A DNA stretch of 64,000 nucleotides from Halobaculum marinum (GTDB taxonomy: Archaea > Halobacteriota > Halobacteria > Halobacteriales > Haloferacaceae), in assembly GCF_029338555.1 (NCBI RefSeq), contig NZ_CP119989.1:2728001-2792000 (forward strand). The letters are read 5' to 3'. The first letter of the stretch is position 1. Every line of letters begins with the position of its first letter. The position numbers were made by a program, and so were the translations under genes. Below, piece by piece: positions 1 through 64,000 of this stretch. Under the pieces are notes generated by a model. It saw only the letters and a list, made by a program, of their open reading frames with translations, did not search any database and had not been told where the DNA came from.

Positions 1-816
1 CCGGTCCAGTCCCGGATCGGTGCCCAGCGCGGCGCGGGTGCTCCTGTCGTCATCCTCCGCAGGCGGGCGGACGGCGCTGCCCAACGGCACCGGCCAGTCG
101 TTCGTCGCGCCGTCGTGCCCGAGGATCGCTGCGTCGTGGTCCAAACGGTCTGGTATCAAGGTGGTCGCCGCGTCGGCGCCCAGTTCCGCGCGGAGCGTCT
201 CCTTCCGGAGCGTCCGGAAGCTCCCCGTCAGCCCCCACGCTATCAGCTTCTCCGCGAGCATCACATCGGCGGGCGTCCAGGGTGCGGGTTCGTAGTCGAG
301 GAGTGTGAACTCGACCGGGAGCGGCAGGTCCGCGCGGGCGCGGTTGACGCCGTCGCAGTACGCCTCGACGAGCGGTCCCGCGTCGGTGTCGCGGACCTCA
401 GCCCACGTCGCGTCGGCGGCCGCCGCGAAGTCCATCCCGACGTGGAAGCGGTCGGAGTCGAGCGTCGCCTCGCCGACGACGGCGGAGAGGTTGCCCCGCA
501 GTTGGCGGCGCTGGAGGTCCATCTGGAACAGTCGGTCGGCGCCCTGCGCGTAGCCAGCGGCGAACGACAGCGCGGCCTCCGTCTCCGCCTCGATCCGGGG
601 CACCCCGGCGTCGTCGTAGCGGAGGGTCGCGTCGCCGTGGGCGCTGTCGACCCGAACCGGCGGGTCGTCGGCCGCGGCGTCCCAGGTGCCGCCCGAGAGC
701 GGCGCGAACGCCGAGAGGTAGCCCCGCACGGGGCCGAGGAAGCCGCCCGCCACCGCCCCGCCGCCGACCGCGGCGAGCAGCGCTCGCCGCGTGAGATCGC
801 CTGAACGTTCGGTCAC
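1..816 (-). CDS. Penicillin acylase family protein (N-terminal part, cut by window edge)
   Basis: Starts with GTG at 814-816 and runs off the left edge after 272 codons, so the C-terminal half is missing. The N-terminus has a twin-arginine-like motif (TRRALLAAVGGGAVAG, about residues 8-23), suggesting Tat export or membrane anchoring. Around residues 85-125 it reads GYAQGADRLFQMDLQRR followed by LRGNLSAVVGE, the family hallmark of the penicillin/cephalosporin acylase A-chain (Ntn-hydrolase superfamily). These enzymes cleave amide bonds after self-processing, and the nucleophilic Ser begins the B-chain, which lies outside the window. The substrate in haloarchaea is unknown; quorum-signal or amide hydrolysis is only a possibility. 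It is divergent from the small gene at 906. Confidence 0.85.
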   Translation of the reverse strand, partial: MTERSGDLTRRALLAAVGGGAVAGGFLGPVRGYLSAFAPLSGGTWDAAADDPPVRVDSAHGDATLRYDDAGVPRIEAETEAALSFAAGYAQGADRLFQMDLQRRQLRGNLSAVVGEATLDSDRFHVGMDFAAAADATWAEVRDTDAGPLVEAYCDGVNRARADLPLPVEFTLLDYEPAPWTPADVMLAEKLIAWGLTGSFRTLRKETLRAELGADAATTLIPDRLDHDAAILGHDGATNDWPVPLGSAVRPPAEDDDRSTRAALGTDPGLDR

Positions 817-872
817 ACGCGACGACGGAAGCGACGTGTGATAAGTCCTCAGTTTACCACCCTCGGAAAGAT

Positions 873-879
873 TCATAAC
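873..879 (+). promoter_or_regulatory. TATA-like box of the gene at 906
   Basis: TTCATAA at 873-879 is preceded by a BRE-like CGGAAAG. It lies about 30 bp before the ATG at 906, the spacing of a leaderless haloarchaeal transcript. This supports 906 over the upstream in-frame ATG at 888. Confidence 0.5.
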
Positions 880-905
880 CATGGGGGATGTTGACACGGT
901 TGTCA

Positions 906-1079
906 ATGCCAGACACGAAGCGCGGACGTGAACGTCAGGGTCTGAAGAAGCGCGAGCAACTGGAAGAGCAACTCGCCGAACGAGAGATCGAGACACTGGA
1001 CGACGACACGCTTCCGGAGTACCCGCCCGAAGATATCGAGTCAGACCTGCTGTCCGCGCCGCCGCAGGAAGCGGAGTAG
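906..1079 (+). CDS. Small charged conserved protein
   Basis: A 57-residue, highly charged protein. The N-terminal third is basic and probably helical (KRGRERQGLKKREQLEEQLAE), and the C-terminal part is acidic and Pro-rich (LPEYPPEDIE). There is no signal peptide, membrane segment or cysteine. ATG 906 is preferred over ATG 888 because a TATA-like box sits 30 bp upstream. I recall similar short proteins in other haloarchaea but cannot give a function. A T-rich tract follows the stop codon. Confidence 0.7.
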   Translation: MPDTKRGRERQGLKKREQLEEQLAEREIETLDDDTLPEYPPEDIESDLLSAPPQEAE

Positions 1080-1103
1080 CCCGAACTGGCGCGAAGAGCC
1101 GTC

Positions 1104-1108
1104 TTTTT
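1104..1108 (+). terminator. T-tract terminator candidate
   Basis: Five Ts after a short GC-rich stretch, 25 bp after the stop at 1079. Oligo-T tracts are the usual archaeal termination signal; there is no strong hairpin. Confidence 0.35.
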
Positions 1109-1134
1109 GCCGTGCGGCGGTCAACTCCGCCACG

Positions 1135-1554
1135 ATGACCGAACGTGCGACGTACGCGACCGTCTACGTCGGCGCTCAGCTGTCGCCCGACGGCGCACAG
1201 TTGGACCTCGACTGGGCCGACGACGCGGGGGATCGGACCGCCGACCACGAGTTCGAGGTGTCGACCGACGACCCCAGAGAGGCGTACCTGGAGATTCAGG
1301 CGTTCGACGTCGCCGAGTACGGCCACGAGGTGCTCGTCAACGACGAACCGCTCACCGGCTTCGACATCCCGCCGAACGACGGCTGGCAGCTGTGGACGGA
1401 CACCGTATCCGGGACCGACCTCCGAGCGGGGACCAACACGCTCGCGTTCGCACGCGACGCCGACACCGACGACGCCTTCGCGGTGGGCACCGTCCGCGTC
1501 CACTGGAAGGAGCCGGCGGGGGGATTCCAGCCGAAGGATCCCGTCGAGAAGTAG
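1135..1554 (+). CDS. Conserved haloarchaeal hypothetical protein, probable beta-sandwich
   Basis: A 139-residue acidic, cytosolic-looking protein with no signal peptide or membrane segment. The pattern of short alternating hydrophobic segments, and phrases such as YLEIQAFDV, EVLVNDEPL and GTNTLAFARD, resemble jelly-roll or galactose-binding-like beta-sandwich folds (inference from pattern only). It is followed by about 190 bp that hold the thermosome promoter. No function can be assigned. Confidence 0.75.
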   Translation: MTERATYATVYVGAQLSPDGAQLDLDWADDAGDRTADHEFEVSTDDPREAYLEIQAFDVAEYGHEVLVNDEPLTGFDIPPNDGWQLWTDTVSGTDLRAGTNTLAFARDADTDDAFAVGTVRVHWKEPAGGFQPKDPVEK

Positions 1555-1694
1555 TATATAAACACGAGATCGGGTCGGATCTTCGAGGTCAGTAAATCTG
1601 TGGTGTGTGTCAGCGAATAACACTCCAGACAAGGCCCACGTACTGCGATCTTGCGATCACTCGTTCGGTGAAGGGAGTGGAACCGCAACCACAC

Positions 1695-1712
1695 CGAACC
1701 CCAGGTTTTATG
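1695..1712 (+). promoter_or_regulatory. Thermosome promoter (BRE plus TATA)
   Basis: CGAACCCC at 1695-1702 followed by TTTTATG at 1706-1712, about 30 bp before the ATG at 1742. The arrangement fits a BRE and TATA box with a short or absent leader. Confidence 0.55.
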
Positions 1713-1741
1713 TAGAATCACAACCTCACTCACTCCCGTAC

Positions 1742-3412
<1,671 letters not shown>

Positions 3413-3517
3413 AGCAGGCCACAGCCTAACTCACACCCCCAAGCCGACCGCCGCACCGCGTTCGACCGACTACACCACTTCTTTCGACGCCGCGACGACG
3501 AGCGGCGGCGCCGCCGC

Positions 3518-4054
3518 TCAACAGATCGCGTACGTCGCGAACAACGCCCCGTCCTCGGTGATGGAGACGTAGGCACCGCCGTAACACCGCGAGGTCTCGA
3601 TCGAGACGGACTCGGTCGCGTTCAGCGCCGTCGCCGTGACCGCGAACCGCTCGATGCCCTGCGGGTCCGCCTCGACGGTGTTGTACGCCGCGACCTCCTC
3701 GCCGGGGTCGACCGCGAAGGTCTCGTTCAGCACCGTCTCGCCCGTGGCAACGCGGACGACCGTCACACGGATCGAGACGGTCTGGTTCCAGCGGTTCTCC
3801 AGCGTGACCGACTGGCTCGGGTCCGGTCGCTGGGAGGCGTAGGCGGTTCCGGAGGGCGTCTCGGTCGGCGTCGCGGGCGTCGTCGTGGTCGCTGTTGCGG
3901 TCGTGGTCGGCGGAGGAGCCGTCGACACCGACTCTGTGGTTGGCTGTCCCGGGTTCCCGAGGCAGCCACTGGTGAGGACGAGGGCGACGACGAGCACGGA
4001 GGCCGCGGTTGAGCGGGGGGGCAACACGAGACTGATCGCTCGACGTCGCAACAA
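3518..4054 (-). CDS. Putative lipoprotein
   Basis: A 178-residue exported protein. The N-terminus has arginines, a hydrophobic segment (ASVLVVALVLTSG) and the lipobox LTSGC with Cys30, so it is probably lipid-anchored outside the membrane. A Thr/Pro-rich linker (residues about 38-70) follows, likely O-glycosylated, then a compact domain of about 105 residues. That domain contains NRWNQTVSIRVTVVRVATGE and one pair of cysteines (SRCYGG and the terminal AIC) that could form a disulfide. The domain looks like an immunoglobulin-like beta fold. It converges with the thermosome gene. Function unknown. Confidence 0.8.
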   Translation of the reverse strand: MLRRRAISLVLPPRSTAASVLVVALVLTSGCLGNPGQPTTESVSTAPPPTTTATATTTTPATPTETPSGTAYASQRPDPSQSVTLENRWNQTVSIRVTVVRVATGETVLNETFAVDPGEEVAAYNTVEADPQGIERFAVTATALNATESVSIETSRCYGGAYVSITEDGALFATYAIC

Positions 4055-4159
4055 GTGTCTTCTGTCGGAACGGTCGACTCGCTCGGCGGTCGACCGAGCC
4101 GAACAGAAACAGGCGTCAGTCCGCGTGAGGGCCTGCGTCAGCGGGTGCGTCGTGCCGCG

Positions 4160-4486
4160 TCACGCCGCGGACGCGGTAGTCGTCGTCGATGCGTCGTCGG
4201 ACTCGTCGCTGGACTCGTCGTTACCGCTCTCGGCGTCCTCACCGCTGGCGATGCCGGAGACGGCCTCCCCGAGGTTCTCGACGTTGCCGTCGATGAACGA
4301 GCGGATCTCGTCGTGGATGTCGCCCACGAAGTCGGGGACCTGTTCGGGCAGGGTCGTCGGCGGGCCCGCCTGGCCGTTGTTGTCGGCGCCCGCGTCCGCG
4401 GGGGCGTTCCCCGGGGCCGCGGCCGCGACGCCGGTCACCGCGAGCAGTGCCGCGAGTCCGATCGCGAACAGCTTCGTGCGTGTCAT
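4160..4486 (-). CDS. Small secreted acidic protein
   Basis: A 108-residue protein with a clear Sec-type signal peptide (MTRTKLFAIGLAALLAVTGVAAAAPG, cleavage expected after the Ala run near residue 24). The mature part has a short helical segment (IHDEIRSFIDGNVENL) and an Asp/Glu/Ser-rich tail ending in Thr and Ala. No catalytic motif is visible. It probably faces the cell surface or medium. Its upstream region, shared with the divergent gene at 4714, carries a perfect inverted repeat at 4571-4590. Confidence 0.7.
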   Translation of the reverse strand: MTRTKLFAIGLAALLAVTGVAAAAPGNAPADAGADNNGQAGPPTTLPEQVPDFVGDIHDEIRSFIDGNVENLGEAVSGIASGEDAESGNDESSDESDDASTTTTASAA

Positions 4487-4570
4487 GCTGCACTCGACCC
4501 TGTGGGCGCCGCGGTAAAGAGGGGTGAAGACCCAGAACCCGAATTCGGGCGCTTCGGGGCCCGATAAGCT

Positions 4571-4590
4571 CGATTAAGTCGAGTTAATCG
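4571..4590. repeat. Perfect inverted repeat, operator candidate
   Basis: CGATTAA at 4571-4577 and TTAATCG at 4584-4590 form a perfect 7-bp inverted repeat with a 6-bp spacer. A second nested palindrome, CTCGA-TTAAG-TCGAG, overlaps it at 4569-4583. It is AT-rich against its surroundings and lies in the divergent spacer between 4486 and 4714. Confidence 0.5.
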
Positions 4591-4713
4591 GCGCGACCGT
4601 CGCGACTGTCGAGACACCGCCCCGGTACGTACCGGCTCCCGGCTCGGCCTCCCAGTCGAGACGGAGGCGGCAGTATCGGAGCCTTCTAATCGGGTGACGC
4701 AAGAATTGCGGGC

Positions 4714-5706
4714 ATGAAGACGCTGCTGCTCAACAGCGACGACGTCCACGAGAACGCCGAGATGGGCGAACTCGTCCCGGCCATCGAGGACGCGTTCGCG
4801 GCCTACCAGCGCGGCGACGCACAGATGCCACCCAAGAGCTACATCGACCTGCCGGAGTACAACGGCGACTTCCGCTCGATGCCCGCCTACCTCGACGCCG
4901 GCGACTGGGACGCCGCGGGCGTGAAGTGGGTGAACGTCCACACCGACAACGAGGCCGACTACGACCTCCCGACGGTGATGGGGACGATGATCTACTCCGA
5001 CCCGAAGAACGCCTTCCCGCTCGCCATCCTCGACGGGACGGAACTGACGATGAAGCGCACGGGCGCCGCCGCCGCCGTCGCCACGGACCACCTCGCCGTC
5101 GCGGACGCCTCGTCGCTGGGCATCGTCGGCGCGGGCGTCCAGGCGTACACGCAGTTGGAGGCCATCTCCACCGTCCGCGACATCGAGGAGGTCATCGTCT
5201 CGGACCTCTCGGAGGAGCGCGTCGCGCGCTTCATCGACGCCTTCGAGGACCGCTTCGACGTGCGCGCCGGCTCCATCGAGGAGGCCGCCAGTTGTGACGT
5301 GCTCTCGACGGTGACGCCCGTCGAAGACCCCATCGTCTCGCGGGAGGCGCTCGGCGAGCACACCCACGTCAACGCGATGGGCGCCGACGCCGAGGGCAAG
5401 CACGAACTCGCCGACGAGGTGTTGCTCGACGCGAAACTCGTCATCGACGACTACGACCAGACGACCCACTCCGGCGAGATCAACGTGCCGTACAACGCGG
5501 GCGTCCTCTCGGACGACGACATCTACGGCCAGATCGGCGAGATCGTCGTCGGCGACATCGCGGGGCGCACCGACGACGACGGGATCACCGTCTTCGACTC
5601 GACCGGCCTCGCGATTCAGGACGTCGCCGCCGCGCACGTCGTGTACGAGCACGCCAACGAGCGCGACAACGGCTACGAGTTCGACCTGCTCGGTCTCGCC
5701 GACTAA
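4714..5706 (+). CDS. ala: Alanine dehydrogenase / ornithine cyclodeaminase family enzyme
   Basis: A 330-residue NAD(P)-dependent enzyme of the ornithine cyclodeaminase/mu-crystallin family. Its N-terminal domain contains PPKSYIDLPEYNGDFRSMPAYL and KWVNVHTDN, and LDGTELTMKRTGAAAAVATDHLA is the conserved substrate-binding stretch. The Rossmann motif GIVGAGVQAYTQLEAI follows at about residue 130. Archaeal members such as the Archaeoglobus enzyme are alanine dehydrogenases that interconvert alanine and pyruvate plus ammonia. Ornithine cyclodeaminase activity cannot be excluded from sequence. It stands alone, and the nearby inverted repeat at 4571 could be its operator. Confidence 0.88.
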   Translation: MKTLLLNSDDVHENAEMGELVPAIEDAFAAYQRGDAQMPPKSYIDLPEYNGDFRSMPAYLDAGDWDAAGVKWVNVHTDNEADYDLPTVMGTMIYSDPKNAFPLAILDGTELTMKRTGAAAAVATDHLAVADASSLGIVGAGVQAYTQLEAISTVRDIEEVIVSDLSEERVARFIDAFEDRFDVRAGSIEEAASCDVLSTVTPVEDPIVSREALGEHTHVNAMGADAEGKHELADEVLLDAKLVIDDYDQTTHSGEINVPYNAGVLSDDDIYGQIGEIVVGDIAGRTDDDGITVFDSTGLAIQDVAAAHVVYEHANERDNGYEFDLLGLAD

Positions 5707-5739
5707 AGCCGGAGGCCGCACCGATCCTCGCCGCGGCGA

Positions 5740-5979
5740 CTACTCCTCGCCGTCGTTCTCGCCGGTGATCGCCTCGATCACCTTGCTGACTCCCCAGACG
5801 ATGGCGACGAACGGGAGCAGCGGGAGCAGGATGACGAGCAGGCCGAGGAACATCGCCCACCCGATGGCGTTCATCTCGTCGTCCGAGTGCGAGCGGTACC
5901 CCGGCGTGACCGTCCGGTACGCCGTCGTCAGGATCCCGCCGTCGTCGTCTTCCTCGCGCGTGTCGACCTCTGTGCTCAT
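5740..5979 (-). CDS. Small membrane protein
   Basis: A 79-residue protein starting at MSTEVDTREEDDDGG; upstream in-frame codons up to 6078 look non-coding. The acidic N-terminus contains GILTTAYRTVTPGYRSHSDDEMNAIGW, and a strong hydrophobic stretch follows (MFLGLLVILLPLLPFVAIVWGVSKV, one long or two short helices). A charged tail ends the protein. The layout matches a conserved family of haloarchaeal small membrane proteins of unknown role. It is divergent from leuS. Confidence 0.75.
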   Translation of the reverse strand: MSTEVDTREEDDDGGILTTAYRTVTPGYRSHSDDEMNAIGWAMFLGLLVILLPLLPFVAIVWGVSKVIEAITGENDGEE

Positions 5980-6101
5980 CGTCTCTGTATAGGCGCGCTG
6001 ACACCATACTCCTTGTGACGAATCGAGCGACTCGGGATGCCCGAGTCGCCGCCGAGGCGCCGTGCTCCGTGTTGGCAACTACCGCCGTGTTCGATGGAAA
6101 G

Positions 6102-6107
6102 GTATAG
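6102..6107 (+). promoter_or_regulatory. TATA-like box of leuS
   Basis: GTATAG in the context AAAGGTATAGGGG, about 33 bp before the leuS ATG at 6139. Position and preceding A-rich BRE-like bases fit a haloarchaeal promoter. Confidence 0.4.
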
Positions 6108-6138
6108 GGGTCGAAGCGGCCGAACGGAGAAGTAAGAA

Positions 6139-8796
6139 ATGTCCGAGGAGGGTTACGACCACACGGCGGTCGAACGACGCTGGCAAGAGGCGTGGGCCGA
6201 GGCCGACGCCTACCGGACGCCGGACGACGCCGACGACCCGACGTACGTGCTGGGGATGTTCCCGTACCCGTCGGGGAAGCTCCACATGGGTCACGTCCGC
6301 AACTACACGATCACGGACGCGTACGCCCGCTACCGGCGGATGCGCGGGGACGACGTGCTCCACCCGATGGGGTGGGACTCGTTCGGCCTGCCCGCCGAGA
6401 ACGCGGCCAAAGAGCGCGACACGAACCCCCGCGAGTGGACGATGGACTGCATCGACACCATGCGCGGGCAGATGGAGTCGATGGGCTTCGGCTACGACTG
6501 GGACCGCGAGGTCACCACCTGCGAACCGGAGTACTACCGGTGGAACCAGTGGCTGTTCCAGCAGTTCCACGACGAGGGGCTGGTCGAGCGCCGCGCCGCC
6601 GAGGTGAACTGGTGTCCCTCCTGCGAGACGGTGCTGGCCGACGAGCAGGTCGAGGGCGAGGACGAGCACTGCTGGCGCTGTGACACCTTGGTCGAACAGC
6701 GCGAGTTGGACCAGTGGACGCTGGGCATCACCGAGTACGCCGACGAACTGCTGGCGGCCATCGACGACCTGGAGGGGTGGCCCGACAGCGTCCGCGAGAT
6801 GCAGCGCAACTGGATCGGCAAGCAGGAGGGCTCGCGCGTCGAGTTCGACGTGGAAGGCCACGGTCCGGTGGAGGCGTTCACCACCCGGCTCGACACCATC
6901 TACGGCGCGACGTTCTTCGCGCTGGCGCCGGACCACCCAATCTCGGAGGAACTGGCCGCCGAAGACGACGACGTGGCGCACTTCGTCGAGGAGGTGGCCG
7001 ACCCCGACGGCGACGAGCCGAACGGCGTTGAGACAGACCTGACGGCGACGAACCCCGCGACGGGCGAGGAGGTGCCCGTCTTCGTCGCCGACTTCGTGCT
7101 CTCGGACGTGGGGACGGGCGCGCTGATGGGCGTCCCCGGCCACGACGAGCGCGACCACGCGTTCGCCGAGCGCATGGGCGTCGACATCGTCCCCGTCGTC
7201 GCGCCTGAGCCGGAGGGTGACGGCGAGGCCGAAGCGCTGGACGTGAACGAGGGCGCGTACACCGAGGACGGCGTCCTCGTCAACAGCGGCGCGTACGACG
7301 GCCTGTCGAGCGCCGAGGCCCGCGAGGAACTGACCGCCGACATCGACTCGGCGGCGTTCCACACGCAGTATCGCCTGCGCGACTGGCTGATCTCCCGCCA
7401 GCGCTACTGGGGGACGCCGATTCCCGTCATCCACTGCGACGACTGTGGGCCCGTCATGGTGCCCGAGGAGGACCTGCCGGTGGAACTGCCGGAGTTCGTC
7501 AACACGACCGGGAACCCGCTGGACGCGGCCACCGAGTGGAAGCACACGACCTGCCCCGACTGCGGCGGCGACGCGGTGCGCGAGACGGACACGATGGACA
7601 CGTTCGTCGACTCCTCGTGGTACTTCCTGCGATACGTCTCGCCGGACGTGGACGACGCGCCGTTCGACGTCGACCGCGCCAACGAGTGGATGCCGGTCGA
7701 CCAGTACGTCGGCGGCCTGGAGCACGCCGTGATGCACCTGCTGTACGCGCGGTTCGCGACGAAAGCCATCGCGGACATGGACATGCTGGAGCACCGCGAA
7801 CCGTTCACGAACCTGCTGGGGCAGGGGATGGTCCAGTTGGAGGGCGAGAAGATGTCCAAGTCGAAGGGCAACACCGTCTCCCCCCAGCGCATCGTCGACG
7901 AGTACGGCGCCGACACCGCTCGTCTGTTCATGATGCAGGCGGCGCGCCCGGACACCGCCTTCGACTGGTCCGAGGAGGGCGTCAAGTCCACCCACCGGTT
8001 CCTGGCGCGACTGGCCGACACAGTACGCTCGTTCGCCGGGAGCGACCCCGACGGCGCGGACGACGCCACGGCCGGCTACGTCCGTTCTGAGGTCGACGCC
8101 GCCGTCGCCGTCGCGACCGAGAACTTCGACGACCTGGGCTTCGACCTGGCGACGCGCGAGGCCCAGCAGTTGGTCGGCACCCTGCGGAGCTACCGGGGCT
8201 ACGTCGACGAGGTGCACGCACCCACGTTCGAGCGCGGCGTGACGGTCGCGCTGAAGCTGCTGGCGCCGGTCGCGCCGCACCTGACCGAGGAGCTGTACGC
8301 GGAGCTGACGGGCGAGGACGAGGGACTGCTGGTCGACGCCGACTGGCCGACCGCCGACGCCGACACCGACGAGGCAGAGCAGCGCCGGCAACTGGTCGAG
8401 AACACTCGCGAGGACGTGCGTAACATCGTCGACGTGGCGGGTATCGACGATCCCGAACGGGTCGACGTGGTCGTCGCGCCCGAGTGGAAGCACGAGGCGC
8501 TGGCCATCGCCATCGACAGCGACGCCCCGAATCTGGTGGGCGAGTTGATGCAGAACCCCGACATCCAGCGCCACGGCTCCGCCGCCGCCGACTACGCGAA
8601 GGACCTGCAGGCCGAGCGCGAGGCGCTCCGGCCCGCACTGGCGCCCGAGCGCGAACACGAGGCGCTGGAGGCCGCGGCGTGGCTGATCGAACGCGAGTTC
8701 GAGGCGCCGGTCCGCGTGCTCACCGCCGACGAGGCCGACGACCACGTGGTGAAGAAGGCCGAGCCGGGCCGCCCCGCTATCGACATCGCGGAGTAA
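6139..8796 (+). CDS. leuS: Leucine--tRNA ligase
   Basis: An 885-residue class I aminoacyl-tRNA synthetase that charges tRNA-Leu with leucine in the cytosol. The HIGH motif is HMGH at residues 49-52 and the KMSKS motif is at residues 571-575. Zinc-binding pairs are visible (CPSC with CWRC near residues 160-180, and DDC/CPDC before the second half of the catalytic core). The CP1 editing domain lies between about 220 and 400 (TTRLDTIYGATF is the typical editing-site phrase). It has the bacterial-type LeuS arrangement usual in haloarchaea. The C-terminal region carries the anticodon-binding fold (VAPHLTEELYAEL). It appears monocistronic. Confidence 0.97.
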   Translation: MSEEGYDHTAVERRWQEAWAEADAYRTPDDADDPTYVLGMFPYPSGKLHMGHVRNYTITDAYARYRRMRGDDVLHPMGWDSFGLPAENAAKERDTNPREWTMDCIDTMRGQMESMGFGYDWDREVTTCEPEYYRWNQWLFQQFHDEGLVERRAAEVNWCPSCETVLADEQVEGEDEHCWRCDTLVEQRELDQWTLGITEYADELLAAIDDLEGWPDSVREMQRNWIGKQEGSRVEFDVEGHGPVEAFTTRLDTIYGATFFALAPDHPISEELAAEDDDVAHFVEEVADPDGDEPNGVETDLTATNPATGEEVPVFVADFVLSDVGTGALMGVPGHDERDHAFAERMGVDIVPVVAPEPEGDGEAEALDVNEGAYTEDGVLVNSGAYDGLSSAEAREELTADIDSAAFHTQYRLRDWLISRQRYWGTPIPVIHCDDCGPVMVPEEDLPVELPEFVNTTGNPLDAATEWKHTTCPDCGGDAVRETDTMDTFVDSSWYFLRYVSPDVDDAPFDVDRANEWMPVDQYVGGLEHAVMHLLYARFATKAIADMDMLEHREPFTNLLGQGMVQLEGEKMSKSKGNTVSPQRIVDEYGADTARLFMMQAARPDTAFDWSEEGVKSTHRFLARLADTVRSFAGSDPDGADDATAGYVRSEVDAAVAVATENFDDLGFDLATREAQQLVGTLRSYRGYVDEVHAPTFERGVTVALKLLAPVAPHLTEELYAELTGEDEGLLVDADWPTADADTDEAEQRRQLVENTREDVRNIVDVAGIDDPERVDVVVAPEWKHEALAIAIDSDAPNLVGELMQNPDIQRHGSAAADYAKDLQAEREALRPALAPEREHEALEAAAWLIEREFEAPVRVLTADEADDHVVKKAEPGRPAIDIAE

Positions 8797-8828
8797 GCAC
8801 CACCGTCGGCAACGCCCGATTCTCTACG

Positions 8829-9305
8829 TCAGTTCCGTTCGTTCCAGCGGAGGTCCACGTCGCGCCGAGCGTCGTCGCCGGCGGCGAACGGACCGAAGCC
8901 GTACACGACGACGAGCACCGCCAGCGCCGGCAGTGCGTTGGCCGCGAGCGGAAGAAGTTCGAACGGCACCGTCACGAGGAGCGACCGCGGGACGAACGCG
9001 ACGAGCAGCGCGACCCACGCGCCCGGGAACACGACGAGGCCGCCGGCGAGTTCGACTCGGCGGGCGCGCTCGGTCGAGGTGGCGGGACGCCCCCCGAGCC
9101 ACGCGCCGACCGAGGCCGCGAGCGCGACCGCAGCGACGAGGACGCCGCCGTCGGCGGGGCCCGCGATCCCACCGGTCCAGCCGGGCACGTCGCCGTACGC
9201 CGCGACGCCCGCGGCGGCGACGCCGAGGTGGGCGACGACGAGCGCCGCGGCGGCAGCGGCGACGGCGCGGTCGCGGGCGGTTCCGGGGCGTCGGTCGTCA
9301 GACAC
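8829..9305 (-). CDS. Hypothetical membrane protein
   Basis: A 158-residue, Ala/Val-rich protein with four predicted membrane helices (about residues 12-36, 48-66, 87-107 and 115-138) and charged ends. No conserved catalytic or metal-binding residues stand out. It converges with leuS. Its frame has a clear ATG start and membrane-protein-like hydrophobicity, so it is probably real, but function is unknown. Confidence 0.65.
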   Translation of the reverse strand: MSDDRRPGTARDRAVAAAAAALVVAHLGVAAAGVAAYGDVPGWTGGIAGPADGGVLVAAVALAASVGAWLGGRPATSTERARRVELAGGLVVFPGAWVALLVAFVPRSLLVTVPFELLPLAANALPALAVLVVVYGFGPFAAGDDARRDVDLRWNERN

Positions 9306-9600
9306 AGACGATCAGAGGAGGAGCGTGACCAAGTCGGTGACGGAGGCAGATCCCCCTGTCTGGAAGGAGTGGTTCGTCAGGCAGTCGTTGTGCGCGGTCG
9401 GGCAGTCGTCGCGCGCGGTGTGTAGTTGCGCGTCGAGCGAGCGGACGAAGAACGGAGATCGGACGAGAGACGGAGTCGGAAAGAAACGGAGGGTGTCTGG
9501 AGCGTGGAGGGTGTCGGGGACCGGGGGGACCGTGACCCACGGCGAGTGGCCGATTGCAGTGACATGACCGAGGCGACAGTCTCGGTCAGGTGCGCCTCGA
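9306..9600. other. Intergenic region, no gene seen
   Basis: About 295 bp between two leftward genes. I see no plausible ORF or RNA gene. It contains a hairpin at 9565-9588 just downstream of the Hsp20 stop, and the short direct repeat GGAGGGTGTC near 9490 and 9507. Confidence 0.5.
9565..9588 (-). terminator. Hairpin downstream of the Hsp20 gene
   Basis: TGACCGAG at 9565-9572 and CTCGGTCA at 9581-9588 form a perfect 8-bp inverted repeat with an 8-nt loop, 13 bp beyond the Hsp20 stop on the minus strand. It could mark or stabilise the 3' end of that transcript. Confidence 0.4.
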
Positions 9601-10062
9601 TCAGTTGACGTCGATGTGGTGGCTGTCCGAGCCCTCCTCGACGGTGACCTTGGGGAGGGTCACGGTGAGCACGCCGTTAGAGTACGTCGCGCTCGCGTCG
9701 TCCTCCATCACCTCGGCGGGGAGGGTGATCGAGCGGCGCAGCGACTCGGCGCGGCGCTCGCGGCGCAGGTACGCGCCGGACTCGTCGCCCTCGTCGGACT
9801 CCATCGTGCGCTCGGCGGCGATGGAGAGGACGCCGTCGCGGACGGTCAGGTCGATCTGCTCGTTGCTGAATCCGGGCAGGTCGGCGACGACCGCGATCTC
9901 GTCGTCGTACTCGGCGACGTCGATGTCGATGCCGGAGCGTCGCATCCCGTCGAGGTCGCCCCAGTTTACGCGTCCGAAGTCGCTCAGGTCCATCCGGCCG
10001 AAGTTGCGGGACATGCGGTCGAAGGCGCGGTTCATCTCGTCGAAGGGGGTCATGTTGCTCAT
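9601..10062 (-). CDS. Hsp20/alpha-crystallin family small heat-shock protein
   Basis: A 153-residue ATP-independent chaperone. Residues about 45-140 form the alpha-crystallin domain, with IDIDVAEYDDEIAVVADLPGF at its start and NGVLTVTLPK near the end, which is the family A-x-x-x-n-G-v-L signature. The N-terminus has the Phe/Met/Arg-rich segment typical of oligomer contacts (NRAFDRMSRNFGRM). A second start, Met4, is possible. A TATA-like element 35 bp upstream (10097-10104) fits a stress promoter, though I see no distinctive heat-shock element. A second Hsp20 gene lies at 10951, with hisH between them. Confidence 0.93.
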   Translation of the reverse strand: MSNMTPFDEMNRAFDRMSRNFGRMDLSDFGRVNWGDLDGMRRSGIDIDVAEYDDEIAVVADLPGFSNEQIDLTVRDGVLSIAAERTMESDEGDESGAYLRRERRAESLRRSITLPAEVMEDDASATYSNGVLTVTLPKVTVEEGSDSHHIDVN

Positions 10063-10096
10063 GGATTGTTACCGAGACGTATACAGGCGTGCTCAG

Positions 10097-10104
10097 ATAT
10101 TAAA
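10097..10104 (-). promoter_or_regulatory. TATA-like box of the Hsp20 gene
   Basis: On the minus strand this reads TTTAATAT, centred about 38 bp before the ATG at 10062. It is the only strongly AT-rich stretch in the spacer. Confidence 0.5.
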
Positions 10105-10250
10105 CACAGTTGGAAGCGTGGTAGCCAGCGTCACGCGCCGGAATTCGGGCGTTCCACTCCGGCGAGAACCGTCGAGTTCGACGTGAGAGCGACGCGGCGG
10201 TCCGGGTGTCGACGGGTAACCGTTTTCACCGGCGACCCCGCAGGTCCGGT

Positions 10251-10895
10251 ATGAACGTCACCGTCATCGACTACGGCGTGGGGAACCTCCGGAGCCTGCG
10301 CCGGGGGCTCGAACGCGCCGGGGCGGAGGTGGCCGTCTCGGACGACCCCGACGCGATCCGTGACGCGGAGGCGCTCGTGCTCCCGGGCGTCGGCGCGTTC
10401 CAAGAGTGCGTCGCCAACTCCGAGCCGTTCCACGACGTGCTCGTCGAGAAGGCCGAGGACACCCCCGTCCTCGGCGTCTGCGTGGGACTCCAGCTCATGT
10501 ACGAAGAGAGCACGGAAGGCGCACCCGAGGGCGACACCGTCGAGGGCCTCGGCCTCATCGAGGGGCGCGTCGAGCGCCTGCCCGACTCGGTGAAGGTGCC
10601 GCACATGGGGTGGAACGAGTTGACGCCCGAACGCGACCACCCGCTCGTCGACGGGATCGAAGAGGGCGACTACGCGTACTTCGTCCACTCCTACTGCGCC
10701 GACGTGACCGACCGCACCATCGCCTCCTGCGAGTACGGTCGCCGCTTCGCGGCCATCGCCGCCAACGAGGCGGGGAACGTGATGGGGACGCAGTTCCACC
10801 CCGAGAAGAGCGGCGAGACGGGACTACAGATTCTGAGCAACTTCGTCGACTACGCCGAGGCGTTCCACGACGGCGAGATCGCGCTCGCCGACTGA
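10251..10895 (+). CDS. hisH: Imidazole glycerol phosphate synthase subunit HisH
   Basis: A 214-residue glutamine amidotransferase subunit. It supplies ammonia to HisF for formation of imidazole glycerol phosphate and AICAR in histidine biosynthesis. The N-terminus is VIDYGVGNLRSL. The catalytic triad is visible: Cys77 in LGVCVGLQ, and His183 with Glu185 in QFHPEKSG. The oxyanion loop LPGVGAF is at about 44-50. The start at 10251 matches the family N-terminus; the frame extends upstream without meaning. HisF is not in the window; hisE lies 5 kb away on the other strand. Confidence 0.96.
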   Translation: MNVTVIDYGVGNLRSLRRGLERAGAEVAVSDDPDAIRDAEALVLPGVGAFQECVANSEPFHDVLVEKAEDTPVLGVCVGLQLMYEESTEGAPEGDTVEGLGLIEGRVERLPDSVKVPHMGWNELTPERDHPLVDGIEEGDYAYFVHSYCADVTDRTIASCEYGRRFAAIAANEAGNVMGTQFHPEKSGETGLQILSNFVDYAEAFHDGEIALAD

Positions 10896-10950
10896 TAGAT
10901 CCCGCTCGCCGACCGACGCCCTGTCACACCGCCCACGGCGTCTCAGTCGC

Positions 10951-11391
10951 TCACTCCACGTCGATCCGGGTTCCTTCTTCCGCTGCCGTTCGCTTCGGGA
11001 GCACCACCGTCAACACGCCGTCGTCGTACGACGCGGTCGCCTCCTCCTCGACGACGGCGGCCGGGAGGTGGAGTCGGCGGTCCAGCCCACCGGTGCGTCG
11101 CTCGCGCAGGTGGTAGCGATGTTCCTCGGCAGCACCCTCCTCGTCTGTCTGCGCCGCTGCTGGCGCCCGGATGGTCAACTGCCGGTCGGACACGGTCAAC
11201 TCGAGGTCGTCGGTGTCGACTCCCGGGAGGTCCGCGCGCACGACGACCTCGTCGTCGCGCTCCAGCACGTCGACTCGGACGGTGCCCGCGGCGCTGGCGG
11301 CCCCGCCGAGCGTCGCGCCGACTTCGTCGAGTTCCTCGCCCAGTTGGTCGAACAGGTCGTTCACGTCGTCGAACGGCGTTCGTCGGGTCAC
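10951..11391 (-). CDS. Hsp20/alpha-crystallin family protein (second copy)
   Basis: A small heat-shock protein with the alpha-crystallin domain starting at TVRVDVLERDDEVVVRADLPGV and the C-terminal signature DGVLTVVLPKR. I choose the GTG at 11391 (VTRRTPFDDVNDLFDQLGEEL, 146 residues) because that is the usual Hsp20 N-terminus and a TACAAG box lies about 27 bp upstream. The alternative ATG at 11460 adds 23 residues that look non-coding. It differs clearly from the copy at 9601 and may serve different clients. It converges with hisH. Confidence 0.85.
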   Translation of the reverse strand: MTRRTPFDDVNDLFDQLGEELDEVGATLGGAASAAGTVRVDVLERDDEVVVRADLPGVDTDDLELTVSDRQLTIRAPAAAQTDEEGAAEEHRYHLRERRTGGLDRRLHLPAAVVEEEATASYDDGVLTVVLPKRTAAEEGTRIDVE

Positions 11392-11664
11392 ACCGGTCGG
11401 TAGCCGGTTCCCCGGCTTGTAGCTGTCGGCGATCCGAGGTCGAGATACGCGAGGGTTCATCCCAGATGACGCGGGCACGGTCACCGTGCGGTGAGAACGG
11501 CCCCCGACGAACCGCGGGTGTGCGGCGCCGTCGTCGGGGTGTGCGGACGGTCGGCGTCGCCTGTCAGCCACACGGTCGCCCGACGCGTCACCGCGGAGCG
11601 TCTGCACCGACGGTGCCGCGGGTCGGTACACCTCGGCGGTCTTCCCCACCAATACCGCCTCGGG

Positions 11665-12486
11665 TCAGTACACCACGTGCTCGGTGTCGTACGACCCGAG
11701 CACCCGCACCCACCCGTCGCCGACGAGGTCCTCGACGTCGGCCAACGCCTCGCGGGCACGCTGCTCGTACAGCCCCGCCTCGAAGTCGATGTGGAACAGG
11801 TAGTCACCGAGGCGCTCGCCGCTCGGGCGCGACTCGATGCGCGAGAGGTTCACGTCGCGGTCGGCGAACGCCTCCAACAGCTCCAGCAGCAGCCCCGGGT
11901 AGTTGGCGCCGGGGTAGACGACGACGGAGCTCTTCCCGCCGGCCTCGGTCCGCTCCTCCTCGGGTGCGACGACGAGGAAACGGGTGGCGTTGGAGGACTT
12001 ATCCTGGATGTCCTCCGCGAGCACGCGCAGGTCGACACCGCCGTCGTCCGCCGCGGCGTTGGCTGGGTGACCGATCCCGGCGACCGTCGGGTCCTCGCGG
12101 GCGCGCTCGACGCCGCGGGCGGTGGAGGCGACGGCCTCGCGCCGCACGTCTGGGTACTCTCGCTCCAGGTAGTCGCGACACTGCGCGAGCGCCTGCGAGT
12201 GGGAGGCGACCACGTCGAACGTCTCCGCCTGCGCGAGCAGCGCGTGCCGGATCGGCGTGACGATTTCGCGGACGACCGCTACGTCCGCTTCCGTGAGCGC
12301 GTCGAGGCTCTCGGTGACGCTCCCCTCGATGCTGTTCTCCACCGGGACGACCCCGCGAGCGTACGAGCCGTCGGCGACCGCCTCGACGATAGCGGTGACG
12401 GACTCGCGGAACGCAACGTCGTCGGCGACGGCCCGCGCGGCGCGGTGAGAGTACGTGCCCGCTGGACCGAGCGTGACTGCCTGCAT
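11665..12486 (-). CDS. pheA: Prephenate dehydratase
   Basis: A 273-residue monofunctional prephenate dehydratase that converts prephenate to phenylpyruvate in phenylalanine synthesis. The catalytic domain begins VTLGPAGTYSHRAA and contains VPVENSIEGSV and the substrate-binding motif NATRFLVV near residue 170. A C-terminal ACT domain (about 190-270) includes ESRPS, the phenylalanine-binding ESRP signature, so feedback inhibition by phenylalanine is expected. No chorismate mutase domain is fused. The start at 12486 is the usual one. It is divergent from the phn transporter genes. Confidence 0.96.
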   Translation of the reverse strand: MQAVTLGPAGTYSHRAARAVADDVAFRESVTAIVEAVADGSYARGVVPVENSIEGSVTESLDALTEADVAVVREIVTPIRHALLAQAETFDVVASHSQALAQCRDYLEREYPDVRREAVASTARGVERAREDPTVAGIGHPANAAADDGGVDLRVLAEDIQDKSSNATRFLVVAPEEERTEAGGKSSVVVYPGANYPGLLLELLEAFADRDVNLSRIESRPSGERLGDYLFHIDFEAGLYEQRAREALADVEDLVGDGWVRVLGSYDTEHVVY

Positions 12487-12634
12487 ACCCCGCCGTCCGC
12501 CGCCGTCCCCGATAAGGACACCGGGTGTGTCAGTATTGTCGCCGGCGTGACCGTACCGACGGGTGGACGGCGTCCGGAGCGCTCTGGAGCCACTAGTATG
12601 CGATACAACAGCAATACGACTTCGAACGGGAAGG

Positions 12635-12640
12635 TTTATG
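12635..12640 (+). promoter_or_regulatory. TATA-like box of the phn operon
   Basis: TTTATG, preceded by CGAACGGGAAGG as a BRE-like element, centred 30 bp before ATG 12668. It supports a leaderless start at 12668 rather than at the nearer upstream ATG 12638. Confidence 0.5.
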
Positions 12641-12667
12641 AAATACAATTTTAGAGCAAATGACGTA

Positions 12668-13615
12668 ATGGAGCGACGCGACTTCCTCAAGCGGACGGGT
12701 GCAGCGGCGACGGTCGGCGCCGGCATGAGCCTCTCCGGATGTATCGGCAACTTCGGCAGCCAAGCGTACGGCAACGGCACGGTCGAGTTCATGGTCTCGC
12801 CGTCTGAGCCGCAAGACTACATGCGGAGCCAATACAACCCGTACCTCAACTACCTCGAGGGCGGGATCGAGGGCGACACCGCCGTCGAGTTCAACTACGC
12901 CGCCGACTACACGGCGGTCCTGCAGGGTCTCGGCTCGGGCACGGCGGACATCGCTGAGACCGGCCCGTTCGCGGCGGCGCTCGGCGTCGACGCCGGCCAG
13001 TGTGACATCGCGCTGCAGCGGCACGCGTACGGCTCGTGGGACTACCACTCGGTCATCATCACCCGCGAGGACAGCGACATCGAGAGCCTGACGGACCTCG
13101 AGGGCGGCAAGATCGGCTTCGCGGACATGACGTCCGCGTCCGGGTCGCTGTACCCCCTGTACCAGCTCAAGGAGGCCGGCCTCTCGATCGGCGACGCACC
13201 CACCTCGACGAGCGGTGCCGACTTCGAGGCGACGTGGTCCAGCCACGCGCAGGCGTTCGAGGCGCTCCAGAACGAACAGATCGACGCCGCAGGCGTCGGT
13301 CGGTTCATCGCGTGGGACTACGGGAAGGGCGACTACGTCGAGGGCGTCCGCGAGGTCTCCCGCGAGAGCGGCATCCCGCGCGCGCCGATGATCGTCAGCC
13401 CCGAACTCTCCGAGGAGGAGAAGAACGCCATCGTCACCCGACTCGAGGACGCCCCCGACTCGGCGTACATGGGCGCCGACGGCGAGGCCGACACCGACGA
13501 CGACCTCTGGTTCGACGGCGTGCGCGCCGCCGACCGCGAGACGTACCAGCCGGTCGTCGACGTGGCCAACGAACTCGGCCTGTCGACGGACCTGCTGAAC
13601 CAGGGCAACGAGTAA
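12668..13615 (+). CDS. phnD: PhnD-like phosphonate/phosphate ABC transporter substrate-binding lipoprotein
   Basis: A 315-residue periplasmic-type binding protein for the importer encoded with phnC and phnE. The N-terminus combines a Tat motif (RRDFLKRTG) and a lipobox (SLSGC, Cys26), so it is probably Tat-exported and lipid-anchored, as is typical in haloarchaea. Family features are FMVSPSEP near the mature N-terminus, DYTAVLQGLGSGTADIAETGPFA and LEGGKIGFADMTSASGSLYPLY, which shape the PhnD ligand pocket. The ligand may be phosphonate, phosphite or phosphate; sequence alone does not decide. A 131-bp gap separates it from phnC. Confidence 0.92.
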   Translation: MERRDFLKRTGAAATVGAGMSLSGCIGNFGSQAYGNGTVEFMVSPSEPQDYMRSQYNPYLNYLEGGIEGDTAVEFNYAADYTAVLQGLGSGTADIAETGPFAAALGVDAGQCDIALQRHAYGSWDYHSVIITREDSDIESLTDLEGGKIGFADMTSASGSLYPLYQLKEAGLSIGDAPTSTSGADFEATWSSHAQAFEALQNEQIDAAGVGRFIAWDYGKGDYVEGVREVSRESGIPRAPMIVSPELSEEEKNAIVTRLEDAPDSAYMGADGEADTDDDLWFDGVRAADRETYQPVVDVANELGLSTDLLNQGNE

Positions 13616-13746
13616 CCGGACCCGTTCGCGCTCCGTTTCTTCGACCGAGCGCTCGCCCCGTTTCGGCCCGGTGAGCCGCGCTACACCCTTTTTCACGCGA
13701 TCGCGACTCCGTAACGGTCAAACCACAGTGCACGTATCCTGTCACA

Positions 13747-14502
13747 ATGCCAGCCGTCTCGGTGGAGAACCTCACGAAGCGGTACGGCGACACCGTCGCT
13801 CTGGACGACGTCTCGTTCCAGATCCCGGACGGAGAGTTCGTCGTGCTCCTCGGCCCGTCGGGCGCCGGGAAGTCGACGCTGTTGCGCCTCCTCAACGGAC
13901 TCACCACCCCCACTGAGGGGTCGGTGTCCATCGGCGACGAGGAGATCACCGGCCGCCGCGACGACATCGGAATGGTGTTTCAGATGCACTACATCATCGA
14001 GACGATGAGCGCGTACCGCAACGCGCTCACCGGGGCCCTCTCGCGGACGGGCCTGCTCGACTCGGTGCTCACGTGGTACGAGCGCGAGGACAAACTCGCC
14101 GCGCTCGACGCGCTGGAGACCGTCGGCCTGCTCGACGAGGCCCAGCAGCGCGCCGGGTCGATGTCCGGCGGCCAGAAGCAGCGCGTCGGTATCGCCCGCG
14201 CGCTCGTCCAGCAGCCGAACCTCCTTCTCGCCGACGAACCGGTCGCCAGTCTCGACCCGAAAGCCGCCGAGGAGGTCATGAGCTACATGAAGCGCGCCGC
14301 CCGCGAGCGCAACCTCACCACGATCGCGAGCCTCCACCAGGTGGAGATCGCTCGCGAGTTCGGCGACCGCTACATCGGCCTGCGCGACGGCGGCCTCGTG
14401 TTCGACGGCGGGAAAGACGACCTCACGATGGACGTCGTCGACGAGATCTACTACGACGACGACTCCCCGGAGGCCGACCTAGCACGAGAGGTGGCGAAAT
14501 GA
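13747..14502 (+). CDS. phnC: PhnC-like ABC transporter ATP-binding protein
   Basis: A 251-residue ATPase of the phosphonate-type importer. Walker A is GPSGAGKST at about 37-45, the signature is MSGGQKQRVGIARAL, and Walker B is LLLADEPVASLD, followed by the H-loop ASLHQVE. The C-terminal KDDLTMDVVDEIYYDD matches the end of PhnC proteins. Its TGA overlaps the phnE start in an ATGA tetranucleotide, so the two are translationally coupled. Confidence 0.95.
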   Translation: MPAVSVENLTKRYGDTVALDDVSFQIPDGEFVVLLGPSGAGKSTLLRLLNGLTTPTEGSVSIGDEEITGRRDDIGMVFQMHYIIETMSAYRNALTGALSRTGLLDSVLTWYEREDKLAALDALETVGLLDEAQQRAGSMSGGQKQRVGIARALVQQPNLLLADEPVASLDPKAAEEVMSYMKRAARERNLTTIASLHQVEIAREFGDRYIGLRDGGLVFDGGKDDLTMDVVDEIYYDDDSPEADLAREVAK

Positions 14503-15584
14503 CGGCCCCGGACGCCGGTACCGACGACGAAGTCGCCCCAGACGGCGGCACCGCCGACGCGACCGACACCAGTGGGCTGACGGGCGACGTGAGCCGACTG
14601 GAGGAGTCGCTCGCGAGCATCGAGCGCGCACAGCTGATCGGTCGCGCACTGCTCGTGCTCGGCATCGTCGGCCTGCTCGTCGCACAGACCGTCGGGATGA
14701 CGTTCCTCGGGTTCACGCTCGCGGAGGTCGTCAGCCAACTCCCCCGCTTCTTCGAGAACATCACTGACTTCCTCTCGCCCGACTTCCACTTCGTGACGCT
14801 GTACGCCGTCGAGCAAGGGCTTCACGGCTGGTCGGCGCTGTTCGGCTCGTTCGCCAACCCCGGCTCGCTGCTGGAGTCGGTGCTCAACCGCGACCAGGGG
14901 CTCACCATCGTCGGCGGCGCCGTGACGACCATCGTCATCGGCATCACCGGCACGGTGCTGGGCTTCCCGCTCGCGCTCCTGTTCGGCGTGCTCGGCTCCG
15001 AGCGCGTCGTGCCGTACCCGTTCAACTTCATCTTCCGCGGGACGATGAGCACCATCCGTTCGATCCCCGCGCTCGTGTGGGTGCTCATCTACGTCCCGCT
15101 CGTCGGGATCAACCCCGTCGGCGCGATGCTCGCCATCGGCACCGACACCGTCGGGAACCTCGGTCGCCTGTTCACCGACGAACTGGAGGAGATCGAAGAG
15201 GGACCGATCGAGGCCATCTCCTCGACGGGCGCCTCCTCCCCGCAGACGGTCGTGTTCGGGATGCTCTCGCAGGTGTCCTCCTCGTTCGTCGCGTGGACGC
15301 TGTACATCCTGGAGATCAACGTCCGCATCGCCGTCTCGCTGGGTGTCGTCGGCGCGGGCGGCCTCGGTCAGTACGTGAAGGGCCGCCTCTCGCTGCTCGC
15401 GTTCGACCAGGCCGCCGCCGGCCTGCTGATGGTCATCGTGATCGTCCTCTCGGTCGAACTCGTCTCCTCGCGCCTTCGCGCGCGCCTCCGCCCCGGTGAG
15501 CACGACGGCAAGTCGCTCGTCCAGACCGTGCAGGACCTGCTCGACGGCGGCAAGTGGATGGGCACCGGCGGCACGAAGAAGTAG
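14499..15584 (+). CDS. phnE: PhnE-like ABC transporter permease
   Basis: A 361-residue permease, longer than usual for PhnE (about 260-290). It has an acidic N-terminal extension of about 45 residues and a hydrophilic C-terminal tail (about 35 residues ending GGTKK). The core has six or so membrane helices. The coupling segment EEGPIEAISSTGASSPQTVVFGML is the EAA loop that contacts the ATPase. A typical GAGGLGQYVKGRL follows. The start at 14499 overlaps phnC by 4 bp. No C-P lyase genes follow, so the system is uptake only here. Confidence 0.92.
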   Translation: MTAPDAGTDDEVAPDGGTADATDTSGLTGDVSRLEESLASIERAQLIGRALLVLGIVGLLVAQTVGMTFLGFTLAEVVSQLPRFFENITDFLSPDFHFVTLYAVEQGLHGWSALFGSFANPGSLLESVLNRDQGLTIVGGAVTTIVIGITGTVLGFPLALLFGVLGSERVVPYPFNFIFRGTMSTIRSIPALVWVLIYVPLVGINPVGAMLAIGTDTVGNLGRLFTDELEEIEEGPIEAISSTGASSPQTVVFGMLSQVSSSFVAWTLYILEINVRIAVSLGVVGAGGLGQYVKGRLSLLAFDQAAAGLLMVIVIVLSVELVSSRLRARLRPGEHDGKSLVQTVQDLLDGGKWMGTGGTKK

Positions 15585-15641
15585 ACAGCGTCGTCAACTG
15601 CCGTCTCACCCGGGCGTGGATCGGCCGCGACCGACTCGTTC

Positions 15642-15980
15642 TCAGAAGCGCTCGCGCAACTCGCCGCGTAGGTCCGCCAGGTCAAGGTCCTTCCGTGCGA
15701 ACAGCACGAGCAGGTGGTACACGAGGTCCGCGGCCTCCGCGCGCAGTTCCTCGTCGTCGTCGTCTTTCGCCGCGAGGATCGTCTCGGTCGCCTCCTCACC
15801 GATCTTCTCCAGCACCGCGTTCTCCCCCTTCTCGTGGGTGAACAGCGACGCAGTGTACGACCCCTCGGGGAGTCGCTCCTTGCGGTCCTCGATCGTCGCG
15901 AACAGCGCGTCGAGCACCTCCTCGTCGGCGACCGCGTCCGACTCGGTCGGCTCACCGCTGCCGCCGTCGTCGTCGCTCAC
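15642..15980 (-). CDS. hisE: Phosphoribosyl-ATP pyrophosphatase
   Basis: A 112-residue enzyme hydrolysing phosphoribosyl-ATP to phosphoribosyl-AMP, the second step of histidine biosynthesis. The MazG-like helical core is clear: LFATIEDRKERLPEGSYTASL, GENAVLEKIGEEATETILAAKD and EAADLVYHLLVLFA, with the acidic residues that bind magnesium. It starts at GTG 15978-15980, overlapping the pdxT stop by 4 bp (GTGA), so translation is coupled. An acidic extension of about 20 residues precedes the domain, as often seen in haloarchaea. Confidence 0.94.
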   Translation of the reverse strand: MSDDDGGSGEPTESDAVADEEVLDALFATIEDRKERLPEGSYTASLFTHEKGENAVLEKIGEEATETILAAKDDDDEELRAEAADLVYHLLVLFARKDLDLADLRGELRERF

Positions 15981-16594
15981 GCGTCCGCCTCCGCGTCCGT
16001 CGGTTCCGGCGCGTGTGCCTGCCCGAAGAACGCGAGGTCGTGGATCCGCGAGTCGGGCGTCAACTCCGGGTGGAACGAGGTGGCGATCACCGAGCCCTGT
16101 TGCACGGCGACCGGGTCGCCGTCCCACGACGCGAGCACGTCGACGCCCTCGCCGACCTCGTCGATGACGGGTGCGCGGATGAACACGGCGGGGAACGGCT
16201 CCTCGAGGCCCGCCACGTCCAGCGGCGCCTCGAAGGAGTCCGCCTGCCGCCCGAACGCGTTGCGGTCGACGCTCACGTCGAGCACGTCGAGCGTCGCCAC
16301 GCGGTCGTCTTTGGCGTCGCGCGAGGCGACGATGAGCCCCGCACAGGTGGCGAGGAGGGGCTTGTCGGCGGCGACGTGGGCGACGATCTCTTCGTCAATC
16401 CCCTCGTCGCGGAGTAGTCGCGAGATGGTCGTCGACTCCCCGCCCGGCATGAGTAACACGTCGCAGTCGGGGACGACGCCGGCGTCGCGGACCTCGACGA
16501 CCTCGGCGTCGACGCCGTGGCTCGCAGCCGCGCGGCGGACCGCGTCGGCGTGCTCGGAGACGTCGCCTTGAACGGCGATAACGCCCGCTTTCAT
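15977..16594 (-). CDS. pdxT: Pyridoxal 5'-phosphate synthase glutaminase subunit PdxT
   Basis: A 205-residue glutaminase that feeds ammonia to PdxS for direct synthesis of pyridoxal phosphate. The N-terminus IAVQGDVSEH, the oxyanion-hole MPGGESTTI (residues 49-57), nucleophile Cys84 in LATCAGL and the dyad His175/Glu177 in SFHPEL are all present. It sits between secBeta and hisE on the same strand and overlaps hisE. PdxS is not in the window. Confidence 0.96.
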   Translation of the reverse strand: MKAGVIAVQGDVSEHADAVRRAAASHGVDAEVVEVRDAGVVPDCDVLLMPGGESTTISRLLRDEGIDEEIVAHVAADKPLLATCAGLIVASRDAKDDRVATLDVLDVSVDRNAFGRQADSFEAPLDVAGLEEPFPAVFIRAPVIDEVGEGVDVLASWDGDPVAVQQGSVIATSFHPELTPDSRIHDLAFFGQAHAPEPTDAEADA

Positions 16595-16655
16595 GCGTCG
16601 CAGTCGACGCGGGGCGGGTGAAAAGCTGTCGTTCGTTCGTCGGTCGACGGGTGCC

Positions 16656-16817
16656 TCAGACGGCGAACCCGAGGATCAACACGAGGAGTCCGAACAGGAC
16701 GCCGAAGGCGACGACGGTTCTCGGGTCGATCCGGATCGCGTTGCGGTCCTCCGCGTCGAAGTAGCGAACGAGCCCCGCGCTGGACATCAGGCCGCCGCTG
16801 TTCTGGCCGCTGCTCAT
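16656..16817 (-). CDS. Preprotein translocase subunit Sec61-beta
   Basis: A 53-residue tail-anchored subunit of the SecYE-beta translocon. The sequence is Ser/Gly-rich at the N-terminus ([20 protein letters not shown]), followed by [16 protein letters not shown] and one C-terminal membrane helix, the standard archaeal Sec-beta pattern. The start at 16817 is chosen from the family N-terminus; upstream codons to 16892 are not conserved-looking. It is 61 bp upstream of pdxT and probably cotranscribed. It is called secG in some haloarchaeal annotations. Confidence 0.92.
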
Positions 16818-16937
16818 ACACGCACCCTGGCGAGTGGGCCGCCTAAGCCTTTCGACCCCCGCCGACCGGCACCGACCGAGCGACGGCGCCACCGGTGAGT
16901 AATCCTTATGCGCGGGCCGTCGTTACGGACCGACGGT

Positions 16938-17204
16938 ATGAGCGTCCGACTCAAGGACTTCTACGCGGACTGGTGTGGCCCCTGTAAGACTCAGGACCCG
17001 ATCCTCGACGACCTGGCCGAGGACTACCCCGACGTGGACTTCGAGAAGGTCGACGTCGAGGAGGAACAGGAGATTGCGAACCAGTACCAGGTGCGCTCGC
17101 TCCCCACCCTCATCATCGAGAACGACGACGGCGTCGTCGACCGCTTCGTCGGCGTCACCCAGCGCGAGGACCTGGAGGAGGCACTCGCGAGCGCCGGCGC
17201 GTAA
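16938..17204 (+). CDS. Thioredoxin-like protein
   Basis: An 88-residue minimal thioredoxin fold. The active site is WCGPC at residues 12-16, and the cis-proline loop is SLPTL near residue 56. It starts very close to the active site, lacking the first strand and helix of classical thioredoxin, as do several archaeal mini-thioredoxins. It probably reduces disulfides in the cytosol with a partner reductase that is not encoded here. It is divergent from secBeta and followed by the L40e gene. Confidence 0.92.
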   Translation: MSVRLKDFYADWCGPCKTQDPILDDLAEDYPDVDFEKVDVEEEQEIANQYQVRSLPTLIIENDDGVVDRFVGVTQREDLEEALASAGA

Positions 17205-17276
17205 CGAGACCGCCGACCGCCGAACACCGGATCCGACTCGCAACCGTTAACACGGACGGAACCGCTGACAACACGT

Positions 17277-17426
17277 ATGGCGAAATTCGACGCGGCCGAG
17301 GCCCGCATCCTCGACAAACTCATCTGCATGCGGTGTAACGCGCGGAACCCGAAGCGCGCGAAGCACTGCCGCAAGTGCGGCTACAGCCGCCTGCGCCCCA
17401 AGGCGAAGGAGCCCCGGACCGCATAA
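17277..17426 (+). CDS. rpl40e: 50S ribosomal protein L40e
   Basis: A 49-residue zinc-binding ribosomal protein. Four cysteines are arranged as CMRC and CRKC around [10 protein letters not shown], the zinc-ribbon of archaeal L40e, and the C-terminus reads [12 protein letters not shown]. It lacks the ubiquitin fusion seen in eukaryotes. It lies 72 bp after the thioredoxin gene. Confidence 0.95.
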
Positions 17427-17563
17427 CGCCGCGCGCCGGGCGCCGCCCGGCGACACAGTTCTTCGGAGACTCCGCGTCCAGCGACGGCCACACGCGGTCG
17501 GTCGCGCGGGCCCGGCGCCTCACGATTCTCTCGGCGGCGCCCCACTATCCTCCTGTCGGCGCC

Positions 17564-18196
17564 TCACTCCTCGGGGTACTTCGGTTCGCGCCGCTCGGCC
17601 CGCGAGCGCGCCCGCTCGATCACGTCGCGCACGTCGTCGCCGTCTTCCTCGGAGTCGGCGTGGAACGCGTCGCCGTGACCGGCGTACAGCGATTCGACGG
17701 AGTCGGGGAGTCGGTCGAGCAGGTCGTTGAGGCTCTCGATGAGGCGCTCGCGCGACTGCCCCGGCATGTCCGTCCGCCCGAACGACCCGTCGTCGAAGGC
17801 GCCGTCGTTGTACACGACCACGTCACCCGAGAACACCGCCGTCTCCGCGACCAGCGAGACGTGGTCGGCGGCGTGGCCCGGCGTGTACACGACCTCCGCA
17901 GTCTCGTCGCCGATGGCGACCTCGTCGCCGTCTTCGAGGGCGTGGTCGCGGCGCGGGTGCTCGCCGTAGGCGTACAACTCGGCGTCGAACGCGTCCAACA
18001 CCGCGTCGAGTTCGCCCACGTGGTCGTGGTGTTGGTGCGTGAGCACCACCCGGTCGAGTTCGTCGGTGTGCTCGGCGATCACCGACGCGACGTCCGGCAT
18101 GCTCCCGGCGTCGACGAGCGTCGGCACCGCGCCGTCGACGAAGTAGGCGTTACACGTGAAGTCCTCGGCGTCGCTGGTGACGCAGACGGCGTTCAT
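17564..18196 (-). CDS. MBL-fold metallo-hydrolase
   Basis: A 210-residue metallo-beta-lactamase-fold hydrolase. The metal-binding signature is THQHHDHVGE, with further ligands in YTPGHAADHVSL and FSGDVVVYNDG, and a late His in YAGHGDAFH. Size and motif order resemble glyoxalase II-like hydrolases, but the substrate is unknown. The start at 18196 gives MNAVCVTSDAEDFTCNAYF, a natural family N-terminus. Confidence 0.88.
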   Translation of the reverse strand: MNAVCVTSDAEDFTCNAYFVDGAVPTLVDAGSMPDVASVIAEHTDELDRVVLTHQHHDHVGELDAVLDAFDAELYAYGEHPRRDHALEDGDEVAIGDETAEVVYTPGHAADHVSLVAETAVFSGDVVVYNDGAFDDGSFGRTDMPGQSRERLIESLNDLLDRLPDSVESLYAGHGDAFHADSEEDGDDVRDVIERARSRAERREPKYPEE

Positions 18197-18309
18197 GTCC
18201 CGGGCGTCGGTGCGGAGCCGTAAAAGCCGACCTGCCCCGGCAGACACGTGTCACCATCCCGAGACGACCCCCAGATATTTCAGTCGGAATCGGCTACTTC
18301 CACACGAGT

Positions 18310-18480
18310 ATGGGCTTCGGGAGCTACGACGAGTCCGAACAGGAGAACCAGCAGGTCGACTCCGACCTGGACAGCGCCACCGTCGGCGGCGGCGAGGCCG
18401 ACCACGACGGCGACGTGGAGTTCGAGTTCGAAGCCGACAACGACGAACTCCTCGACAAACTCGAGCAGATGAAGGAGTGA
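18310..18480 (+). CDS. Small acidic haloarchaeal protein (DUF5786-like)
   Basis: A 56-residue strongly acidic protein beginning MGFGSYDESEQENQQ and ending in a predicted helix NDELLDKLEQMKE. From memory this matches a widespread haloarchaeal family annotated as DUF5786. There is no cysteine, signal or membrane segment. It precedes the DUF99 and uracil-DNA glycosylase genes on the same strand with short gaps (34 and 30 bp), so the three may form one transcript. Confidence 0.8.
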   Translation: MGFGSYDESEQENQQVDSDLDSATVGGGEADHDGDVEFEFEADNDELLDKLEQMKE

Positions 18481-18514
18481 CCGGCGGGCGTCGACTCCGG
18501 CAGCCGACCCGACC

Positions 18515-19174
18515 GTGACTCCCGGTTCGCGCGCGCTCGGCGTCGCCGTCTCCGCGAGCGACGGCGACGACGGGCCGGCGCACGCGACCGTCGCGGGCGC
18601 CGTCGTCCGCGCCGACCGGGTGGTCGACGGCCTCTCCTTCTCGACGTGCAGCGTCGGCGGCACCGACGCGACCGCCGCCATGATCGACTGTTGGGAGCGA
18701 CTCGCTCGCGAGGACGTGCGCCACCTCCTCGTGGCCGGCGTCGCACCCGCGTGGTTCAACGTCGTCGACCTCGCGGCGGTCCACGAGGCCACCGACCGGC
18801 CAGTGGTGGCCGTCGCCTTCGAGGCCAGCGACGGACTCGAACCGCACCTCCGCGCGCACTTCGACGGCGCGGCGCTCGACGCCCGCCTCGCCACTTACCG
18901 GTCGCTCCCCGACCGGCACCCGGTCGTGCTCAATCCTGACGACGGAGAGGGTGAGGCCGGCGACGACGGCGGAGCCGAACCCGATCTGTGTGTCCGCGCG
19001 GTCGGCGTCGACGACGCCGAGGCCCGGCGAGTCGTCCGGGCGCACACCCCCGAGGGGCGACGACGCCCCGAACCGCTTCGCGTGGCGAAACTCGCCGCGC
19101 GGGCCGGTCGGTCGTACCTCCACGACCCCGGCCCGCCGGCGAGTGACCCCGCTGGCGACGCGGGAGACGGGTAA
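18515..19174 (+). CDS. DUF99 (UPF0215) family protein, endonuclease V-related fold
   Basis: A 219-residue protein with GTG start at 18515. Typical family phrases are RALGVAVS at the N-terminus, VVDGLSFSTCSVGGTDATAAMI, AWFNVVDLAAVHEATDRPVVAVAFEAS and a C-terminal EPLRVAKLAARAG. DUF99 proteins share the RNase H-like fold of endonuclease V, so a nucleic-acid role is plausible. It sits directly before a uracil-DNA glycosylase gene, which fits DNA repair, but activity is unproven. Confidence 0.85.
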   Translation: MTPGSRALGVAVSASDGDDGPAHATVAGAVVRADRVVDGLSFSTCSVGGTDATAAMIDCWERLAREDVRHLLVAGVAPAWFNVVDLAAVHEATDRPVVAVAFEASDGLEPHLRAHFDGAALDARLATYRSLPDRHPVVLNPDDGEGEAGDDGGAEPDLCVRAVGVDDAEARRVVRAHTPEGRRRPEPLRVAKLAARAGRSYLHDPGPPASDPAGDAGDG

Positions 19175-19204
19175 GTTTACCATCGCGCCGGCCGGCGTTC
19201 GGGT

Positions 19205-19810
19205 ATGAGCGAGCAGTCGCTGGACGCGGATCTGTGCGTGACCGACTGCGAGCGGTGCCCCGCGCTCGTCGAGTCGCGCTCTCGGATCGTCAACGGCGTC
19301 GGCCCGACGGACGCCGACCTCGTGTTCGTCGGCGAGGCGCCCGGCGCCAACGAGGACAGCGAGGGCGAACCGTTCGTCGGTCGCTCGGGGACGGTGCTCG
19401 ACGACGCCCTGCGCGACGCCGGTCTCGCGCGCGCCGACGTGCGCATCACCAACTGCGTGCGCTGTCGCCCGCCGGACAACCGCGACCCGAAGACCGACGA
19501 ACTGGCGAACTGTCGCGGCTACCTCGCCGAGGAGTTGGCGCGGGTCGACCCCGAACTCGTCGTCACGCTCGGGAAGGTGCCGTCCCAACACCTGCTGGAC
19601 CGCTCGGTCGCGGTGACGAGCGAGAACGGCGAGGTGTTCGACGCGCGCGTCGGCGACACCGCGGTGCGCCTGCTGGTGTGTCTCCACCCCGCGGCGACGC
19701 TGTACGACCGGAGTCAGGCCGACGCCTTCGCGGAGACCATCGCCCGCGCAGCCGAGTTGTCGGGGCTCGCCGACGGCGACGGCGGGCAGGCCAGCCTCGG
19801 CGACTACTGA
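19205..19810 (+). CDS. udg: Type-4 uracil-DNA glycosylase
   Basis: A 201-residue glycosylase that removes uracil from DNA to start base-excision repair. Motif GEAPGANEDSEGEPFVGRSG (residues 43-62) is the family-4 uracil-binding loop, and HPAATLYD is the C-terminal motif. Four cysteines (15, 18, 87, 103) match the 4Fe-4S ligands of this family. The last 7 bp overlap the convergent rhomboid gene. It probably works with endonuclease IV, encoded at 26004. Confidence 0.95.
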   Translation: MSEQSLDADLCVTDCERCPALVESRSRIVNGVGPTDADLVFVGEAPGANEDSEGEPFVGRSGTVLDDALRDAGLARADVRITNCVRCRPPDNRDPKTDELANCRGYLAEELARVDPELVVTLGKVPSQHLLDRSVAVTSENGEVFDARVGDTAVRLLVCLHPAATLYDRSQADAFAETIARAAELSGLADGDGGQASLGDY

Positions 19811-20505
19811 GCGTCGTCGGCGCTCGACTCCGCCGCCGCGTCGACTCCCGAGCGGCGCCGCCACACGGCACCGGTCGCGAGGCCGACGACCACCCCCGCG
19901 AGGTGCCCGCCGTTGACGGCCACCGGGGCGTCGGGGAGGCTCACGAGGAGGTTCGCCGCGACCGCGACGGTCGAGGTGACGCCGACGGCGGCCGCGACGA
20001 GGTCGAGTTCGGAGAGGCCGTCCCGGAAGCGCACGCCCCTCGCGAGGGCGAAGCCCGCGAGCGCGTAGCCGAGGCCGCTGATCCCGTAGAACGCGACGTT
20101 CGGTTGGGGGCTGTACGCGAGCAGCACCGCGTACCCGGTGGCCAGCGACGCGACCGCCGCCGTCGCCACGAACGTCCAGTACCCCCCGGGCGAGAAGTGG
20201 CGCTCCTGTGGGGCGAGGACGAGGAGGACGAGAACGTTCGAGAGGAAGTGGAGCGGCCCACGGTGGAGGAACAGCGACAGTAGGTACACCGCGTCGCCGC
20301 CCTCGAGGAACAGGTACGCGGTCAGTTGACGGACCGAGTCGGCGCCGGTGAGCGCCGTCCCGACTAGTTGGAGGAGGAACACCGCCGAGGTGAGCGCCAC
20401 CAGCGTCAGCGTCGTCCCGGTGTGCGCCGCCCGGTACTGGTCGCGGAGGCGCCCGAGAAACGCGGGGAGGTCGTCGGGTGCGTCGACGGCGCGGTCCGAC
20501 TGCAT
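19804..20505 (-). CDS. Rhomboid family intramembrane serine protease
   Basis: A 233-residue membrane protease with about six helices. Catalytic Ser143 lies in YGISGLGYALAG and the catalytic His201 in NGGHLAGVVVG. HRGPLHFLSN (His81, His86, Asn90) forms the oxyanion region of helix 2. It should cleave transmembrane substrates within the cell membrane. I chose Met at 20505 (MQSDRAVDAPDD); an ATG 11 codons upstream is possible. The 3' ends of this gene and udg overlap by 7 bp. Confidence 0.9.
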   Translation of the reverse strand: MQSDRAVDAPDDLPAFLGRLRDQYRAAHTGTTLTLVALTSAVFLLQLVGTALTGADSVRQLTAYLFLEGGDAVYLLSLFLHRGPLHFLSNVLVLLVLAPQERHFSPGGYWTFVATAAVASLATGYAVLLAYSPQPNVAFYGISGLGYALAGFALARGVRFRDGLSELDLVAAAVGVTSTVAVAANLLVSLPDAPVAVNGGHLAGVVVGLATGAVWRRRSGVDAAAESSADDAQ

Positions 20506-20685
20506 CGACCCCGACTCGGGGCCTTGCCTCCTTAGCACTTCCTCGGATCGTGGCGGGAGCGTCGAACGACGCAGTTCGGTTGGGGACTCACCTCCCGGAT
20601 GCCCGGCCGGCCCGGACGGCCCGGACGACCGCGTCGCTGGTGAGTGGAAGAAATACGAGAAACGGCGGTCGCGAGCGCGACGCGT

Positions 20686-21276
20686 CTACTTGCCGTGACG
20701 GTTGCCGCTCGACACGGACGGGCGGGTCTTCTCGGTGCCCTTGCCGCGCTGGTTGAGACCGCGGTTGGAGGCGCCGGCGTTCGTGAGGCCGCGGAACGCG
20801 CGACCCTTCTGGGAGTCGTCGCAGATCCAGTTGAGTTCGTCGTCGTTCTCGATTGCGGGGTGCTCGGGATCGACGAGAATCGCCTCGAACCACTTCTGGG
20901 AGCCATCCTGGCCCACCGGGTAGGAGGCGAGCACGCGGAGGTTCGGGAACTTGCGCGAGACGCGCTCCTCACCGATGCGCTGGATGGACTTCCGGCGACC
21001 GATGCGGTTGACGCCCTGGCGCTTCGAGCGGCGGCCCGCCTTGAAGCGCTGCTTGCGCGCGCCGCCCTTGCGGACGGAGACGCGCGCCATCACGACGCCC
21101 TGCTTGGCCTTGTAGCCGAGTTCGCGCGCCTTGTCGAGGCGGGTCGGTCGGTCGATCCGAACGATGGCGCCCTCCTCGCGCCACTGCTGCTTGCGCTGCC
21201 ACTGCAGTTCCGCGAGCTTGCCCTCGTCCTGGTTCCGCCAGGCTTCCTTGATGTGGGAGTAGAAGCTTCGTGCCAT
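20686..21276 (-). CDS. rpl15e: 50S ribosomal protein L15e
   Basis: A 196-residue basic ribosomal protein, a strong contrast to the acidic neighbours. The N-terminus MARSFYSHIKEAWRNQDEG and the segments KQGVVMARVSVRKGGARKQR and SYPVGQDGSQKWFEAILVDP are typical of archaeal and eukaryotic L15e. The start at 21276 is fixed by homology to the family; upstream codons to 21375 are spurious. It appears monocistronic, with about 220 bp of non-coding DNA before it. Confidence 0.97.
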   Translation of the reverse strand: MARSFYSHIKEAWRNQDEGKLAELQWQRKQQWREEGAIVRIDRPTRLDKARELGYKAKQGVVMARVSVRKGGARKQRFKAGRRSKRQGVNRIGRRKSIQRIGEERVSRKFPNLRVLASYPVGQDGSQKWFEAILVDPEHPAIENDDELNWICDDSQKGRAFRGLTNAGASNRGLNQRGKGTEKTRPSVSSGNRHGK

Positions 21277-21499
21277 TGTGGTGTGCTCCGCGGGCGCTTG
21301 CGATTCAACCGCGTCGAGGGACCCCCGAGCGGTCACATTTCGTCCCGGCGTACCGGGTGCCCACTGGCGGCCCACCTGCCAGCGAGTTGGTGGTAGTTCC
21401 GCGTTGCGGCTGTTAAGGGCTACGTTTCGCGTCGTCGCTCTGTGAGTTGGTCACAGCCTGCTCGCGAGCGACGAGTCGCGTCGCCGACGCGTCGCCGAC

Positions 21500-22417
21500 T
21501 CACGCCTCCGACTCGGCGAACGCCCGCACCGACTCGAACGTGCCGTCCAGAATCGCGTCCGTCACCGTCTGCGGGTCGACCTCGGGCATCTCGCTCGGGT
21601 ACTTCCGGGCGAAGTAGCTCAGGATGTTGTCCACGTCGCGCAAGAGGAGTTCGTCGGCGTTCTCGTGGTCCGTCTCGACCGACTGTGGCCAGTCGAAGAT
21701 GACGACGCCGTCGTCGCTGACGGCGACGTTGTACTCGGAGATGTCCGCGTGGACGTAGCCCGCGCGGTACGCCAGGTCCATCTCGCGCAGGACCAGATCG
21801 AGGACGCCAACGACCTGCTCGGACTGCAGTTTCGCCTTCGCCAGTTCCGGCCCGGGGAGCTTCTCCATCACGATGGCGTGCCGATTGTGGTCGATGGGAC
21901 GCGGCACCGACACGTTCGGGTACAGGTCCTCCAAGGCGCCGTACTCGCGCTCGGCGGCCTTGCGGGCGGTGTACTGCCAGGAGACGTGGTGGTTGTCGCT
22001 GGTGTAGTCGCGCTCTTTGTGCACCTCGCGGAAGTTGGTGTACCCCTCGCGGTGGAACTTCAGCGCCATCGGGCGGTACGTCTCCACCTCGTACACGTCG
22101 CTCTCTTTGCCCACTCCCAGCGGCGCGCCCATCCCGGTGACCGTCTCGCGCTCGGCGAACGTGTGGAGCGCGAGCGCGTCGTACCCCTCGAAGGTGAGCT
22201 GGTACCCCTCGTACTGGATCGTCTTGCGCCGGATGAGGTCGCGGTCGGCACAGCGGTCGATCCGGTAGTCCGCGTTCTCCTCCGAGAGTCCGGCGTAGCC
22301 GGGGATCTTCTCGACGTTCACCCACTCGGAGAAACGCATCCCCTGCTCGACGCCCGAGAGGAGATAGAAGTCCTCGGGCTCGAGCTCCGCCATCGTCTCG
22401 GCGACGTTCCCGACCAT
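21500..22417 (-). CDS. rio2: RIO2-type serine/threonine protein kinase
   Basis: A 305-residue atypical kinase involved in small-subunit ribosome maturation. An N-terminal winged-helix domain (about residues 10-90) marks the RIO2 subfamily. The kinase domain has a P-loop-like GVGKESDVYEV (101-111), Lys120 in MALKF, catalytic Asp225 in HADISEYN and metal-binding Asp242 in IFDWPQ. Start 22417 (MVGNVAETMAEL) is the family start. It neighbours the L15e gene on the same strand, consistent with ribosome biogenesis. Confidence 0.95.
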   Translation of the reverse strand: MVGNVAETMAELEPEDFYLLSGVEQGMRFSEWVNVEKIPGYAGLSEENADYRIDRCADRDLIRRKTIQYEGYQLTFEGYDALALHTFAERETVTGMGAPLGVGKESDVYEVETYRPMALKFHREGYTNFREVHKERDYTSDNHHVSWQYTARKAAEREYGALEDLYPNVSVPRPIDHNRHAIVMEKLPGPELAKAKLQSEQVVGVLDLVLREMDLAYRAGYVHADISEYNVAVSDDGVVIFDWPQSVETDHENADELLLRDVDNILSYFARKYPSEMPEVDPQTVTDAILDGTFESVRAFAESEA

Positions 22418-22502
22418 TACCGAGTGTTGGTCGCTCGGAGGTGAAAAGGCGTTCGTGGCGGCGACGCGACCGACCGCGAGGCGCGCGGTGGGTCGACGCC
22501 CG

Positions 22503-22928
22503 TCAGTTGAGGAGTTCGTCGCCGACGAGGTGAGTGGCAAAGCCGAACACGAAGGGGAGCGGGAACGTGACGACCCACGCGGCGATCCCTCGCCCGCCCG
22601 TGCCGTAGGTGAAGTACAGCGAGAGCAGGTCGAACGACCAGCCCGCGAGCAGTTGGGGCAACAGGAGGAACGTCACGTACACCACGAGCGAGAGCGGGAT
22701 GGCGACGAGCAGCGCTTCGATCGAGTGTCTGAGCCGAATCCGGAGCCCGGAGAGGCAGACGCCGCCCACGACGACAGCCGCCATGACCACCCCCCGCGGC
22801 ACGGCGAGCGCGTCGGGGTAGTACCCACCTTGGACGTACGCGAACGTCAACAGGCCGCCGAGGACTGCGAACCCCGCCCCGAGGCCGACCACCGTTGGAA
22901 TCGACGCTGCGTCGCGAATCTCCGCCAC
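22503..22928 (-). CDS. Uncharacterised four-helix membrane protein
   Basis: A 141-residue protein starting at GTG 22926-22928 (VAEIRDAAS). Four membrane helices are visible: about residues 12-34, 44-60, 72-92 and 108-130. A hydrophilic loop with YFTYGTGGRGIAAW precedes the last one. No catalytic motif is seen. The GTG overlaps the TAG stop of the upstream gene by one base (TAGTG), so the two proteins are probably made together and may form a complex. Confidence 0.7.
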   Translation of the reverse strand: MAEIRDAASIPTVVGLGAGFAVLGGLLTFAYVQGGYYPDALAVPRGVVMAAVVVGGVCLSGLRIRLRHSIEALLVAIPLSLVVYVTFLLLPQLLAGWSFDLLSLYFTYGTGGRGIAAWVVTFPLPFVFGFATHLVGDELLN

Positions 22929-23410
22929 TATCGCACCCCCGCGGTGCTGTCGACCGACAACGCGGTCGACCGACCGCCGACGTCGGCGGGGACCGTCCCG
23001 GTGAGCGTCACGCTGCCGAGGTCGGTGGCCACTCGCTCGCGGTGGTCCTCGCGAACGTCGAAGCCGAGCGTGATACTCGCCGACCCGCCCGCGGGGACGG
23101 TCGCGCCGTCGACGGAGACGCCTCGGAGCCTCGTCAGGGTGGTGTCGTCGTTCGACGCACGGACGCTCGCGATGCCACCCCGATCGGGGACCGTGATCGC
23201 CGCGGGCGTCGGGTTCGTCAGCCGGAGTGTCGCCCGAAGCTCCGACCCGTCGTCGGTCGCCGAGACGGACTGGCTGGTCACGGTCACCCGGTCGAGGTGG
23301 TTCGCCGCGACGTGACTGGAGACGACCGGCGCGGCCACGGCGACCGAGACGACTGCGAGAACGCCCACCACCACGAGGCTGGTGCGTCTGTCCGCGAGGG
23401 GCACCCACAT
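22928..23410 (-). CDS. Membrane-anchored protein with an Ig-like/LEA-like outer domain
   Basis: A 160-residue protein with one N-terminal helix (LVVVGVLAVVSVAVAAPVV, no lipobox), so the rest probably faces outside. The outer part (about 38-155) is beta-rich, with ELRATLRLTNPTPAAITVP and GGSASITLGFDV, resembling the LEA14/Ig-like domains used for extracellular binding (pattern-based inference). It is upstream of and coupled to the four-helix protein. An unusually AT-rich region of about 115 bp precedes it. Confidence 0.7.
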   Translation of the reverse strand: MWVPLADRRTSLVVVGVLAVVSVAVAAPVVSSHVAANHLDRVTVTSQSVSATDDGSELRATLRLTNPTPAAITVPDRGGIASVRASNDDTTLTRLRGVSVDGATVPAGGSASITLGFDVREDHRERVATDLGSVTLTGTVPADVGGRSTALSVDSTAGVR

Positions 23411-23525
23411 GATATCAGACTGACGTTGCTACCACATAATTGTACTGTTGCCCAATTTAGCCCAAAATAACAGACGTAGTTTTATATAACATAGTTAGAA
23501 ACGCAGTTGTCCAAATAATACCAGT
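23411..23525. promoter_or_regulatory. AT-rich intergenic promoter region
   Basis: A conspicuously AT-rich block in a GC-rich chromosome. It holds several TATA-like elements, among them TTTTATATAACA near 23480 and, on the minus strand, ACAATTATG about 35-40 bp before the ATG at 23410. It probably drives the leftward membrane pair and possibly the rightward gene at 23658. Confidence 0.5.
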
Positions 23526-23657
23526 CAGAATCGCTCGTTCGCGCGATTGTCACTGGCGAGGGCGAACGGCCCGGAGACGCCGGTCCACGAAACCAGCCGG
23601 GTCCGGCGGGCGGGTGCCGACCGGCGGCTCTTTCCCCCGCGGCGACACACCGTCGGT

Positions 23658-24530
23658 ATGAGCGATTCGGACGTCGAGCAGGTCCCCGAGTCCGCAGGCG
23701 CCGCCGTCGCCGCCGGGCCCCTCGCCGACCGCGAGTGGCGACTGATCCGCGAGGAGGCCCGCCCCGGCCCCCTGAACATGGCGCTCGACGAGGTGGCCGC
23801 CGAGACCGCCGCCGACGGCGGCCCGCGCACGGTCCGCGTGTACCGTTGGGATCCCTCGTGTCTGTCGATGGGGTACACACAAGATCCGGAGACGGTCGAC
23901 TGGGACCACTGCGCCGACGCCGGCGTCGACGTGACGCGTCGCCAGACCGGCGGCGGCGGCATCTACCACGACCACGACGGCGACATCTCCTACTCCATCA
24001 CCGCGCCCGCAGACGAACTCCCGGGAGACCTCCTCGACGCCTACCACCTGCTGTGTGAGCCGGTGCTGGCGGCGTTCCGCACGCTCGGCGTCGACGCCGA
24101 CTACGCCGAGTCGGAGCGGCCCGCCATCTACCACCCCGCCTGTTACCTCCGGGCGCTCCACCCGGCCCACGACGTGTGCGCCGACGGCGGCGCCGGGCGG
24201 AAGCTGTCGGGCAACGCCCAGTACCGCCGCGAGGCGAGCGTCATCCAGCACGGTTCGGTGACGTTCGACGCCAAGCCCGCCGAGCACCTCGCGGTGTTCC
24301 GCGACCACGGCGTCAACGAAGACGAGTTCGCCGAGCGCGTCGGCGGGATCACAGACTACGCGACTGCGACCCGCGAGGAGGCGGTCGCCGCCTTCGAGGA
24401 CGCGCTGGCGACGTGGGCCGACGCCGAGGAGGGCGCGTGGACCGACGCGGAGCTGGCGCGCGCCGAGGAGATAGCGGCCGAGAAGTACCGCAGCGACGAG
24501 TGGGTGCGCGAGCGACCGGGCGGCCGATAG
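23658..24530 (+). CDS. Lipoate--protein ligase family protein
   Basis: A 290-residue member of the biotin/lipoate ligase A family. The lipoyl-binding loop RRQTGGGGIYHD (about 93-104) and the GRKLSGNAQYR segment with its catalytic-type Lys are present. LNMALDEVA at the start of the domain is also typical. These enzymes activate lipoate and attach it to lipoyl domains of 2-oxoacid dehydrogenases or the glycine cleavage H protein; octanoyl transferase activity is an alternative. The start at 23658 follows an acidic extension of about 25 residues. A long-range neighbour effect is not evident. Confidence 0.85.
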   Translation: MSDSDVEQVPESAGAAVAAGPLADREWRLIREEARPGPLNMALDEVAAETAADGGPRTVRVYRWDPSCLSMGYTQDPETVDWDHCADAGVDVTRRQTGGGGIYHDHDGDISYSITAPADELPGDLLDAYHLLCEPVLAAFRTLGVDADYAESERPAIYHPACYLRALHPAHDVCADGGAGRKLSGNAQYRREASVIQHGSVTFDAKPAEHLAVFRDHGVNEDEFAERVGGITDYATATREEAVAAFEDALATWADAEEGAWTDAELARAEEIAAEKYRSDEWVRERPGGR

Positions 24531-24536
24531 CGCCCG

Positions 24537-25082
24537 TCAGAAGCCGAACGTCTCTGGGTCGTCGGCGAGTTCCGCCTGCACCGCTTCGTGCAGTTCGCCG
24601 ACCGGCGGCGTGTCCCGCGTCGGGTCGAGCCAGTGCTCGCCGAGCCACCGGTACCGAATCTCGCCGTCCTCGTCGACGAGGAAACACGAGCGCCGCGACC
24701 GGCGGAACACGCCGAACGTCCGGTAGGCGACGCCGAACGCCTCCGAGACCGCGAGGTCGGTGTCGGCGTACAGCGGGAAGCCGAGGTCCAACCGGTCGAT
24801 GAACCGCCGGTGGAGTCGGGGACCGGACTTCGAGACGCCGACGACGTTCACCTCCTCGCCGGAGGCGAACCAGTCGAAGTCGCGGAAGGTGCACCACTCC
24901 TCGATGCAGTCCGGGCTGAAGTCGACGGTGTAGAAGCTCAGGAGGACTGGCTTGTCGAGCAACTCGGCGAAGTTGGTCTCACGCGTCTCTCCCTCGGGGG
25001 TGACGAGTGTCGCCTCGAACGCCGGTGCTCGGTCGCCCACGTCCAGCGGCTCTGCCGGCGGCGGTGTGTCCGAGGGTGGCAT
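24537..25082 (-). CDS. Peroxiredoxin-like (BCP/PrxQ-type) redoxin
   Basis: A 181-residue AhpC/TSA-fold protein. The presumed peroxidatic Cys59 and a second Cys64 lie in FSPDCIEEWC, five residues apart as in the BCP/PrxQ class. The usual Thr of the P-x-x-x-T-x-x-C motif is replaced by Ser (Phe-Ser-Pro). It should reduce peroxides with thioredoxin. A proline-rich N-terminus of about 10 residues precedes the domain. It is convergent with the lipoate-ligase gene, with 6 bp between the stops. Confidence 0.85.
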   Translation of the reverse strand: MPPSDTPPPAEPLDVGDRAPAFEATLVTPEGETRETNFAELLDKPVLLSFYTVDFSPDCIEEWCTFRDFDWFASGEEVNVVGVSKSGPRLHRRFIDRLDLGFPLYADTDLAVSEAFGVAYRTFGVFRRSRRSCFLVDEDGEIRYRWLGEHWLDPTRDTPPVGELHEAVQAELADDPETFGF

Positions 25083-25163
25083 CTGTGCGACTCACGCCCG
25101 GGGCTCGGATAAGCGTACGGCCCCGAGTGTCGCGGTTGAGAAGCGCCGTCCTCGTCGCGCCGT

Positions 25164-25864
25164 TCACAGGTTTGCGGGGTTGGCCATCCCCTCCTTGACG
25201 CCGACGCGGACGAGCGCGGCGTTCACCGGGAACGCCGCGAGGTAGCCGACCGACAGCGAGAACGCCAGCGCCCCCCAGAACAGCAGGTCGCCGACGTGGG
25301 CGTCGGCCGCGAGCAGGAGGTCGGTGCCGATGGCGGTCACTTCCATCACGGTGATCGACGGCGTCTCACTGTAGAACGCGTCGACGACCGCCTCACGGAG
25401 CCCCACGCCCTCCTGCATCAACGGCCCGACGGTCAGCCCGAAGCCGAACAGGTACGCGAACCCGAACGTCGCCGCCGCGACCCACCCGACCGCGAGGCCG
25501 AGGACCCCTGCGCGAGCAGAATCCCGGTGACCTCGCCGGCGCCACAGCCGGAGTAGCAGTGGGCCGTCGATCGGAACCCCCGCCGCACCAGCGAGTCCTC
25601 GGGGATCTGCGTGCGCCCGGCGTACCAGTACACCGCGAGGCCGAACGGTCCGGAGTAGACGACCGTCAGGGCCCACACGGCCTTCATCAGCGACGGGAGC
25701 GCCTCGTTGCGGGCTCGGAGGTCCCACAGCAGGACGCCGACGGAGACGGCGACGACCACCGCCCACGCGCCCATCACGACCGGGTCCGACAACACCGGGA
25801 CGAGTACCTCCCGAGCCGGTTCGAACGCCCGTTCGAGTCGTGCGACGAGTTCGCTCACCTGCAT
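25164..25864 (-). pseudogene. DUF4396 family membrane protein, split by a single-base frameshift
   Basis: The first part (25864 down to about 25509) gives [14 protein letters not shown], two to three helices and HCYSGCGAGEVTGILLAQ, the DUF4396 signature with conserved His and Cys. The frame then runs into a non-native tail. The rest (GVLGLAVGWVAAATFGFAYLFGFGL through PVNAALVRVGVKEGMANPANL) continues in the next frame. Adding one G to the four-base run on the minus strand (C-run 25505-25508 on plus) restores one 233-residue protein. Either the gene is broken or the base is a sequencing error; both halves look unmutated otherwise. The function of DUF4396 is unknown. Confidence 0.82.
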
Positions 25865-26003
25865 CCTGTGCGCCGGGGCGGTAGACGAGCGCGACCGAAA
25901 GGCTCGGTGGCCAGTTGCGGGGGCGGGAGTCAGCCGAGGTCACGTGCCGGCGGCGGCGACCGCTTCCGAAGCCGCTTTGCCCCCCGACCCGTCACCGACT
26001 GCC

Positions 26004-26858
26004 ATGAGCGCAGACAGCGACTCCGACCTCCGCGTCGGGGCACACGAGTCCATCGCCGGCGGCACGTTCAACGCCGTCGACGCGCTGGTCGAGGACGGCG
26101 GCAACTGCGGCCAGATCTTCACCCACTCCCCGCAGGTGTGGCAGGACCCGAACATCGACGACGACGAGGCCGAACGCTTCCGGAGCCTGAGCGACGAGCA
26201 CGGCGTCGGGCCGTGGGTGATCCACTCGTCGTACCTCGTCAACCTCTGCACGCCGAAAGACGGCCTCCGCCAGAAGTCGATCGACTCGATGCAGAAGGAG
26301 GTCGACGCTGCCGACAAACTCGACATCCCGTACGTGAACGTCCACCTCGGCGCCCACACCGGCGCCGGCGTCGAGCAGGGGCTCGACAACGCCGCGAGCG
26401 CGCTGGACGAGTTGGACATTCCCGAGGGCGTCACCGTGCTCGTCGAGTCCGACGCCGGGTCGGGCACGAAACTCGGCGGCGACTTCGAGCACCTCGCGGC
26501 GGTGCTGGAGCGCTCCGAGCAGGATCTGGACATCTGTCTCGACACGGCCCACGCGTTCGCCGCCGGGTACGACCTCTCGACGCCCGAGGGCGTCGACGAG
26601 ACGGTGGCCGAACTCGACGAGGTCGTCGGACTGGAGCACCTGGAGTGTGTCCACCTCAACGACTCGAAGCACGCGTGCGGGACGAACAAAGACGAGCACG
26701 CCCTCATCGGCGAGGGACTCATCGGCGAGGACGGGATGCGCGCGTTCGTCAACCACGACGACCTGCGCGACGTGCCGCTCGTGTTGGAGACACCCACCGA
26801 GGACGGTAAGGGCTTCGCGTGGAACATCCAGCGCGTGAAGGACCTGCGCGAGTACTGA
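26004..26858 (+). CDS. nfo: Deoxyribonuclease IV (endonuclease IV)
   Basis: A 284-residue AP endonuclease that cuts 5' of abasic sites in base-excision repair. The TIM-barrel family motifs are present: [31 protein letters not shown] and [16 protein letters not shown] with GEG. They supply the His, Glu and Asp ligands of the trinuclear zinc site. The start at 26004 ([16 protein letters not shown]) is chosen from the family N-terminus. It follows logically from uracil removal by the glycosylase at 19205. Confidence 0.96.
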
Positions 26859-26946
26859 GGCGCGAGACCCCTGGCGCGACCCCGAGGATCCGGCGAACCG
26901 GCGGGTGCAACCCCACCTTCTTGCCACCCGCTGACAACCGCGGTGC

Positions 26947-28482
26947 ATGGCACCTCCACAGACCGACCTCGAGTCGACGGTCACCGACGACGCCCCCGAG
27001 GCGTACCGCGATCTCATGGACCGCTACGCGCGCGTGGCGAACCTGGAGAGCGGCGCCGGCGTCCTCTACTGGGACCAGCAGGTGATGATGCCGACCGGCG
27101 GCACCCCCGCCCGCGGGAAGCAGTTGTCGGCGCTGTCGGCGACGACCCACGAGAAACTGACGAGCGACGCGATGGCCGACGCGCTCGACGCCGCCGAGGA
27201 CGCCGACCTGAACGACGAGCAGGCCGCGAACGTCCGCGAGGTCCGACGCCGGCACGACCGGAACCGGTCGCTCCCGGAGGAGTTGGTCGAGGAGTTGACC
27301 GAACAGCAGTCCCACAGCCAACAGGTGTGGCAGGACGCGAAGGCCGACGACGACTTCGCCCACTTCGCGCCGACGCTGGAGACGCTGCGTGACCTCCACG
27401 TCGAGCGCGCCGAGGCCATCGACCCGGACCGCCCGGCCTACGAGGTGATGTACGAGGACGGCGAACCGTACCTGCCGCTGGAGCGCCTGGAGGAGATCTT
27501 CGAGGAACTGAAGGCGGGGCTCGTCCCGCTCATCGAGGACATCGCCGACTCGGCCGTCGACCTCCCGTCGCCGTTCGTCGCGGCCGGCCCGTACGACGAC
27601 GACACCCAGCGCGGCCTCTCGGACGCCGTGCTCGACCTGCTGGCGTACCCCGACGACCGCGGGCGCCTCGACGTGTCCGCCCACCCGTTCACCTCGGGCA
27701 ACCAGTTCGACGCTCGGATCACCACTCGGTTCAAGCCCGAGGACCCGATGGACGCGTTCACCGCGACCGTCCACGAGTTCGGCCACGCCAGCTACGAGTT
27801 GGGCCTGCCGGACGACCGCTTCGGCGAACCGCTGGGCGCGTCGCTGTCCTCGGGCGTCCACGAGAGCCAGAGCCGGTTCTGGGAGAACCACGTCGCCCGC
27901 ACCGAACCGTTCTGGGAGGGGTTCGTCGAGGAGGCGAACGACCACCTCGGCACCGACGCCACGGCCCGCGAGGCGTACGCCGCGGTCAACCAGATCTACC
28001 CGGACAACCTCATCCGCGTCGAGGCGGACGAGTTGACCTACCACCTCCACATCATCCTCCGGTGTGAGATCGACCGCGCGTTCGTCGAGGGCGACATCGG
28101 CGTCGACGAGATTCCCGCCGTGTGGAACGAGAAGATGGACGACTACCTCGGCGTCGTCCCGCCGACCGACACCGACGGCTGTCTGCAGGACATCCACTGG
28201 AGCAGTCGCTTCGCCGCGTTCCAGGGGTACACCATCGGCTCCGTGCTGGCGGCGCAGTTGGACCACGCGATGCGCGCGGAACTGGGCGACGACCGCGTCG
28301 ACGACCTGATCCGCGAGGGCGACCTCGAACCGCTCTGGGAGTGGATGACCGAGAACGTCCACAGCCACGGCCGCCGCTACCCGACCGACGAGTTGGTCGA
28401 GGAGGCCACCGGCGAACCGCTCACCGCCGAGTACTTCCTCGACTACGTCGAGGAGAAGTTCGGCGACCTGTACGACCTGTAG
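26947..28482 (+). CDS. M32 family metallocarboxypeptidase (copy 1)
   Basis: A 511-residue thermostable-carboxypeptidase-1-like enzyme that trims C-terminal amino acids. Zinc motif HEFGH is at about 276-280. The M32 hallmarks are all present: HPFTSGN, DARITTRF, HESQSRFWEN with the third zinc ligand, IRVEADELTY and GCLQDIHWS. The enzyme is cytosolic with no signal. A paralogue of nearly equal length lies at 57409. Copy 1 ends YDL and copy 2 has six more residues. It follows nfo by about 90 bp. Confidence 0.95.
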   Translation: MAPPQTDLESTVTDDAPEAYRDLMDRYARVANLESGAGVLYWDQQVMMPTGGTPARGKQLSALSATTHEKLTSDAMADALDAAEDADLNDEQAANVREVRRRHDRNRSLPEELVEELTEQQSHSQQVWQDAKADDDFAHFAPTLETLRDLHVERAEAIDPDRPAYEVMYEDGEPYLPLERLEEIFEELKAGLVPLIEDIADSAVDLPSPFVAAGPYDDDTQRGLSDAVLDLLAYPDDRGRLDVSAHPFTSGNQFDARITTRFKPEDPMDAFTATVHEFGHASYELGLPDDRFGEPLGASLSSGVHESQSRFWENHVARTEPFWEGFVEEANDHLGTDATAREAYAAVNQIYPDNLIRVEADELTYHLHIILRCEIDRAFVEGDIGVDEIPAVWNEKMDDYLGVVPPTDTDGCLQDIHWSSRFAAFQGYTIGSVLAAQLDHAMRAELGDDRVDDLIREGDLEPLWEWMTENVHSHGRRYPTDELVEEATGEPLTAEYFLDYVEEKFGDLYDL

Positions 28483-28605
28483 CGGCGGCGACGCCCCCAG
28501 GGACCGCGATGGCCGTTGGGGACCGCGAGAACACCGACCGCGACGATTCTCCCGCCGACTACCTCCGCCTTCCGCCGGTTTCAGATTCGAGAGACTCGCC
28601 AGAAG

Positions 28606-28637
28606 GTATATGTTCTACCATGGTATAGCGTACCATG
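28606..28637 (+). promoter_or_regulatory. TATA box and three-half-site repeat before the zinc-finger gene
   Basis: GTATAT at 28606-28611 is a TATA box 30 bp before ATG 28639. Between them TACCATGGTA (28617-28626) is a perfect palindrome, and CATGGTA at 28619-28625 with TACCATG at 28631-28637 forms a 7-5-7 inverted repeat. Three copies of the same half site cover the expected transcription start, so a dimeric repressor could bind here. Confidence 0.55.
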
Positions 28638-28638
28638 T

Positions 28639-28827
28639 ATGGCGTCGGCACCGAGCCCGAACGGCGACCTGTTCGACGAGTTCCTGACCAGTCGCGGCCA
28701 CGACGTAGAGACAGCCCGATGGGAGGAGTCGTATAACAAAAAACAGTGTCCCGACTGTGGCGGTCTCCACGACGGCGACGCTGTGGAGTGCTCGGTGTGC
28801 GGCTGGCGACCGGAGGTCGGTCGCTGA
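28639..28827 (+). CDS. Small zinc-finger protein (HVO_0416-like)
   Basis: A 62-residue protein with two CxxC pairs, CPDCGG and CSVCGW, 15 residues apart (YNKKQCPDCGGLHDGDAVE then CSVCGW), a zinc-ribbon. The N-terminal half (FDEFLTSRGHDVETARWEE) is conserved-looking. From memory it matches a haloarchaeal micro-protein family named after Haloferax HVO_0416. The start at 28639 is set by the TATA box; ATG 28620 is out because it meets a stop at once. The gene carries an operator-like repeat at its start. Function unknown. Confidence 0.78.
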   Translation: MASAPSPNGDLFDEFLTSRGHDVETARWEESYNKKQCPDCGGLHDGDAVECSVCGWRPEVGR

Positions 28828-28977
28828 CCACACGCGGCCCGTAGCACCGTCGTTCGTTCCCACCCCCGGTGTCCGCCGGACACCGTGACGGGGTGGCATC
28901 GACCTTCTGCGACCCGGACACGTCGGTCACGAGCGGAAGCCACGTCGCTTATGAGTCGTGACCGAGAGGACACGGTA

Positions 28978-30831
28978 ATGAGCGAACCGACGGTGACCCG
29001 CCTGTTCGGTGGCCCCGGCAGCGGGAAGACGACCGCGCTCCTCGACCGCGTCGAGGGACTCATCGACGAGGGCGCGGAGATGCGCGACATCCTCGTCGTC
29101 TCGTACACGCGAGCGGCGGCCGCGGAGATCCGCGAACGCCTCGCCGAACGCCTCGACACGACCCCCCGGCACCTCCAGGGGAACGTCGCGACGATGCACG
29201 CGAAGTCGTACGAACTGTTGAACCTCTCGCGCGGCGACGTCGTCGGCGAGGACGACAAAGAGGAGTTCTGTGACGACTACGGCGTCGAGTACGAGGACGA
29301 GTACTCCGGCGGCGGTCGCCGCACCGCGCGGTCGACGACGCTCGGCAACAAGGTCATCGCCACCTCCCAGTGGCTCCAGCGCACGAAGCGCGACGTGGCC
29401 GACTGGTACGACGTCCCCTTCCAGTGGGACGTCGAGGAGGTGCGCCTCCCGCCGGAGATCGACCCCAACGCCCAGGAGGGGAACAAGTACACCCCGACGT
29501 GGCCGGGTGACGACGACCGCCTCGACGTCCCCGAGGCGATCCGCGCGTGGCGCGCCTACAAGGGCGACAACGGGCTGGTCGGCTTCGCCGACATGCTCGA
29601 ACGGGTGAAGCAGCGCTCGCTGCTCCCGAACGTCGACCACCTCGTCATCGACGAGTTCCAGGACATCACGACGCTCCAGTACGACGTGTACCAGGAGTGG
29701 AAGCCCCACATGAAGTCGTGTCTCATCGCCGGTGACGACGACCAGGTCGTGTACGCGTGGCAGGGCGCCGACCCCGCACTCCTGCTCGACACCGAGGTCG
29801 ACAACGACGAGGTGCTCCCCAACTCCTACCGCCTCCCCTCCAACATCCTCAACGTCGTCAACACGGAGATCCGTCACATCGAGAAGCGACAGGAGAAGGA
29901 CCTCAAGCCGCGCAAGGAGGGCGGCGTCGTCGAGGCCGTCGACTCGCCGTCGATGCTCGACCTCGTGCGTAACGTCCGCCACACGATCCAGTCCACCGAC
30001 GACGAGACGGTGATGGTGCTGTTCCGGGCGCGCTACCAGATGTTCGACTTCATCGACGAGTTCATCTCCGAGGGGATTCCGTTCTCGTGTCTCACCGACC
30101 AGCGGATGTGGACCGACCGCCTCAACGACTACGTCCGCGCGGTCGAAGCCGTCGAGCGCGACGAGGCGCTGACGGCGCTGCAGGCGCGTCGTCTCGCCGA
30201 CATCCTGCAAGACTCGGCGTTCGGCTCCAACGAACGCGACGAGTTGTACGACTTCCTCGACGAGGTCGAGGAGACCGCCGAGGAGGACGACCTCGCGGAG
30301 ATCCCGCTGTCGCCGGAGGACGTCACCGACCGCGTGCCGTTCATGCCCGACGGCCCCGCCGCCGCCGACATGGCCCGCAAGATCACCAGTTTCCAGCGCA
30401 AGTCGCTGAAGGCGTACTTCGCGGGCGACTACACCGGCGAGGACTCCGACCGCGTCCGCCTCGGCACGATCCACTCCGCGAAGGGTCGCGAGGCCGACCA
30501 CGTGTTCGTCAACACCGACCTCACCGAGAAGGTCGTCGAGCAGATGGCCGCCCAGGCCGAGCAGAACGGCCTCGACGTCACCGGCGTCGACGGCGAGGAG
30601 TTCACGAAGTCGACGAATCCGGTCCCCGTCCTGACGGACAACGAGCGCCGCGTGTTCTACGTCGGGATGTCCCGCGCCCGCGAGCGCCTCGTCCTCATGC
30701 AGAACCTCGTCAACGGCGCCCCCACGCTCCCCATCTCGGTCGTCCTCCACAACGAGGTCCGCGAGGGCGACCCGCAGGAGATCGTCGACGAGATCGTCGA
30801 GACGGCCGAGGCGCCCGAGCCAGAAGCGTAG
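28978..30831 (+). CDS. UvrD/REP-type SF1 DNA helicase
   Basis: A 617-residue superfamily 1 helicase. Walker A is GGPGSGKTTAL at residues 10-20. SYTRAAAAEIRERL is motif Ia, VIDEFQDITTLQYDVY motif II, AGDDDQVVYAWQGA motif III, and IHSAKGREADHVF with FYVGMSRARERL motifs V and VI. Motif VI has MS where many relatives have LT. ATG 28978 is preferred; an ATG at 28951 adds nine residues. It likely acts in DNA repair or recombination. Its TAG is followed directly by the ATG of the next gene. Confidence 0.93.
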   Translation: MSEPTVTRLFGGPGSGKTTALLDRVEGLIDEGAEMRDILVVSYTRAAAAEIRERLAERLDTTPRHLQGNVATMHAKSYELLNLSRGDVVGEDDKEEFCDDYGVEYEDEYSGGGRRTARSTTLGNKVIATSQWLQRTKRDVADWYDVPFQWDVEEVRLPPEIDPNAQEGNKYTPTWPGDDDRLDVPEAIRAWRAYKGDNGLVGFADMLERVKQRSLLPNVDHLVIDEFQDITTLQYDVYQEWKPHMKSCLIAGDDDQVVYAWQGADPALLLDTEVDNDEVLPNSYRLPSNILNVVNTEIRHIEKRQEKDLKPRKEGGVVEAVDSPSMLDLVRNVRHTIQSTDDETVMVLFRARYQMFDFIDEFISEGIPFSCLTDQRMWTDRLNDYVRAVEAVERDEALTALQARRLADILQDSAFGSNERDELYDFLDEVEETAEEDDLAEIPLSPEDVTDRVPFMPDGPAAADMARKITSFQRKSLKAYFAGDYTGEDSDRVRLGTIHSAKGREADHVFVNTDLTEKVVEQMAAQAEQNGLDVTGVDGEEFTKSTNPVPVLTDNERRVFYVGMSRARERLVLMQNLVNGAPTLPISVVLHNEVREGDPQEIVDEIVETAEAPEPEA

Positions 30832-32034
30832 ATGGTCGACGCGGACTCCGTCGACGACGACGGCGATCCGGACGCACCCGGGACCGACTACGGCCCACTC
30901 GCCGACGAACTGGCCGCCCGCGACGCCGTCGGGTGCGTCGCCGTCGGCGACCGCTTCGACGACGACCTCCGCTACCTCACCCGCTTTTCGGGGCCCGACC
31001 GCGACTACGCGTTCGTCCTGACGCTCGGGAGCGACGGCGCCCCCCACACCGCACTGTGTGCACCCGCGCTGTTCGACGAGCAGGCCCGTCGAGAATTCCC
31101 GGGCGACACGGTCGGGGTCGACCGGCAAGGCGACCCCGCGGGCGTCCGCGCGGCCGCCGCACTCGCCGACGCCGGTCACGACTCGGGGACGGTGCTCGTC
31201 CCGCAGGGCATCCCCCACGACGCCGCCGTCTACCTGGAGAACGCCGGCTACGAGGTCGCCTCGACCGACGCAGTCGCCCGTGCTCGCGAGACGAAGACAA
31301 CCGCCGAACTTGATCGCCTCCGTCGCGTCCAGCGCGCGGCGATCCGCGGGATCCGACGGGCCGAGACGGTGCTCGCGGAGGCGACCGTCGACCCGGACCG
31401 CGACGAGGTGCGCTGGAACGGCGGCGTCCTCTCGACCGAGCGCCTCCGCCGACAGGTGAACGAGGTGCTCGCCGCCCACGGGGTCCGCGACGCGGGCAAC
31501 ACCGTGATCGGTGCAGGCGCGACCGCCGCCGACCTCCACTACACTGGCACGGACGTGATCCGACCGGGGGAGACCGTCCTGCTCGACGTGTCGCCGCGCG
31601 GCCCCGACGGCTACTACGGCGACGTGACGCGGACGTTCGCGGTCGACCCCGAGGGCGGGTGGGACCGCCGGGCGTACCTCGCGGTCGAAGCCGCCCGCGA
31701 GGCCGCGCTGGAGGAGGTCGCCGCCGGCGTCCCCGCCGCCACGGTCCACGAGGAGGCCGCCGCCGAGTTGGCGGCCCACGGGTTCCGCGTCGACTCCAGC
31801 GAGGTGGGCTTCACCCACTCGACGGGGCACGGCGTCGGCGTCTCGCTCCACGAAGGACCGTCGCTCACGGCGGACGAGGACCTGGAAGCGGGGAACGTGC
31901 TCACCATCGAGCCGGGGGTGTACGACCCCTCAGAGGGCGGCGTCCGCCTGGAGGACTTGATCGTCGTCACCGGGGACGGCTTCGAGTTCCTCGGCGAGTA
32001 CCCGTTCTCGCTGGTGCCGCAGAAGCGGGACTGA
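30832..32034 (+). CDS. M24 family metallopeptidase (Xaa-Pro peptidase-like)
   Basis: A 400-residue pita-bread-fold peptidase. Metal ligands are visible: Asp in VLLDVSPRG, Asp in YYGDVTRTF, His in HSTGHGVGVSLHEG, Glu in LTIEPGVY and Glu in VRLEDLIVV. The N-terminal creatinase-like domain spans about residues 20-150. It probably cleaves Xaa-Pro dipeptides; other M24 activities are possible. The ATG follows the helicase stop with no intervening base, so cotranscription is near certain, though a functional link is unclear. Confidence 0.93.
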   Translation: MVDADSVDDDGDPDAPGTDYGPLADELAARDAVGCVAVGDRFDDDLRYLTRFSGPDRDYAFVLTLGSDGAPHTALCAPALFDEQARREFPGDTVGVDRQGDPAGVRAAAALADAGHDSGTVLVPQGIPHDAAVYLENAGYEVASTDAVARARETKTTAELDRLRRVQRAAIRGIRRAETVLAEATVDPDRDEVRWNGGVLSTERLRRQVNEVLAAHGVRDAGNTVIGAGATAADLHYTGTDVIRPGETVLLDVSPRGPDGYYGDVTRTFAVDPEGGWDRRAYLAVEAAREAALEEVAAGVPAATVHEEAAAELAAHGFRVDSSEVGFTHSTGHGVGVSLHEGPSLTADEDLEAGNVLTIEPGVYDPSEGGVRLEDLIVVTGDGFEFLGEYPFSLVPQKRD

Positions 32035-32065
32035 CCGGCGCTCCCGGGGTCCGCTCCCAGGGTCG

Positions 32066-32323
32066 CTACTCTTCAGACTCGTCCGACGACTCGCCCGGCG
32101 CCTTGACCACCGAGCCGACGGCCTTCTCGGCCACCGTGCCGGGCACGTCGTCGGGCGTCGTGAGGCGCCGCGGGAGCAGGACCATGAGGGCGGCGACGAC
32201 GAGCACGCCGACGCCGAGGGCGGTCTGGCCGTCGACGATCTGTTGGATCCCGTAGACTGCGACCGGGAGCGCGAAGATCAGCGTCGCCGCGAGGCCGAGT
32301 TGTTCGAGGATGCCGAGTGCCAC
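32066..32323 (-). CDS. Small membrane protein
   Basis: An 85-residue protein from GTG 32321-32323 (VALGILEQLGLAATLIFALP). It has two membrane helices (about 7-28 and 38-54), then LPRRLTTPDDVPGTVAEKAVGSVVKAPGE and an acidic tail. An ATG at 32410 would add residues overlapping the next gene and looks unlikely. It resembles a conserved haloarchaeal membrane-protein family of unknown role. It is downstream of the DUF502 gene on the same strand (52 bp). Confidence 0.7.
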   Translation of the reverse strand: MALGILEQLGLAATLIFALPVAVYGIQQIVDGQTALGVGVLVVAALMVLLPRRLTTPDDVPGTVAEKAVGSVVKAPGESSDESEE

Positions 32324-32375
32324 AGGAGCCGGTACCGTGTGTCGCGTCGAAAGGCTGTCGCCTTCGTTCCCCGAG

Positions 32376-33050
32376 TTACTCCCCGTCTCCGTCGGTGACG
32401 ACGACGTCACCGCTCGGCGCGACGACCGACGGGAGCTTCTCGGGGTCGTCGACGGACAGGCCGGTCGTGACGAGCAGACGGATGCCGCGGGCGACGCTCA
32501 TGTCGATCTCGTCGTAGTCGTCGGGGTGCATCATCGCCAACTTCCCCGCCGTCGGGTTCGGGCTGTGGGGGAAGAAGACGGTCATCAACTCATCGCCGGC
32601 CACCCGTCGAACGCCCCGCGGCGCGGGGTTGGTGACGAACCCGATGGCCCAGGTGCCGTCGCGGGGGAACTCCGCGATCACGACGCGGTCGAAGCCGTCC
32701 CCGGGCGCCGCCAGCGACTCGCTCACCTGCCGGACGCCGAAGTACACCGCCCGAACGATCGGGAGCAGTCGAACGCCGCGTTCGAAGCCGCCGAACAGCC
32801 GACGGCCCGCCTCGTTGGAGGCGACGAAGCCGAGCAGCGTGACGCCGAAGGCGATGATCACAACCGCCAGCACCGTCGCCAGCGCCTCGTTGCCGACGAG
32901 TTCGGCGAGCCCGGTGCCGCTGACGACGGGCGCGAGCGTGACGGTGAGGCGGTTCACCGCGAAGTCGAGCACGAACAGCGTGACCGCCAGCGGGAGCACG
33001 AGAAACAGCCCCGCGACGAAACTGGACCGCAGCCGCGTGAAGGCATCCAT
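32376..33050 (-). CDS. DUF502 family membrane protein
   Basis: A 224-residue protein with two N-terminal membrane helices (about 11-33 and 58-80). A soluble domain follows, containing LPIVRAVYFGVRQVSESL, FPRDGTWAIGFVTN and VFFPHSPNPTAGKLAMMHPDD. The last two are hallmark phrases of DUF502 proteins, which are widespread and related to plant COV proteins. The biochemical role is not established. It is divergent from ribE. Confidence 0.9.
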   Translation of the reverse strand: MDAFTRLRSSFVAGLFLVLPLAVTLFVLDFAVNRLTVTLAPVVSGTGLAELVGNEALATVLAVVIIAFGVTLLGFVASNEAGRRLFGGFERGVRLLPIVRAVYFGVRQVSESLAAPGDGFDRVVIAEFPRDGTWAIGFVTNPAPRGVRRVAGDELMTVFFPHSPNPTAGKLAMMHPDDYDEIDMSVARGIRLLVTTGLSVDDPEKLPSVVAPSGDVVVTDGDGE

Positions 33051-33145
33051 ACCGTCGGACGCGAGCGCCCGGACATAAGTCCACCCACCGGATCGATCGT
33101 CACGCCTTCGGAACGCTTTCCACTTGTGGAACCCGACGTGGGAGC

Positions 33146-33802
33146 ATGTTCACCGGAATCGTGGAGACCGCCGGCGAGGTCGTGGGGCGCGAGGAGACGC
33201 CCGAGGGCCTGCGCCTGCGCGTCGCCGCAGACGGCCTCGACGACCTCCACCACGGCCAGTCTATCGCCGTCAGCGGCGTCTGCCTCACCGTCGAAGAGTT
33301 CGGCGCCGTCGACGACGCCTCGGACGCCGACCGCTCGTGGTTCTCCGTGTTCCTCGCCGCCGAGACGGTCGCGAAGACGTACCTCGACGAGGTGCACGAG
33401 GGCGACACCGTCAACATCGAGCGCGCGCTCGCCGCCGACGGCCGCTTCGACGGCCACGTCGTCCAAGGGCACGTCGACACCACCGCCGAGGTTCGCGCCG
33501 TCGAGCAGGTCGGCGAGGACTGGCGGTTCACCTTCGCCATCCCGGAGGGATTCGGACAGTACATCGTGGACAAGGGGTCGGTCGCGCTCGACGGCATCTC
33601 GCTCACGGTCGCGGAGAAACGTGACGACGAGTTCGACGTCGCCATCATCCCGACTACCTACGACCTGACGAACCTCTCGGAGAAGGAGCCGGGCGACTCG
33701 GTCCACGTCGAGGTGGACGTGGTCGCGAAGTACGTCGAGAACATGCTGGAGGGGTACGCGGAGTCGCTGTTGGCGGACGCCCCGAGGCCGGCGGACGACT
33801 GA
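33146..33802 (+). CDS. ribE: Riboflavin synthase
   Basis: A 218-residue enzyme that dismutates two 6,7-dimethyl-8-ribityllumazines into riboflavin. Two lumazine-binding repeats are clear: MFTGIVETAGEV with ISVSGVCLTV-like AVSGVCLTVEEF in the first half, and GHVVQGHVDTTAEV with LDGISLTVAE in the second. The end is EVDVVAKYVENML, the usual trimerisation helix. This is the bacterial-type alpha chain, found in haloarchaea in place of the archaeal RibC. An acidic tail is lacking. Confidence 0.95.
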   Translation: MFTGIVETAGEVVGREETPEGLRLRVAADGLDDLHHGQSIAVSGVCLTVEEFGAVDDASDADRSWFSVFLAAETVAKTYLDEVHEGDTVNIERALAADGRFDGHVVQGHVDTTAEVRAVEQVGEDWRFTFAIPEGFGQYIVDKGSVALDGISLTVAEKRDDEFDVAIIPTTYDLTNLSEKEPGDSVHVEVDVVAKYVENMLEGYAESLLADAPRPADD

Positions 33803-33934
33803 GCAGGCGACACCGGACTCGCTTCGTCCGCGCTCGCTCCGCACGTCGTCGCGTCATCACGCCAGACGCGGGGTCGACCCACGGCGAGACAGGCCGTCCG
33901 CTCGCGTCGCTCGCGATGTGGGTCCGGCAGAAAA

Positions 33935-33961
33935 CGCCAGGACAGGGATTTAAACTCCTGA
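33935..33961 (-). repeat. Degenerate copy of the tRNA-Ser 3' end
   Basis: Bases 33935-33951 (CGCCAGGACAGGGATTT) are identical to 34094-34111 less one position at the junction: they match the discriminator, acceptor 3' strand and half of the T-arm of tRNA-Ser. The following bases keep a weakened T-stem (CAGGA against CCCTG on the minus strand) and then diverge. It looks like an old attachment-site duplication or tRNA remnant, 159 bp from the intact gene. Confidence 0.65.
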
Positions 33962-34093
33962 AGACGGTCGCCTCGCTCCGCTCGGCGCTGCGACTTCCGT
34001 GTTCAACTCCCTGTCGCGCAGGTCGTCCGCGCTCGCTGGGTCGCTCGCACACGCTACGCGGTGCTCGTGTGGGTTGCTCGCGCGTAAAAACGA

Positions 34094-34174
34094 CGCCAGG
34101 ACAGGGATTTGAACCCTGGATCCCAAGGGGAACACGCTTTCCAGGCGTGCGCCTTACCACTCGGCCATCCTGGC
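34094..34174 (-). tRNA. tRNA-Ser (anticodon GGA)
   Basis: Reading the minus strand, the acceptor stem pairs GCCAGGA with TCCTGGC (7 bp), followed by discriminator G typical of serine tRNAs. The D-arm contains GGCCGAGTGGTAAGGC. The anticodon loop is CTGGAAA within stem CACGC/GCGTG, giving anticodon GGA (codons UCC/UCU). A long variable arm (TTCCCCTTGGGA) marks a class II tRNA, and the T-arm is CAGGG-TTCAAAT-CCCTG. CCA is not encoded. No intron is seen. Confidence 0.95.
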
Positions 34175-34203
34175 TCGCATCGTCACGTACCTCCCTGTCG
34201 AGT

Positions 34204-34407
34204 TTAAGCCTGTCCTTTCCGCGCGAGTCGATGCTCGAATCGATAGGCCGCGGCGGCCACCACGAGGCCCACCGCGGCGGCGACGCCGAACAGGCCGGCG
34301 AAGCCGAACGGCAGCCCCGAGCCGAGTAGCACGAGGCCTTGGCCGCCGACGAGGACGACGAACAGACCGATCGCCCCCCACAGCAGCGCCGACTTCCGAC
34401 GGGTCAC
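34204..34407 (-). CDS. Small two-helix membrane protein
   Basis: A 67-residue protein with two hydrophobic helices (about 8-29 and 33-54) separated by a Gly/Pro turn, with basic ends (MTRRKSALLW and FEHRLARKGQA). The topology is a simple hairpin. It starts 3 bp after the ridA stop, so it belongs to the ilvA-ridA strand group. Function unknown. Confidence 0.7.
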   Translation of the reverse strand: MTRRKSALLWGAIGLFVVLVGGQGLVLLGSGLPFGFAGLFGVAAAVGLVVAAAAYRFEHRLARKGQA

Positions 34408-34410
34408 GAC

Positions 34411-34791
34411 CTACTCCAGCGCGACGACCGCCTCGATTTCGACGCCGACGCCCTTCGGGAGCGCGCCCGCCTGCACCGCCGAGCGCGCCGGTGGCTCCTC
34501 GTCGAAGTAGGTGGCGTACGTCTCGTTCATCTCCTCGAAGTCGTCGATGTCCGCGAGGAACACCGTCGTCTTGAGCACGTCCGCGGCCTCGGCGCCCGCC
34601 TCCTCGACGATGGCGAGGAGGTTGTCGAGCGCGAGTTCCGTCTGCTCGGCGATGGGGGCGTCGTCTTTCAGGTCGCCGTCGGGGGTCAGGGGGATCTGGC
34701 CCGCGGTGAACAGCAGGTCGCCGTTCGTCGTCGCCTGACTGTACGCGCCGACCGCCGCCGGAGCCTCGTCCGTGGAGACGATCCGTTTCAT
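34411..34791 (-). CDS. ridA: RidA family enamine/imine deaminase
   Basis: A 126-residue YjgF/YER057c/UK114 protein. It hydrolyses reactive 2-aminoacrylate and 2-aminocrotonate released by PLP enzymes such as threonine deaminase. Signature elements are APAAVGAYSQATTNGDLLFTAGQIPL and the catalytic-Arg region PPARSAVQAGALPKG, followed by VEIEAVVAL. The start at 34791 (MKRIVSTDEAP) is the family start. It lies 78 bp downstream of ilvA on the same strand, a direct enzyme and clean-up pairing. Confidence 0.96.
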   Translation of the reverse strand: MKRIVSTDEAPAAVGAYSQATTNGDLLFTAGQIPLTPDGDLKDDAPIAEQTELALDNLLAIVEEAGAEAADVLKTTVFLADIDDFEEMNETYATYFDEEPPARSAVQAGALPKGVGVEIEAVVALE

Positions 34792-34869
34792 ACCCGCGAC
34801 TGCGGCGCGCCGTCTCATAAATCGGCCGTTCGTGCGCCGTGTCGACGCGGACGACTCTGGCCCCGCCGC

Positions 34870-36081
34870 CTACGCGAGCACCTCGACCTCGTACCCCGCC
34901 TCCTCTAAGGCGGCGACGACGCGCGCGGCGTGTTCGTCGCCGTGCGTCTCCAACTCGATCTCCAGATCCGCCGCGTCGACTGCGATGTCGCGGGAGGTGC
35001 GGTCGTGGCTCAAGGCGTACACGTTCGCGTCCTCGCGGGCGATGATGCCCGCGACGCGCTCCAGTTCGCCGGGACGGTCTTTCAGCTCCAGCGAGACCTT
35101 CAGGTACCGACCCATGCGGACGAGGCCACGGAGGATCACCGTGATCAGCGTGTTCATGTCGATGTTCCCGCCGCACAGCGCCGGGACGATCGTCTCGCCC
35201 TCAGCGTAGTCGAACTTCTCCTCCAGCACCGCCGCGAGCGCGACCGCGCCCGCGCCCTCGACGACGGTCTTCGAGCGTTCGAGCAGGAGGGTGAGCGCCT
35301 CCGCGATCTCCTCGTCGTCGACGGTGACGACCTCGTCGACGCGCTCGCGGATGTACGGGAACGTGTGCTCGCCGACCTCCCGCACCGCGATGCCGTCGGC
35401 GACCGTGTCGACGCCGGCCAACTCGACGCGGTGGCCCTCTCGCATCGATCGGGCGGCGGAGTCGGCGCCGGCGGCCTGCACGCCGACGACGCGCACGTCG
35501 TCGAGCGCGCCCTTCAGCGCCGTCGCGACGCCGGAGATGAGGCCGCCGCCGCCGATGGGGACGACCACCGTGTCGACCTCGGGGCACTGCTCGGCGATCT
35601 CTAAGCCGATCGTCCCCTGCCCGGCCATCACGAGGTCGTCCTCGAACGCGTGGAGGTACACCATGTCCTCCTCGCGTTCGATCTCGTGGGCGTGCGCCTG
35701 CGCCTCGTCGTAGTCGATGCCGTGGAGCACGACGTCGCCGCCGTAGCGTCGGGTCGCCTCCACCTTCGAGACGGGCGCGTACTTCGGCATCACGATGGTC
35801 GAGTCGACACCCGCCCGCGTGGCTGCGAGCGCGACGCCCTGCGCGTGGTTGCCGGCGCTGGCGGTGACGACGCCGCGCTCGCGCTCCTCGTCGGTGAGCG
35901 CCGCGATCCGGTTCATCGCCCCGCGGATCTTGAACGCCCCCGTCCGCTGAGTGTTCTCCAGTTTCAGGTGCACGTCCGCACCAGTCATCTCCGAGAAGCT
36001 GAACGAGTGGTTCAGCGGTGTCCGAACCGCGACCGTCTCGACGTGCTCGCGGGCGGCGAGCACGTCGTCGTAGCTGAGCAT
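34870..36081 (-). CDS. ilvA: Threonine ammonia-lyase (threonine deaminase)
   Basis: A 403-residue PLP enzyme that converts threonine to 2-oxobutanoate for isoleucine synthesis, or for catabolism. PLP-binding Lys51 sits in RTGAFKIRGAMN, SAGNHAQGVA follows, and the phosphate-binding loop is PIGGGGLISG near residue 176. A C-terminal ACT domain (about 325-403, KVSLELKDRPGELERVAGII) implies allosteric control. The start at 36081 (MLSYDDVLAAREHV) is the family start; an open frame runs to 36273 but holds non-coding DNA. It is linked to ridA. Confidence 0.96.
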   Translation of the reverse strand: MLSYDDVLAAREHVETVAVRTPLNHSFSFSEMTGADVHLKLENTQRTGAFKIRGAMNRIAALTDEERERGVVTASAGNHAQGVALAATRAGVDSTIVMPKYAPVSKVEATRRYGGDVVLHGIDYDEAQAHAHEIEREEDMVYLHAFEDDLVMAGQGTIGLEIAEQCPEVDTVVVPIGGGGLISGVATALKGALDDVRVVGVQAAGADSAARSMREGHRVELAGVDTVADGIAVREVGEHTFPYIRERVDEVVTVDDEEIAEALTLLLERSKTVVEGAGAVALAAVLEEKFDYAEGETIVPALCGGNIDMNTLITVILRGLVRMGRYLKVSLELKDRPGELERVAGIIAREDANVYALSHDRTSRDIAVDAADLEIELETHGDEHAARVVAALEEAGYEVEVLA

Positions 36082-36254
36082 ACCCCGGCTTAGCCGGTCG
36101 CTGGTGTATCGGTTGTGGTCACGACTGCGCCGCGACCGTCGGCGGACCCGCGGACGCGAGCCGATTCGTCGCGAACCGGTCGCTCGCGGGTGTGAACGTG
36201 GGGAAAGAGGGGGAATGCACGCGTGTGACGTGCAACAGGATTCAGGTCCCCCGA

Positions 36255-36266
36255 GTATATAAAAGT
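36255..36266. promoter_or_regulatory. Strong TATA-like element of unclear direction
   Basis: AGTATATAAAAG, one of the most AT-rich stretches nearby, lies 174 bp upstream of ilvA (leftward). It is also placed to transcribe rightward into a region with only a 31-codon ORF. It is either an ilvA promoter with a long leader or the promoter of a small RNA. Confidence 0.45.
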
Positions 36267-36351
36267 AAGTCACGCGGAGTGTAAGTGAAATCGCAAGACT
36301 ACGGCGCCCTGAGACGCTCGTCAGACACCTGTCTGCTCACCGTCTGGCGTA

Positions 36352-36873
36352 TCAACGTTCCGGTCGTTCTCGTACCGTAACACGACGCTCGGCGAGCGCG
36401 GCCCGTACGCGCTCGGGGAACGGGGCCGTCCCCGGCCAGGTGGCGGCCGCGCCGAGTCGGTCAGGGTCGCCGACGTACACCGCGGCCTCGCCGCGTTGCG
36501 TGCCGTCCGGAGCGAGCAGCGGGACCGCGACGCGTGTGTAGAGGTCGTCGGCGACGCCCTCGTACGCGTCGAGCGCGTCGACCTCGTCGGTGCGCAGGAG
36601 TCGACCGCCGACCGCCGCGTCGACCTCTGCCGTCCGGTGCGTCGGGACGCGGTCGGTGGAGTCGCCGGAGTCGGTGGAGTCGGCGGTGTCGCCAGCGTCC
36701 CCGACAGCGGTCGCGTCGGCTCCGCCGTCGGCTGCGGGGAGCGCGAGCGTGGGGTAGCGACCCTCGACGACCCGAAGGCCGACGAGCGTCGCGGCGCCGA
36801 CGAAGGCGAACGAGTCGAGCAGTTCGCGCACCCGCTCGGGTTCGGTGAGCGTGCCGTAGACGAAGACGTCCAT
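36352..36873 (-). CDS. Gamma-glutamylcyclotransferase-like protein
   Basis: A 173-residue AIG2/GGCT-fold protein. The substrate-binding loop is VFVYGTLTEPERV at the N-terminus, and the general-acid Glu is expected in LDAYEGVADDLYTRVAV. A low-complexity Asp/Ser/Thr insert (ADSTDSGDSTDR and flanking residues, about 65-85) is absent from typical members. It could act on gamma-glutamyl peptides; haloarchaea use gamma-glutamylcysteine as a thiol. The start at 36873 is set by the YGTL motif. It is divergent from the MATE gene. Confidence 0.87.
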   Translation of the reverse strand: MDVFVYGTLTEPERVRELLDSFAFVGAATLVGLRVVEGRYPTLALPAADGGADATAVGDAGDTADSTDSGDSTDRVPTHRTAEVDAAVGGRLLRTDEVDALDAYEGVADDLYTRVAVPLLAPDGTQRGEAAVYVGDPDRLGAAATWPGTAPFPERVRAALAERRVTVRERPER

Positions 36874-36981
36874 GCCCGCCACACCCGCCCGAGCGGCTTG
36901 GTTGTTCGGGCGACGGCCGCCGGCGACCACGAGCCGTTCCGCTTCCGGAACCACCAAACCCGACCCCGCCGCAAGCGGCGT

Positions 36982-38363
36982 ATGAGCCGCGAGCGTCTGC
37001 TCGGCGTGTGGCGACGCGTCCTCGCGCTCGCGTGGCCGGTGATGGCCGAGCAGACGTTCCGCACGGCGATGCGGACGACCGACATCGTCGTCACCGCGCA
37101 GTTCTCCCCCGCCGCCGTCGTCGCCATCGGGCTCGCAGACCTGTACGCCAGGTTCCCGCTGCGCATCGGCCTCGGTCTGGGGGGCGGTGCCATCGCCCTC
37201 TCCAGTCAGGACACCGGCGCCGGCGCCGACGCCAACCGCGACGAGGCGGTGACGCAAGCAGTGGTCATGGGCGCGCTCGCGGGCGTCCCTTCGTTCTGGT
37301 CGGCCTGTTCCTCGGCGAACCGATCATCGCGGTGCTCGGCGCCGACGACCGGACGGCGCGCCTCGGCGGCGAGTACCTCGCCCTCGTGTTCGCGACGGCG
37401 CCCGCGCGCCACGTCGCGCTCATCGCCGCCCGGTCGCTCCAGGGGACCGGCGACACCCGCACCCCGATGTACGTGAACGTGCTGGCGAACACGCTCAACA
37501 TCTCGGGGTCGCTCGTGCTCGGCCTCGGCTTGTTTGGCGCCCCACGCCTGGAGATCGTCGGCGTCGGGGTCGCCACCGCCGCGGCGAACGTGTTGACCGC
37601 CGGCCTGCTCCTGCTCGCGATGGCGACCTCGTGGTCGGACGCGAGTCTCGTCCGCCCGCGCGACACCGTGATCGCCCGCCAACTCGTGCGCGTCTCGACC
37701 CCGCGCGTCTTGGAGGGGTTCTCGGCGACGGTCGCGGAGTTCCCGTTCAACGCGCTCCTGCTCGGCTTCGGCACGCCCGTCAACGCCGGCTTCCAGATCG
37801 GGCGCCGGATGTACCAGCAGGTGACGGGGCCGCTGTCGCGCGGCTACAACGTCGCCGCCAGCGTCGTCGTCGGCCAGTCGCTCGGCGACGCCGACCCCGA
37901 CGGGGCGCGGTACAACGGCTGGGCGGTGACGGGACTCGGCCTCGCGACCGTGGGGGTCCTCGGCGTCGCGCTCGTCGTCGCCGCGCCGGCGTTCGTCTCA
38001 GTGTTCACCGACGACCCCGCGACGGTGCCCCACGCGGTCGCGTTCGCGCGCGTGTACGGCGCGACCGCCGCGTTCCTCGTCGGCTACACGGTACTGTCGG
38101 GGGCGCTCCAGGGTGCCAGCGAGACGCGCATCCCGCTCGTCGCCCGGATCACCGGGACGTTCGGCGTCCTGCTCGGGACGACGTACCTCGTCGGGGTCGT
38201 GTTGGGGTACGGCCCCCTCGGCGCGTACCTCGGCGTCGGCCTCCAGTACGTCTGGATGACGTTGGTCGTCGTCGCGGGCTTCCGCTACACGGGGTGGGCC
38301 TCGCGCGCGGCGGCGATGATGGCCGAACGAGGGAGCGGCGAGGGCGAAGTGGAGGGAGCCTGA
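36982..38363 (+). pseudogene. MATE family efflux transporter, split by a single-base frameshift
   Basis: The N-terminal part from ATG 36982 (MSRERLLGVWRRVLALAWPVMAEQTFRTAMRTTD) reads normally to VVMGALAGVP. It is then lost at the CCC run 37287-37289; the remainder (FVLVGLFLGEPIIAVLGADDR onward) continues in the +2 frame to 38363. Adding one C restores a 460-residue, 12-helix multidrug and toxin extrusion protein. The downstream half is otherwise intact (RSLQGTGDTRTPM and LSGALQGASETRIPL, the repeated MATE motifs). It is a real mutation or a sequencing error. Confidence 0.88.
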
Positions 38364-38441
38364 CGGCGCCGCTGGTCGATGGCGGCGTCGTCGAAAATCG
38401 GTGGTGACGGGTTGAGTCGGGAACGGTGAGCGGCGTCGACG

Positions 38442-38711
38442 TCAGCGACGGGTGTAGCGCAGGATCTCGCGACCGAGGAAGCCGACCGCGATCCCGGCGC
38501 CGAACGCGCGGACCAGTTCCTCGCGGCGTCGCTCCTGGTACTCCTGCGGGAAGTACTCCATCATGATGTCGAACATCCGCTCGCCGACCTCGTGGCGGAC
38601 CAGTTCACCGCGCTCGCCGGCTCGCGACCGCGCCTCGGAGGTGCCCGAGCGGACTTTCTCCGCGTACTCGCTGTAGTCGTCGCTTCGGGGGGTCTTGATC
38701 TTCAGGTCCAT
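38442..38711 (-). CDS. Conserved haloarchaeal hypothetical protein
   Basis: An 89-residue charged protein with a basic/acidic N-terminus (MDLKIKTPRSDDYSEYAEKVRSG). A helical middle (VRHEVGERMFDIMMEYFPQEYQERRREEL) follows, and a short hydrophobic C-terminal segment (AFGAGIAVGFLGREIL) could touch the membrane. No known domain is recognised. The gene appears monocistronic and lies between the MATE and citrate synthase genes. Confidence 0.75.
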   Translation of the reverse strand: MDLKIKTPRSDDYSEYAEKVRSGTSEARSRAGERGELVRHEVGERMFDIMMEYFPQEYQERRREELVRAFGAGIAVGFLGREILRYTRR

Positions 38712-38833
38712 ACCTCTGATACACGCTCGGAGGAGATAACCGTTGCTCGGTAGTATGTCAGCACGTATCTGTGGGGTACACAGCCGAAAAGGTGTACGTA
38801 TGTGTACGAACGTAGCCGATCGCTACCCGACGC

Positions 38834-39970
38834 CTATCGCTCCTCGATCGGCACCCACTCGGCGTCTTTCTCGCCGACGTAGCGGGCGCGCGGGCGGATG
38901 AGGCGGTTGTCCTCGTACTGCTCCATCACGTGCGCGGTCCAGCCGCCGACCCGCGAGATGGCGAAGATGGGCGTGTAGATGTCGATCGGGATGCCCATCT
39001 GGTAGTACGTCGACGCCGAGTAGAAGTCGACGTTCGGCGCGAGGCCCTTCTCCTCGGCCATGAACTCCTCGATGGCGACGCTCATCTCGTACCACTTCAT
39101 GTCGCCCGACGCCTCGCCGAGCGCCTCCGAGCGTGCGCCGAGGATCTTCGCGCGCGGGTCCTTCACGTTGTACACGCGGTGGCCGAAGCCGGCGACGCGG
39201 CGGCCCTCGGCGAGCGCCTCCTTCACCCAGTCGACGGGGTCGGAGTCGGCCTCGTCGACCTCCTGGAGCATCCGCATCACGTTGGCGTTGGCGCCGCCGT
39301 GGAGGCTCCCCGAGAGGGTGCCCACCGCGGAGGTGACCGCCGAGTGGATGTCCGCAAGCGTGGAGGCGGTGACCGTCGCCGAGAACGTTGAGGCGTTGAG
39401 GCCGTGGTCGGCGTGGAGCACGAGCGCCTGGTCGAACACGTCGGCGGTGACCTCGTCGGGCACCTCGCCGTTGAGCATGTACAGGAAGTTCGCCGCGTGG
39501 TCCAGATCCTCGCGCGGCGCGACCGGCTCCTCGCCGTCGCGGACGCGCGCGAACGCCGCCAGCGCGGTCGGGAGTTTCGCCGTGATGCGGCGGGCCTTCC
39601 GGACGTTCGCCTCCTGGTCGGTCGGGTCGGCGTCCGTGTCGGGGTCGGCCGCCGACAGCAGCGACGCCGCCGTGCGCATCGCGGCCATCGGCTCCTCGTC
39701 GGCCTCGGCGAGGCGGCGCATCGTCTCCAGCGTGTCGTCGTCGAGGGCACGCTCGGCGGCCATCGCCTCCTCGAAGTCGGCCAGTTCCGCCTCGGTGGGG
39801 AGTTCGCCGTTCCACAGCAGGTACAGCGTCTCCTCGTAGGAGGCGTGTTCGGCGAGGTCCTCGATGGCGTACCCACGATAGACGAGTTTGCCCTCGTCAC
39901 CGTCGATGAAACTGAGGTCGGACTCGGCGACGAGGACGCCCTCCAGTCCTCGCTTGAGTTCGTCGGACAT
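38834..39970 (-). CDS. citZ: Citrate synthase
   Basis: A 378-residue type II-like (short, dimeric) citrate synthase that condenses acetyl-CoA and oxaloacetate at the entry to the TCA cycle. Catalytic residues are visible: His in GSLHGGANANVM, His in AGFGHRVYNVKDPRA and Asp in APNVDFYSAST. Also present are LHADHGLNASTF and the citrate-binding RPRARY near the C-terminus. Methylcitrate synthase activity is a possible alternative. A BRE/TATA-like CGAAAGATAAC lies about 35 bp upstream. Confidence 0.95.
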   Translation of the reverse strand: MSDELKRGLEGVLVAESDLSFIDGDEGKLVYRGYAIEDLAEHASYEETLYLLWNGELPTEAELADFEEAMAAERALDDDTLETMRRLAEADEEPMAAMRTAASLLSAADPDTDADPTDQEANVRKARRITAKLPTALAAFARVRDGEEPVAPREDLDHAANFLYMLNGEVPDEVTADVFDQALVLHADHGLNASTFSATVTASTLADIHSAVTSAVGTLSGSLHGGANANVMRMLQEVDEADSDPVDWVKEALAEGRRVAGFGHRVYNVKDPRAKILGARSEALGEASGDMKWYEMSVAIEEFMAEEKGLAPNVDFYSASTYYQMGIPIDIYTPIFAISRVGGWTAHVMEQYEDNRLIRPRARYVGEKDAEWVPIEER

Positions 39971-40054
39971 ACCCCGAGGTTCCGAGGGACCGCCGAAAAG
40001 CGTTATCTTTCGGGAAGAACCACGGGACCGTCGAAACCGTGGTGGTTCGGCGGG

Positions 40055-40495
40055 CTACTCGACCAACGAGTCGTCGCCCGGCGTGACGCCCCAGGCGCCG
40101 CCGTCGGCGCCCCCGCCGGTCTTGAACGTCCCGCGCGCGTCGGCGACGTGAGTCCCGTCGACGTCCTCGATGCGCACCTCGGCGCTCGCGACGCTGGCAC
40201 CGTCGCGGACGACTTCTGCCTCCGCCCGGAGGTCCGTCGTCGCGGGCGCGAGGTAGTCCATCCGCATGTCGACGGTCGGCGTCGGCTTGTGGTGCAAGGA
40301 GATGACTGCCGCGCCCGCGGCGGTGTCGGCCAACGCGTAGGTGACGCCGCCGTGGGCGATTGCCCGTCCCGGTACCGACGACAGCTCCTCGGTCATCGGG
40401 AGTTCGGCGACGGCGTAGCCGTCTGCGGCCTCCGTCACCTCCATGCCCATGTGGTCGGCGAACGGCATCCCGTTGAGCAGGTCGGCGACGGTCAT
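40055..40495 (-). CDS. PaaI-type hotdog thioesterase
   Basis: A 146-residue hotdog-fold acyl-CoA thioesterase. The signature AIAHGGVTYALADTAAGAAV contains the HGG loop that binds CoA thioesters, followed by TVDMRMDYLAPA. The substrate could be an aryl- or acyl-CoA. It lies downstream of citrate synthase's start in the divergent arrangement of the region, but on the same strand as both neighbours, with an 80-100 bp gap on each side. Confidence 0.9.
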   Translation of the reverse strand: MTVADLLNGMPFADHMGMEVTEAADGYAVAELPMTEELSSVPGRAIAHGGVTYALADTAAGAAVISLHHKPTPTVDMRMDYLAPATTDLRAEAEVVRDGASVASAEVRIEDVDGTHVADARGTFKTGGGADGGAWGVTPGDDSLVE

Positions 40496-40600
40496 CGCTG
40501 CCCCTCGCCGGCGACTCGAACGAACGCGTGCATACGCTGAGCGACACGACGCGTCGACAAAAGCGGACCGAAGCCGGCGGCGCCCGAGGCCGTTCGCGGA

Positions 40601-41416
40601 TCAGTCGGCGGAGATGCCGCACCCGGCGGTGTAGTCGATGCCCTCGATGGACTCGATCGGATCGTCGCCGCACACCGGGCAGCCCGGGTTCTGGCGGTAC
40701 GGCACCGTCTCGAACGTCATGTCCATCGCGTCGTAGAACATGAGGCGGCCCTCCAGTACCTCGCCGGCGTCGAGCAGGAGCTTCACGGCCTCGGTCGCCT
40801 GGATACAGCCGACCGTCCCGGGGAGGACGCCGAGCACGCCCGTCGTCGCGCAGTCGGGGATCTCACCGGGTTCGGGCGCCTCGGGGAACAGACACCGGTA
40901 GCACGGCCCGTCGGGGACGAGCGTCGTCGCCTGTCCCTCGAACTTGTAGATGGAGCCGTGGGCGACCGGCGTGTCCGTCAGGCGGGCCACGTCGTTGACG
41001 AGGTATCGGGTCCCGAAGTTGTCCGACGCGTCGACGACCACGTCGTAGTCGGCGATCAGGTCCTCGGCGTTGTGGGGTTCGACGCGCGTCTCGTGGACGT
41101 CCACGTCCACGTCGGGGTTGAGTCGCTCGACGTACTCGGCGGCGGACACCGCCTTCGGCTTGCCCACGTCGGCGTCGGCGTGGATGATCTGCCGCTGGAG
41201 GTTCGAGCGCTCCACCGCGTCGTCGTCGGCGACGCCGAGGCGACCGACGCCCGCGGCCGCGAGGTACTGGATCGCGGGCGACCCGAGTCCGCCCGCGCCG
41301 ACGACGAGCGCAGACCCCTCCAACAGCGCCTGCTGGCCCGCGGGGCCGACCTCCTCCAGGATGATGTGCCGGGAGTAGCGGTCGAGTTGGGTCGCGTCGA
41401 GCGAGAGTCCGGTCAT
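40601..41416 (-). CDS. ubaA: SAMP-activating E1-like enzyme UbaA (MoeB/ThiF family)
   Basis: A 271-residue E1-like adenylyltransferase. In Haloferax UbaA activates the ubiquitin-like SAMP proteins for protein conjugation, and for sulfur transfer in molybdopterin synthesis and tRNA thiolation. The ATP loop is VVGAGGLGSPA (38-48), the nucleotide Asp lies in VVDASDNFGTRY, and catalytic Cys189 in DCATTGVLG matches the known active-site position (188 in Haloferax). Zinc pairs are CYRC (172, 175) and CPVC near the C-terminus. No rhodanese domain follows, as usual in haloarchaea. NcsA, a likely partner, is encoded at 62083. Confidence 0.94.
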   Translation of the reverse strand: MTGLSLDATQLDRYSRHIILEEVGPAGQQALLEGSALVVGAGGLGSPAIQYLAAAGVGRLGVADDDAVERSNLQRQIIHADADVGKPKAVSAAEYVERLNPDVDVDVHETRVEPHNAEDLIADYDVVVDASDNFGTRYLVNDVARLTDTPVAHGSIYKFEGQATTLVPDGPCYRCLFPEAPEPGEIPDCATTGVLGVLPGTVGCIQATEAVKLLLDAGEVLEGRLMFYDAMDMTFETVPYRQNPGCPVCGDDPIESIEGIDYTAGCGISAD

Positions 41417-41463
41417 ACCCGACCGTCTCTCCCGAGCCGACATAAGCGCCCTGCCGCCGCTCG

Positions 41464-42156
41464 CTACCGGTCCCCGCCTGGGGCGGCCTCGCCGGCGCCG
41501 TCGAGTGCTTCGTGGACCAGCGCCGCCTCCGCGCGGCGGACGTGCTCGGCGGCGGTGCTAGGTGCGCACCCGACTCTGTCGGCCACGTCCGCGACCGTCG
41601 CCTCGCGCGGCTCCTCGTAGTAGCCGAGGTCGACGGCGGCGGCGAGCACCTCCCGTTGGCGGTCGGTGAGCCTCGTGTCCGGTCGGACGGCGCCGCCCGC
41701 GCCACTGCGGATCCGGCGGACCGAGACGCCGACGCCGTCGGGGACGCCGTCGAGAGACCGTTGGATCGCGTCCGCCGTGCCGACGAGCGAGAACCGCATC
41801 GACCCGTCGGTGTCGTACACGACCGGCGGGACGACGACGACGTTCTCGCCCGCGAACGCCGCCACCAGTCCGCGGTCGCGGTCGGTCAGGCGCTCGCGGA
41901 CGTAGAGGTAGAAGCCGCCCTCGGCGTCGCCGTCCGCGTCGCAGTCGACCACCTCCGCAGTGTCCACGCCGTCGAGCGCCGGCAGGAACGGCTCGGGTGG
42001 CCCATCGACGTGGAACAACAGCACGTTCGTCTCGCCGACGCGCGGGTTCCACTGGAGCAGCCGCGTCGGCCCGAACGCCGGGTGCTCGGCGATGAACCTG
42101 TGCATCGGGTGTGTCGTCTCCTCGTCGGGGTCGAGGCGGAGGGCGAGCGTCTTCAC
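41464..42156 (-). CDS. HTH_10 (bacterioopsin-activator-type) transcription regulator
   Basis: A 230-residue haloarchaeal regulator. The C-terminal HTH_10 domain (about residues 160-215) reads LTDRQREVLAAAVDLGYYEEPREATVADVADRVGCAPSTAAEHVRRAE, the standard pattern. The N-terminal domain (about 1-150), with MKTLALRLDPDEETTHPMHRFIA, is a ligand-sensing type found in many such proteins; its ligand is unknown. It is divergent from nuoCD with a 209-bp spacer, so it may control that gene. Confidence 0.9.
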   Translation of the reverse strand: MKTLALRLDPDEETTHPMHRFIAEHPAFGPTRLLQWNPRVGETNVLLFHVDGPPEPFLPALDGVDTAEVVDCDADGDAEGGFYLYVRERLTDRDRGLVAAFAGENVVVVPPVVYDTDGSMRFSLVGTADAIQRSLDGVPDGVGVSVRRIRSGAGGAVRPDTRLTDRQREVLAAAVDLGYYEEPREATVADVADRVGCAPSTAAEHVRRAEAALVHEALDGAGEAAPGGDR

Positions 42157-42365
42157 ACGTGCACGTGTTCACCCCCTAACAAAAAGCGTCCCAGATGTGC
42201 GGCGAAACTACCTCGGAGCACCTGGCCGCACCGTCGAACACGCCCGACCGGTCGTGCCGTCCACGGTCGCGACGCTCGCTCCCCGCTGACGCTCGTTCGT
42301 GGCTCGCCGCCGCGACGCGCCCCCCGGCAGCCGCTCCGACGACGTGGCCGGTCGGTTTCCCCACC

Positions 42366-44036
42366 ATGAGTACACAGCCGCCGACGGAACGACACGACAC
42401 CGAGGACCAGCCAGACCACGCGACCGACCTCGCGAGCCTGCTCGGCGACCGGGCCGTTGGCCGCGAGGAGCACCTGAACGCGCCAGGCTTCGTCGTCCGC
42501 CCCGACGCCGTGCAGGACGTGCTCTCCACGCTGAAGACCGAGGCGGGCTACGATCACCTCTCGTGCGTCACGGCACAGGAGTACGAGGGGCGCTACGAGT
42601 CCATCTACCACCTGAAGACGTACGACGACCCCACCGACGAGGTGAGCGTCGTCGTCCCCGCCGACACGGACGACCCGGTCAGCGAATCGGGCGCACCCGT
42701 GTTCAGCACCGCCAATTGGCACGAGCGCGAGGCGTACGACCTGGTCGGCATCGAGTACGACGACCACCCGGACCTGCGCCGCATCCTCTTGCCCGAGACG
42801 TGGCAGGGCCACCCGCTCTCGCTCGACTACGAGCAGGACCGTCCGCAGGTGGTCACGCTTCGTGAGAACGCCAATCCGTTGGAACCGGACACCCGTGACG
42901 AGCAGGGCACGGACACGATGATGCTCAACATTGGCCCCCACCACCCGGCGACGCACGGTGTGATGCATCTGGAGGCGACGCTGGACGGCGAGCAGGTGGC
43001 GGACGTCGACCCCGACATCGGCTACATCCACCGCTGCGAGGAGCAGATGTGCCAGAGCGGCACCTACCGTCACCAGATCATGCCGTATCCCGACCGCTGG
43101 GACTGGGGTGGCGGCGGCATCCTGAACGAGTGGGCGTACGCCCGCGTCGCCGAGACGCTGGCCGACATCGACGTGCCCGAGTACGCGCAAGTCCTCCGGA
43201 CGATGAGTGCGGAGCTGTCGCGAATCCTCTCGCACCTGCTGGCGGTCGGCGCGTACGCGCTCGACGTCGCCGGCGACTTCACCGCGACGTTCATGTACGC
43301 CATCACCGAGCGCGAGACGGTCCAGAACCTCTTGGAGGACCTCACGGGCCAGCGGCTGATGTTCAACTACTTCCGCCTCGGCGGCGTCGCGTGGGACCTC
43401 CCGGAGCCCCGCGAGGAGTTCTTCGAGAAGACTCGCGACTTCCTCGACGACTTCCCGCGTCGGCTCGCGGAGTTCCACGACCTGCTCACGGGCAACGAAA
43501 TCATCCAACTGCGGACGGTCGACACCGGCGTGCTGCCACCTGAGGTCGCGAAAGACTACGGGTGCACTGGGCCGGTCGCCCGCGGCTCCGGTGTCGACTA
43601 CGACCTGCGCCGCGACGACCCGTACGGCTACTACGACGACCTCGACTGGAGCGTCGTCACCGAGTCGGAGGGCGACAACTTCGCACGACTACAGGTCCGC
43701 CTCCGGGAGATGGAGCAGTCCGCCCGGATCATCGAGCAGTGCATCGGCCTGTTGGAGGAGTGGCCCGCGGACGACCGTACGGTGCAGTCGAACGTCCCGC
43801 GGACGATCAAACCCGACGACGACACTGAGGTGTACACCGCCGTCGAGGCTGCGAAGGGCGAACTCGGCATCTACGTCCGCGCGGACGGCACCGACACGCC
43901 GGCGCGGTTCAAGATCCGCGGCCCGTCGTTCTCGAACCTGCAGGCGCTCCCGGAGATGGCCGAGGGCGAGTACGTGCCCGACCTCATCGCCACGCTCGGG
44001 AGTCTCGATACGATCATGGGCGAGGTCGACCGGTAG
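42366..44036 (+). CDS. NuoCD-like fusion subunit of complex I, stand-alone copy
   Basis: A 556-residue fusion of NADH-quinone oxidoreductase subunits C and D. The NuoC part (about 20-165) ends in ANWHEREAYDLVGIEYDDHPDLRRIL. The NuoD part begins NIGPHHPATHGVMH (about 187) and contains GYIHRCEEQMCQSGTYRHQIMPYPDRWDWGGGG and GPVARGSGVDYDLRRD. Haloarchaeal complex I usually has this fusion inside a nuoA-N operon, but no other nuo gene is in the window. WDWGGGG at the position of a usually Tyr/Ser-containing segment suggests a divergent paralogue. It could substitute in complex I or serve another quinone-linked enzyme. Confidence 0.9.
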   Translation: MSTQPPTERHDTEDQPDHATDLASLLGDRAVGREEHLNAPGFVVRPDAVQDVLSTLKTEAGYDHLSCVTAQEYEGRYESIYHLKTYDDPTDEVSVVVPADTDDPVSESGAPVFSTANWHEREAYDLVGIEYDDHPDLRRILLPETWQGHPLSLDYEQDRPQVVTLRENANPLEPDTRDEQGTDTMMLNIGPHHPATHGVMHLEATLDGEQVADVDPDIGYIHRCEEQMCQSGTYRHQIMPYPDRWDWGGGGILNEWAYARVAETLADIDVPEYAQVLRTMSAELSRILSHLLAVGAYALDVAGDFTATFMYAITERETVQNLLEDLTGQRLMFNYFRLGGVAWDLPEPREEFFEKTRDFLDDFPRRLAEFHDLLTGNEIIQLRTVDTGVLPPEVAKDYGCTGPVARGSGVDYDLRRDDPYGYYDDLDWSVVTESEGDNFARLQVRLREMEQSARIIEQCIGLLEEWPADDRTVQSNVPRTIKPDDDTEVYTAVEAAKGELGIYVRADGTDTPARFKIRGPSFSNLQALPEMAEGEYVPDLIATLGSLDTIMGEVDR

Positions 44037-44126
44037 GCGGGTCGGGAACCGAACGGCGGTGGAAACCGCCGGCGCGTCGTCTCCCGTTCCCGAAGGGTCA
44101 TGCGGCGGGCGACCCAGGTTCCGCCG

Positions 44127-45137
44127 ATGTCCGACAACCGCCGCTTCCACCTGGCACAGCGACCCGAGGGCGTCCCCGACGAGGAGACGTTCGACCTCCG
44201 CGACGTCGACCGTCCCGAACCGGGCCCGGGCGAGGCGCTCGTCCGGACGCTGTACCTCTCGGTCGACCCGTACATGCGCGACCGAATGCGCGCCGGCGAG
44301 TCGTACGCCGAGCCGTGGGAGGTCGGCGACCCGCTCATGGGCGGCGTCGTCGCCGAGGTCGTCGAATCCAACGGTGCCGGGGTCGAGCCCGGCCAGACCG
44401 TCGTCGCGGAACTCCCGTGGGCCGAGTACGCGACCGCCGACGGGAGCGACCTCACGTCCGTCGACACCGGTGGACTCCCCGTCTCCACCGCACTCGGCGT
44501 GCTCGGGATGCCCGGTCGCACGGCGTACTTCGGCACCCGCGAGGTCGCCGAACCCCGCGCCGACGACTGGATGGTCGTCTCCGGCGCCGCGGGCGCCGTC
44601 GGCTCCGTCGTCGGGCAACTCGGCGAGTTGCAGGGTGCCAACGTCGTCGGCATCGCCGGCTCCGACGAGAAGTGCGACTGGCTCACCGAGGATCTGGGCT
44701 TCACCGCGGCGATCAACTACAAGGAAGCGGACGTGGGTGCCCGTCTCGACGAGGTCGCCGACGGCGTCGACGTGTACTTCGACAACGTCGGCGGCCCCGT
44801 CACGGACGCCGTCTGGGGCCGGCTGAACGTCGACGCCCGCGTCGCCGTCTGCGGCCAGATCGCGCTGTACAACGACGAGGAACTGCCGATGGGGCCCCGG
44901 AAGCTCGGGACGCTCATCCAGACGCGCGCCACCGTGCAGGGACTGCTCGTGGGCGACTTCGCGCCGCGGTTCGCCGAAGCGACCCAGCACCTCGGGGGTC
45001 TCGTCGCCAGCGGCGACCTCCAGTACCGCGAGACGGTCACCGAGGGGCTGGAGCACGCGCCGGAGGCGTTCCTCGGGCTGTTCGAGGGTGACAACATCGG
45101 GAAGCAGGTCGTGCAGGTCGCCGAGCCGAGCGAGTAG
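44127..45137 (+). CDS. NADP-dependent medium-chain oxidoreductase (CurA/leukotriene B4 dehydrogenase-like)
   Basis: A 336-residue zinc-independent MDR-family reductase. The N-terminal domain begins RRFHLAQRPEGVPDEETFDL and contains LYLSVDPYMRDRMRAGESY. The Rossmann motif is VVSGAAGAVGSVVGQL (about residues 152-167), and VDVYFDNVGGPVTDAV is the conserved active-site stretch of 2-alkenal/15-oxoprostaglandin reductases. It probably reduces alpha,beta-unsaturated carbonyls with NADPH. The start at 44127 (MSDNRRFHL) is preferred over the ATG nine codons earlier. It lies 90 bp after nuoCD. Confidence 0.9.
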   Translation: MSDNRRFHLAQRPEGVPDEETFDLRDVDRPEPGPGEALVRTLYLSVDPYMRDRMRAGESYAEPWEVGDPLMGGVVAEVVESNGAGVEPGQTVVAELPWAEYATADGSDLTSVDTGGLPVSTALGVLGMPGRTAYFGTREVAEPRADDWMVVSGAAGAVGSVVGQLGELQGANVVGIAGSDEKCDWLTEDLGFTAAINYKEADVGARLDEVADGVDVYFDNVGGPVTDAVWGRLNVDARVAVCGQIALYNDEELPMGPRKLGTLIQTRATVQGLLVGDFAPRFAEATQHLGGLVASGDLQYRETVTEGLEHAPEAFLGLFEGDNIGKQVVQVAEPSE

Positions 45138-45200
45138 TCGCGTACGGCTCGCGCGTCGCTCCCGCAGAGATTTTCTCCTCTTGGGTGACAGTTGCGGGCG

Positions 45201-45377
45201 ATGGTCTCCCGCGAGAACAGCGTCATCCTCGTCTGCATCGTGGTCGCGGTCGTCCTGCTGTTCGCGATCACAGAGTTCGCCACCCCGCCGGTGTGGGTCG
45301 GCGGGGCGGTCCTCATCGGCGTCGGCGTCCTCCTACCGCTGGCGATCAACGGCTATCTGGATCGGTCCGGCAAGTGA
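45201..45377 (+). CDS. Small two-helix membrane protein
   Basis: A 58-residue protein (MVSRENSVILVCIVVAVVLL) with two hydrophobic helices at about 7-25 and 31-50 and a short basic tail. An ATG three codons upstream (45192) is possible. It is convergent with the DoxX-like gene, 40 bp apart. A T-rich tract just upstream (45171-45176) may end the preceding transcript or act in its promoter. Function unknown. Confidence 0.7.
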   Translation: MVSRENSVILVCIVVAVVLLFAITEFATPPVWVGGAVLIGVGVLLPLAINGYLDRSGK

Positions 45378-45417
45378 GTCAGAAACGACTGTGCGAAACG
45401 GGACGCGGTTGTGGCCT

Positions 45418-45990
45418 CTAGCCGAGCACGTACGACAGCCAGGGGTTGTTCTTGACGAACTCCATGTTCTCGAGGTACGCGTCGAGGCCGAGGATCCGGC
45501 CCGCGCCGAACGCGCCGAGGCCGAACAGCAGCGCGGCGTACACGAGGTGGTCGTCGACGACCCAGCCGTGGGCCACCGGCAGGCCCGCCAGCAGGCCGCC
45601 CGTCAGCGACGCCGCCCAGTAGAACAGCATCATCACGGCGCCCCAGAAGGCGCTCCAGCGGACGAACGCCCCGAGGATCAGCGCGAGGCCGGTGAGCGTC
45701 AGTCCCCACATGTTGAGCATGTCGATGAGCGGGCTGCCCGCCATCGCCGCGAACACGTCTGTGAACGGGTTGCCCGGCGGGATGGCGTTCGCGAGGAAGC
45801 CCGCCGCGGTCCAGTCGTTGGAGGGGTCGCTGTCGAGGTACGTCACGAGTTTCGTCACGCCGCCCTGGAACAGCGTCCACCCCATCACGATCCGGAGGAT
45901 GAACAGCGAGTAGCCGACCCACGTCTCGGAGTAGCCGAACTCCACGTCTCGTCCAAACAGTTCCGCGTTGAGTGTGTTTCGTGTGGCCAT
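45418..45990 (-). CDS. DoxX/DoxD family membrane protein
   Basis: A 190-residue protein with about four membrane helices. Family phrases are LFILRIVMGWTLFQGGVTKLVTYL in the first helix and GLALILGAFVRWSAFWGAVMMLFYWAA in the middle. DoxX-like proteins include subunits of a thiosulfate:quinone oxidoreductase and others of unknown role. A minus-strand TACAATATTTG box centred 25 bp upstream supports leaderless initiation at 45990. Confidence 0.88.
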   Translation of the reverse strand: MATRNTLNAELFGRDVEFGYSETWVGYSLFILRIVMGWTLFQGGVTKLVTYLDSDPSNDWTAAGFLANAIPPGNPFTDVFAAMAGSPLIDMLNMWGLTLTGLALILGAFVRWSAFWGAVMMLFYWAASLTGGLLAGLPVAHGWVVDDHLVYAALLFGLGAFGAGRILGLDAYLENMEFVKNNPWLSYVLG

Positions 45991-46010
45991 GTCGATGACA
46001 AGGAGAACAC

Positions 46011-46021
46011 AAATATTGTAT
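46011..46021 (-). promoter_or_regulatory. TATA-like box of the DoxX-like gene
   Basis: On the minus strand this reads ACAAATACAATATTT-like AT-rich sequence with TACAATATTT, centred 25 bp before ATG 45990, with a BRE-like GGTTCAAA just upstream. Confidence 0.5.
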
Positions 46022-46115
46022 TTGAACCTATTGGCCGAAACTCACGCCCGAAGAACCACCGTCGAATTCATCCTCCGGTGGACGAACGCCGACCGTCGCG
46101 GCGGCGAGTCGCCGC

Positions 46116-46784
46116 TCAGTCGAACCGAACGCCCAGGTCGTGGAGGTCGTCGTTGTTGGTCGCGACGTTGATCAACAGCGGCGTCAGCGACTCCACCTCC
46201 GCGGCGTTCGCGAGGCCCCCCGCCGACAGCGCACGCAGTCCCGCAATCTCTTCGGCCAGTCGCGAGACGGTCGCCGCGGCGGCGTCGTCGTCCGCGACGA
46301 CGAGCGTGTCGATGCCCAGATCCTGGTCGAGGTCGGCGAGACGCCCCGCCGCGAGGTTGTGGAACGCGCCGACGACGGGCACCGCCTCGGGCACCGCGTC
46401 GCGCACGAGCGCCGTCACGCTCCCAGCCCCCGGCGGGTTGTAGTGGAAGCCTTCCTCGTCGCGCTTCATCCCGGCGGCGGGTGTGACGACCACATCGTCG
46501 TCGTCGAGCGTGTCCGCGACCGCCGCGACTGTGTCGGCGACGTGGTACGGTGGGACTGCGAGCACGACCACGTCGGCGCGGTCCGAGGCCATCGCGTTGT
46601 CGAACCCCTTGATCGTCGCGTCGCCGCCGGCGGCGGCGACCGTCTCGGTGTAGTCGTCGGCGGCCGCCCGTGCCTTCTCCGGGTCGCGCGATCCGACGAG
46701 CAGTTCGTGGTCCGTGTCGCGGCCCCAGCGCACGGCGAGTCCTTCGCCGATGTCACCGGTGCCGCCGAGTAGCGCGATTCGCAT
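46116..46784 (-). CDS. npdG: NADPH-dependent F420 reductase
   Basis: A 222-residue F420H2:NADP oxidoreductase that exchanges hydride between coenzyme F420 and NADP. The NADP-binding GGTGDIGEGLAVRW is at the N-terminus, with LVGSRDPEKA after the second strand, where Ser and Arg select NADP. F420 contacts are expected in VPVVGAFHNLAAG and NAAEVESLTPLLINV. It is the last gene of a same-strand group that includes a small membrane protein and a HAD hydrolase. Confidence 0.94.
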   Translation of the reverse strand: MRIALLGGTGDIGEGLAVRWGRDTDHELLVGSRDPEKARAAADDYTETVAAAGGDATIKGFDNAMASDRADVVVLAVPPYHVADTVAAVADTLDDDDVVVTPAAGMKRDEEGFHYNPPGAGSVTALVRDAVPEAVPVVGAFHNLAAGRLADLDQDLGIDTLVVADDDAAAATVSRLAEEIAGLRALSAGGLANAAEVESLTPLLINVATNNDDLHDLGVRFD

Positions 46785-46855
46785 GGAGGCGAGTCCGGGC
46801 GGGCCGGCGGTAAGCGTTGCGTGACCGGCCGACTATGCCGTCGTCGGACCCGGTG

Positions 46856-47101
46856 TCAGACCGATTCGGTCTCCCCCGCCGTCCCACGCACGTACACGAA
46901 CCAGTACGCCAGCACCGGTGAGGTCAGCAGCATCGGGCCGACCGTGATCAGCAGCGTCAGGCGGTCCGGGGGGACGAACTGGGTCGCCAACGCGAGCGCC
47001 AACAGGTCCAACATCGCGACGAAGGTGAGGAACTGCACCACGCGGGCGACTTTCGTCCGGCGGTCGTTGCCGGCGCCGTCGCCCACTCCCGCGTCACTCA
47101 T
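46856..47101 (-). CDS. Small membrane protein
   Basis: An 81-residue protein with two helices (about 20-40 and 46-68: VVQFLTFVAMLDLLALALATQFV and LLITVGPMLLTSPVLAYWFVYV) and a soluble Gly/Asp-rich N-terminus. It starts 4 bp after the HAD gene stop and precedes npdG by 71 bp, so it probably shares their transcript. Function unknown. Confidence 0.72.
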   Translation of the reverse strand: MSDAGVGDGAGNDRRTKVARVVQFLTFVAMLDLLALALATQFVPPDRLTLLITVGPMLLTSPVLAYWFVYVRGTAGETESV

Positions 47102-47105
47102 CTGC

Positions 47106-47972
47106 TCACTCCAGCAGGTCCGGCAGGTCGTTCACGCTGTCGACGACCGCGCTCGCGCCGGCGTCGGCGTACTTCGCGCGGCCCTCGTCCCCGGTGAGGC
47201 CGCCGGTGAGCACGCCGACGCCGTAGTACGCCGTCTCCTCGTCCGCGGCGTCGGCGTTGACCGCGGTGCGCACGTCGTCGAGCGTGTCGCCGACGAACGC
47301 GACCGTGTCGGCGTAGGTGCGCTCGGCCAGCGTCACGAGCGCGTCCGGGTGGGGCTTCCCGTGGTCCCAGTCGTCCATCGTGAACCGGCGGTCGTCGGCC
47401 ACGTCGAGGCCGACCCGGTCGAGCGCGATGTCGGCCTCCGCCGACGGGCGGCCCGTGAGGACGCACACCGGGTAGCGGTCGGTCAGCGCGTCGACCGTCG
47501 CCTCCGTCAGGATCACCGGTTCGTCGTGGATGAAGCCCGGCGCCTCGAACGGCGGGTCGCCGCCCTCGATGTCGCGGAACAGGTCGCTCCCGAGGTACAG
47601 CGCCTGGAACGTCTCGCGCAGTGCGTCGGGGTCCCACACGGCTTCGACCTCGTCGGCCGTCTCGTCGCCGAGTGCGTCGCGGACGGTGGCGCGAGCGCCG
47701 TCGAGGCCGGTCCCGTTGGCGGCGATGGCGTCGGTGAACGTCGCCACGTCGGCGTCGAGGCCACGCTCGCGGGCGAGGACGTACAGCGCGACCGCGTCCG
47801 ACAACTCCCAGTCGTTGTTGAACCCCCCGGCGTCTTTGAACGCCTGGAGGTCGTCGCGCTCGAGCGTGGCGCCGTGGCGGCGCTCGACGCACTCGACGAC
47901 GGCGCGGCGGTAGGAGTCCGCCACGTCGACGAGCACGCCGTCCACGTCCAGCACGACCGTATCGACTCGCAT
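47106..47972 (-). CDS. HAD superfamily hydrolase (TIGR01548-like)
   Basis: A 288-residue HAD-type phosphatase. Motif I is [10 protein letters not shown] with the catalytic Asp pair at 9 and 11, motif [17 protein letters not shown], motif III around KPHPDAL and motif [14 protein letters not shown]. The large cap (about 15-150, with [17 protein letters not shown]) matches the TIGR01548 subfamily. That subfamily is often linked to histidine genes in bacteria, but the substrate is unproven. It follows the UPF0146 gene on the same strand. Confidence 0.9.
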
Positions 47973-48064
47973 GGGAGAGGAGGGGCGCGGACGGCGTATG
48001 GGCGTTGCGACTCCGAGTGGGGACAGTCACGGCGAGAGTCGCGCTCGCCGGGGTCGCATCGGCC

Positions 48065-48490
48065 TCACTCGTCGAGCACGCCGCGGGGGTCGCGGGCGAC
48101 GTACAGCGTGTCGCCGCCGTCGAGCGCGAGCGGGGTCGCGTCGACGGCGGGTGGGTCACCGCCGAGCGTCGTGAAACAACAGGCGGCGTCGACGCGCCGC
48201 GCGACGGCGACGAGCGGACGGTGGAGTTCCGGCGGGGAGTTCAACGCGTACACGCAGTCGACGCGGTACGCGTCGCCGGGGTCGTCGCGGGCCGCCGCCG
48301 CGACCACGTCGTCGCGGACGAACTGGACCGCCGCGGGAACGTCGCGGGCGACCACGTCCGTCGCGGTCACCGTCGCACCGTCGTCCGCGAGGCGTCCGGC
48401 GACCTCGTGGCGACCGCCGATCCCGACCTCACACAGCCGTCCGAATCCGACGAGTTTTCGAGTGATGGCGTCGCGGCGGGCGTCAGACAC
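48065..48490 (-). CDS. UPF0146 family protein
   Basis: A 141-residue archaeal protein with a small Rossmann-like, methyltransferase-related fold: LCEVGIGGRHEVAGRLADDGATVTATDVV resembles a SAM-binding motif. VDCVYALNSPPELHRPLVAVARRV is the family-typical middle. No activity is known. It is the first gene of the leftward group running through HAD and npdG. It is divergent from amzA, with only 40 bp between starts. Confidence 0.87.
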   Translation of the reverse strand: MSDARRDAITRKLVGFGRLCEVGIGGRHEVAGRLADDGATVTATDVVARDVPAAVQFVRDDVVAAAARDDPGDAYRVDCVYALNSPPELHRPLVAVARRVDAACCFTTLGGDPPAVDATPLALDGGDTLYVARDPRGVLDE

Positions 48491-48530
48491 GGGCGGTCAA
48501 CTTATGGTTGCACCCGTCATAAACACGTCC

Positions 48531-49052
48531 ATGCTTGTCGACATCGTGCCCATCGGGGACGTCTCCGCGCAGGTGAAGCGGGAGGCGTCTGCCGGGCTTC
48601 GGTCGGTGTACGACTGCGACGTGACGGTCCACGACGAGCAGTCGATCCCCGAGGGCGCGTACGACCGCAGCCGTAACCAATACCGGGCCGAGCAGTTCAT
48701 CGAGTTGGTCTCCCGGGTCGGCAGCGGCGAGAAGAACATCGGTATCACCCCGCAGGACCTGTACTACCGGCGGCGCAACTACGTGTTCGGCCTCGCGTAC
48801 CTCAACGGCAACGGCTCGGTCGTCTCGACGTACCGCCTCCAGACGTCCTCCGACGGCGGCGTCTCCACCAAGCCCTCCACCGAGGTGTTCGCCGACCGTG
48901 TCCGCAAGGAAATCGTCCACGAGATCGGACACACCCTCGGCCTCGAACACTGCGACAACAGCAAGTGCGTCATGTCGTTCTCCCCGACCGTCCGCGAGGT
49001 GGACGTGAAGGAGGAGCACCTCTGCGGCACCTGCTCCCGCGAACACCTGTAG
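48531..49052 (+). CDS. amzA: Archaemetzincin
   Basis: A 173-residue zinc metalloprotease of the metzincin clan. The zinc site HEIGHTLGLEHC spans 130-141. A structural zinc is bound by four cysteines, in the archaemetzincin pattern C-x4-C and CxxC (Cys141, Cys146, Cys165, Cys168). The Met-turn VMSFS at 147-151 follows. It probably acts as an aminopeptidase in the cytosol. The start at 48531 (MLVDIVPIG) is the family start, although an open frame extends far upstream in non-coding DNA. Confidence 0.96.
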   Translation: MLVDIVPIGDVSAQVKREASAGLRSVYDCDVTVHDEQSIPEGAYDRSRNQYRAEQFIELVSRVGSGEKNIGITPQDLYYRRRNYVFGLAYLNGNGSVVSTYRLQTSSDGGVSTKPSTEVFADRVRKEIVHEIGHTLGLEHCDNSKCVMSFSPTVREVDVKEEHLCGTCSREHL

Positions 49053-49138
49053 CTGCGACCCTTCACTTCTCTCGTCTCCCCCGTTCTCGTTCGGCGCGCT
49101 CGTCACACCCATTCCAGTCCCGCCAGTCCGGCGAACAG

Positions 49139-49147
49139 GTATATGAC
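49139..49147 (+). promoter_or_regulatory. TATA-like box of the ferritin-like gene
   Basis: GGTATATGA, centred about 30 bp before ATG 49173. It argues for 49173 over the in-frame ATG at 49143. Confidence 0.5.
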
Positions 49148-49172
49148 TCCGGGAAGACAACATCGAGTCGTC

Positions 49173-49625
49173 ATGTCCGAGGAAGTCATCGACCTGCTCC
49201 GCAAGGCGTACGCCGACGAGATGGAGACCGTGATGAACTACCAGACGAACGCCATCGTCCTCGACGGCGTCCGCGCCGAAGAGATCAAAGAGAGCCTCCA
49301 GACCGACATCCAAGAGGAGTTGACCCACGCCGAGCAGCTCGGGAACCGCCTGAAACAGCTCGACGCGCGACCGCCGGGCTCCGAAGAGTTCACCGCGAGC
49401 CAGCACTCGCTGCAGCCGCCGGAGGACTCGACGGACGTGCTGTCGGTGATCGAGGGGGTCATCGACGCCGAGGAGGACGCCATCTCGACGTACCGCGCGG
49501 TCATCAACGCAGCCGAGGAGGCCGACGACCCCGTGACGGAGGATCTGGCGGTGACGATCCTCGCCGACGAGGAGGCCCACCGCACAGAGTTCAAGGGGTA
49601 CCGCAAGGAGTACAAGCGCGACTAA
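49173..49625 (+). CDS. Ferritin-like domain protein
   Basis: A 150-residue four-helix-bundle protein. Diiron-type ligands are visible in order: Glu in DEMETVMNYQ, ExxH in EELTHAEQL, Glu in DAEEDAISTYR and ExxH in ADEEAHRTEF. It resembles bacterioferritin-like or rubrerythrin-like proteins of haloarchaea, and could bind iron or protect from peroxide. The start at 49173 (MSEEVIDLL) is supported by a TATA box 30 bp upstream. Confidence 0.87.
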   Translation: MSEEVIDLLRKAYADEMETVMNYQTNAIVLDGVRAEEIKESLQTDIQEELTHAEQLGNRLKQLDARPPGSEEFTASQHSLQPPEDSTDVLSVIEGVIDAEEDAISTYRAVINAAEEADDPVTEDLAVTILADEEAHRTEFKGYRKEYKRD

Positions 49626-49747
49626 CTCCCGTTCGACGTCGGCGACGCTGGTCGAACCGAACTCGGGCGCACCGAGTACGCAGGAGAACTGCGGTGTCGT
49701 GCGGTGCGGTGTGGTGAAGTGACGCGAGACGAGCGTGGTCGGGCGAG

Positions 49748-51577
49748 CTACCCGGTGTAGTAGTACTCGCCGTCGCTCTTCTGTTGCCGGTCCAACTGCG
49801 AGCCGGGCTTGTTGATGCGCGGGCGCCCCGTCCGCTCGTCGCGGCGGAACGTGATGTCCAGATCGCCGAGGAAGTCGTTCATCCCGGCGCGCATCTGCTG
49901 GGGCTGGGTCGCGCGGCCCTCGACGGCGGGCTCGCCGTCGAACACCATCAGGCGGTCGGCCAGCAGGTCGATCATGTAGATGTCGTGGTCGATGACCATC
50001 ACCGTCGCGTCGTGGTTCTCGGCGTAGCGGCGGATGGCGGTCGTCGCCTGCACGCGCTGTTCCACGTCGAGGTGGGCCGACGGCTCGTCGAGCAGGTAGA
50101 GGTCGGCGTCCTTCGAGAGACACGCCGCGATGGCGACGCGCTGGCGCTCACCGCCGGAGAGGTCGGTGAGGTTCTGCTCCATGATCCGGTTGAGCTGGAG
50201 CGGTCGCGCGACTTCGGTGTCCCAGTAGGAGGAGCCGAAGTCGTCGGTGATCGACGAGAGGAACGCGTCGACGCGCATCGGCTGGTCGATTTCGATGTAC
50301 TGCGGCTTGTACGCGATGTCCAGCTTCACGTCCAGTTCGCCCTCGTCGGGCTCCAACTGGCCGGCGAACAGCTTCGCCATCGTCGACTTCCCGATCCCGT
50401 TGGGACCGACGATGCCGAGCACCTCCGACTCGTGGACGGCGCCGCCCTCGACCTGGAGGGAGAACTCCCCGTCGCCGTACGACTTCGTGAGGTCGGGGTA
50501 CTCGAACAGCACCTGCGAGCGCGTCGCCTCCCGCGGCGCGTGCTCGTCGAAGGTGATCGAGTTGGGGCGGATCCGCATGTTCTCGTTGTTGAGGTACCCC
50601 TTCAGGTACTCGTTGATGCCGTTGCGGGTGGACTTGGGGTCGGTGACGACACCGTACGCCCCCGGCTCACCGTAGGTGACGTGGAGCGTGTCCGCCAGCA
50701 GGTCGAGGATGGCGAGGTCGTGCTCGACGACCATCATCGAGCGCTCCTCGTCCTCGGCGAGTTCGCGGATGAGGCGCGCGGCGGTCATCCGCTGACCGAT
50801 GTCCAGATAGGGTGTGATCTCGTCGAGGAAGTAGAAGTCCGCGTCGCGCGCGAGCGTCGCCGCCAGCGCGACACGCTGGAGTTCCCCGCCGGAGATGGAG
50901 TCGATGTCCTGGTCCATCACCGGAGCGATGGAGAGGCGCTCGACGAGTTCGTCGAGCACACCGCGCTCGTCGGTGCGCTCCAGCAGCTCGCGGGTGTTGC
51001 CGTCGAACTGCTTGGGGATCTGGTCGACGTACTGCGGCTTGCGCGCAACCTCGACCTCGCCGTCGATGACGCGCTCGACGTAGTTCTGGAGTTCCGTCCC
51101 CTTGAAACGCTCCAGCACGGCGTCCCAGTTCGCTTCGTCGGCGTGGGCGCCGAGGTTCGGCGTCAACTCCCCCGAGAGCATCTTCACCGCCGTCGACTTC
51201 CCGATCCCGTTGGGACCGAGGATGCCCGTCACGTTGCCGGGTTCCGGCACCGGCAGGCCGTACAGCGCGAACGCGTTGTCGCCGTAGCGGTGGACGGGCG
51301 CGTTCTCCAACTCCGAGGGGAGGTTGATGATCTCGATGGCGTCGAACGGGCACTTCTCGACGCAGATACCGCACGTCTCGCCGAGGCAGATCTCCTCGGA
51401 GATCCACACCTGGTCCGGGCCGCCGTCGTACGGTTCGTCCTCTTCGTAGTGGTCGCCGCGCTCGACGATGCAGTCCTTCCCGGTGCGATTCGGCGGGCAG
51501 AAGTTCGCACACTCGTAGTTACACCGGTCGGGCGAACACCGATCGAGGTCGACGACCGCGATGCTGTCGTCCGCCAT
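49748..51577 (-). CDS. ABCE1-type ribosome recycling ATPase (RNase L inhibitor homologue)
   Basis: A 609-residue ABCE1. It splits ribosomes after termination, and is essential in archaea and eukaryotes. Two 4Fe-4S clusters are encoded at the N-terminus (cysteines at about 14-36 and CLGETCGICVEKCP at 64-76). Two ABC domains follow: Walker A GPNGIGKST at 121-129 and again near 380, with signatures SISGGELQRV and LSGGERQRV, and Walker B FYFLDEITPYLD and LYLLDEPSAHLD. It is coupled to an upstream membrane protein gene: the stop of that gene and this ATG are separated by one base. Confidence 0.97.
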   Translation of the reverse strand: MADDSIAVVDLDRCSPDRCNYECANFCPPNRTGKDCIVERGDHYEEDEPYDGGPDQVWISEEICLGETCGICVEKCPFDAIEIINLPSELENAPVHRYGDNAFALYGLPVPEPGNVTGILGPNGIGKSTAVKMLSGELTPNLGAHADEANWDAVLERFKGTELQNYVERVIDGEVEVARKPQYVDQIPKQFDGNTRELLERTDERGVLDELVERLSIAPVMDQDIDSISGGELQRVALAATLARDADFYFLDEITPYLDIGQRMTAARLIRELAEDEERSMMVVEHDLAILDLLADTLHVTYGEPGAYGVVTDPKSTRNGINEYLKGYLNNENMRIRPNSITFDEHAPREATRSQVLFEYPDLTKSYGDGEFSLQVEGGAVHESEVLGIVGPNGIGKSTMAKLFAGQLEPDEGELDVKLDIAYKPQYIEIDQPMRVDAFLSSITDDFGSSYWDTEVARPLQLNRIMEQNLTDLSGGERQRVAIAACLSKDADLYLLDEPSAHLDVEQRVQATTAIRRYAENHDATVMVIDHDIYMIDLLADRLMVFDGEPAVEGRATQPQQMRAGMNDFLGDLDITFRRDERTGRPRINKPGSQLDRQQKSDGEYYYTG

Positions 51578-51578
51578 C

Positions 51579-51896
51579 TTACGCGAGGTTCGCCGAGAGG
51601 ATGACGCCGTAGCAGATGAACCACAGCGTGAAGGTCATGAACGCCACGTAGAGGTTGTCCTTGATCCCGAACTCCTCGATCTCGACCCCGAGGAGCTTCA
51701 ACAGCGGGATCTGCACGAAGACGAACGCTGCGACCACCAGCAGGGCGAGCCGGTCCATCGCCGCGTCGGGCGTCGTCCCGAGGAACGGGAGGTACGCGGA
51801 GACGAGCGCCGCGGCGATCCCCGAGAGACACGCCACGGTGGTGACGGTCACCCCGCGGAGGTGGTCGGAGAGCCCCGAAGCTGTTTCCGTAGCCAT
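51579..51896 (-). CDS. EMC6-like membrane protein
   Basis: A 105-residue protein with three membrane helices (about 15-38, 50-68 and 82-101). A loop EIEEFGIKDNLYVAFMTFTLWF is typical of a haloarchaeal family I recall as EMC6-like, related to ER membrane complex subunit 6. EMC subunits help insert membrane proteins. The start at 51896 (MATETASGLSDHLRG) is chosen over an ATG nine codons upstream. The stop is one base before the ABCE1 start (TAAGATG), so the two are translated together. Confidence 0.8.
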   Translation of the reverse strand: MATETASGLSDHLRGVTVTTVACLSGIAAALVSAYLPFLGTTPDAAMDRLALLVVAAFVFVQIPLLKLLGVEIEEFGIKDNLYVAFMTFTLWFICYGVILSANLA

Positions 51897-51983
51897 AGCC
51901 GTTGCTCCGCCAGCCGGCGACAAAAGGGGTTCGCTTGGCGGAGACGGTACCGGCGCCCGACACCGAACAGTGTTCCGTGAATC

Positions 51984-51989
51984 TTTATC
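51984..51989 (+). promoter_or_regulatory. TATA-like box of the winged-helix gene
   Basis: TTTATC, 30 bp before ATG 52016, preceded by CGTGAATC. The only TATA-like match in the divergent spacer. Confidence 0.5.
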
Positions 51990-52015
51990 AGGGTGGGATG
52001 TTTCGAATCGTAACG

Positions 52016-52294
52016 ATGGCCGGAACCGACGACGAATCCCTCGACGACCTCCCCCCGAGCGCCAAACTCGTGTTCAAGGTGCTGGAGTACAACGGGCCGC
52101 TGACCCAGAAGGGCATCGTCGAGGAGTCGATGCTCTCCGCACGGACGGTGCGCTACGCGCTCGAACGACTCGAGAACATCGGGATGGTCGACGAGGACGT
52201 GTACTTCGCCGACGCTCGACAGAACCTCTACCAACTCACCGCTCCGCAGAAGGCCGAAGCCGACGGCGGCCAGGAAGCCTGCTGCGCCGAGTGA
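52016..52294 (+). CDS. Winged-helix transcriptional regulator
   Basis: A 92-residue DNA-binding protein. The winged-helix runs from about 14 to 75: AKLVFKVLEYNGPLTQKGIVEESMLSARTVRYALERLENIGMVDEDV, a MarR/TrmB-type helix-turn-helix with wing. The C-terminal tail ends EACCAE with two adjacent cysteines, a possible redox or metal sensor. The start at 52016 is supported by the TATA box. It is divergent from the EMC6-like/ABCE1 pair and could regulate it. Confidence 0.88.
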   Translation: MAGTDDESLDDLPPSAKLVFKVLEYNGPLTQKGIVEESMLSARTVRYALERLENIGMVDEDVYFADARQNLYQLTAPQKAEADGGQEACCAE

Positions 52295-52313
52295 ACTGGT
52301 AGCGCGACCGCGA

Positions 52314-52319
52314 TTTTCT
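52314..52319 (+). terminator. T-rich terminator candidate
   Basis: GATTTTCTC about 20 bp after the stop at 52294, followed by pyrimidines. It fits an oligo-T archaeal terminator; there is no clear hairpin. Confidence 0.35.
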
Positions 52320-52488
52320 CTCTCCAGGCACCCAGCGGCGCCGCCGAACGTTGATACCGGAAGCCGAGGGCACAGTCGCCGTGCAGTAGGGACAGACGCG
52401 CGCCGGCCCGCGAAATCCGAGTCCGACGGCGCGTGTGGCGACGGCGACCGGGCTCGGTGTCAGCCCCACACACCACCGCCAGCGACGC

Positions 52489-54384
52489 CTACGCCGCGAC
52501 GACGGTGATCGTCTGCTTGCGGTCGATGGCGTCCTCCAACTCCTCGGCGATGGCGCTCCCGCGAGACACCTGGATGTCGCCGCCGCGACCGACGGTCGCG
52601 GTGAACAGGTACTCGTCGTTCGCGCGCACCTCGACCGTCTCGCCGACGTGTTCGTCCATCCGGATCACGACGTGGCGGCTCGTGATCTCTGGTTGGACGA
52701 CCTCACCCTGCGGCTTCGGCGTCGACGCGGCGCCACGGCCACCGGCGGGGGCACCGGCGCCGCCCGAGCCGCCCGCGCCGCCGGGGCGGTCGGCGTGGGT
52801 GCGCACGTCGATGTCGATACCGAGGCGGTTCTCGATGTCGGTGATGCGACCGCCGCCCTTGCCGATCACGTAGCTGATGTCGTCCTCTTCGACGTACACG
52901 ACGGCGTCGTTCTGGCCCTGCAGTTCCACGTCGACGTGGCCGCGGGCGACCGAACGGATCTCCCGTTCGATCTCCTGTTTGGCGATGCGGCCGATGCCGG
53001 TGTCGCCGCTGCCGCCATCAGCGCCGTCGAGCGGCACCGTGACGACCTGGTTGTTGAACGTGTAGATCTCGAACTCCGGCGTCCCGGTCTCGAAGTCGAC
53101 GACCTGGATGACGGGCCGCGAGAGGTCCTCCGCGGTCAGCCCCTCTGGCACCTTCACCTGCGTCGTCACGTCGTACACCGTGTCGACGCCACCGGCTTCG
53201 ATGAACACGACGGTGTCGACGACCTGCGGGATCATCCCGAGTTCGACGCGCCCGACGAGTCGCTGGAGCGCGTCGATAGCGCGGGTCGCGTGGGTGACGC
53301 CGACCATCCCGACGCCCGCGAGGCGCATGTCCGCGAACACCTCGAAGTCGTGGGTCTTGCGCACCTCGTCGTAGATGGTGTAGTCGGGACGCACGAGCAG
53401 CAGCGAGTCCGCCGTGTTCGCCATGTCGCCGCCGAGGGCGGTGTACTGGGTGATCTCGTCGCTCACCTGCAGGTCGCGCGGCTTCTCCATCGTCTTCACC
53501 GCGTAGTCGTTGTCGTTGAGGAACTCCGCGACCGCCTGTGCGAACGTCGACTTCCCGGCGCCGGGCGCCCCCGCGATGAGGACGCCGCGCTGGCGCTCGG
53601 TGAAGCGGTCGCGCAACTCGTCGGCGAACTCGTAGTCGTCGAGCGTCGTCTTCGCGACCGGGCGCACCGCCGTGATCTCGATGGCGTCCGCGAACGGTGG
53701 GCGCGCGACCGCGATCCGGTAGTTGCGGTACTGGACGATCGTCATCCCGGGCTCGGACAGCTCGATGAACCCCTGGTTCGACGCGCGGGCGGTCGCCTCG
53801 ATCTCGTCGGCCCACGCGGCCATCTGCTCCTCGTCGGAGGGCCCGTCGACCTCGTCGATACGGACGTAGCGGAGGTCGGTGATGTCGCCCCGCTTCGCCT
53901 TCGGGTGGGTGCCCGTCTTGAGGTGGACGGACATCGTGTCGTCGGTGAAGAACCGCTCGATGTCGAGGCCGTCGTCCTCGGTGACCCCGCGGGGGACTGG
54001 CTCGACGTACGCCACCTCCAGCCCGGTCGCCTTCCCGGCCTCCGCCTGCACGAAGTCCGACGTGAGGAGGACGGCGTCGTGGTCGACGGCGAGTTCGCGG
54101 ATCAGGGCGTCGATGTCGCCCTCGCCGGCGCCCTCCTGTTCGGCGACAGTGGGGCGACGACCGACGAACTCCGCGGTGATCGCGCCCTCGTCGGCCAGTT
54201 CCGCGATCCGCTGGAGTTCCGCGATCCCGTCCCAGCCGGTGTCGCGGCCGGCGTTGGCCTGCGCCTCCAACTCGCCGACGACCGCCTCGGGGACGTACAC
54301 GGTGGCCCCCTGGTAGTCGCCGTCTGCGACGCGTTCCGACACGCGGCCGTCGATGACCGCGCTCGTGTCCGGCACGACGTTCAT
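52489..54384 (-). CDS. PIN-domain and VirB11-type ATPase with KH domain
   Basis: A 631-residue fusion known in archaea as the PINc/VapC family ATPase. An N-terminal PIN nuclease domain (VVPDTSAVIDGRVSE, then DALIRELAVDHDAVLLTSDF with acidic residues) is followed by a VirB11/PilT-like ATPase (Walker A IAGAPGAGKSTFAQ near 275, and an Asp-box DYTIYDEVRKTHDFE). A KH domain (ISYVIGKGGGRITDIENRLGIDI, about 525-560) then leads to a Gly-rich linker and C-terminal tail. RNA processing or quality control is likely, but the substrate is unknown. It is monocistronic. Confidence 0.92.
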   Translation of the reverse strand: MNVVPDTSAVIDGRVSERVADGDYQGATVYVPEAVVGELEAQANAGRDTGWDGIAELQRIAELADEGAITAEFVGRRPTVAEQEGAGEGDIDALIRELAVDHDAVLLTSDFVQAEAGKATGLEVAYVEPVPRGVTEDDGLDIERFFTDDTMSVHLKTGTHPKAKRGDITDLRYVRIDEVDGPSDEEQMAAWADEIEATARASNQGFIELSEPGMTIVQYRNYRIAVARPPFADAIEITAVRPVAKTTLDDYEFADELRDRFTERQRGVLIAGAPGAGKSTFAQAVAEFLNDNDYAVKTMEKPRDLQVSDEITQYTALGGDMANTADSLLLVRPDYTIYDEVRKTHDFEVFADMRLAGVGMVGVTHATRAIDALQRLVGRVELGMIPQVVDTVVFIEAGGVDTVYDVTTQVKVPEGLTAEDLSRPVIQVVDFETGTPEFEIYTFNNQVVTVPLDGADGGSGDTGIGRIAKQEIEREIRSVARGHVDVELQGQNDAVVYVEEDDISYVIGKGGGRITDIENRLGIDIDVRTHADRPGGAGGSGGAGAPAGGRGAASTPKPQGEVVQPEITSRHVVIRMDEHVGETVEVRANDEYLFTATVGRGGDIQVSRGSAIAEELEDAIDRKQTITVVAA

Positions 54385-54491
54385 ACCCGTGATGCGACCG
54401 GGAGCCGTTTAAGGCTGCTTGCATCCGACCGCACGGGGGCGCCGTCGTCGAGTGGTGTGGGAGGCGAGGGCGGTGTCGGGGGCGAGGGCGC

Positions 54492-56099
54492 TCACTCCGG
54501 CGGCGCGGCGTCGGTCCAGATCTCGAAGCGCACGCCGCCGGCGACGCTCTCCCCGACGCTGACGTGCCAGCCGTGCGCCTCCGCGACCGTCCGGACGAGC
54601 GTCAACCCGAGACCGGCGCCGTCGCCGCCCGAACTGTTACCGGGCGCGAACACGGCCTCGCGTCGCTCGACCGCGATCCCGGGGCCGTCGTCGGCGACGG
54701 CGAACCCGCCGCCGTCGGGGAGCGCCTCGACGCGCACGGTCGCCGTCTCCCCCGCGTGGACGACGGCGTTCGCGAGGAGGTTCTCGATCAGTTGTCCGAG
54801 CCGAACCGGGTCCGCCTCCACTGCTGGGAGGTCCTCCGCGACGACCAGCGTCGCCGCCGCCGTCTCGACGCTCGCCCACGACTCGGCCACGGCGTCGCTC
54901 AACGCGACCTGTCGGCGGTCGCCGATAACCTGTCCGCTGCGTGCCAGCGCCAGCAGTCCCTGGGTCAGGTCGTCCATCCGGCCGAGCGCCGTCCGCGCGG
55001 CGTCGAGGTGCGACACGTCGCCCGTCTCTTCGGCCAAGTCGATGTACCCCTCGACGACCGCCAGCGGGTTCCGGAGGTCGTGGCTGACGACGGACGCGAA
55101 CTCGCCGAGTGCGGCGTTGCGCGCCTCCAGGTCCCGCTCGTACGCGAGCGACTCCGTCACGTCACTGAACGCCGCGACGACGTGCTCGACGGTGCCGTCG
55201 TCGCCGACGACCGGCGAGGCGCGCAGGTCGAACGTCCGGCGCTCGCCCGACGGCATCGTGGCTCGGAGTCGTCGCTCCGCCGGTTCACCGGTCTGGAGCG
55301 CCAGCGAGATGGGTCGGTCCGCGTCGGTGAGCGGGTCGCCGTCGGCGGTCTCTATCTCCCACCGGTCGTCGAATCGGCCGCGCTCGCGCATCCCCGCCGC
55401 GTCGAGTCCAATCGCCGCGGTCGCGGCCTCGTTGACCGACTCCACGGTTCCGGTCGCGTCGTACACCACGACGGGGGCAGGCGTCACATCGAGCACGGCT
55501 TCGAGCAGGCGGCGCTCCTCGGCGACCGCGTCGACGGCCCGCTTGCGGGCGAACAGGCGGCCGGTCTCGGCGACCATCTCTGCGGCGGCGGAGGCGAACG
55601 CCGGGTCGGCATCCCGCGGTGTCGCGGTGAAGAAGCCGAGGACGGCGACCGGGTCGGGGCCGACCGCGTCGGTCGACTCTGGCAGTGGGATGGCGACGCC
55701 CGACAACAGCCCCGACTCCCGGGCCGCGTCCACCCGGACGAAGCCGGCGTCGTCGGCGGACAGATCCGTGAGCCACTCCGCGTCGCTGCCGGCCCAGACG
55801 CGCCCGACGAGTCCCTCCCCGCGTCGGAACGACACCGCCGCGGTCGCCGCCGCGAACGCCTCGTACCCCTCCTGGGCCCACGTAGCCGCGAGCACGAGGC
55901 GGTCGCCCGATGGGTCCGTGGTCGACTCGTCGGCCGAGGCGGGGAGCCACGCCTCCCCGTACTCCCACTCCCCGGCGCGGCAGATGGCCGCGAGCGTCCG
56001 TTCGAGCGCCTCCTCGAACGTCTCGGCGTCCGCGAGGGCGTACAGCACCGACTCTCGGAGGTCGGCTCCGGGTGGTCCTACCGTCGACCCGTCGCTCAT
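54492..56099 (-). CDS. Soluble sensor histidine kinase with GAF and PAS domains
   Basis: A 535-residue kinase without membrane helices. Order: a GAF domain (about 10-180, AICRAGEWEYGEAWLP and VAVLGFFT), a PAS domain (about 195-320, VVVYDATGTVESVNEAATAAIG), a HisKA domain with phospho-His in FASVVSHDLRNPLAVVEG (about 335-350), and a HATPase with N-box IENLLANAVVHAG, G1 VADDGPGIA and GAGLGLTLVR. It should autophosphorylate in response to a cytosolic signal. No response regulator is adjacent. The start is Met at 56099. Confidence 0.93.
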   Translation of the reverse strand: MSDGSTVGPPGADLRESVLYALADAETFEEALERTLAAICRAGEWEYGEAWLPASADESTTDPSGDRLVLAATWAQEGYEAFAAATAAVSFRRGEGLVGRVWAGSDAEWLTDLSADDAGFVRVDAARESGLLSGVAIPLPESTDAVGPDPVAVLGFFTATPRDADPAFASAAAEMVAETGRLFARKRAVDAVAEERRLLEAVLDVTPAPVVVYDATGTVESVNEAATAAIGLDAAGMRERGRFDDRWEIETADGDPLTDADRPISLALQTGEPAERRLRATMPSGERRTFDLRASPVVGDDGTVEHVVAAFSDVTESLAYERDLEARNAALGEFASVVSHDLRNPLAVVEGYIDLAEETGDVSHLDAARTALGRMDDLTQGLLALARSGQVIGDRRQVALSDAVAESWASVETAAATLVVAEDLPAVEADPVRLGQLIENLLANAVVHAGETATVRVEALPDGGGFAVADDGPGIAVERREAVFAPGNSSGGDGAGLGLTLVRTVAEAHGWHVSVGESVAGGVRFEIWTDAAPPE

Positions 56100-56191
56100 C
56101 GTGGCAATATGGGTCACGGTCACGATAACCAATGTGTACGCCCGGGAATCACGACGGTGGAATTATCCACGTGCACGGCGGCAAGGAAGGT

Positions 56192-57310
56192 ATGACTGAG
56201 GACGAGGAGTCCGCCGACGGGCTCCGGACGCTGACGCGCGACCTCGTGTCGATCCCGAGCCACGAGGACCCGACCGCCGCCGGCGACGCCATCGAGTCGT
56301 GGCTGCGCGCCGAGACCGACGGGACCGTCGAGCGCGACGACCACGGCAACGTGTTCGCCCGGAAAGGGTCGGGCCCGACGCTCGCGCTCGTCGGCCACCA
56401 CGACGTGGTGCCGCCGGGCGAGCCACAGGTGACGGTCGACGACGACGGGGACGAGTCGTACGTCCTCGACGAGCACGACGGCAGACTGTACGGCCGCGGG
56501 AGCGCCGACATGAAGGGCGCCGTCGCCGCGGCGATGTGCGCGTTCCGCGACGCCGACCCCGACGGGGTGGAACTGTGTTTCGCCTCGTTCGTCGGCGAGG
56601 AACTGGGCGGCATCGGCGCCCGCGGCGCCATCGACGACGGGTTCGCCCCGGAGTTCGCCGTCGTCGGCGAGGGGTCGACGAACTACTCCGGGCCGGGCGT
56701 CACCGACGTGGTCGTCGCCCACAAGGGCCGGCGCGCGAGCGCGCTCGTCGCCCGCGGGGAGAGCACCCACGCGAGCATCCCCGAGGAGGGAGTGAACGCC
56801 GTCTACCGCGCCTGCGACGCCGTCGACGTGGTCCGCGAGATGGCGTTCCCGGAGACGACGGTGCTGGGCGAGTCCCTTCGCGGGAGCGTCGCCGTCACCG
56901 AAATCGACGGCGGCACCGCGTGGAACGTCGTCCCGGACCGCTGTGAGGTGACTATCGACGAGCGGACGGTGCCCGGCGAACGCGCGCCGCTGGAGCAGGC
57001 AGCGTCCATCGAGGGGGTCGAGTGGACAGTCGAGCAGGACCTTCCGCCGATGGCGTGCTCGGACGACGACTTCGCCGACGCGGTGCTGGCGGCGGCGCAG
57101 GACGTGCAGACGGGCACGCCCGAACACGTCGTGAAGCCGCACGCGACCGACGCGGGGTGGCTCGCCGACGCCGGCACCGCCTGTGTGATCTGTGGCGCCG
57201 CCGAGTCGGGCGAGGCACACACCGACACCGAGAGCGTCTCCTACGAGGTGCTCGACCGCTGTTACCGCATCTACCACGCGGTCGCCGAGGACGCGAGCGC
57301 GTTCGCCTGA
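56192..57310 (+). CDS. M20 family metallohydrolase (succinyl-diaminopimelate desuccinylase/ArgE-like)
   Basis: A 372-residue di-zinc amidohydrolase. Ligands and catalytic residues: His in GHHDVVPPG, Asp in RGSADMKGAVAA, the Glu pair in VGEELGGIG and His in the C-terminal HATDAGWLADAG. The dimerisation domain lies in the middle (about 165-290, HKGRRASALVARGESTHASIPEEGVN). Members deacylate amino-acid derivatives, such as acetylornithine, acetyllysine and succinyl-diaminopimelate, and the substrate cannot be fixed from sequence. The start at 56192 is from the family N-terminus. It is divergent from the histidine kinase. Confidence 0.92.
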   Translation: MTEDEESADGLRTLTRDLVSIPSHEDPTAAGDAIESWLRAETDGTVERDDHGNVFARKGSGPTLALVGHHDVVPPGEPQVTVDDDGDESYVLDEHDGRLYGRGSADMKGAVAAAMCAFRDADPDGVELCFASFVGEELGGIGARGAIDDGFAPEFAVVGEGSTNYSGPGVTDVVVAHKGRRASALVARGESTHASIPEEGVNAVYRACDAVDVVREMAFPETTVLGESLRGSVAVTEIDGGTAWNVVPDRCEVTIDERTVPGERAPLEQAASIEGVEWTVEQDLPPMACSDDDFADAVLAAAQDVQTGTPEHVVKPHATDAGWLADAGTACVICGAAESGEAHTDTESVSYEVLDRCYRIYHAVAEDASAFA

Positions 57311-57408
57311 GCGGGCGGCCGGGGGCGGTGTCGGCTGGCCCCTCGGGTCGACCCCGCCGGGTTCGCCGAACGGACGTTTCAAGAACGCCGGGCGGCAAGC
57401 GTTGCCTG

Positions 57409-58938
57409 ATGGCTACTGACGCGACCGGCGAGTCCGCGGGGACCGCCGACGCCTACGCGGAACTGGTGGAGCGATTCGAGCGGATCAACGGCGTGCAGGG
57501 CGCCGCCGGCGTCCTCGGGTGGGACCAGCAGGTGATGATGCCCGAGGGCGGCACCCCCGCGCGCTCGAAGCAGCTGTCGGTCCTCTCCTCGCTGAGCCAC
57601 GAGATGCTCACGGACGACGAGACCGCCGACCTGCTCGACGCCGCCGCGGAGGCGGACCTCGACGACGAGCAGGCGGCGCAACTGCGCGAGATGCGCCGCG
57701 AGTTCGAGCGCGCCGACGCCGTGCCGACCGCGCTCGTAGAGGAAATCTCCGAGACCTCGACCGAGGCGCTGGGGGCGTGGGAGCAAGCGCGTGCCGAAGA
57801 CGACTTCGAGCAGTTCGCGCCGTACCTCGAGAAGCTGGTCGACCTGAAGCGGCAGTACGCCGAGCACATCGACCCCGACCGCGACGCCTACGAGGTGCTG
57901 TTCGAGGACTACGAGCCGTGCCTCCCGCTGGAGCAGGCCGAGGAGATTCTGGAGACGCTCAAGGAGACGCTCGTGCCGATGATCGACGAGATCCGCGCGA
58001 GCGACGCCGACGTGACGACCGACGCGTTCGCCGGCGAGTTCCCCGAGGACGGCCAGGAGGAACTGTCCCGGGACGTGCTCACGACGCTCGGTTACGACTG
58101 GGAGCGCGGTCGCCTCGACCCGTCGACGCACCCGTTCACCTCAGGCAACGTGTACGACTGCCGCGTCACGACGCGCTACGACGAGACCGACCCACTGGGC
58201 GGCCTGATGGCGACGGTCCACGAGTTCGGCCACGCGTTCTACAACCTCGGCCTCCCCGAGGACCACTTCGGCACGCCGCTGGGCGAGTCGCGCGACCTGT
58301 CGGTCCACGAGAGCCAGTCGCGCCTCTGGGAGAACCACGTCGGTCGCTCGCCGGCGTTCTGGGAGCTTGTGACGCCGAAGTTCGCCGAGTACTTCGACAG
58401 CGACGCGAGCGCGCGCGAAGCGTTCGAGTCCGCGAACCAGGTGTACGAGGACAACCTCATCCGCGTCGAGGCGGACGAACTCACCTACCACCTCCACATC
58501 GTCATCCGCTTCGAGATCGAGCGAGCACTGATCTCTGGTGACCTCGACGTGGAAGACGTGCCGACGGTGTGGAACGACAAGTACGAGCAGTACCTCGGCA
58601 TCCGCCCCGAGACGGACACGGAGGGCTGTCTCCAGGACATCCACTGGAGCCACGGCAACTTCGGCTACTTCCCGACGTACTCGCTCGGCTCGGTGATGGC
58701 GAGCCAGCTGTTCAACGCCGCCGAAGACGACATCGGGAACATCTACGGGAAGGTCCGCGAGGGCGACTTCGAGGACCTCCAGACGTGGCTCCGCGAGGAG
58801 ATCCACCAGCACGGCGCCCGGTACGAGACGAACGAACTCGTGCGCGAGGCGACGGGCGAGGACTTCACCGCCGACTACTTCGTCGACTACGTGCGCTCGA
58901 AGTACGGCGACCTCTACGACCTCGAAGAGTCCGTCTAA
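57409..58938 (+). CDS. M32 family metallocarboxypeptidase (copy 2)
   Basis: A 509-residue paralogue of the enzyme at 26947. It has the same motifs: HPFTSGN, DCRVTTRY, zinc HEFGH at about 271-275, HESQSRLWEN, IRVEADELTY and GCLQDIHWSHG. It differs in the N-terminal coiled region and the C-terminus (YDLEESV). The two copies share phrases such as WDQQVMMP and GGTPAR but vary elsewhere, consistent with an old duplication. The start is ATG 57409; the frame upstream has no gene-like content. It follows the M20 hydrolase by 98 bp. Confidence 0.95.
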   Translation: MATDATGESAGTADAYAELVERFERINGVQGAAGVLGWDQQVMMPEGGTPARSKQLSVLSSLSHEMLTDDETADLLDAAAEADLDDEQAAQLREMRREFERADAVPTALVEEISETSTEALGAWEQARAEDDFEQFAPYLEKLVDLKRQYAEHIDPDRDAYEVLFEDYEPCLPLEQAEEILETLKETLVPMIDEIRASDADVTTDAFAGEFPEDGQEELSRDVLTTLGYDWERGRLDPSTHPFTSGNVYDCRVTTRYDETDPLGGLMATVHEFGHAFYNLGLPEDHFGTPLGESRDLSVHESQSRLWENHVGRSPAFWELVTPKFAEYFDSDASAREAFESANQVYEDNLIRVEADELTYHLHIVIRFEIERALISGDLDVEDVPTVWNDKYEQYLGIRPETDTEGCLQDIHWSHGNFGYFPTYSLGSVMASQLFNAAEDDIGNIYGKVREGDFEDLQTWLREEIHQHGARYETNELVREATGEDFTADYFVDYVRSKYGDLYDLEESV

Positions 58939-59001
58939 GCGCCGGTCGGACGAACTCGACTGCCGAACGGGAACGGGCTCCGACTTTTCGCGCGCGATTC
59001 G

Positions 59002-59859
59002 CTACCCGTCTCGCCGTTCAGCCGCCGCCGCCAGCAGTTCCTTCAGCTCCCCGTACGGAACCCCGTCGGCCATCGCCTCGTAGGTGCCCTCCTCGCGCAA
59101 CTCGACGGCGATCTCTCGGAGCAGTCCCAGCGTCGCGCGCATCGGGACGGATCCGACCGACACGCGCGCAACGCCCAGATCCGCCATCGTCGCGATCGGC
59201 GGCGCGCCCGGCCCACCGAGGACGTTCAGCGGCGCGTCCAGTCGGTCGACGAGTGCACCGATCGTCTCGGTATCCGTCACGCCCGGGACGAACAGGCAGT
59301 CCGCGCCGGCGTCGGCGTAGGCGTTCGCGCGCTCGACGGCGTGGTCGAGTCGGTCGGCCTCCTCGCCGACGCCGAGCCAGAACACGTCCGTTCGCCCGTT
59401 CACCACGACCGGCACGTCCGCCTCGTCCGCCGCGTCGCGGGCGGCCCGGATCACCGCGACGTGGTCGGCAACGTCGGCCAGTGGTCGGTCGGGGTCGCCG
59501 GTGCCGTCTTCGAGGTTGACGCCGACGGCGCCCGCCTCGACGGTCGCGGCGACCGTGTCGAACACCTCCTCGGGCGTGTCGCCGTAGCCCGCTTCGATGT
59601 CGGCGGTCACCGGCAGGTCGACCGCGCCGGCGATCCGTTCGACGACCGCGAGCATCTCCTCGCGCGAGAGCTGTTCGCCGTCGGGGACGCCCTGTGCGGC
59701 GGCGATGCCGGCGCTCGTGGTGCCGATGGCGTCGAACCCCGCGTCCGCGAAGACGACGGCGCTCCCGGCGTCCCACGCGTTCGGGAGGACGAGCGGGCCG
59801 GCAGCGGTGTGGAGCGCGAGCAACGACGCGGCGCGCTCGCGCTGGGTGGCGTGGTCCAT
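59002..59859 (-). CDS. Isocitrate lyase/PEP mutase family protein
   Basis: A 285-residue TIM-barrel protein of the PEP mutase/ICL superfamily. Motifs are LVLPNAWDAGSAVVFADAGFDAIGTTSAG, the metal-binding VTADIEAGYGD, VNLEDG and NGRTDVFW, and a C-terminal active-site loop. The Cys of the ICL KKCGH motif is absent, so it is not a genuine isocitrate lyase. It may be a carboxyvinyl-carboxyphosphonate mutase-like or oxaloacetate-hydrolase-like lyase. The start at 59859 (MDHATQRERA) is preferred. Confidence 0.9.
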   Translation of the reverse strand: MDHATQRERAASLLALHTAAGPLVLPNAWDAGSAVVFADAGFDAIGTTSAGIAAAQGVPDGEQLSREEMLAVVERIAGAVDLPVTADIEAGYGDTPEEVFDTVAATVEAGAVGVNLEDGTGDPDRPLADVADHVAVIRAARDAADEADVPVVVNGRTDVFWLGVGEEADRLDHAVERANAYADAGADCLFVPGVTDTETIGALVDRLDAPLNVLGGPGAPPIATMADLGVARVSVGSVPMRATLGLLREIAVELREEGTYEAMADGVPYGELKELLAAAAERRDG

Positions 59860-59963
59860 TCGAGTGGCTACGCGGGCGACCGGCATGAACCCCGCCGGCG
59901 ACCGCGCCCGGGGCGACCGGCCACCTTATCACGGCGAGGGCGCCACACGTCGAACGAACGCAG

Positions 59964-60776
59964 ATGCGCCGCTTCACCGCCGACTACCTCGAACGCACGC
60001 GCCGCGGGATGTGGGAGTCGCGCGACGCGCTCGCCCCGCTGGACCTCGACACGCGGTCGCGCGTCCTCGACGTGGGCTGTGGGACGGGCGAACTCACCCG
60101 CGTGCTCGCAGAGGAGGCGCCCGACGCGCGGGTGGTCGGCGTCGACGCGGACACTGACCTGCTGGCGACCGCCCGTGACGCCGGCGGGCCAGCGGAGCGC
60201 GACCTCGCGTACCTCGCGGGCGACGCGACCCGCCTCCCGTTCCCCGACGACAGCTTCGACCTCGTCGCCTGCCAGGCCCTCCTGATCAACCTCCCCGACC
60301 CCGCCGCCGCGGTCCGGGAGTTCGCCCGCGTCTCCGCGGACCTCGTGGCCGCCGTCGAACCCGACAACGCCGACGTGGCGGTGACCTCCACCGTCGACGC
60401 AGAAGCAGCGCTGGAGGGGCAGGTTCGCGCGGCGTACATCGCGGGCGTCGGCACCGACGTGGCGATGGGTGAGCGCGCCCGCGAGTTGTTCGCCGACGCC
60501 GGCCTGTCGGTCGTCGACGCACGGCGCTACCGCCACGAGAAGCGGGTCGAACCGCCGTACTCCGAGGCGGACCTGGCCGGGATCGCACGCAAGGCCAGCG
60601 GCGCCGGCATCGCCGACCACGAGACGGAACTCCGCCGGGAACTCGCCGACGGCGACTACGACCGACTCCGACGCGAGTGGCGCGAGATGGGCCGGACGGC
60701 GGCGACCCAGGCACAAAACGGCGAGTACGAGCGCGTCGAGACGGTTCCGTTCGACGTGACCGTCGGTCGGGTTTGA
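59964..60776 (+). CDS. Class I SAM-dependent methyltransferase
   Basis: A 270-residue Rossmann-fold methyltransferase. The SAM-binding motif I is VLDVGCGTGELTRVLAEE (about 34-51), motif II VVGVDADTDLL, and the acidic motif GDATRLPFPDDSFDLVACQALLINLPDPAAAVREF. The C-terminal half (helical, KRVEPPYSEADLAGIAR) is not diagnostic. The substrate is unknown. It is divergent from the PEP-mutase-family gene and convergent with the hypothetical gene at 60802. Confidence 0.9.
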   Translation: MRRFTADYLERTRRGMWESRDALAPLDLDTRSRVLDVGCGTGELTRVLAEEAPDARVVGVDADTDLLATARDAGGPAERDLAYLAGDATRLPFPDDSFDLVACQALLINLPDPAAAVREFARVSADLVAAVEPDNADVAVTSTVDAEAALEGQVRAAYIAGVGTDVAMGERARELFADAGLSVVDARRYRHEKRVEPPYSEADLAGIARKASGAGIADHETELRRELADGDYDRLRREWREMGRTAATQAQNGEYERVETVPFDVTVGRV

Positions 60777-60801
60777 CCGCCGGCCGCGACGTATCGACTG
60801 C

Positions 60802-61449
60802 TCAGACCACGTCGCCGCGGACGGTCGCTCCCTCCTGTCGGTCGCGGTAGTCGCGAACGGCGTCGGCGATCTCGCCGGCTTCCGGCTCCTCGACGCCGAG
60901 CATCTCCAGCGCGCCCGACAGCGTCGGGAACGGAAGGTCGCCGTCCCGCAGTTTCGCCATCGTCTCGGGTGCGCGCCGCCCCTCGCCGTACAACTGGACG
61001 CCGCGGGGGTCGAGCACCTGCTCGTAGGCGCCGCGGTCGAGCGCGCCCTTGAGCCGCTGTTTCACGTTCTGGTCGAACGGGGCGTTACACACCTCCAGGT
61101 GGATCGGCTCGTCGTCCGGCAGGAGGTGCGCGGCGAGGCACTTCTCCGGGGCGGCGTAGCCGTTGTCGTTCGCGCGGATGTACTCGGGGTGCTCGCGCGC
61201 CCACTCCGAGGAGACGGACTTGCCGACTCCCTTCACGCCGTGCGAGCGCTGGAACTCCTCGGCGGCGTCCGGGTCGTCGCTGCGCATGAGCAGGTCCTTC
61301 GTCACGTACACGTCCAGCCAATCGATCGGGTCGAGTCCGAGGGCCACGTCGCCGTACACCCACACCTCCCGGACGGGGACCGGCATCGGCCCCTCGTCGA
61401 CGGCGTCGATGATCGCCTCCACCCGGTCGAGGGCCGCCTCGCGCTCCAT
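60802..61449 (-). CDS. Conserved haloarchaeal hypothetical protein
   Basis: A 215-residue acidic protein starting MEREAALDRVEAIIDAVDEG. The phrase VREVWVYGDVALGLDPIDWLDVYVTKD, with an Asp-x-Asp-like pattern, recalls nucleotidyltransferase-fold proteins, but the canonical GS motif is missing. C-terminal phrases include LPFPTLSGALEMLG. No catalytic site can be assigned. It starts 32 bp after the DUF4442 stop, so the two may be cotranscribed. Confidence 0.75.
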   Translation of the reverse strand: MEREAALDRVEAIIDAVDEGPMPVPVREVWVYGDVALGLDPIDWLDVYVTKDLLMRSDDPDAAEEFQRSHGVKGVGKSVSSEWAREHPEYIRANDNGYAAPEKCLAAHLLPDDEPIHLEVCNAPFDQNVKQRLKGALDRGAYEQVLDPRGVQLYGEGRRAPETMAKLRDGDLPFPTLSGALEMLGVEEPEAGEIADAVRDYRDRQEGATVRGDVV

Positions 61450-61481
61450 GCCCCCGTCTGGGCGGGCGACCGGGAAGCGTC

Positions 61482-61943
61482 TTACGCGTCTCGACGGACG
61501 TACACCGTCTTCTCCACCTCGGCGTGGACGACGCCGTCGTCGTCGACCAACGCCACGTCGTACACGCGGTCGCACGACTCTCCGGGCGCCAGCGACGCCT
61601 CGATGTCGCGGACCTCCGCGTCGGGGACGTCGAACTCGGCGTACAGCGTCGACCGGCCCGGCTTCAGGAACCGGATCTCGGCGGCCTTGTCCCAGACGGT
61701 GAACGCGTCGCCGAGGCGACGCTGGAGCAGGACGACGTATACGGGGTCGACGGCGCCGTACATGCTCCCGCCGAACAGCGTCCCCATCCCGTTGCGCGTG
61801 CGCCAGGTGAGCGGAAGTTCGACCGCGGCGTGCGAGAAATCCGGCGCCAAGTCGGTGAGCGTCGCTCCGGTGGACCAGAAGGAGGGGTAGTAAGAGAACG
61901 CGAGGCGGAACAGCCACGCCCGCAGTCGGTCGAGTCGCGTCAT
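61482..61943 (-). CDS. DUF4442 family hotdog-fold protein
   Basis: A 153-residue protein with hotdog-fold features: NPYYPSFW-like YYPSFWSTGATL, then WRTRNGMGTLFGGSMYGAVDPVYVVLL, the signature loop of DUF4442. Its similarity to acyl-CoA thioesterases suggests binding of a thioester, but the HGG Gly loop differs (LFGGSMY). It is upstream of the hypothetical gene at 60802 on the same strand and divergent from ncsA. Confidence 0.87.
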   Translation of the reverse strand: MTRLDRLRAWLFRLAFSYYPSFWSTGATLTDLAPDFSHAAVELPLTWRTRNGMGTLFGGSMYGAVDPVYVVLLQRRLGDAFTVWDKAAEIRFLKPGRSTLYAEFDVPDAEVRDIEASLAPGESCDRVYDVALVDDDGVVHAEVEKTVYVRRDA

Positions 61944-62082
61944 ACACCGCCGTCCGCGGTGGTGCCTGTTGAGGCTGTCCGTCGGCGGTCGCCGGCGGCG
62001 GCGACCAGCGGCGGTCGGTGACGACCGTCGCCCGCACCACCGTGCGAAACGGGTATGGCCGCGCCGCCGCTACCCGCCTCCA

Positions 62083-63054
62083 ATGGACTGCGACAGGTGC
62101 GGCGCCGACGCCGTGATGCACGCCGCCTACTCCGGGGCTCACCTCTGTGAGTCGCACTTCCGGGAGTCGGTCGAGCGACGCGTGCGGCGACGCGTGCGCG
62201 AGGACGACCTCCTCCCCGACGACGCGACGCCCGAGGACCCCGAACGCTGGGTGATCGGCCTGTCGGGCGGGAAAGACAGCGTCGTGCTCGCGACGGTGCT
62301 CGACGAGACGTTCGCCGAGGACCCCCGCGTGGAGATGGTCGCGCTCTCGATTCACGAGGGCATCGAGGGGTACCGCGACGCCTCGCTCGACGCCTGCGAG
62401 GAACTGGCCGCGGACCTGGAGATGCGCCACGAGGTCGTCAGCTACGAGGACGAACTCGGCGTCCGCATGGACGATGTGGTCGAAGACGACCCCGAGAACA
62501 TGGCTGCCTGCGCGTACTGCGGGGTGTTCCGGCGTGACCTGCTGGAGACGTACGCCGAGGAACTCGGGGCCGACAAACTGCTCACCGGCCACAACCTCGA
62601 CGACGAGGCCCAGACGGCCCTGATGAACTTTCTCGAAGGCGACACCGCGCAGATGGCGAAGCACTTCGACGCCTCCATCGGCCCGTTCCCGGAGCGCCGC
62701 GAGAGCGATCACTTCGTCCCGCGCGCCAAGCCGCTCCGTGACGTGCCCGAGAAGGAGGTCGCGCTGTACTGCCATCTCCGGGACCTCCCCTCACACATGG
62801 CCGAGTGCCCCCACGCCAGCGAGGCGTACCGCGGCGAGATCCAGTCGCTGTTGCTGGAGTTGGAGGAGAACCACCCCGGCGTCCGCCACTCGATCATGGC
62901 CGGCTACGAGGAGTTGTCCGGCGTGCTCGCCGACGAGTACCGCGGCGACGAGGATGCCGGCCCAGACCTGTCGCCGTGTGAGAACTGCGGGTCGAAGACC
63001 GCGCGCGACGTCTGTCGCAAGTGCGACCTCGTGGCGGCGATCCAGGGCGCGTAA
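62083..63054 (+). CDS. ncsA: tRNA 2-thiolation enzyme NcsA (TtuA/TIGR00269 family)
   Basis: A 323-residue tRNA sulfurtransferase that makes 2-thiouridine at wobble position 34 in haloarchaea. The N-terminal zinc finger is CDRC with C22/H25. PP-loop SGGKDS is at 61-66. Cys143 and Cys146 (CAYC), with a later Cys in ECPHASEAYRGE, match the 4Fe-4S ligands of TtuA, and GHNLDDEAQTALMNF is conserved. A C-terminal zinc finger (CENCGS and CRKC) completes the protein. It receives sulfur from SAMP2, activated by UbaA (encoded at 40601). Confidence 0.95.
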   Translation: MDCDRCGADAVMHAAYSGAHLCESHFRESVERRVRRRVREDDLLPDDATPEDPERWVIGLSGGKDSVVLATVLDETFAEDPRVEMVALSIHEGIEGYRDASLDACEELAADLEMRHEVVSYEDELGVRMDDVVEDDPENMAACAYCGVFRRDLLETYAEELGADKLLTGHNLDDEAQTALMNFLEGDTAQMAKHFDASIGPFPERRESDHFVPRAKPLRDVPEKEVALYCHLRDLPSHMAECPHASEAYRGEIQSLLLELEENHPGVRHSIMAGYEELSGVLADEYRGDEDAGPDLSPCENCGSKTARDVCRKCDLVAAIQGA

Positions 63055-63140
63055 CGCCACGCCACTGGCGCGCTCCCACTCGGCGCCGTGGGCTGGCCCC
63101 CGATTCGGCGGCCGGGTCTGTGACGCCGCTGCTCGAAGTG

Positions 63141-63170
63141 GTGGAAGACGGAAAGAGAGAGAGAAAGTCG
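63141..63170 (-). terminator. Pyrimidine-rich terminator candidate for ftsZ1
   Basis: On the minus strand this is CTTTCTCTCTCTCTTTCC, about 50-75 bp past the ftsZ1 stop, with another small inverted repeat, GCCCGTGAGGGC, at 63189-63200. The long pyrimidine tract fits an archaeal terminator. Confidence 0.4.
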
Positions 63171-63216
63171 CGTCGCACCGGTCGTGTCGCCCGTGAGGGC
63201 CGTCTGGTCGAACCGG

Positions 63217-64000
63217 TCAGCGGATGACGTCGAGGCCGTTGGAGCGCTCGCTCGACTGCTCGCGCCCGCCGTCGGACTGCCAGGCCGCCTGCTGGCCGTT
63301 GTTCGACTGCGCGTTCGACTTCGCGTCGAAGTCGACGTCCTGTGCCGCGCCGCCCTCGATGGACGCACGCGACTTGTCGGCCTGCTTCTGCGTGCTCGGG
63401 CCGAGCACCTGCGCGCTCTGGACGCCCGTCATGATCGCCATGACGCGCACCTTGCCCTTGTACTCCTCCTGGATGCGGGCGCCCCAGATCACGTTCGCGC
63501 TCGCCTCGAGGCGCTCGGTGATGTTGTCGGCGATGCCCTCGGCCTCCTTCAGCGTGAGGTCGGGGCCGCCGGTGATGTGGACGAGGCCACCCGACGCGCC
63601 GCGGTAGTCCACGTCCAGCAGCGGGTGGTTCATCGCGTCGTTGACGACCTCTTGGGTCTTGTTCTTGTCCTGGGTCTCGCCGACGAGCATCACCGCGACG
63701 CCGCCCTGGTTCATGATCGTGGACATGTCCGCGTAGTCCAGGTTGATGAGGGACGGCTGCGTGATGGTCTCGGAGATACCCTTGACCGTCTCGGCGATGA
63801 TCTGGTCCATCACCGAGAACGCCTTCCCGATCGGCAGGTTCGGGACGTAGTCGAGGAGTCGGTTGTTGTCGAGGACGATGATGGAGTCTGCCTCGTTGCG
63901 GAGGTTCTCCAGCCCTTCCTCGGCCTTGACGGTGCGGGCGCGCTCGACGTTGAACGGCGTCGACACCATGCCGACGACGATGGCGCCCTGCTCTTTGGCG
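63217..64000 (-). CDS. ftsZ1: Cell division protein FtsZ (FtsZ1 type), C-terminal part
   Basis: The 3' 784 bp of ftsZ run off the right edge, so the GTP-binding N-terminal half and the start are outside the window. What remains includes [31 protein letters not shown] and the T7-synergy region [47 protein letters not shown], plus [28 protein letters not shown]. The tail ends NGLDVIR, the C-terminal motif of FtsZ1. In haloarchaea FtsZ1 forms a mid-cell ring and recruits FtsZ2 for division. Confidence 0.95.

Follow-up and report, generated by a model that had tools for sequence, protein, structure and literature searches.

The window analysed here, 64,000 nucleotides of the Halobaculum marinum genome, holds a DUF4396 gene whose reading frame is broken by a single missing base. 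The frame is genuinely broken in the deposited letters, the break is private to this genome, both parts of the gene retain their coding constraint, and a second single-base break lies close by in the gene for a MATE-family transporter. As the explanation for the missing base we favour, tentatively, a residual consensus error of the assembly, with a very recent null mutation about equally likely. The finding is ordinary either way, amounting either to a dispensable gene that was lost very recently or to a small sequencing error.

The features of the locus are collected in Table 1. The first-pass annotation had described two halves of a DUF4396 protein in adjacent frames, and this was confirmed by profile matching together with the identity of the halves to the proteins of intact congeners (79-86% to residues 1-119 for the N-terminal half, 84-94% to residues 121-233 for the C-terminal half). 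When compared on its own with PF14342, the C-terminal half scored 79.7 bits (E 3.5e-22), passing the curated cut-off of 27 bits, while the N-terminal half gave a weak match of 14.6 bits and the intact orthologue of Halobaculum gomorrense (G002; 233 residues) scored 105.3 bits (E 4.7e-30). These E-values for the C-terminal half and the intact protein exclude chance. Shifting the C-terminal half one residue out of register reduced its identity with six intact congeners to 7-9%. In DNA alignments with congeners a single one-base gap fell at 25504-25509 in all four tested, which bears out the annotation's placing of one missing base in the C run. The gene thus occupies two adjacent frames instead of one continuous one, and its current product is a minus-strand open reading frame of 143 amino acids (25433-25864) that carries the N-terminal half.

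Table 1. Features of the broken DUF4396 gene and its surroundings (positions in the window), with the congener sites that lack the gene.
Feature	Position	Strand	Remarks
DUF4396 (PF14342) gene, whole	25164-25864	-	Two halves of one protein in adjacent frames
DUF4396 N-terminal half	25508-25864	-	119 residues from the ATG at 25864; HCYSGCGAGE motif
DUF4396 C-terminal half	25164-25505	-	Adjacent frame; 113 residues and stop at 25164
Site of one-base loss	25505-25508		Four C in a row (plus strand)
Out-of-frame tail and premature stop	25433-25507	-	Closes the current product
AhpC/TSA redoxin gene	24537-25082	-	Flanking; site marker in congeners; PF00578 E 5.4e-23
AP endonuclease 2 family (TIM-barrel) gene	26004-26855	+	Flanking; site marker in congeners; PF01261 E 4e-46
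MATE-family transporter gene	36982-38348	+	Frame interrupted at about 37285-37291, where one base is missing; orthologue PF01554 E 2.5e-32
DUF4396-less sites: G004 C9, G005 C1, G008 C1, G010 C3	L169, L172, L166, L170		

Comparison with relatives, in a search of 60 genomes, recovered the DUF4396 gene as one uninterrupted, full-length frame from six congeners, at 81-89% identity, and from nine more distant genomes, at 59-72%. G005, a seventh congener, has a diverged copy (60%). The window's own genome was the only one of the genus to give a match in two pieces. Because six congeners and nine distant genomes keep the gene intact, the break, which as in a frameshift pseudogene lies where orthologues are open, is both private to this genome and recent. 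No relative was found in viral contigs. Outside the genus, a diverged DUF4396 copy was likewise returned as two weak pieces (C10, 60007-60521) from G053, a genome of another family that is incomplete, at 63%.

Both halves have evolved as parts of a working gene would. Measured against congener orthologues, dN/dS was 0.13-0.18 for the N-terminal half and 0.10-0.29 for the C-terminal half, both near 0.15 and in the same range as for intact gene pairs, and no second stop or indel was seen in the gene. The relaxed selection and further decay of a frameshift pseudogene are thus missing here, and the substitution pattern points to ordinary purifying selection that acted until very recently or is still acting.

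The DUF4396 break is not an isolated case, since a second single-base break lies 11.8 kb away, in the MATE gene. This is likewise a -1 break in the context of a G/C run, visible as a frame jump against G003, G006, G007 and G008, and it too is private to this genome, the gene being intact in those four congeners and in G009, a set that includes the closest congener sampled (G008). Both known breaks are deletions, and none is an insertion. The earlier statement that there was no other damage therefore holds for the DUF4396 gene itself but not for its surroundings.

To gauge the quality of the assembly, we aligned 473 kb of this genome with congeners, taking in the window and its flanks as well as three 100-kb areas far away from it, and scored gaps of one or two bases at which the substitution phase jumps in one genome and not in the other, a procedure that recovered 74% of simulated single-base deletions. 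Frameshifts backed by more than one relative numbered two, those in the DUF4396 and MATE genes, although in the three distant areas only one or two relatives were comparable, which left scarcely any chance of multiple support; calls from these areas look, from their sequence context as judged by eye, like gene edges. Since only two multiply supported frameshifts were found in 473 kb, the assembly is not grossly bad: for the most part it is clean, and its two deletions are of the error type. Frame-break calls at 848, 51579 and similar positions were dropped as gene edges or as supported by a single relative, and the substitution-phase scan took the place of a tblastn frame-break scan in which antisense and over-extended open reading frames produced many false calls. 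The sequencing method of the strain was not found in published papers, and plasmid searches matched genus neighbours only.

The other assemblies that were scanned differ from one another. That of G003 is grossly bad: it yielded 14 calls in 204 kb, of which 12 were single-base deletions and six were multiply supported. In its C1 stretches L039-L043, L094-L098 and L118, genes lack single bases at many G/C runs, a pattern that looks like sequencing error, and gene calls in this assembly need care. No multiply supported break was found in G006 (533 kb) or G009 (279 kb), and because of this, real fresh frameshifts are judged rare in Halobaculum.

We infer, at a confidence just short of even, that the cell has the base and only the consensus lacks it. 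It would have been dropped at a short G/C run in a stretch of 71% G+C, and the cell itself would keep an ordinary, vertically inherited, all-helical membrane protein, with nothing lost. A consensus error, which we hold at that same guarded level, is favoured because dN/dS is kept at about 0.15, relatives are intact and a second -1 break lies nearby; because both cases are deletions, the same type of error that is plain in G003; and because fresh frameshifts are rare in the genus. There is precedent in Halobacterium, where on re-sequencing single-base losses in poly-C and poly-G tracts were judged likely errors (PMC11834397). The likeness to the residual deletion errors of a high-G+C assembly such as G003 lies in the loss of a base at a G/C run within a constrained gene and in the second case nearby, although such errors are far commoner in G003 than here. 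Among the DUF4396 membrane proteins of Halobacteria, those of H. gomorrense and other congeners agree with this one in sequence, length, HCYSGCGAGE motif and chromosomal site; the difference is the missing base, which divides this gene between two frames. Three points argue against an error. Two breaks in 473 kb is a low rate at the sensitivity of the scan, one that real fresh mutations would explain just as well; a run of 4-5 bases is shorter than typical homopolymer trouble spots; and the absence of the gene from its site in four congeners makes a true null tolerable.

The last point is also what gives weight to a very recent null, in which replication slippage, in nature or in culture, would have taken one base from the short G run, and which we rate somewhat below even. 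The null would persist since the DUF4396 gene is dispensable. In G004, G008 and G010 the redoxin and AP-endonuclease genes adjoin with no DUF4396 gene between them, and the AP-endonuclease gene of G005 has no DUF4396 gene beside it either, the diverged copy of that genome being located elsewhere. Because the gene is cleanly absent from the site in four congeners, including the closest sampled, its loss is tolerated and a true null mutation is believable. G008 and this genome fall together, with support 83, in an unrooted tree of five genes in which the other absences are scattered; if ancestral, the gene must then have been lost three times or more. The pattern shows DUF4396 to be a membrane protein that Halobaculum can do without and has kept only patchily. 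It may even be that the gene is being lost repeatedly in the genus: the fresh frameshift of this strain would represent the initial stage, while the closest of the sampled relatives, and two or more further lineages, would already lack the gene cleanly. We lean against this fuller account.

A genuine null is also in keeping with the lack of any other multiply supported break in the 473 kb of this assembly, with the MATE gene being plausibly dispensable as well, and with a real, strain-specific frameshift reported for laboratory lineages of Haloferax (PMC11834397). As in young frameshift pseudogenes, both halves are recognisable, close relatives carry intact orthologues and other congeners lack the gene; unlike them, this gene shows no further decay. 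Given that and its unchanged dN/dS, a null must be very young, and the MATE null likewise, and the lack of multiply supported fresh frameshifts in G006 and G009 also tells against it. The product of a null would almost surely be inactive: a short foreign tail would follow about 120 native residues, and the last three membrane helices would be missing. In a model of the H. gomorrense orthologue (all-helical, pLDDT 86) helix 92-121 ends where the break falls, and helices 126-151, 156-186 and 194-220 lie beyond it. A product cut near residue 120 would very probably be non-functional. The DUF4396 and MATE genes of this genome should not be called lost without reads.

Restoration of the frame in some cells or ribosome passes, whether through slippage of the tract (phase variation) or through programmed -1 frameshifting, is very improbable: the two frames do overlap at the G run, where a one-base slip would join them, but the tract has only 4 bases, in a window that holds 486 C/G runs of 4 or more (the longest has 7), and reads differently in relatives, and the codons GCG CAG GGG TCC hold no in-frame slippery heptamer X_XXY_YYZ, while the RNA downstream folds no better than shuffled sequence (z-score -0.03) and so offers no stimulatory structure. 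Recoding shared with orthologues, which the annotation had named as something that would overturn its reading, was rejected, the shift being absent from congeners, whose orthologues are open in one frame. Of the three origins that it had proposed, null mutation and sequencing error are thus both viable, about equally, but phase variation, which calls for a long simple tract, lacks support.

Searches with the intact orthologue gave no convincing relative, whether by fold among solved structures (best E 0.11, TM-scores up to about 0.33 among the matches listed) or by profile among PDB sequences. In several other Halobacteria the gene has copper and metal genes nearby, its neighbours including an ArsP-type permease with a YHS/TRASH domain and a P-type ATPase in Haladaptatus (L046), a multicopper oxidase in Halogeometricum pallidum (L049), a TRASH-domain regulator and a Cys-rich DUF326 protein in Halomarina oriensis (L047), and DUF302 and SHOCT proteins in Haloferax prahovense (L050). 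In Acidihalobacter, DUF4396 stands at the edge of a copper-resistance cluster (PMC7760498). These few loci hint at a role in the handling of metal, perhaps copper, and the metal-gene neighbourhood provides a lead for a family without an assigned function.
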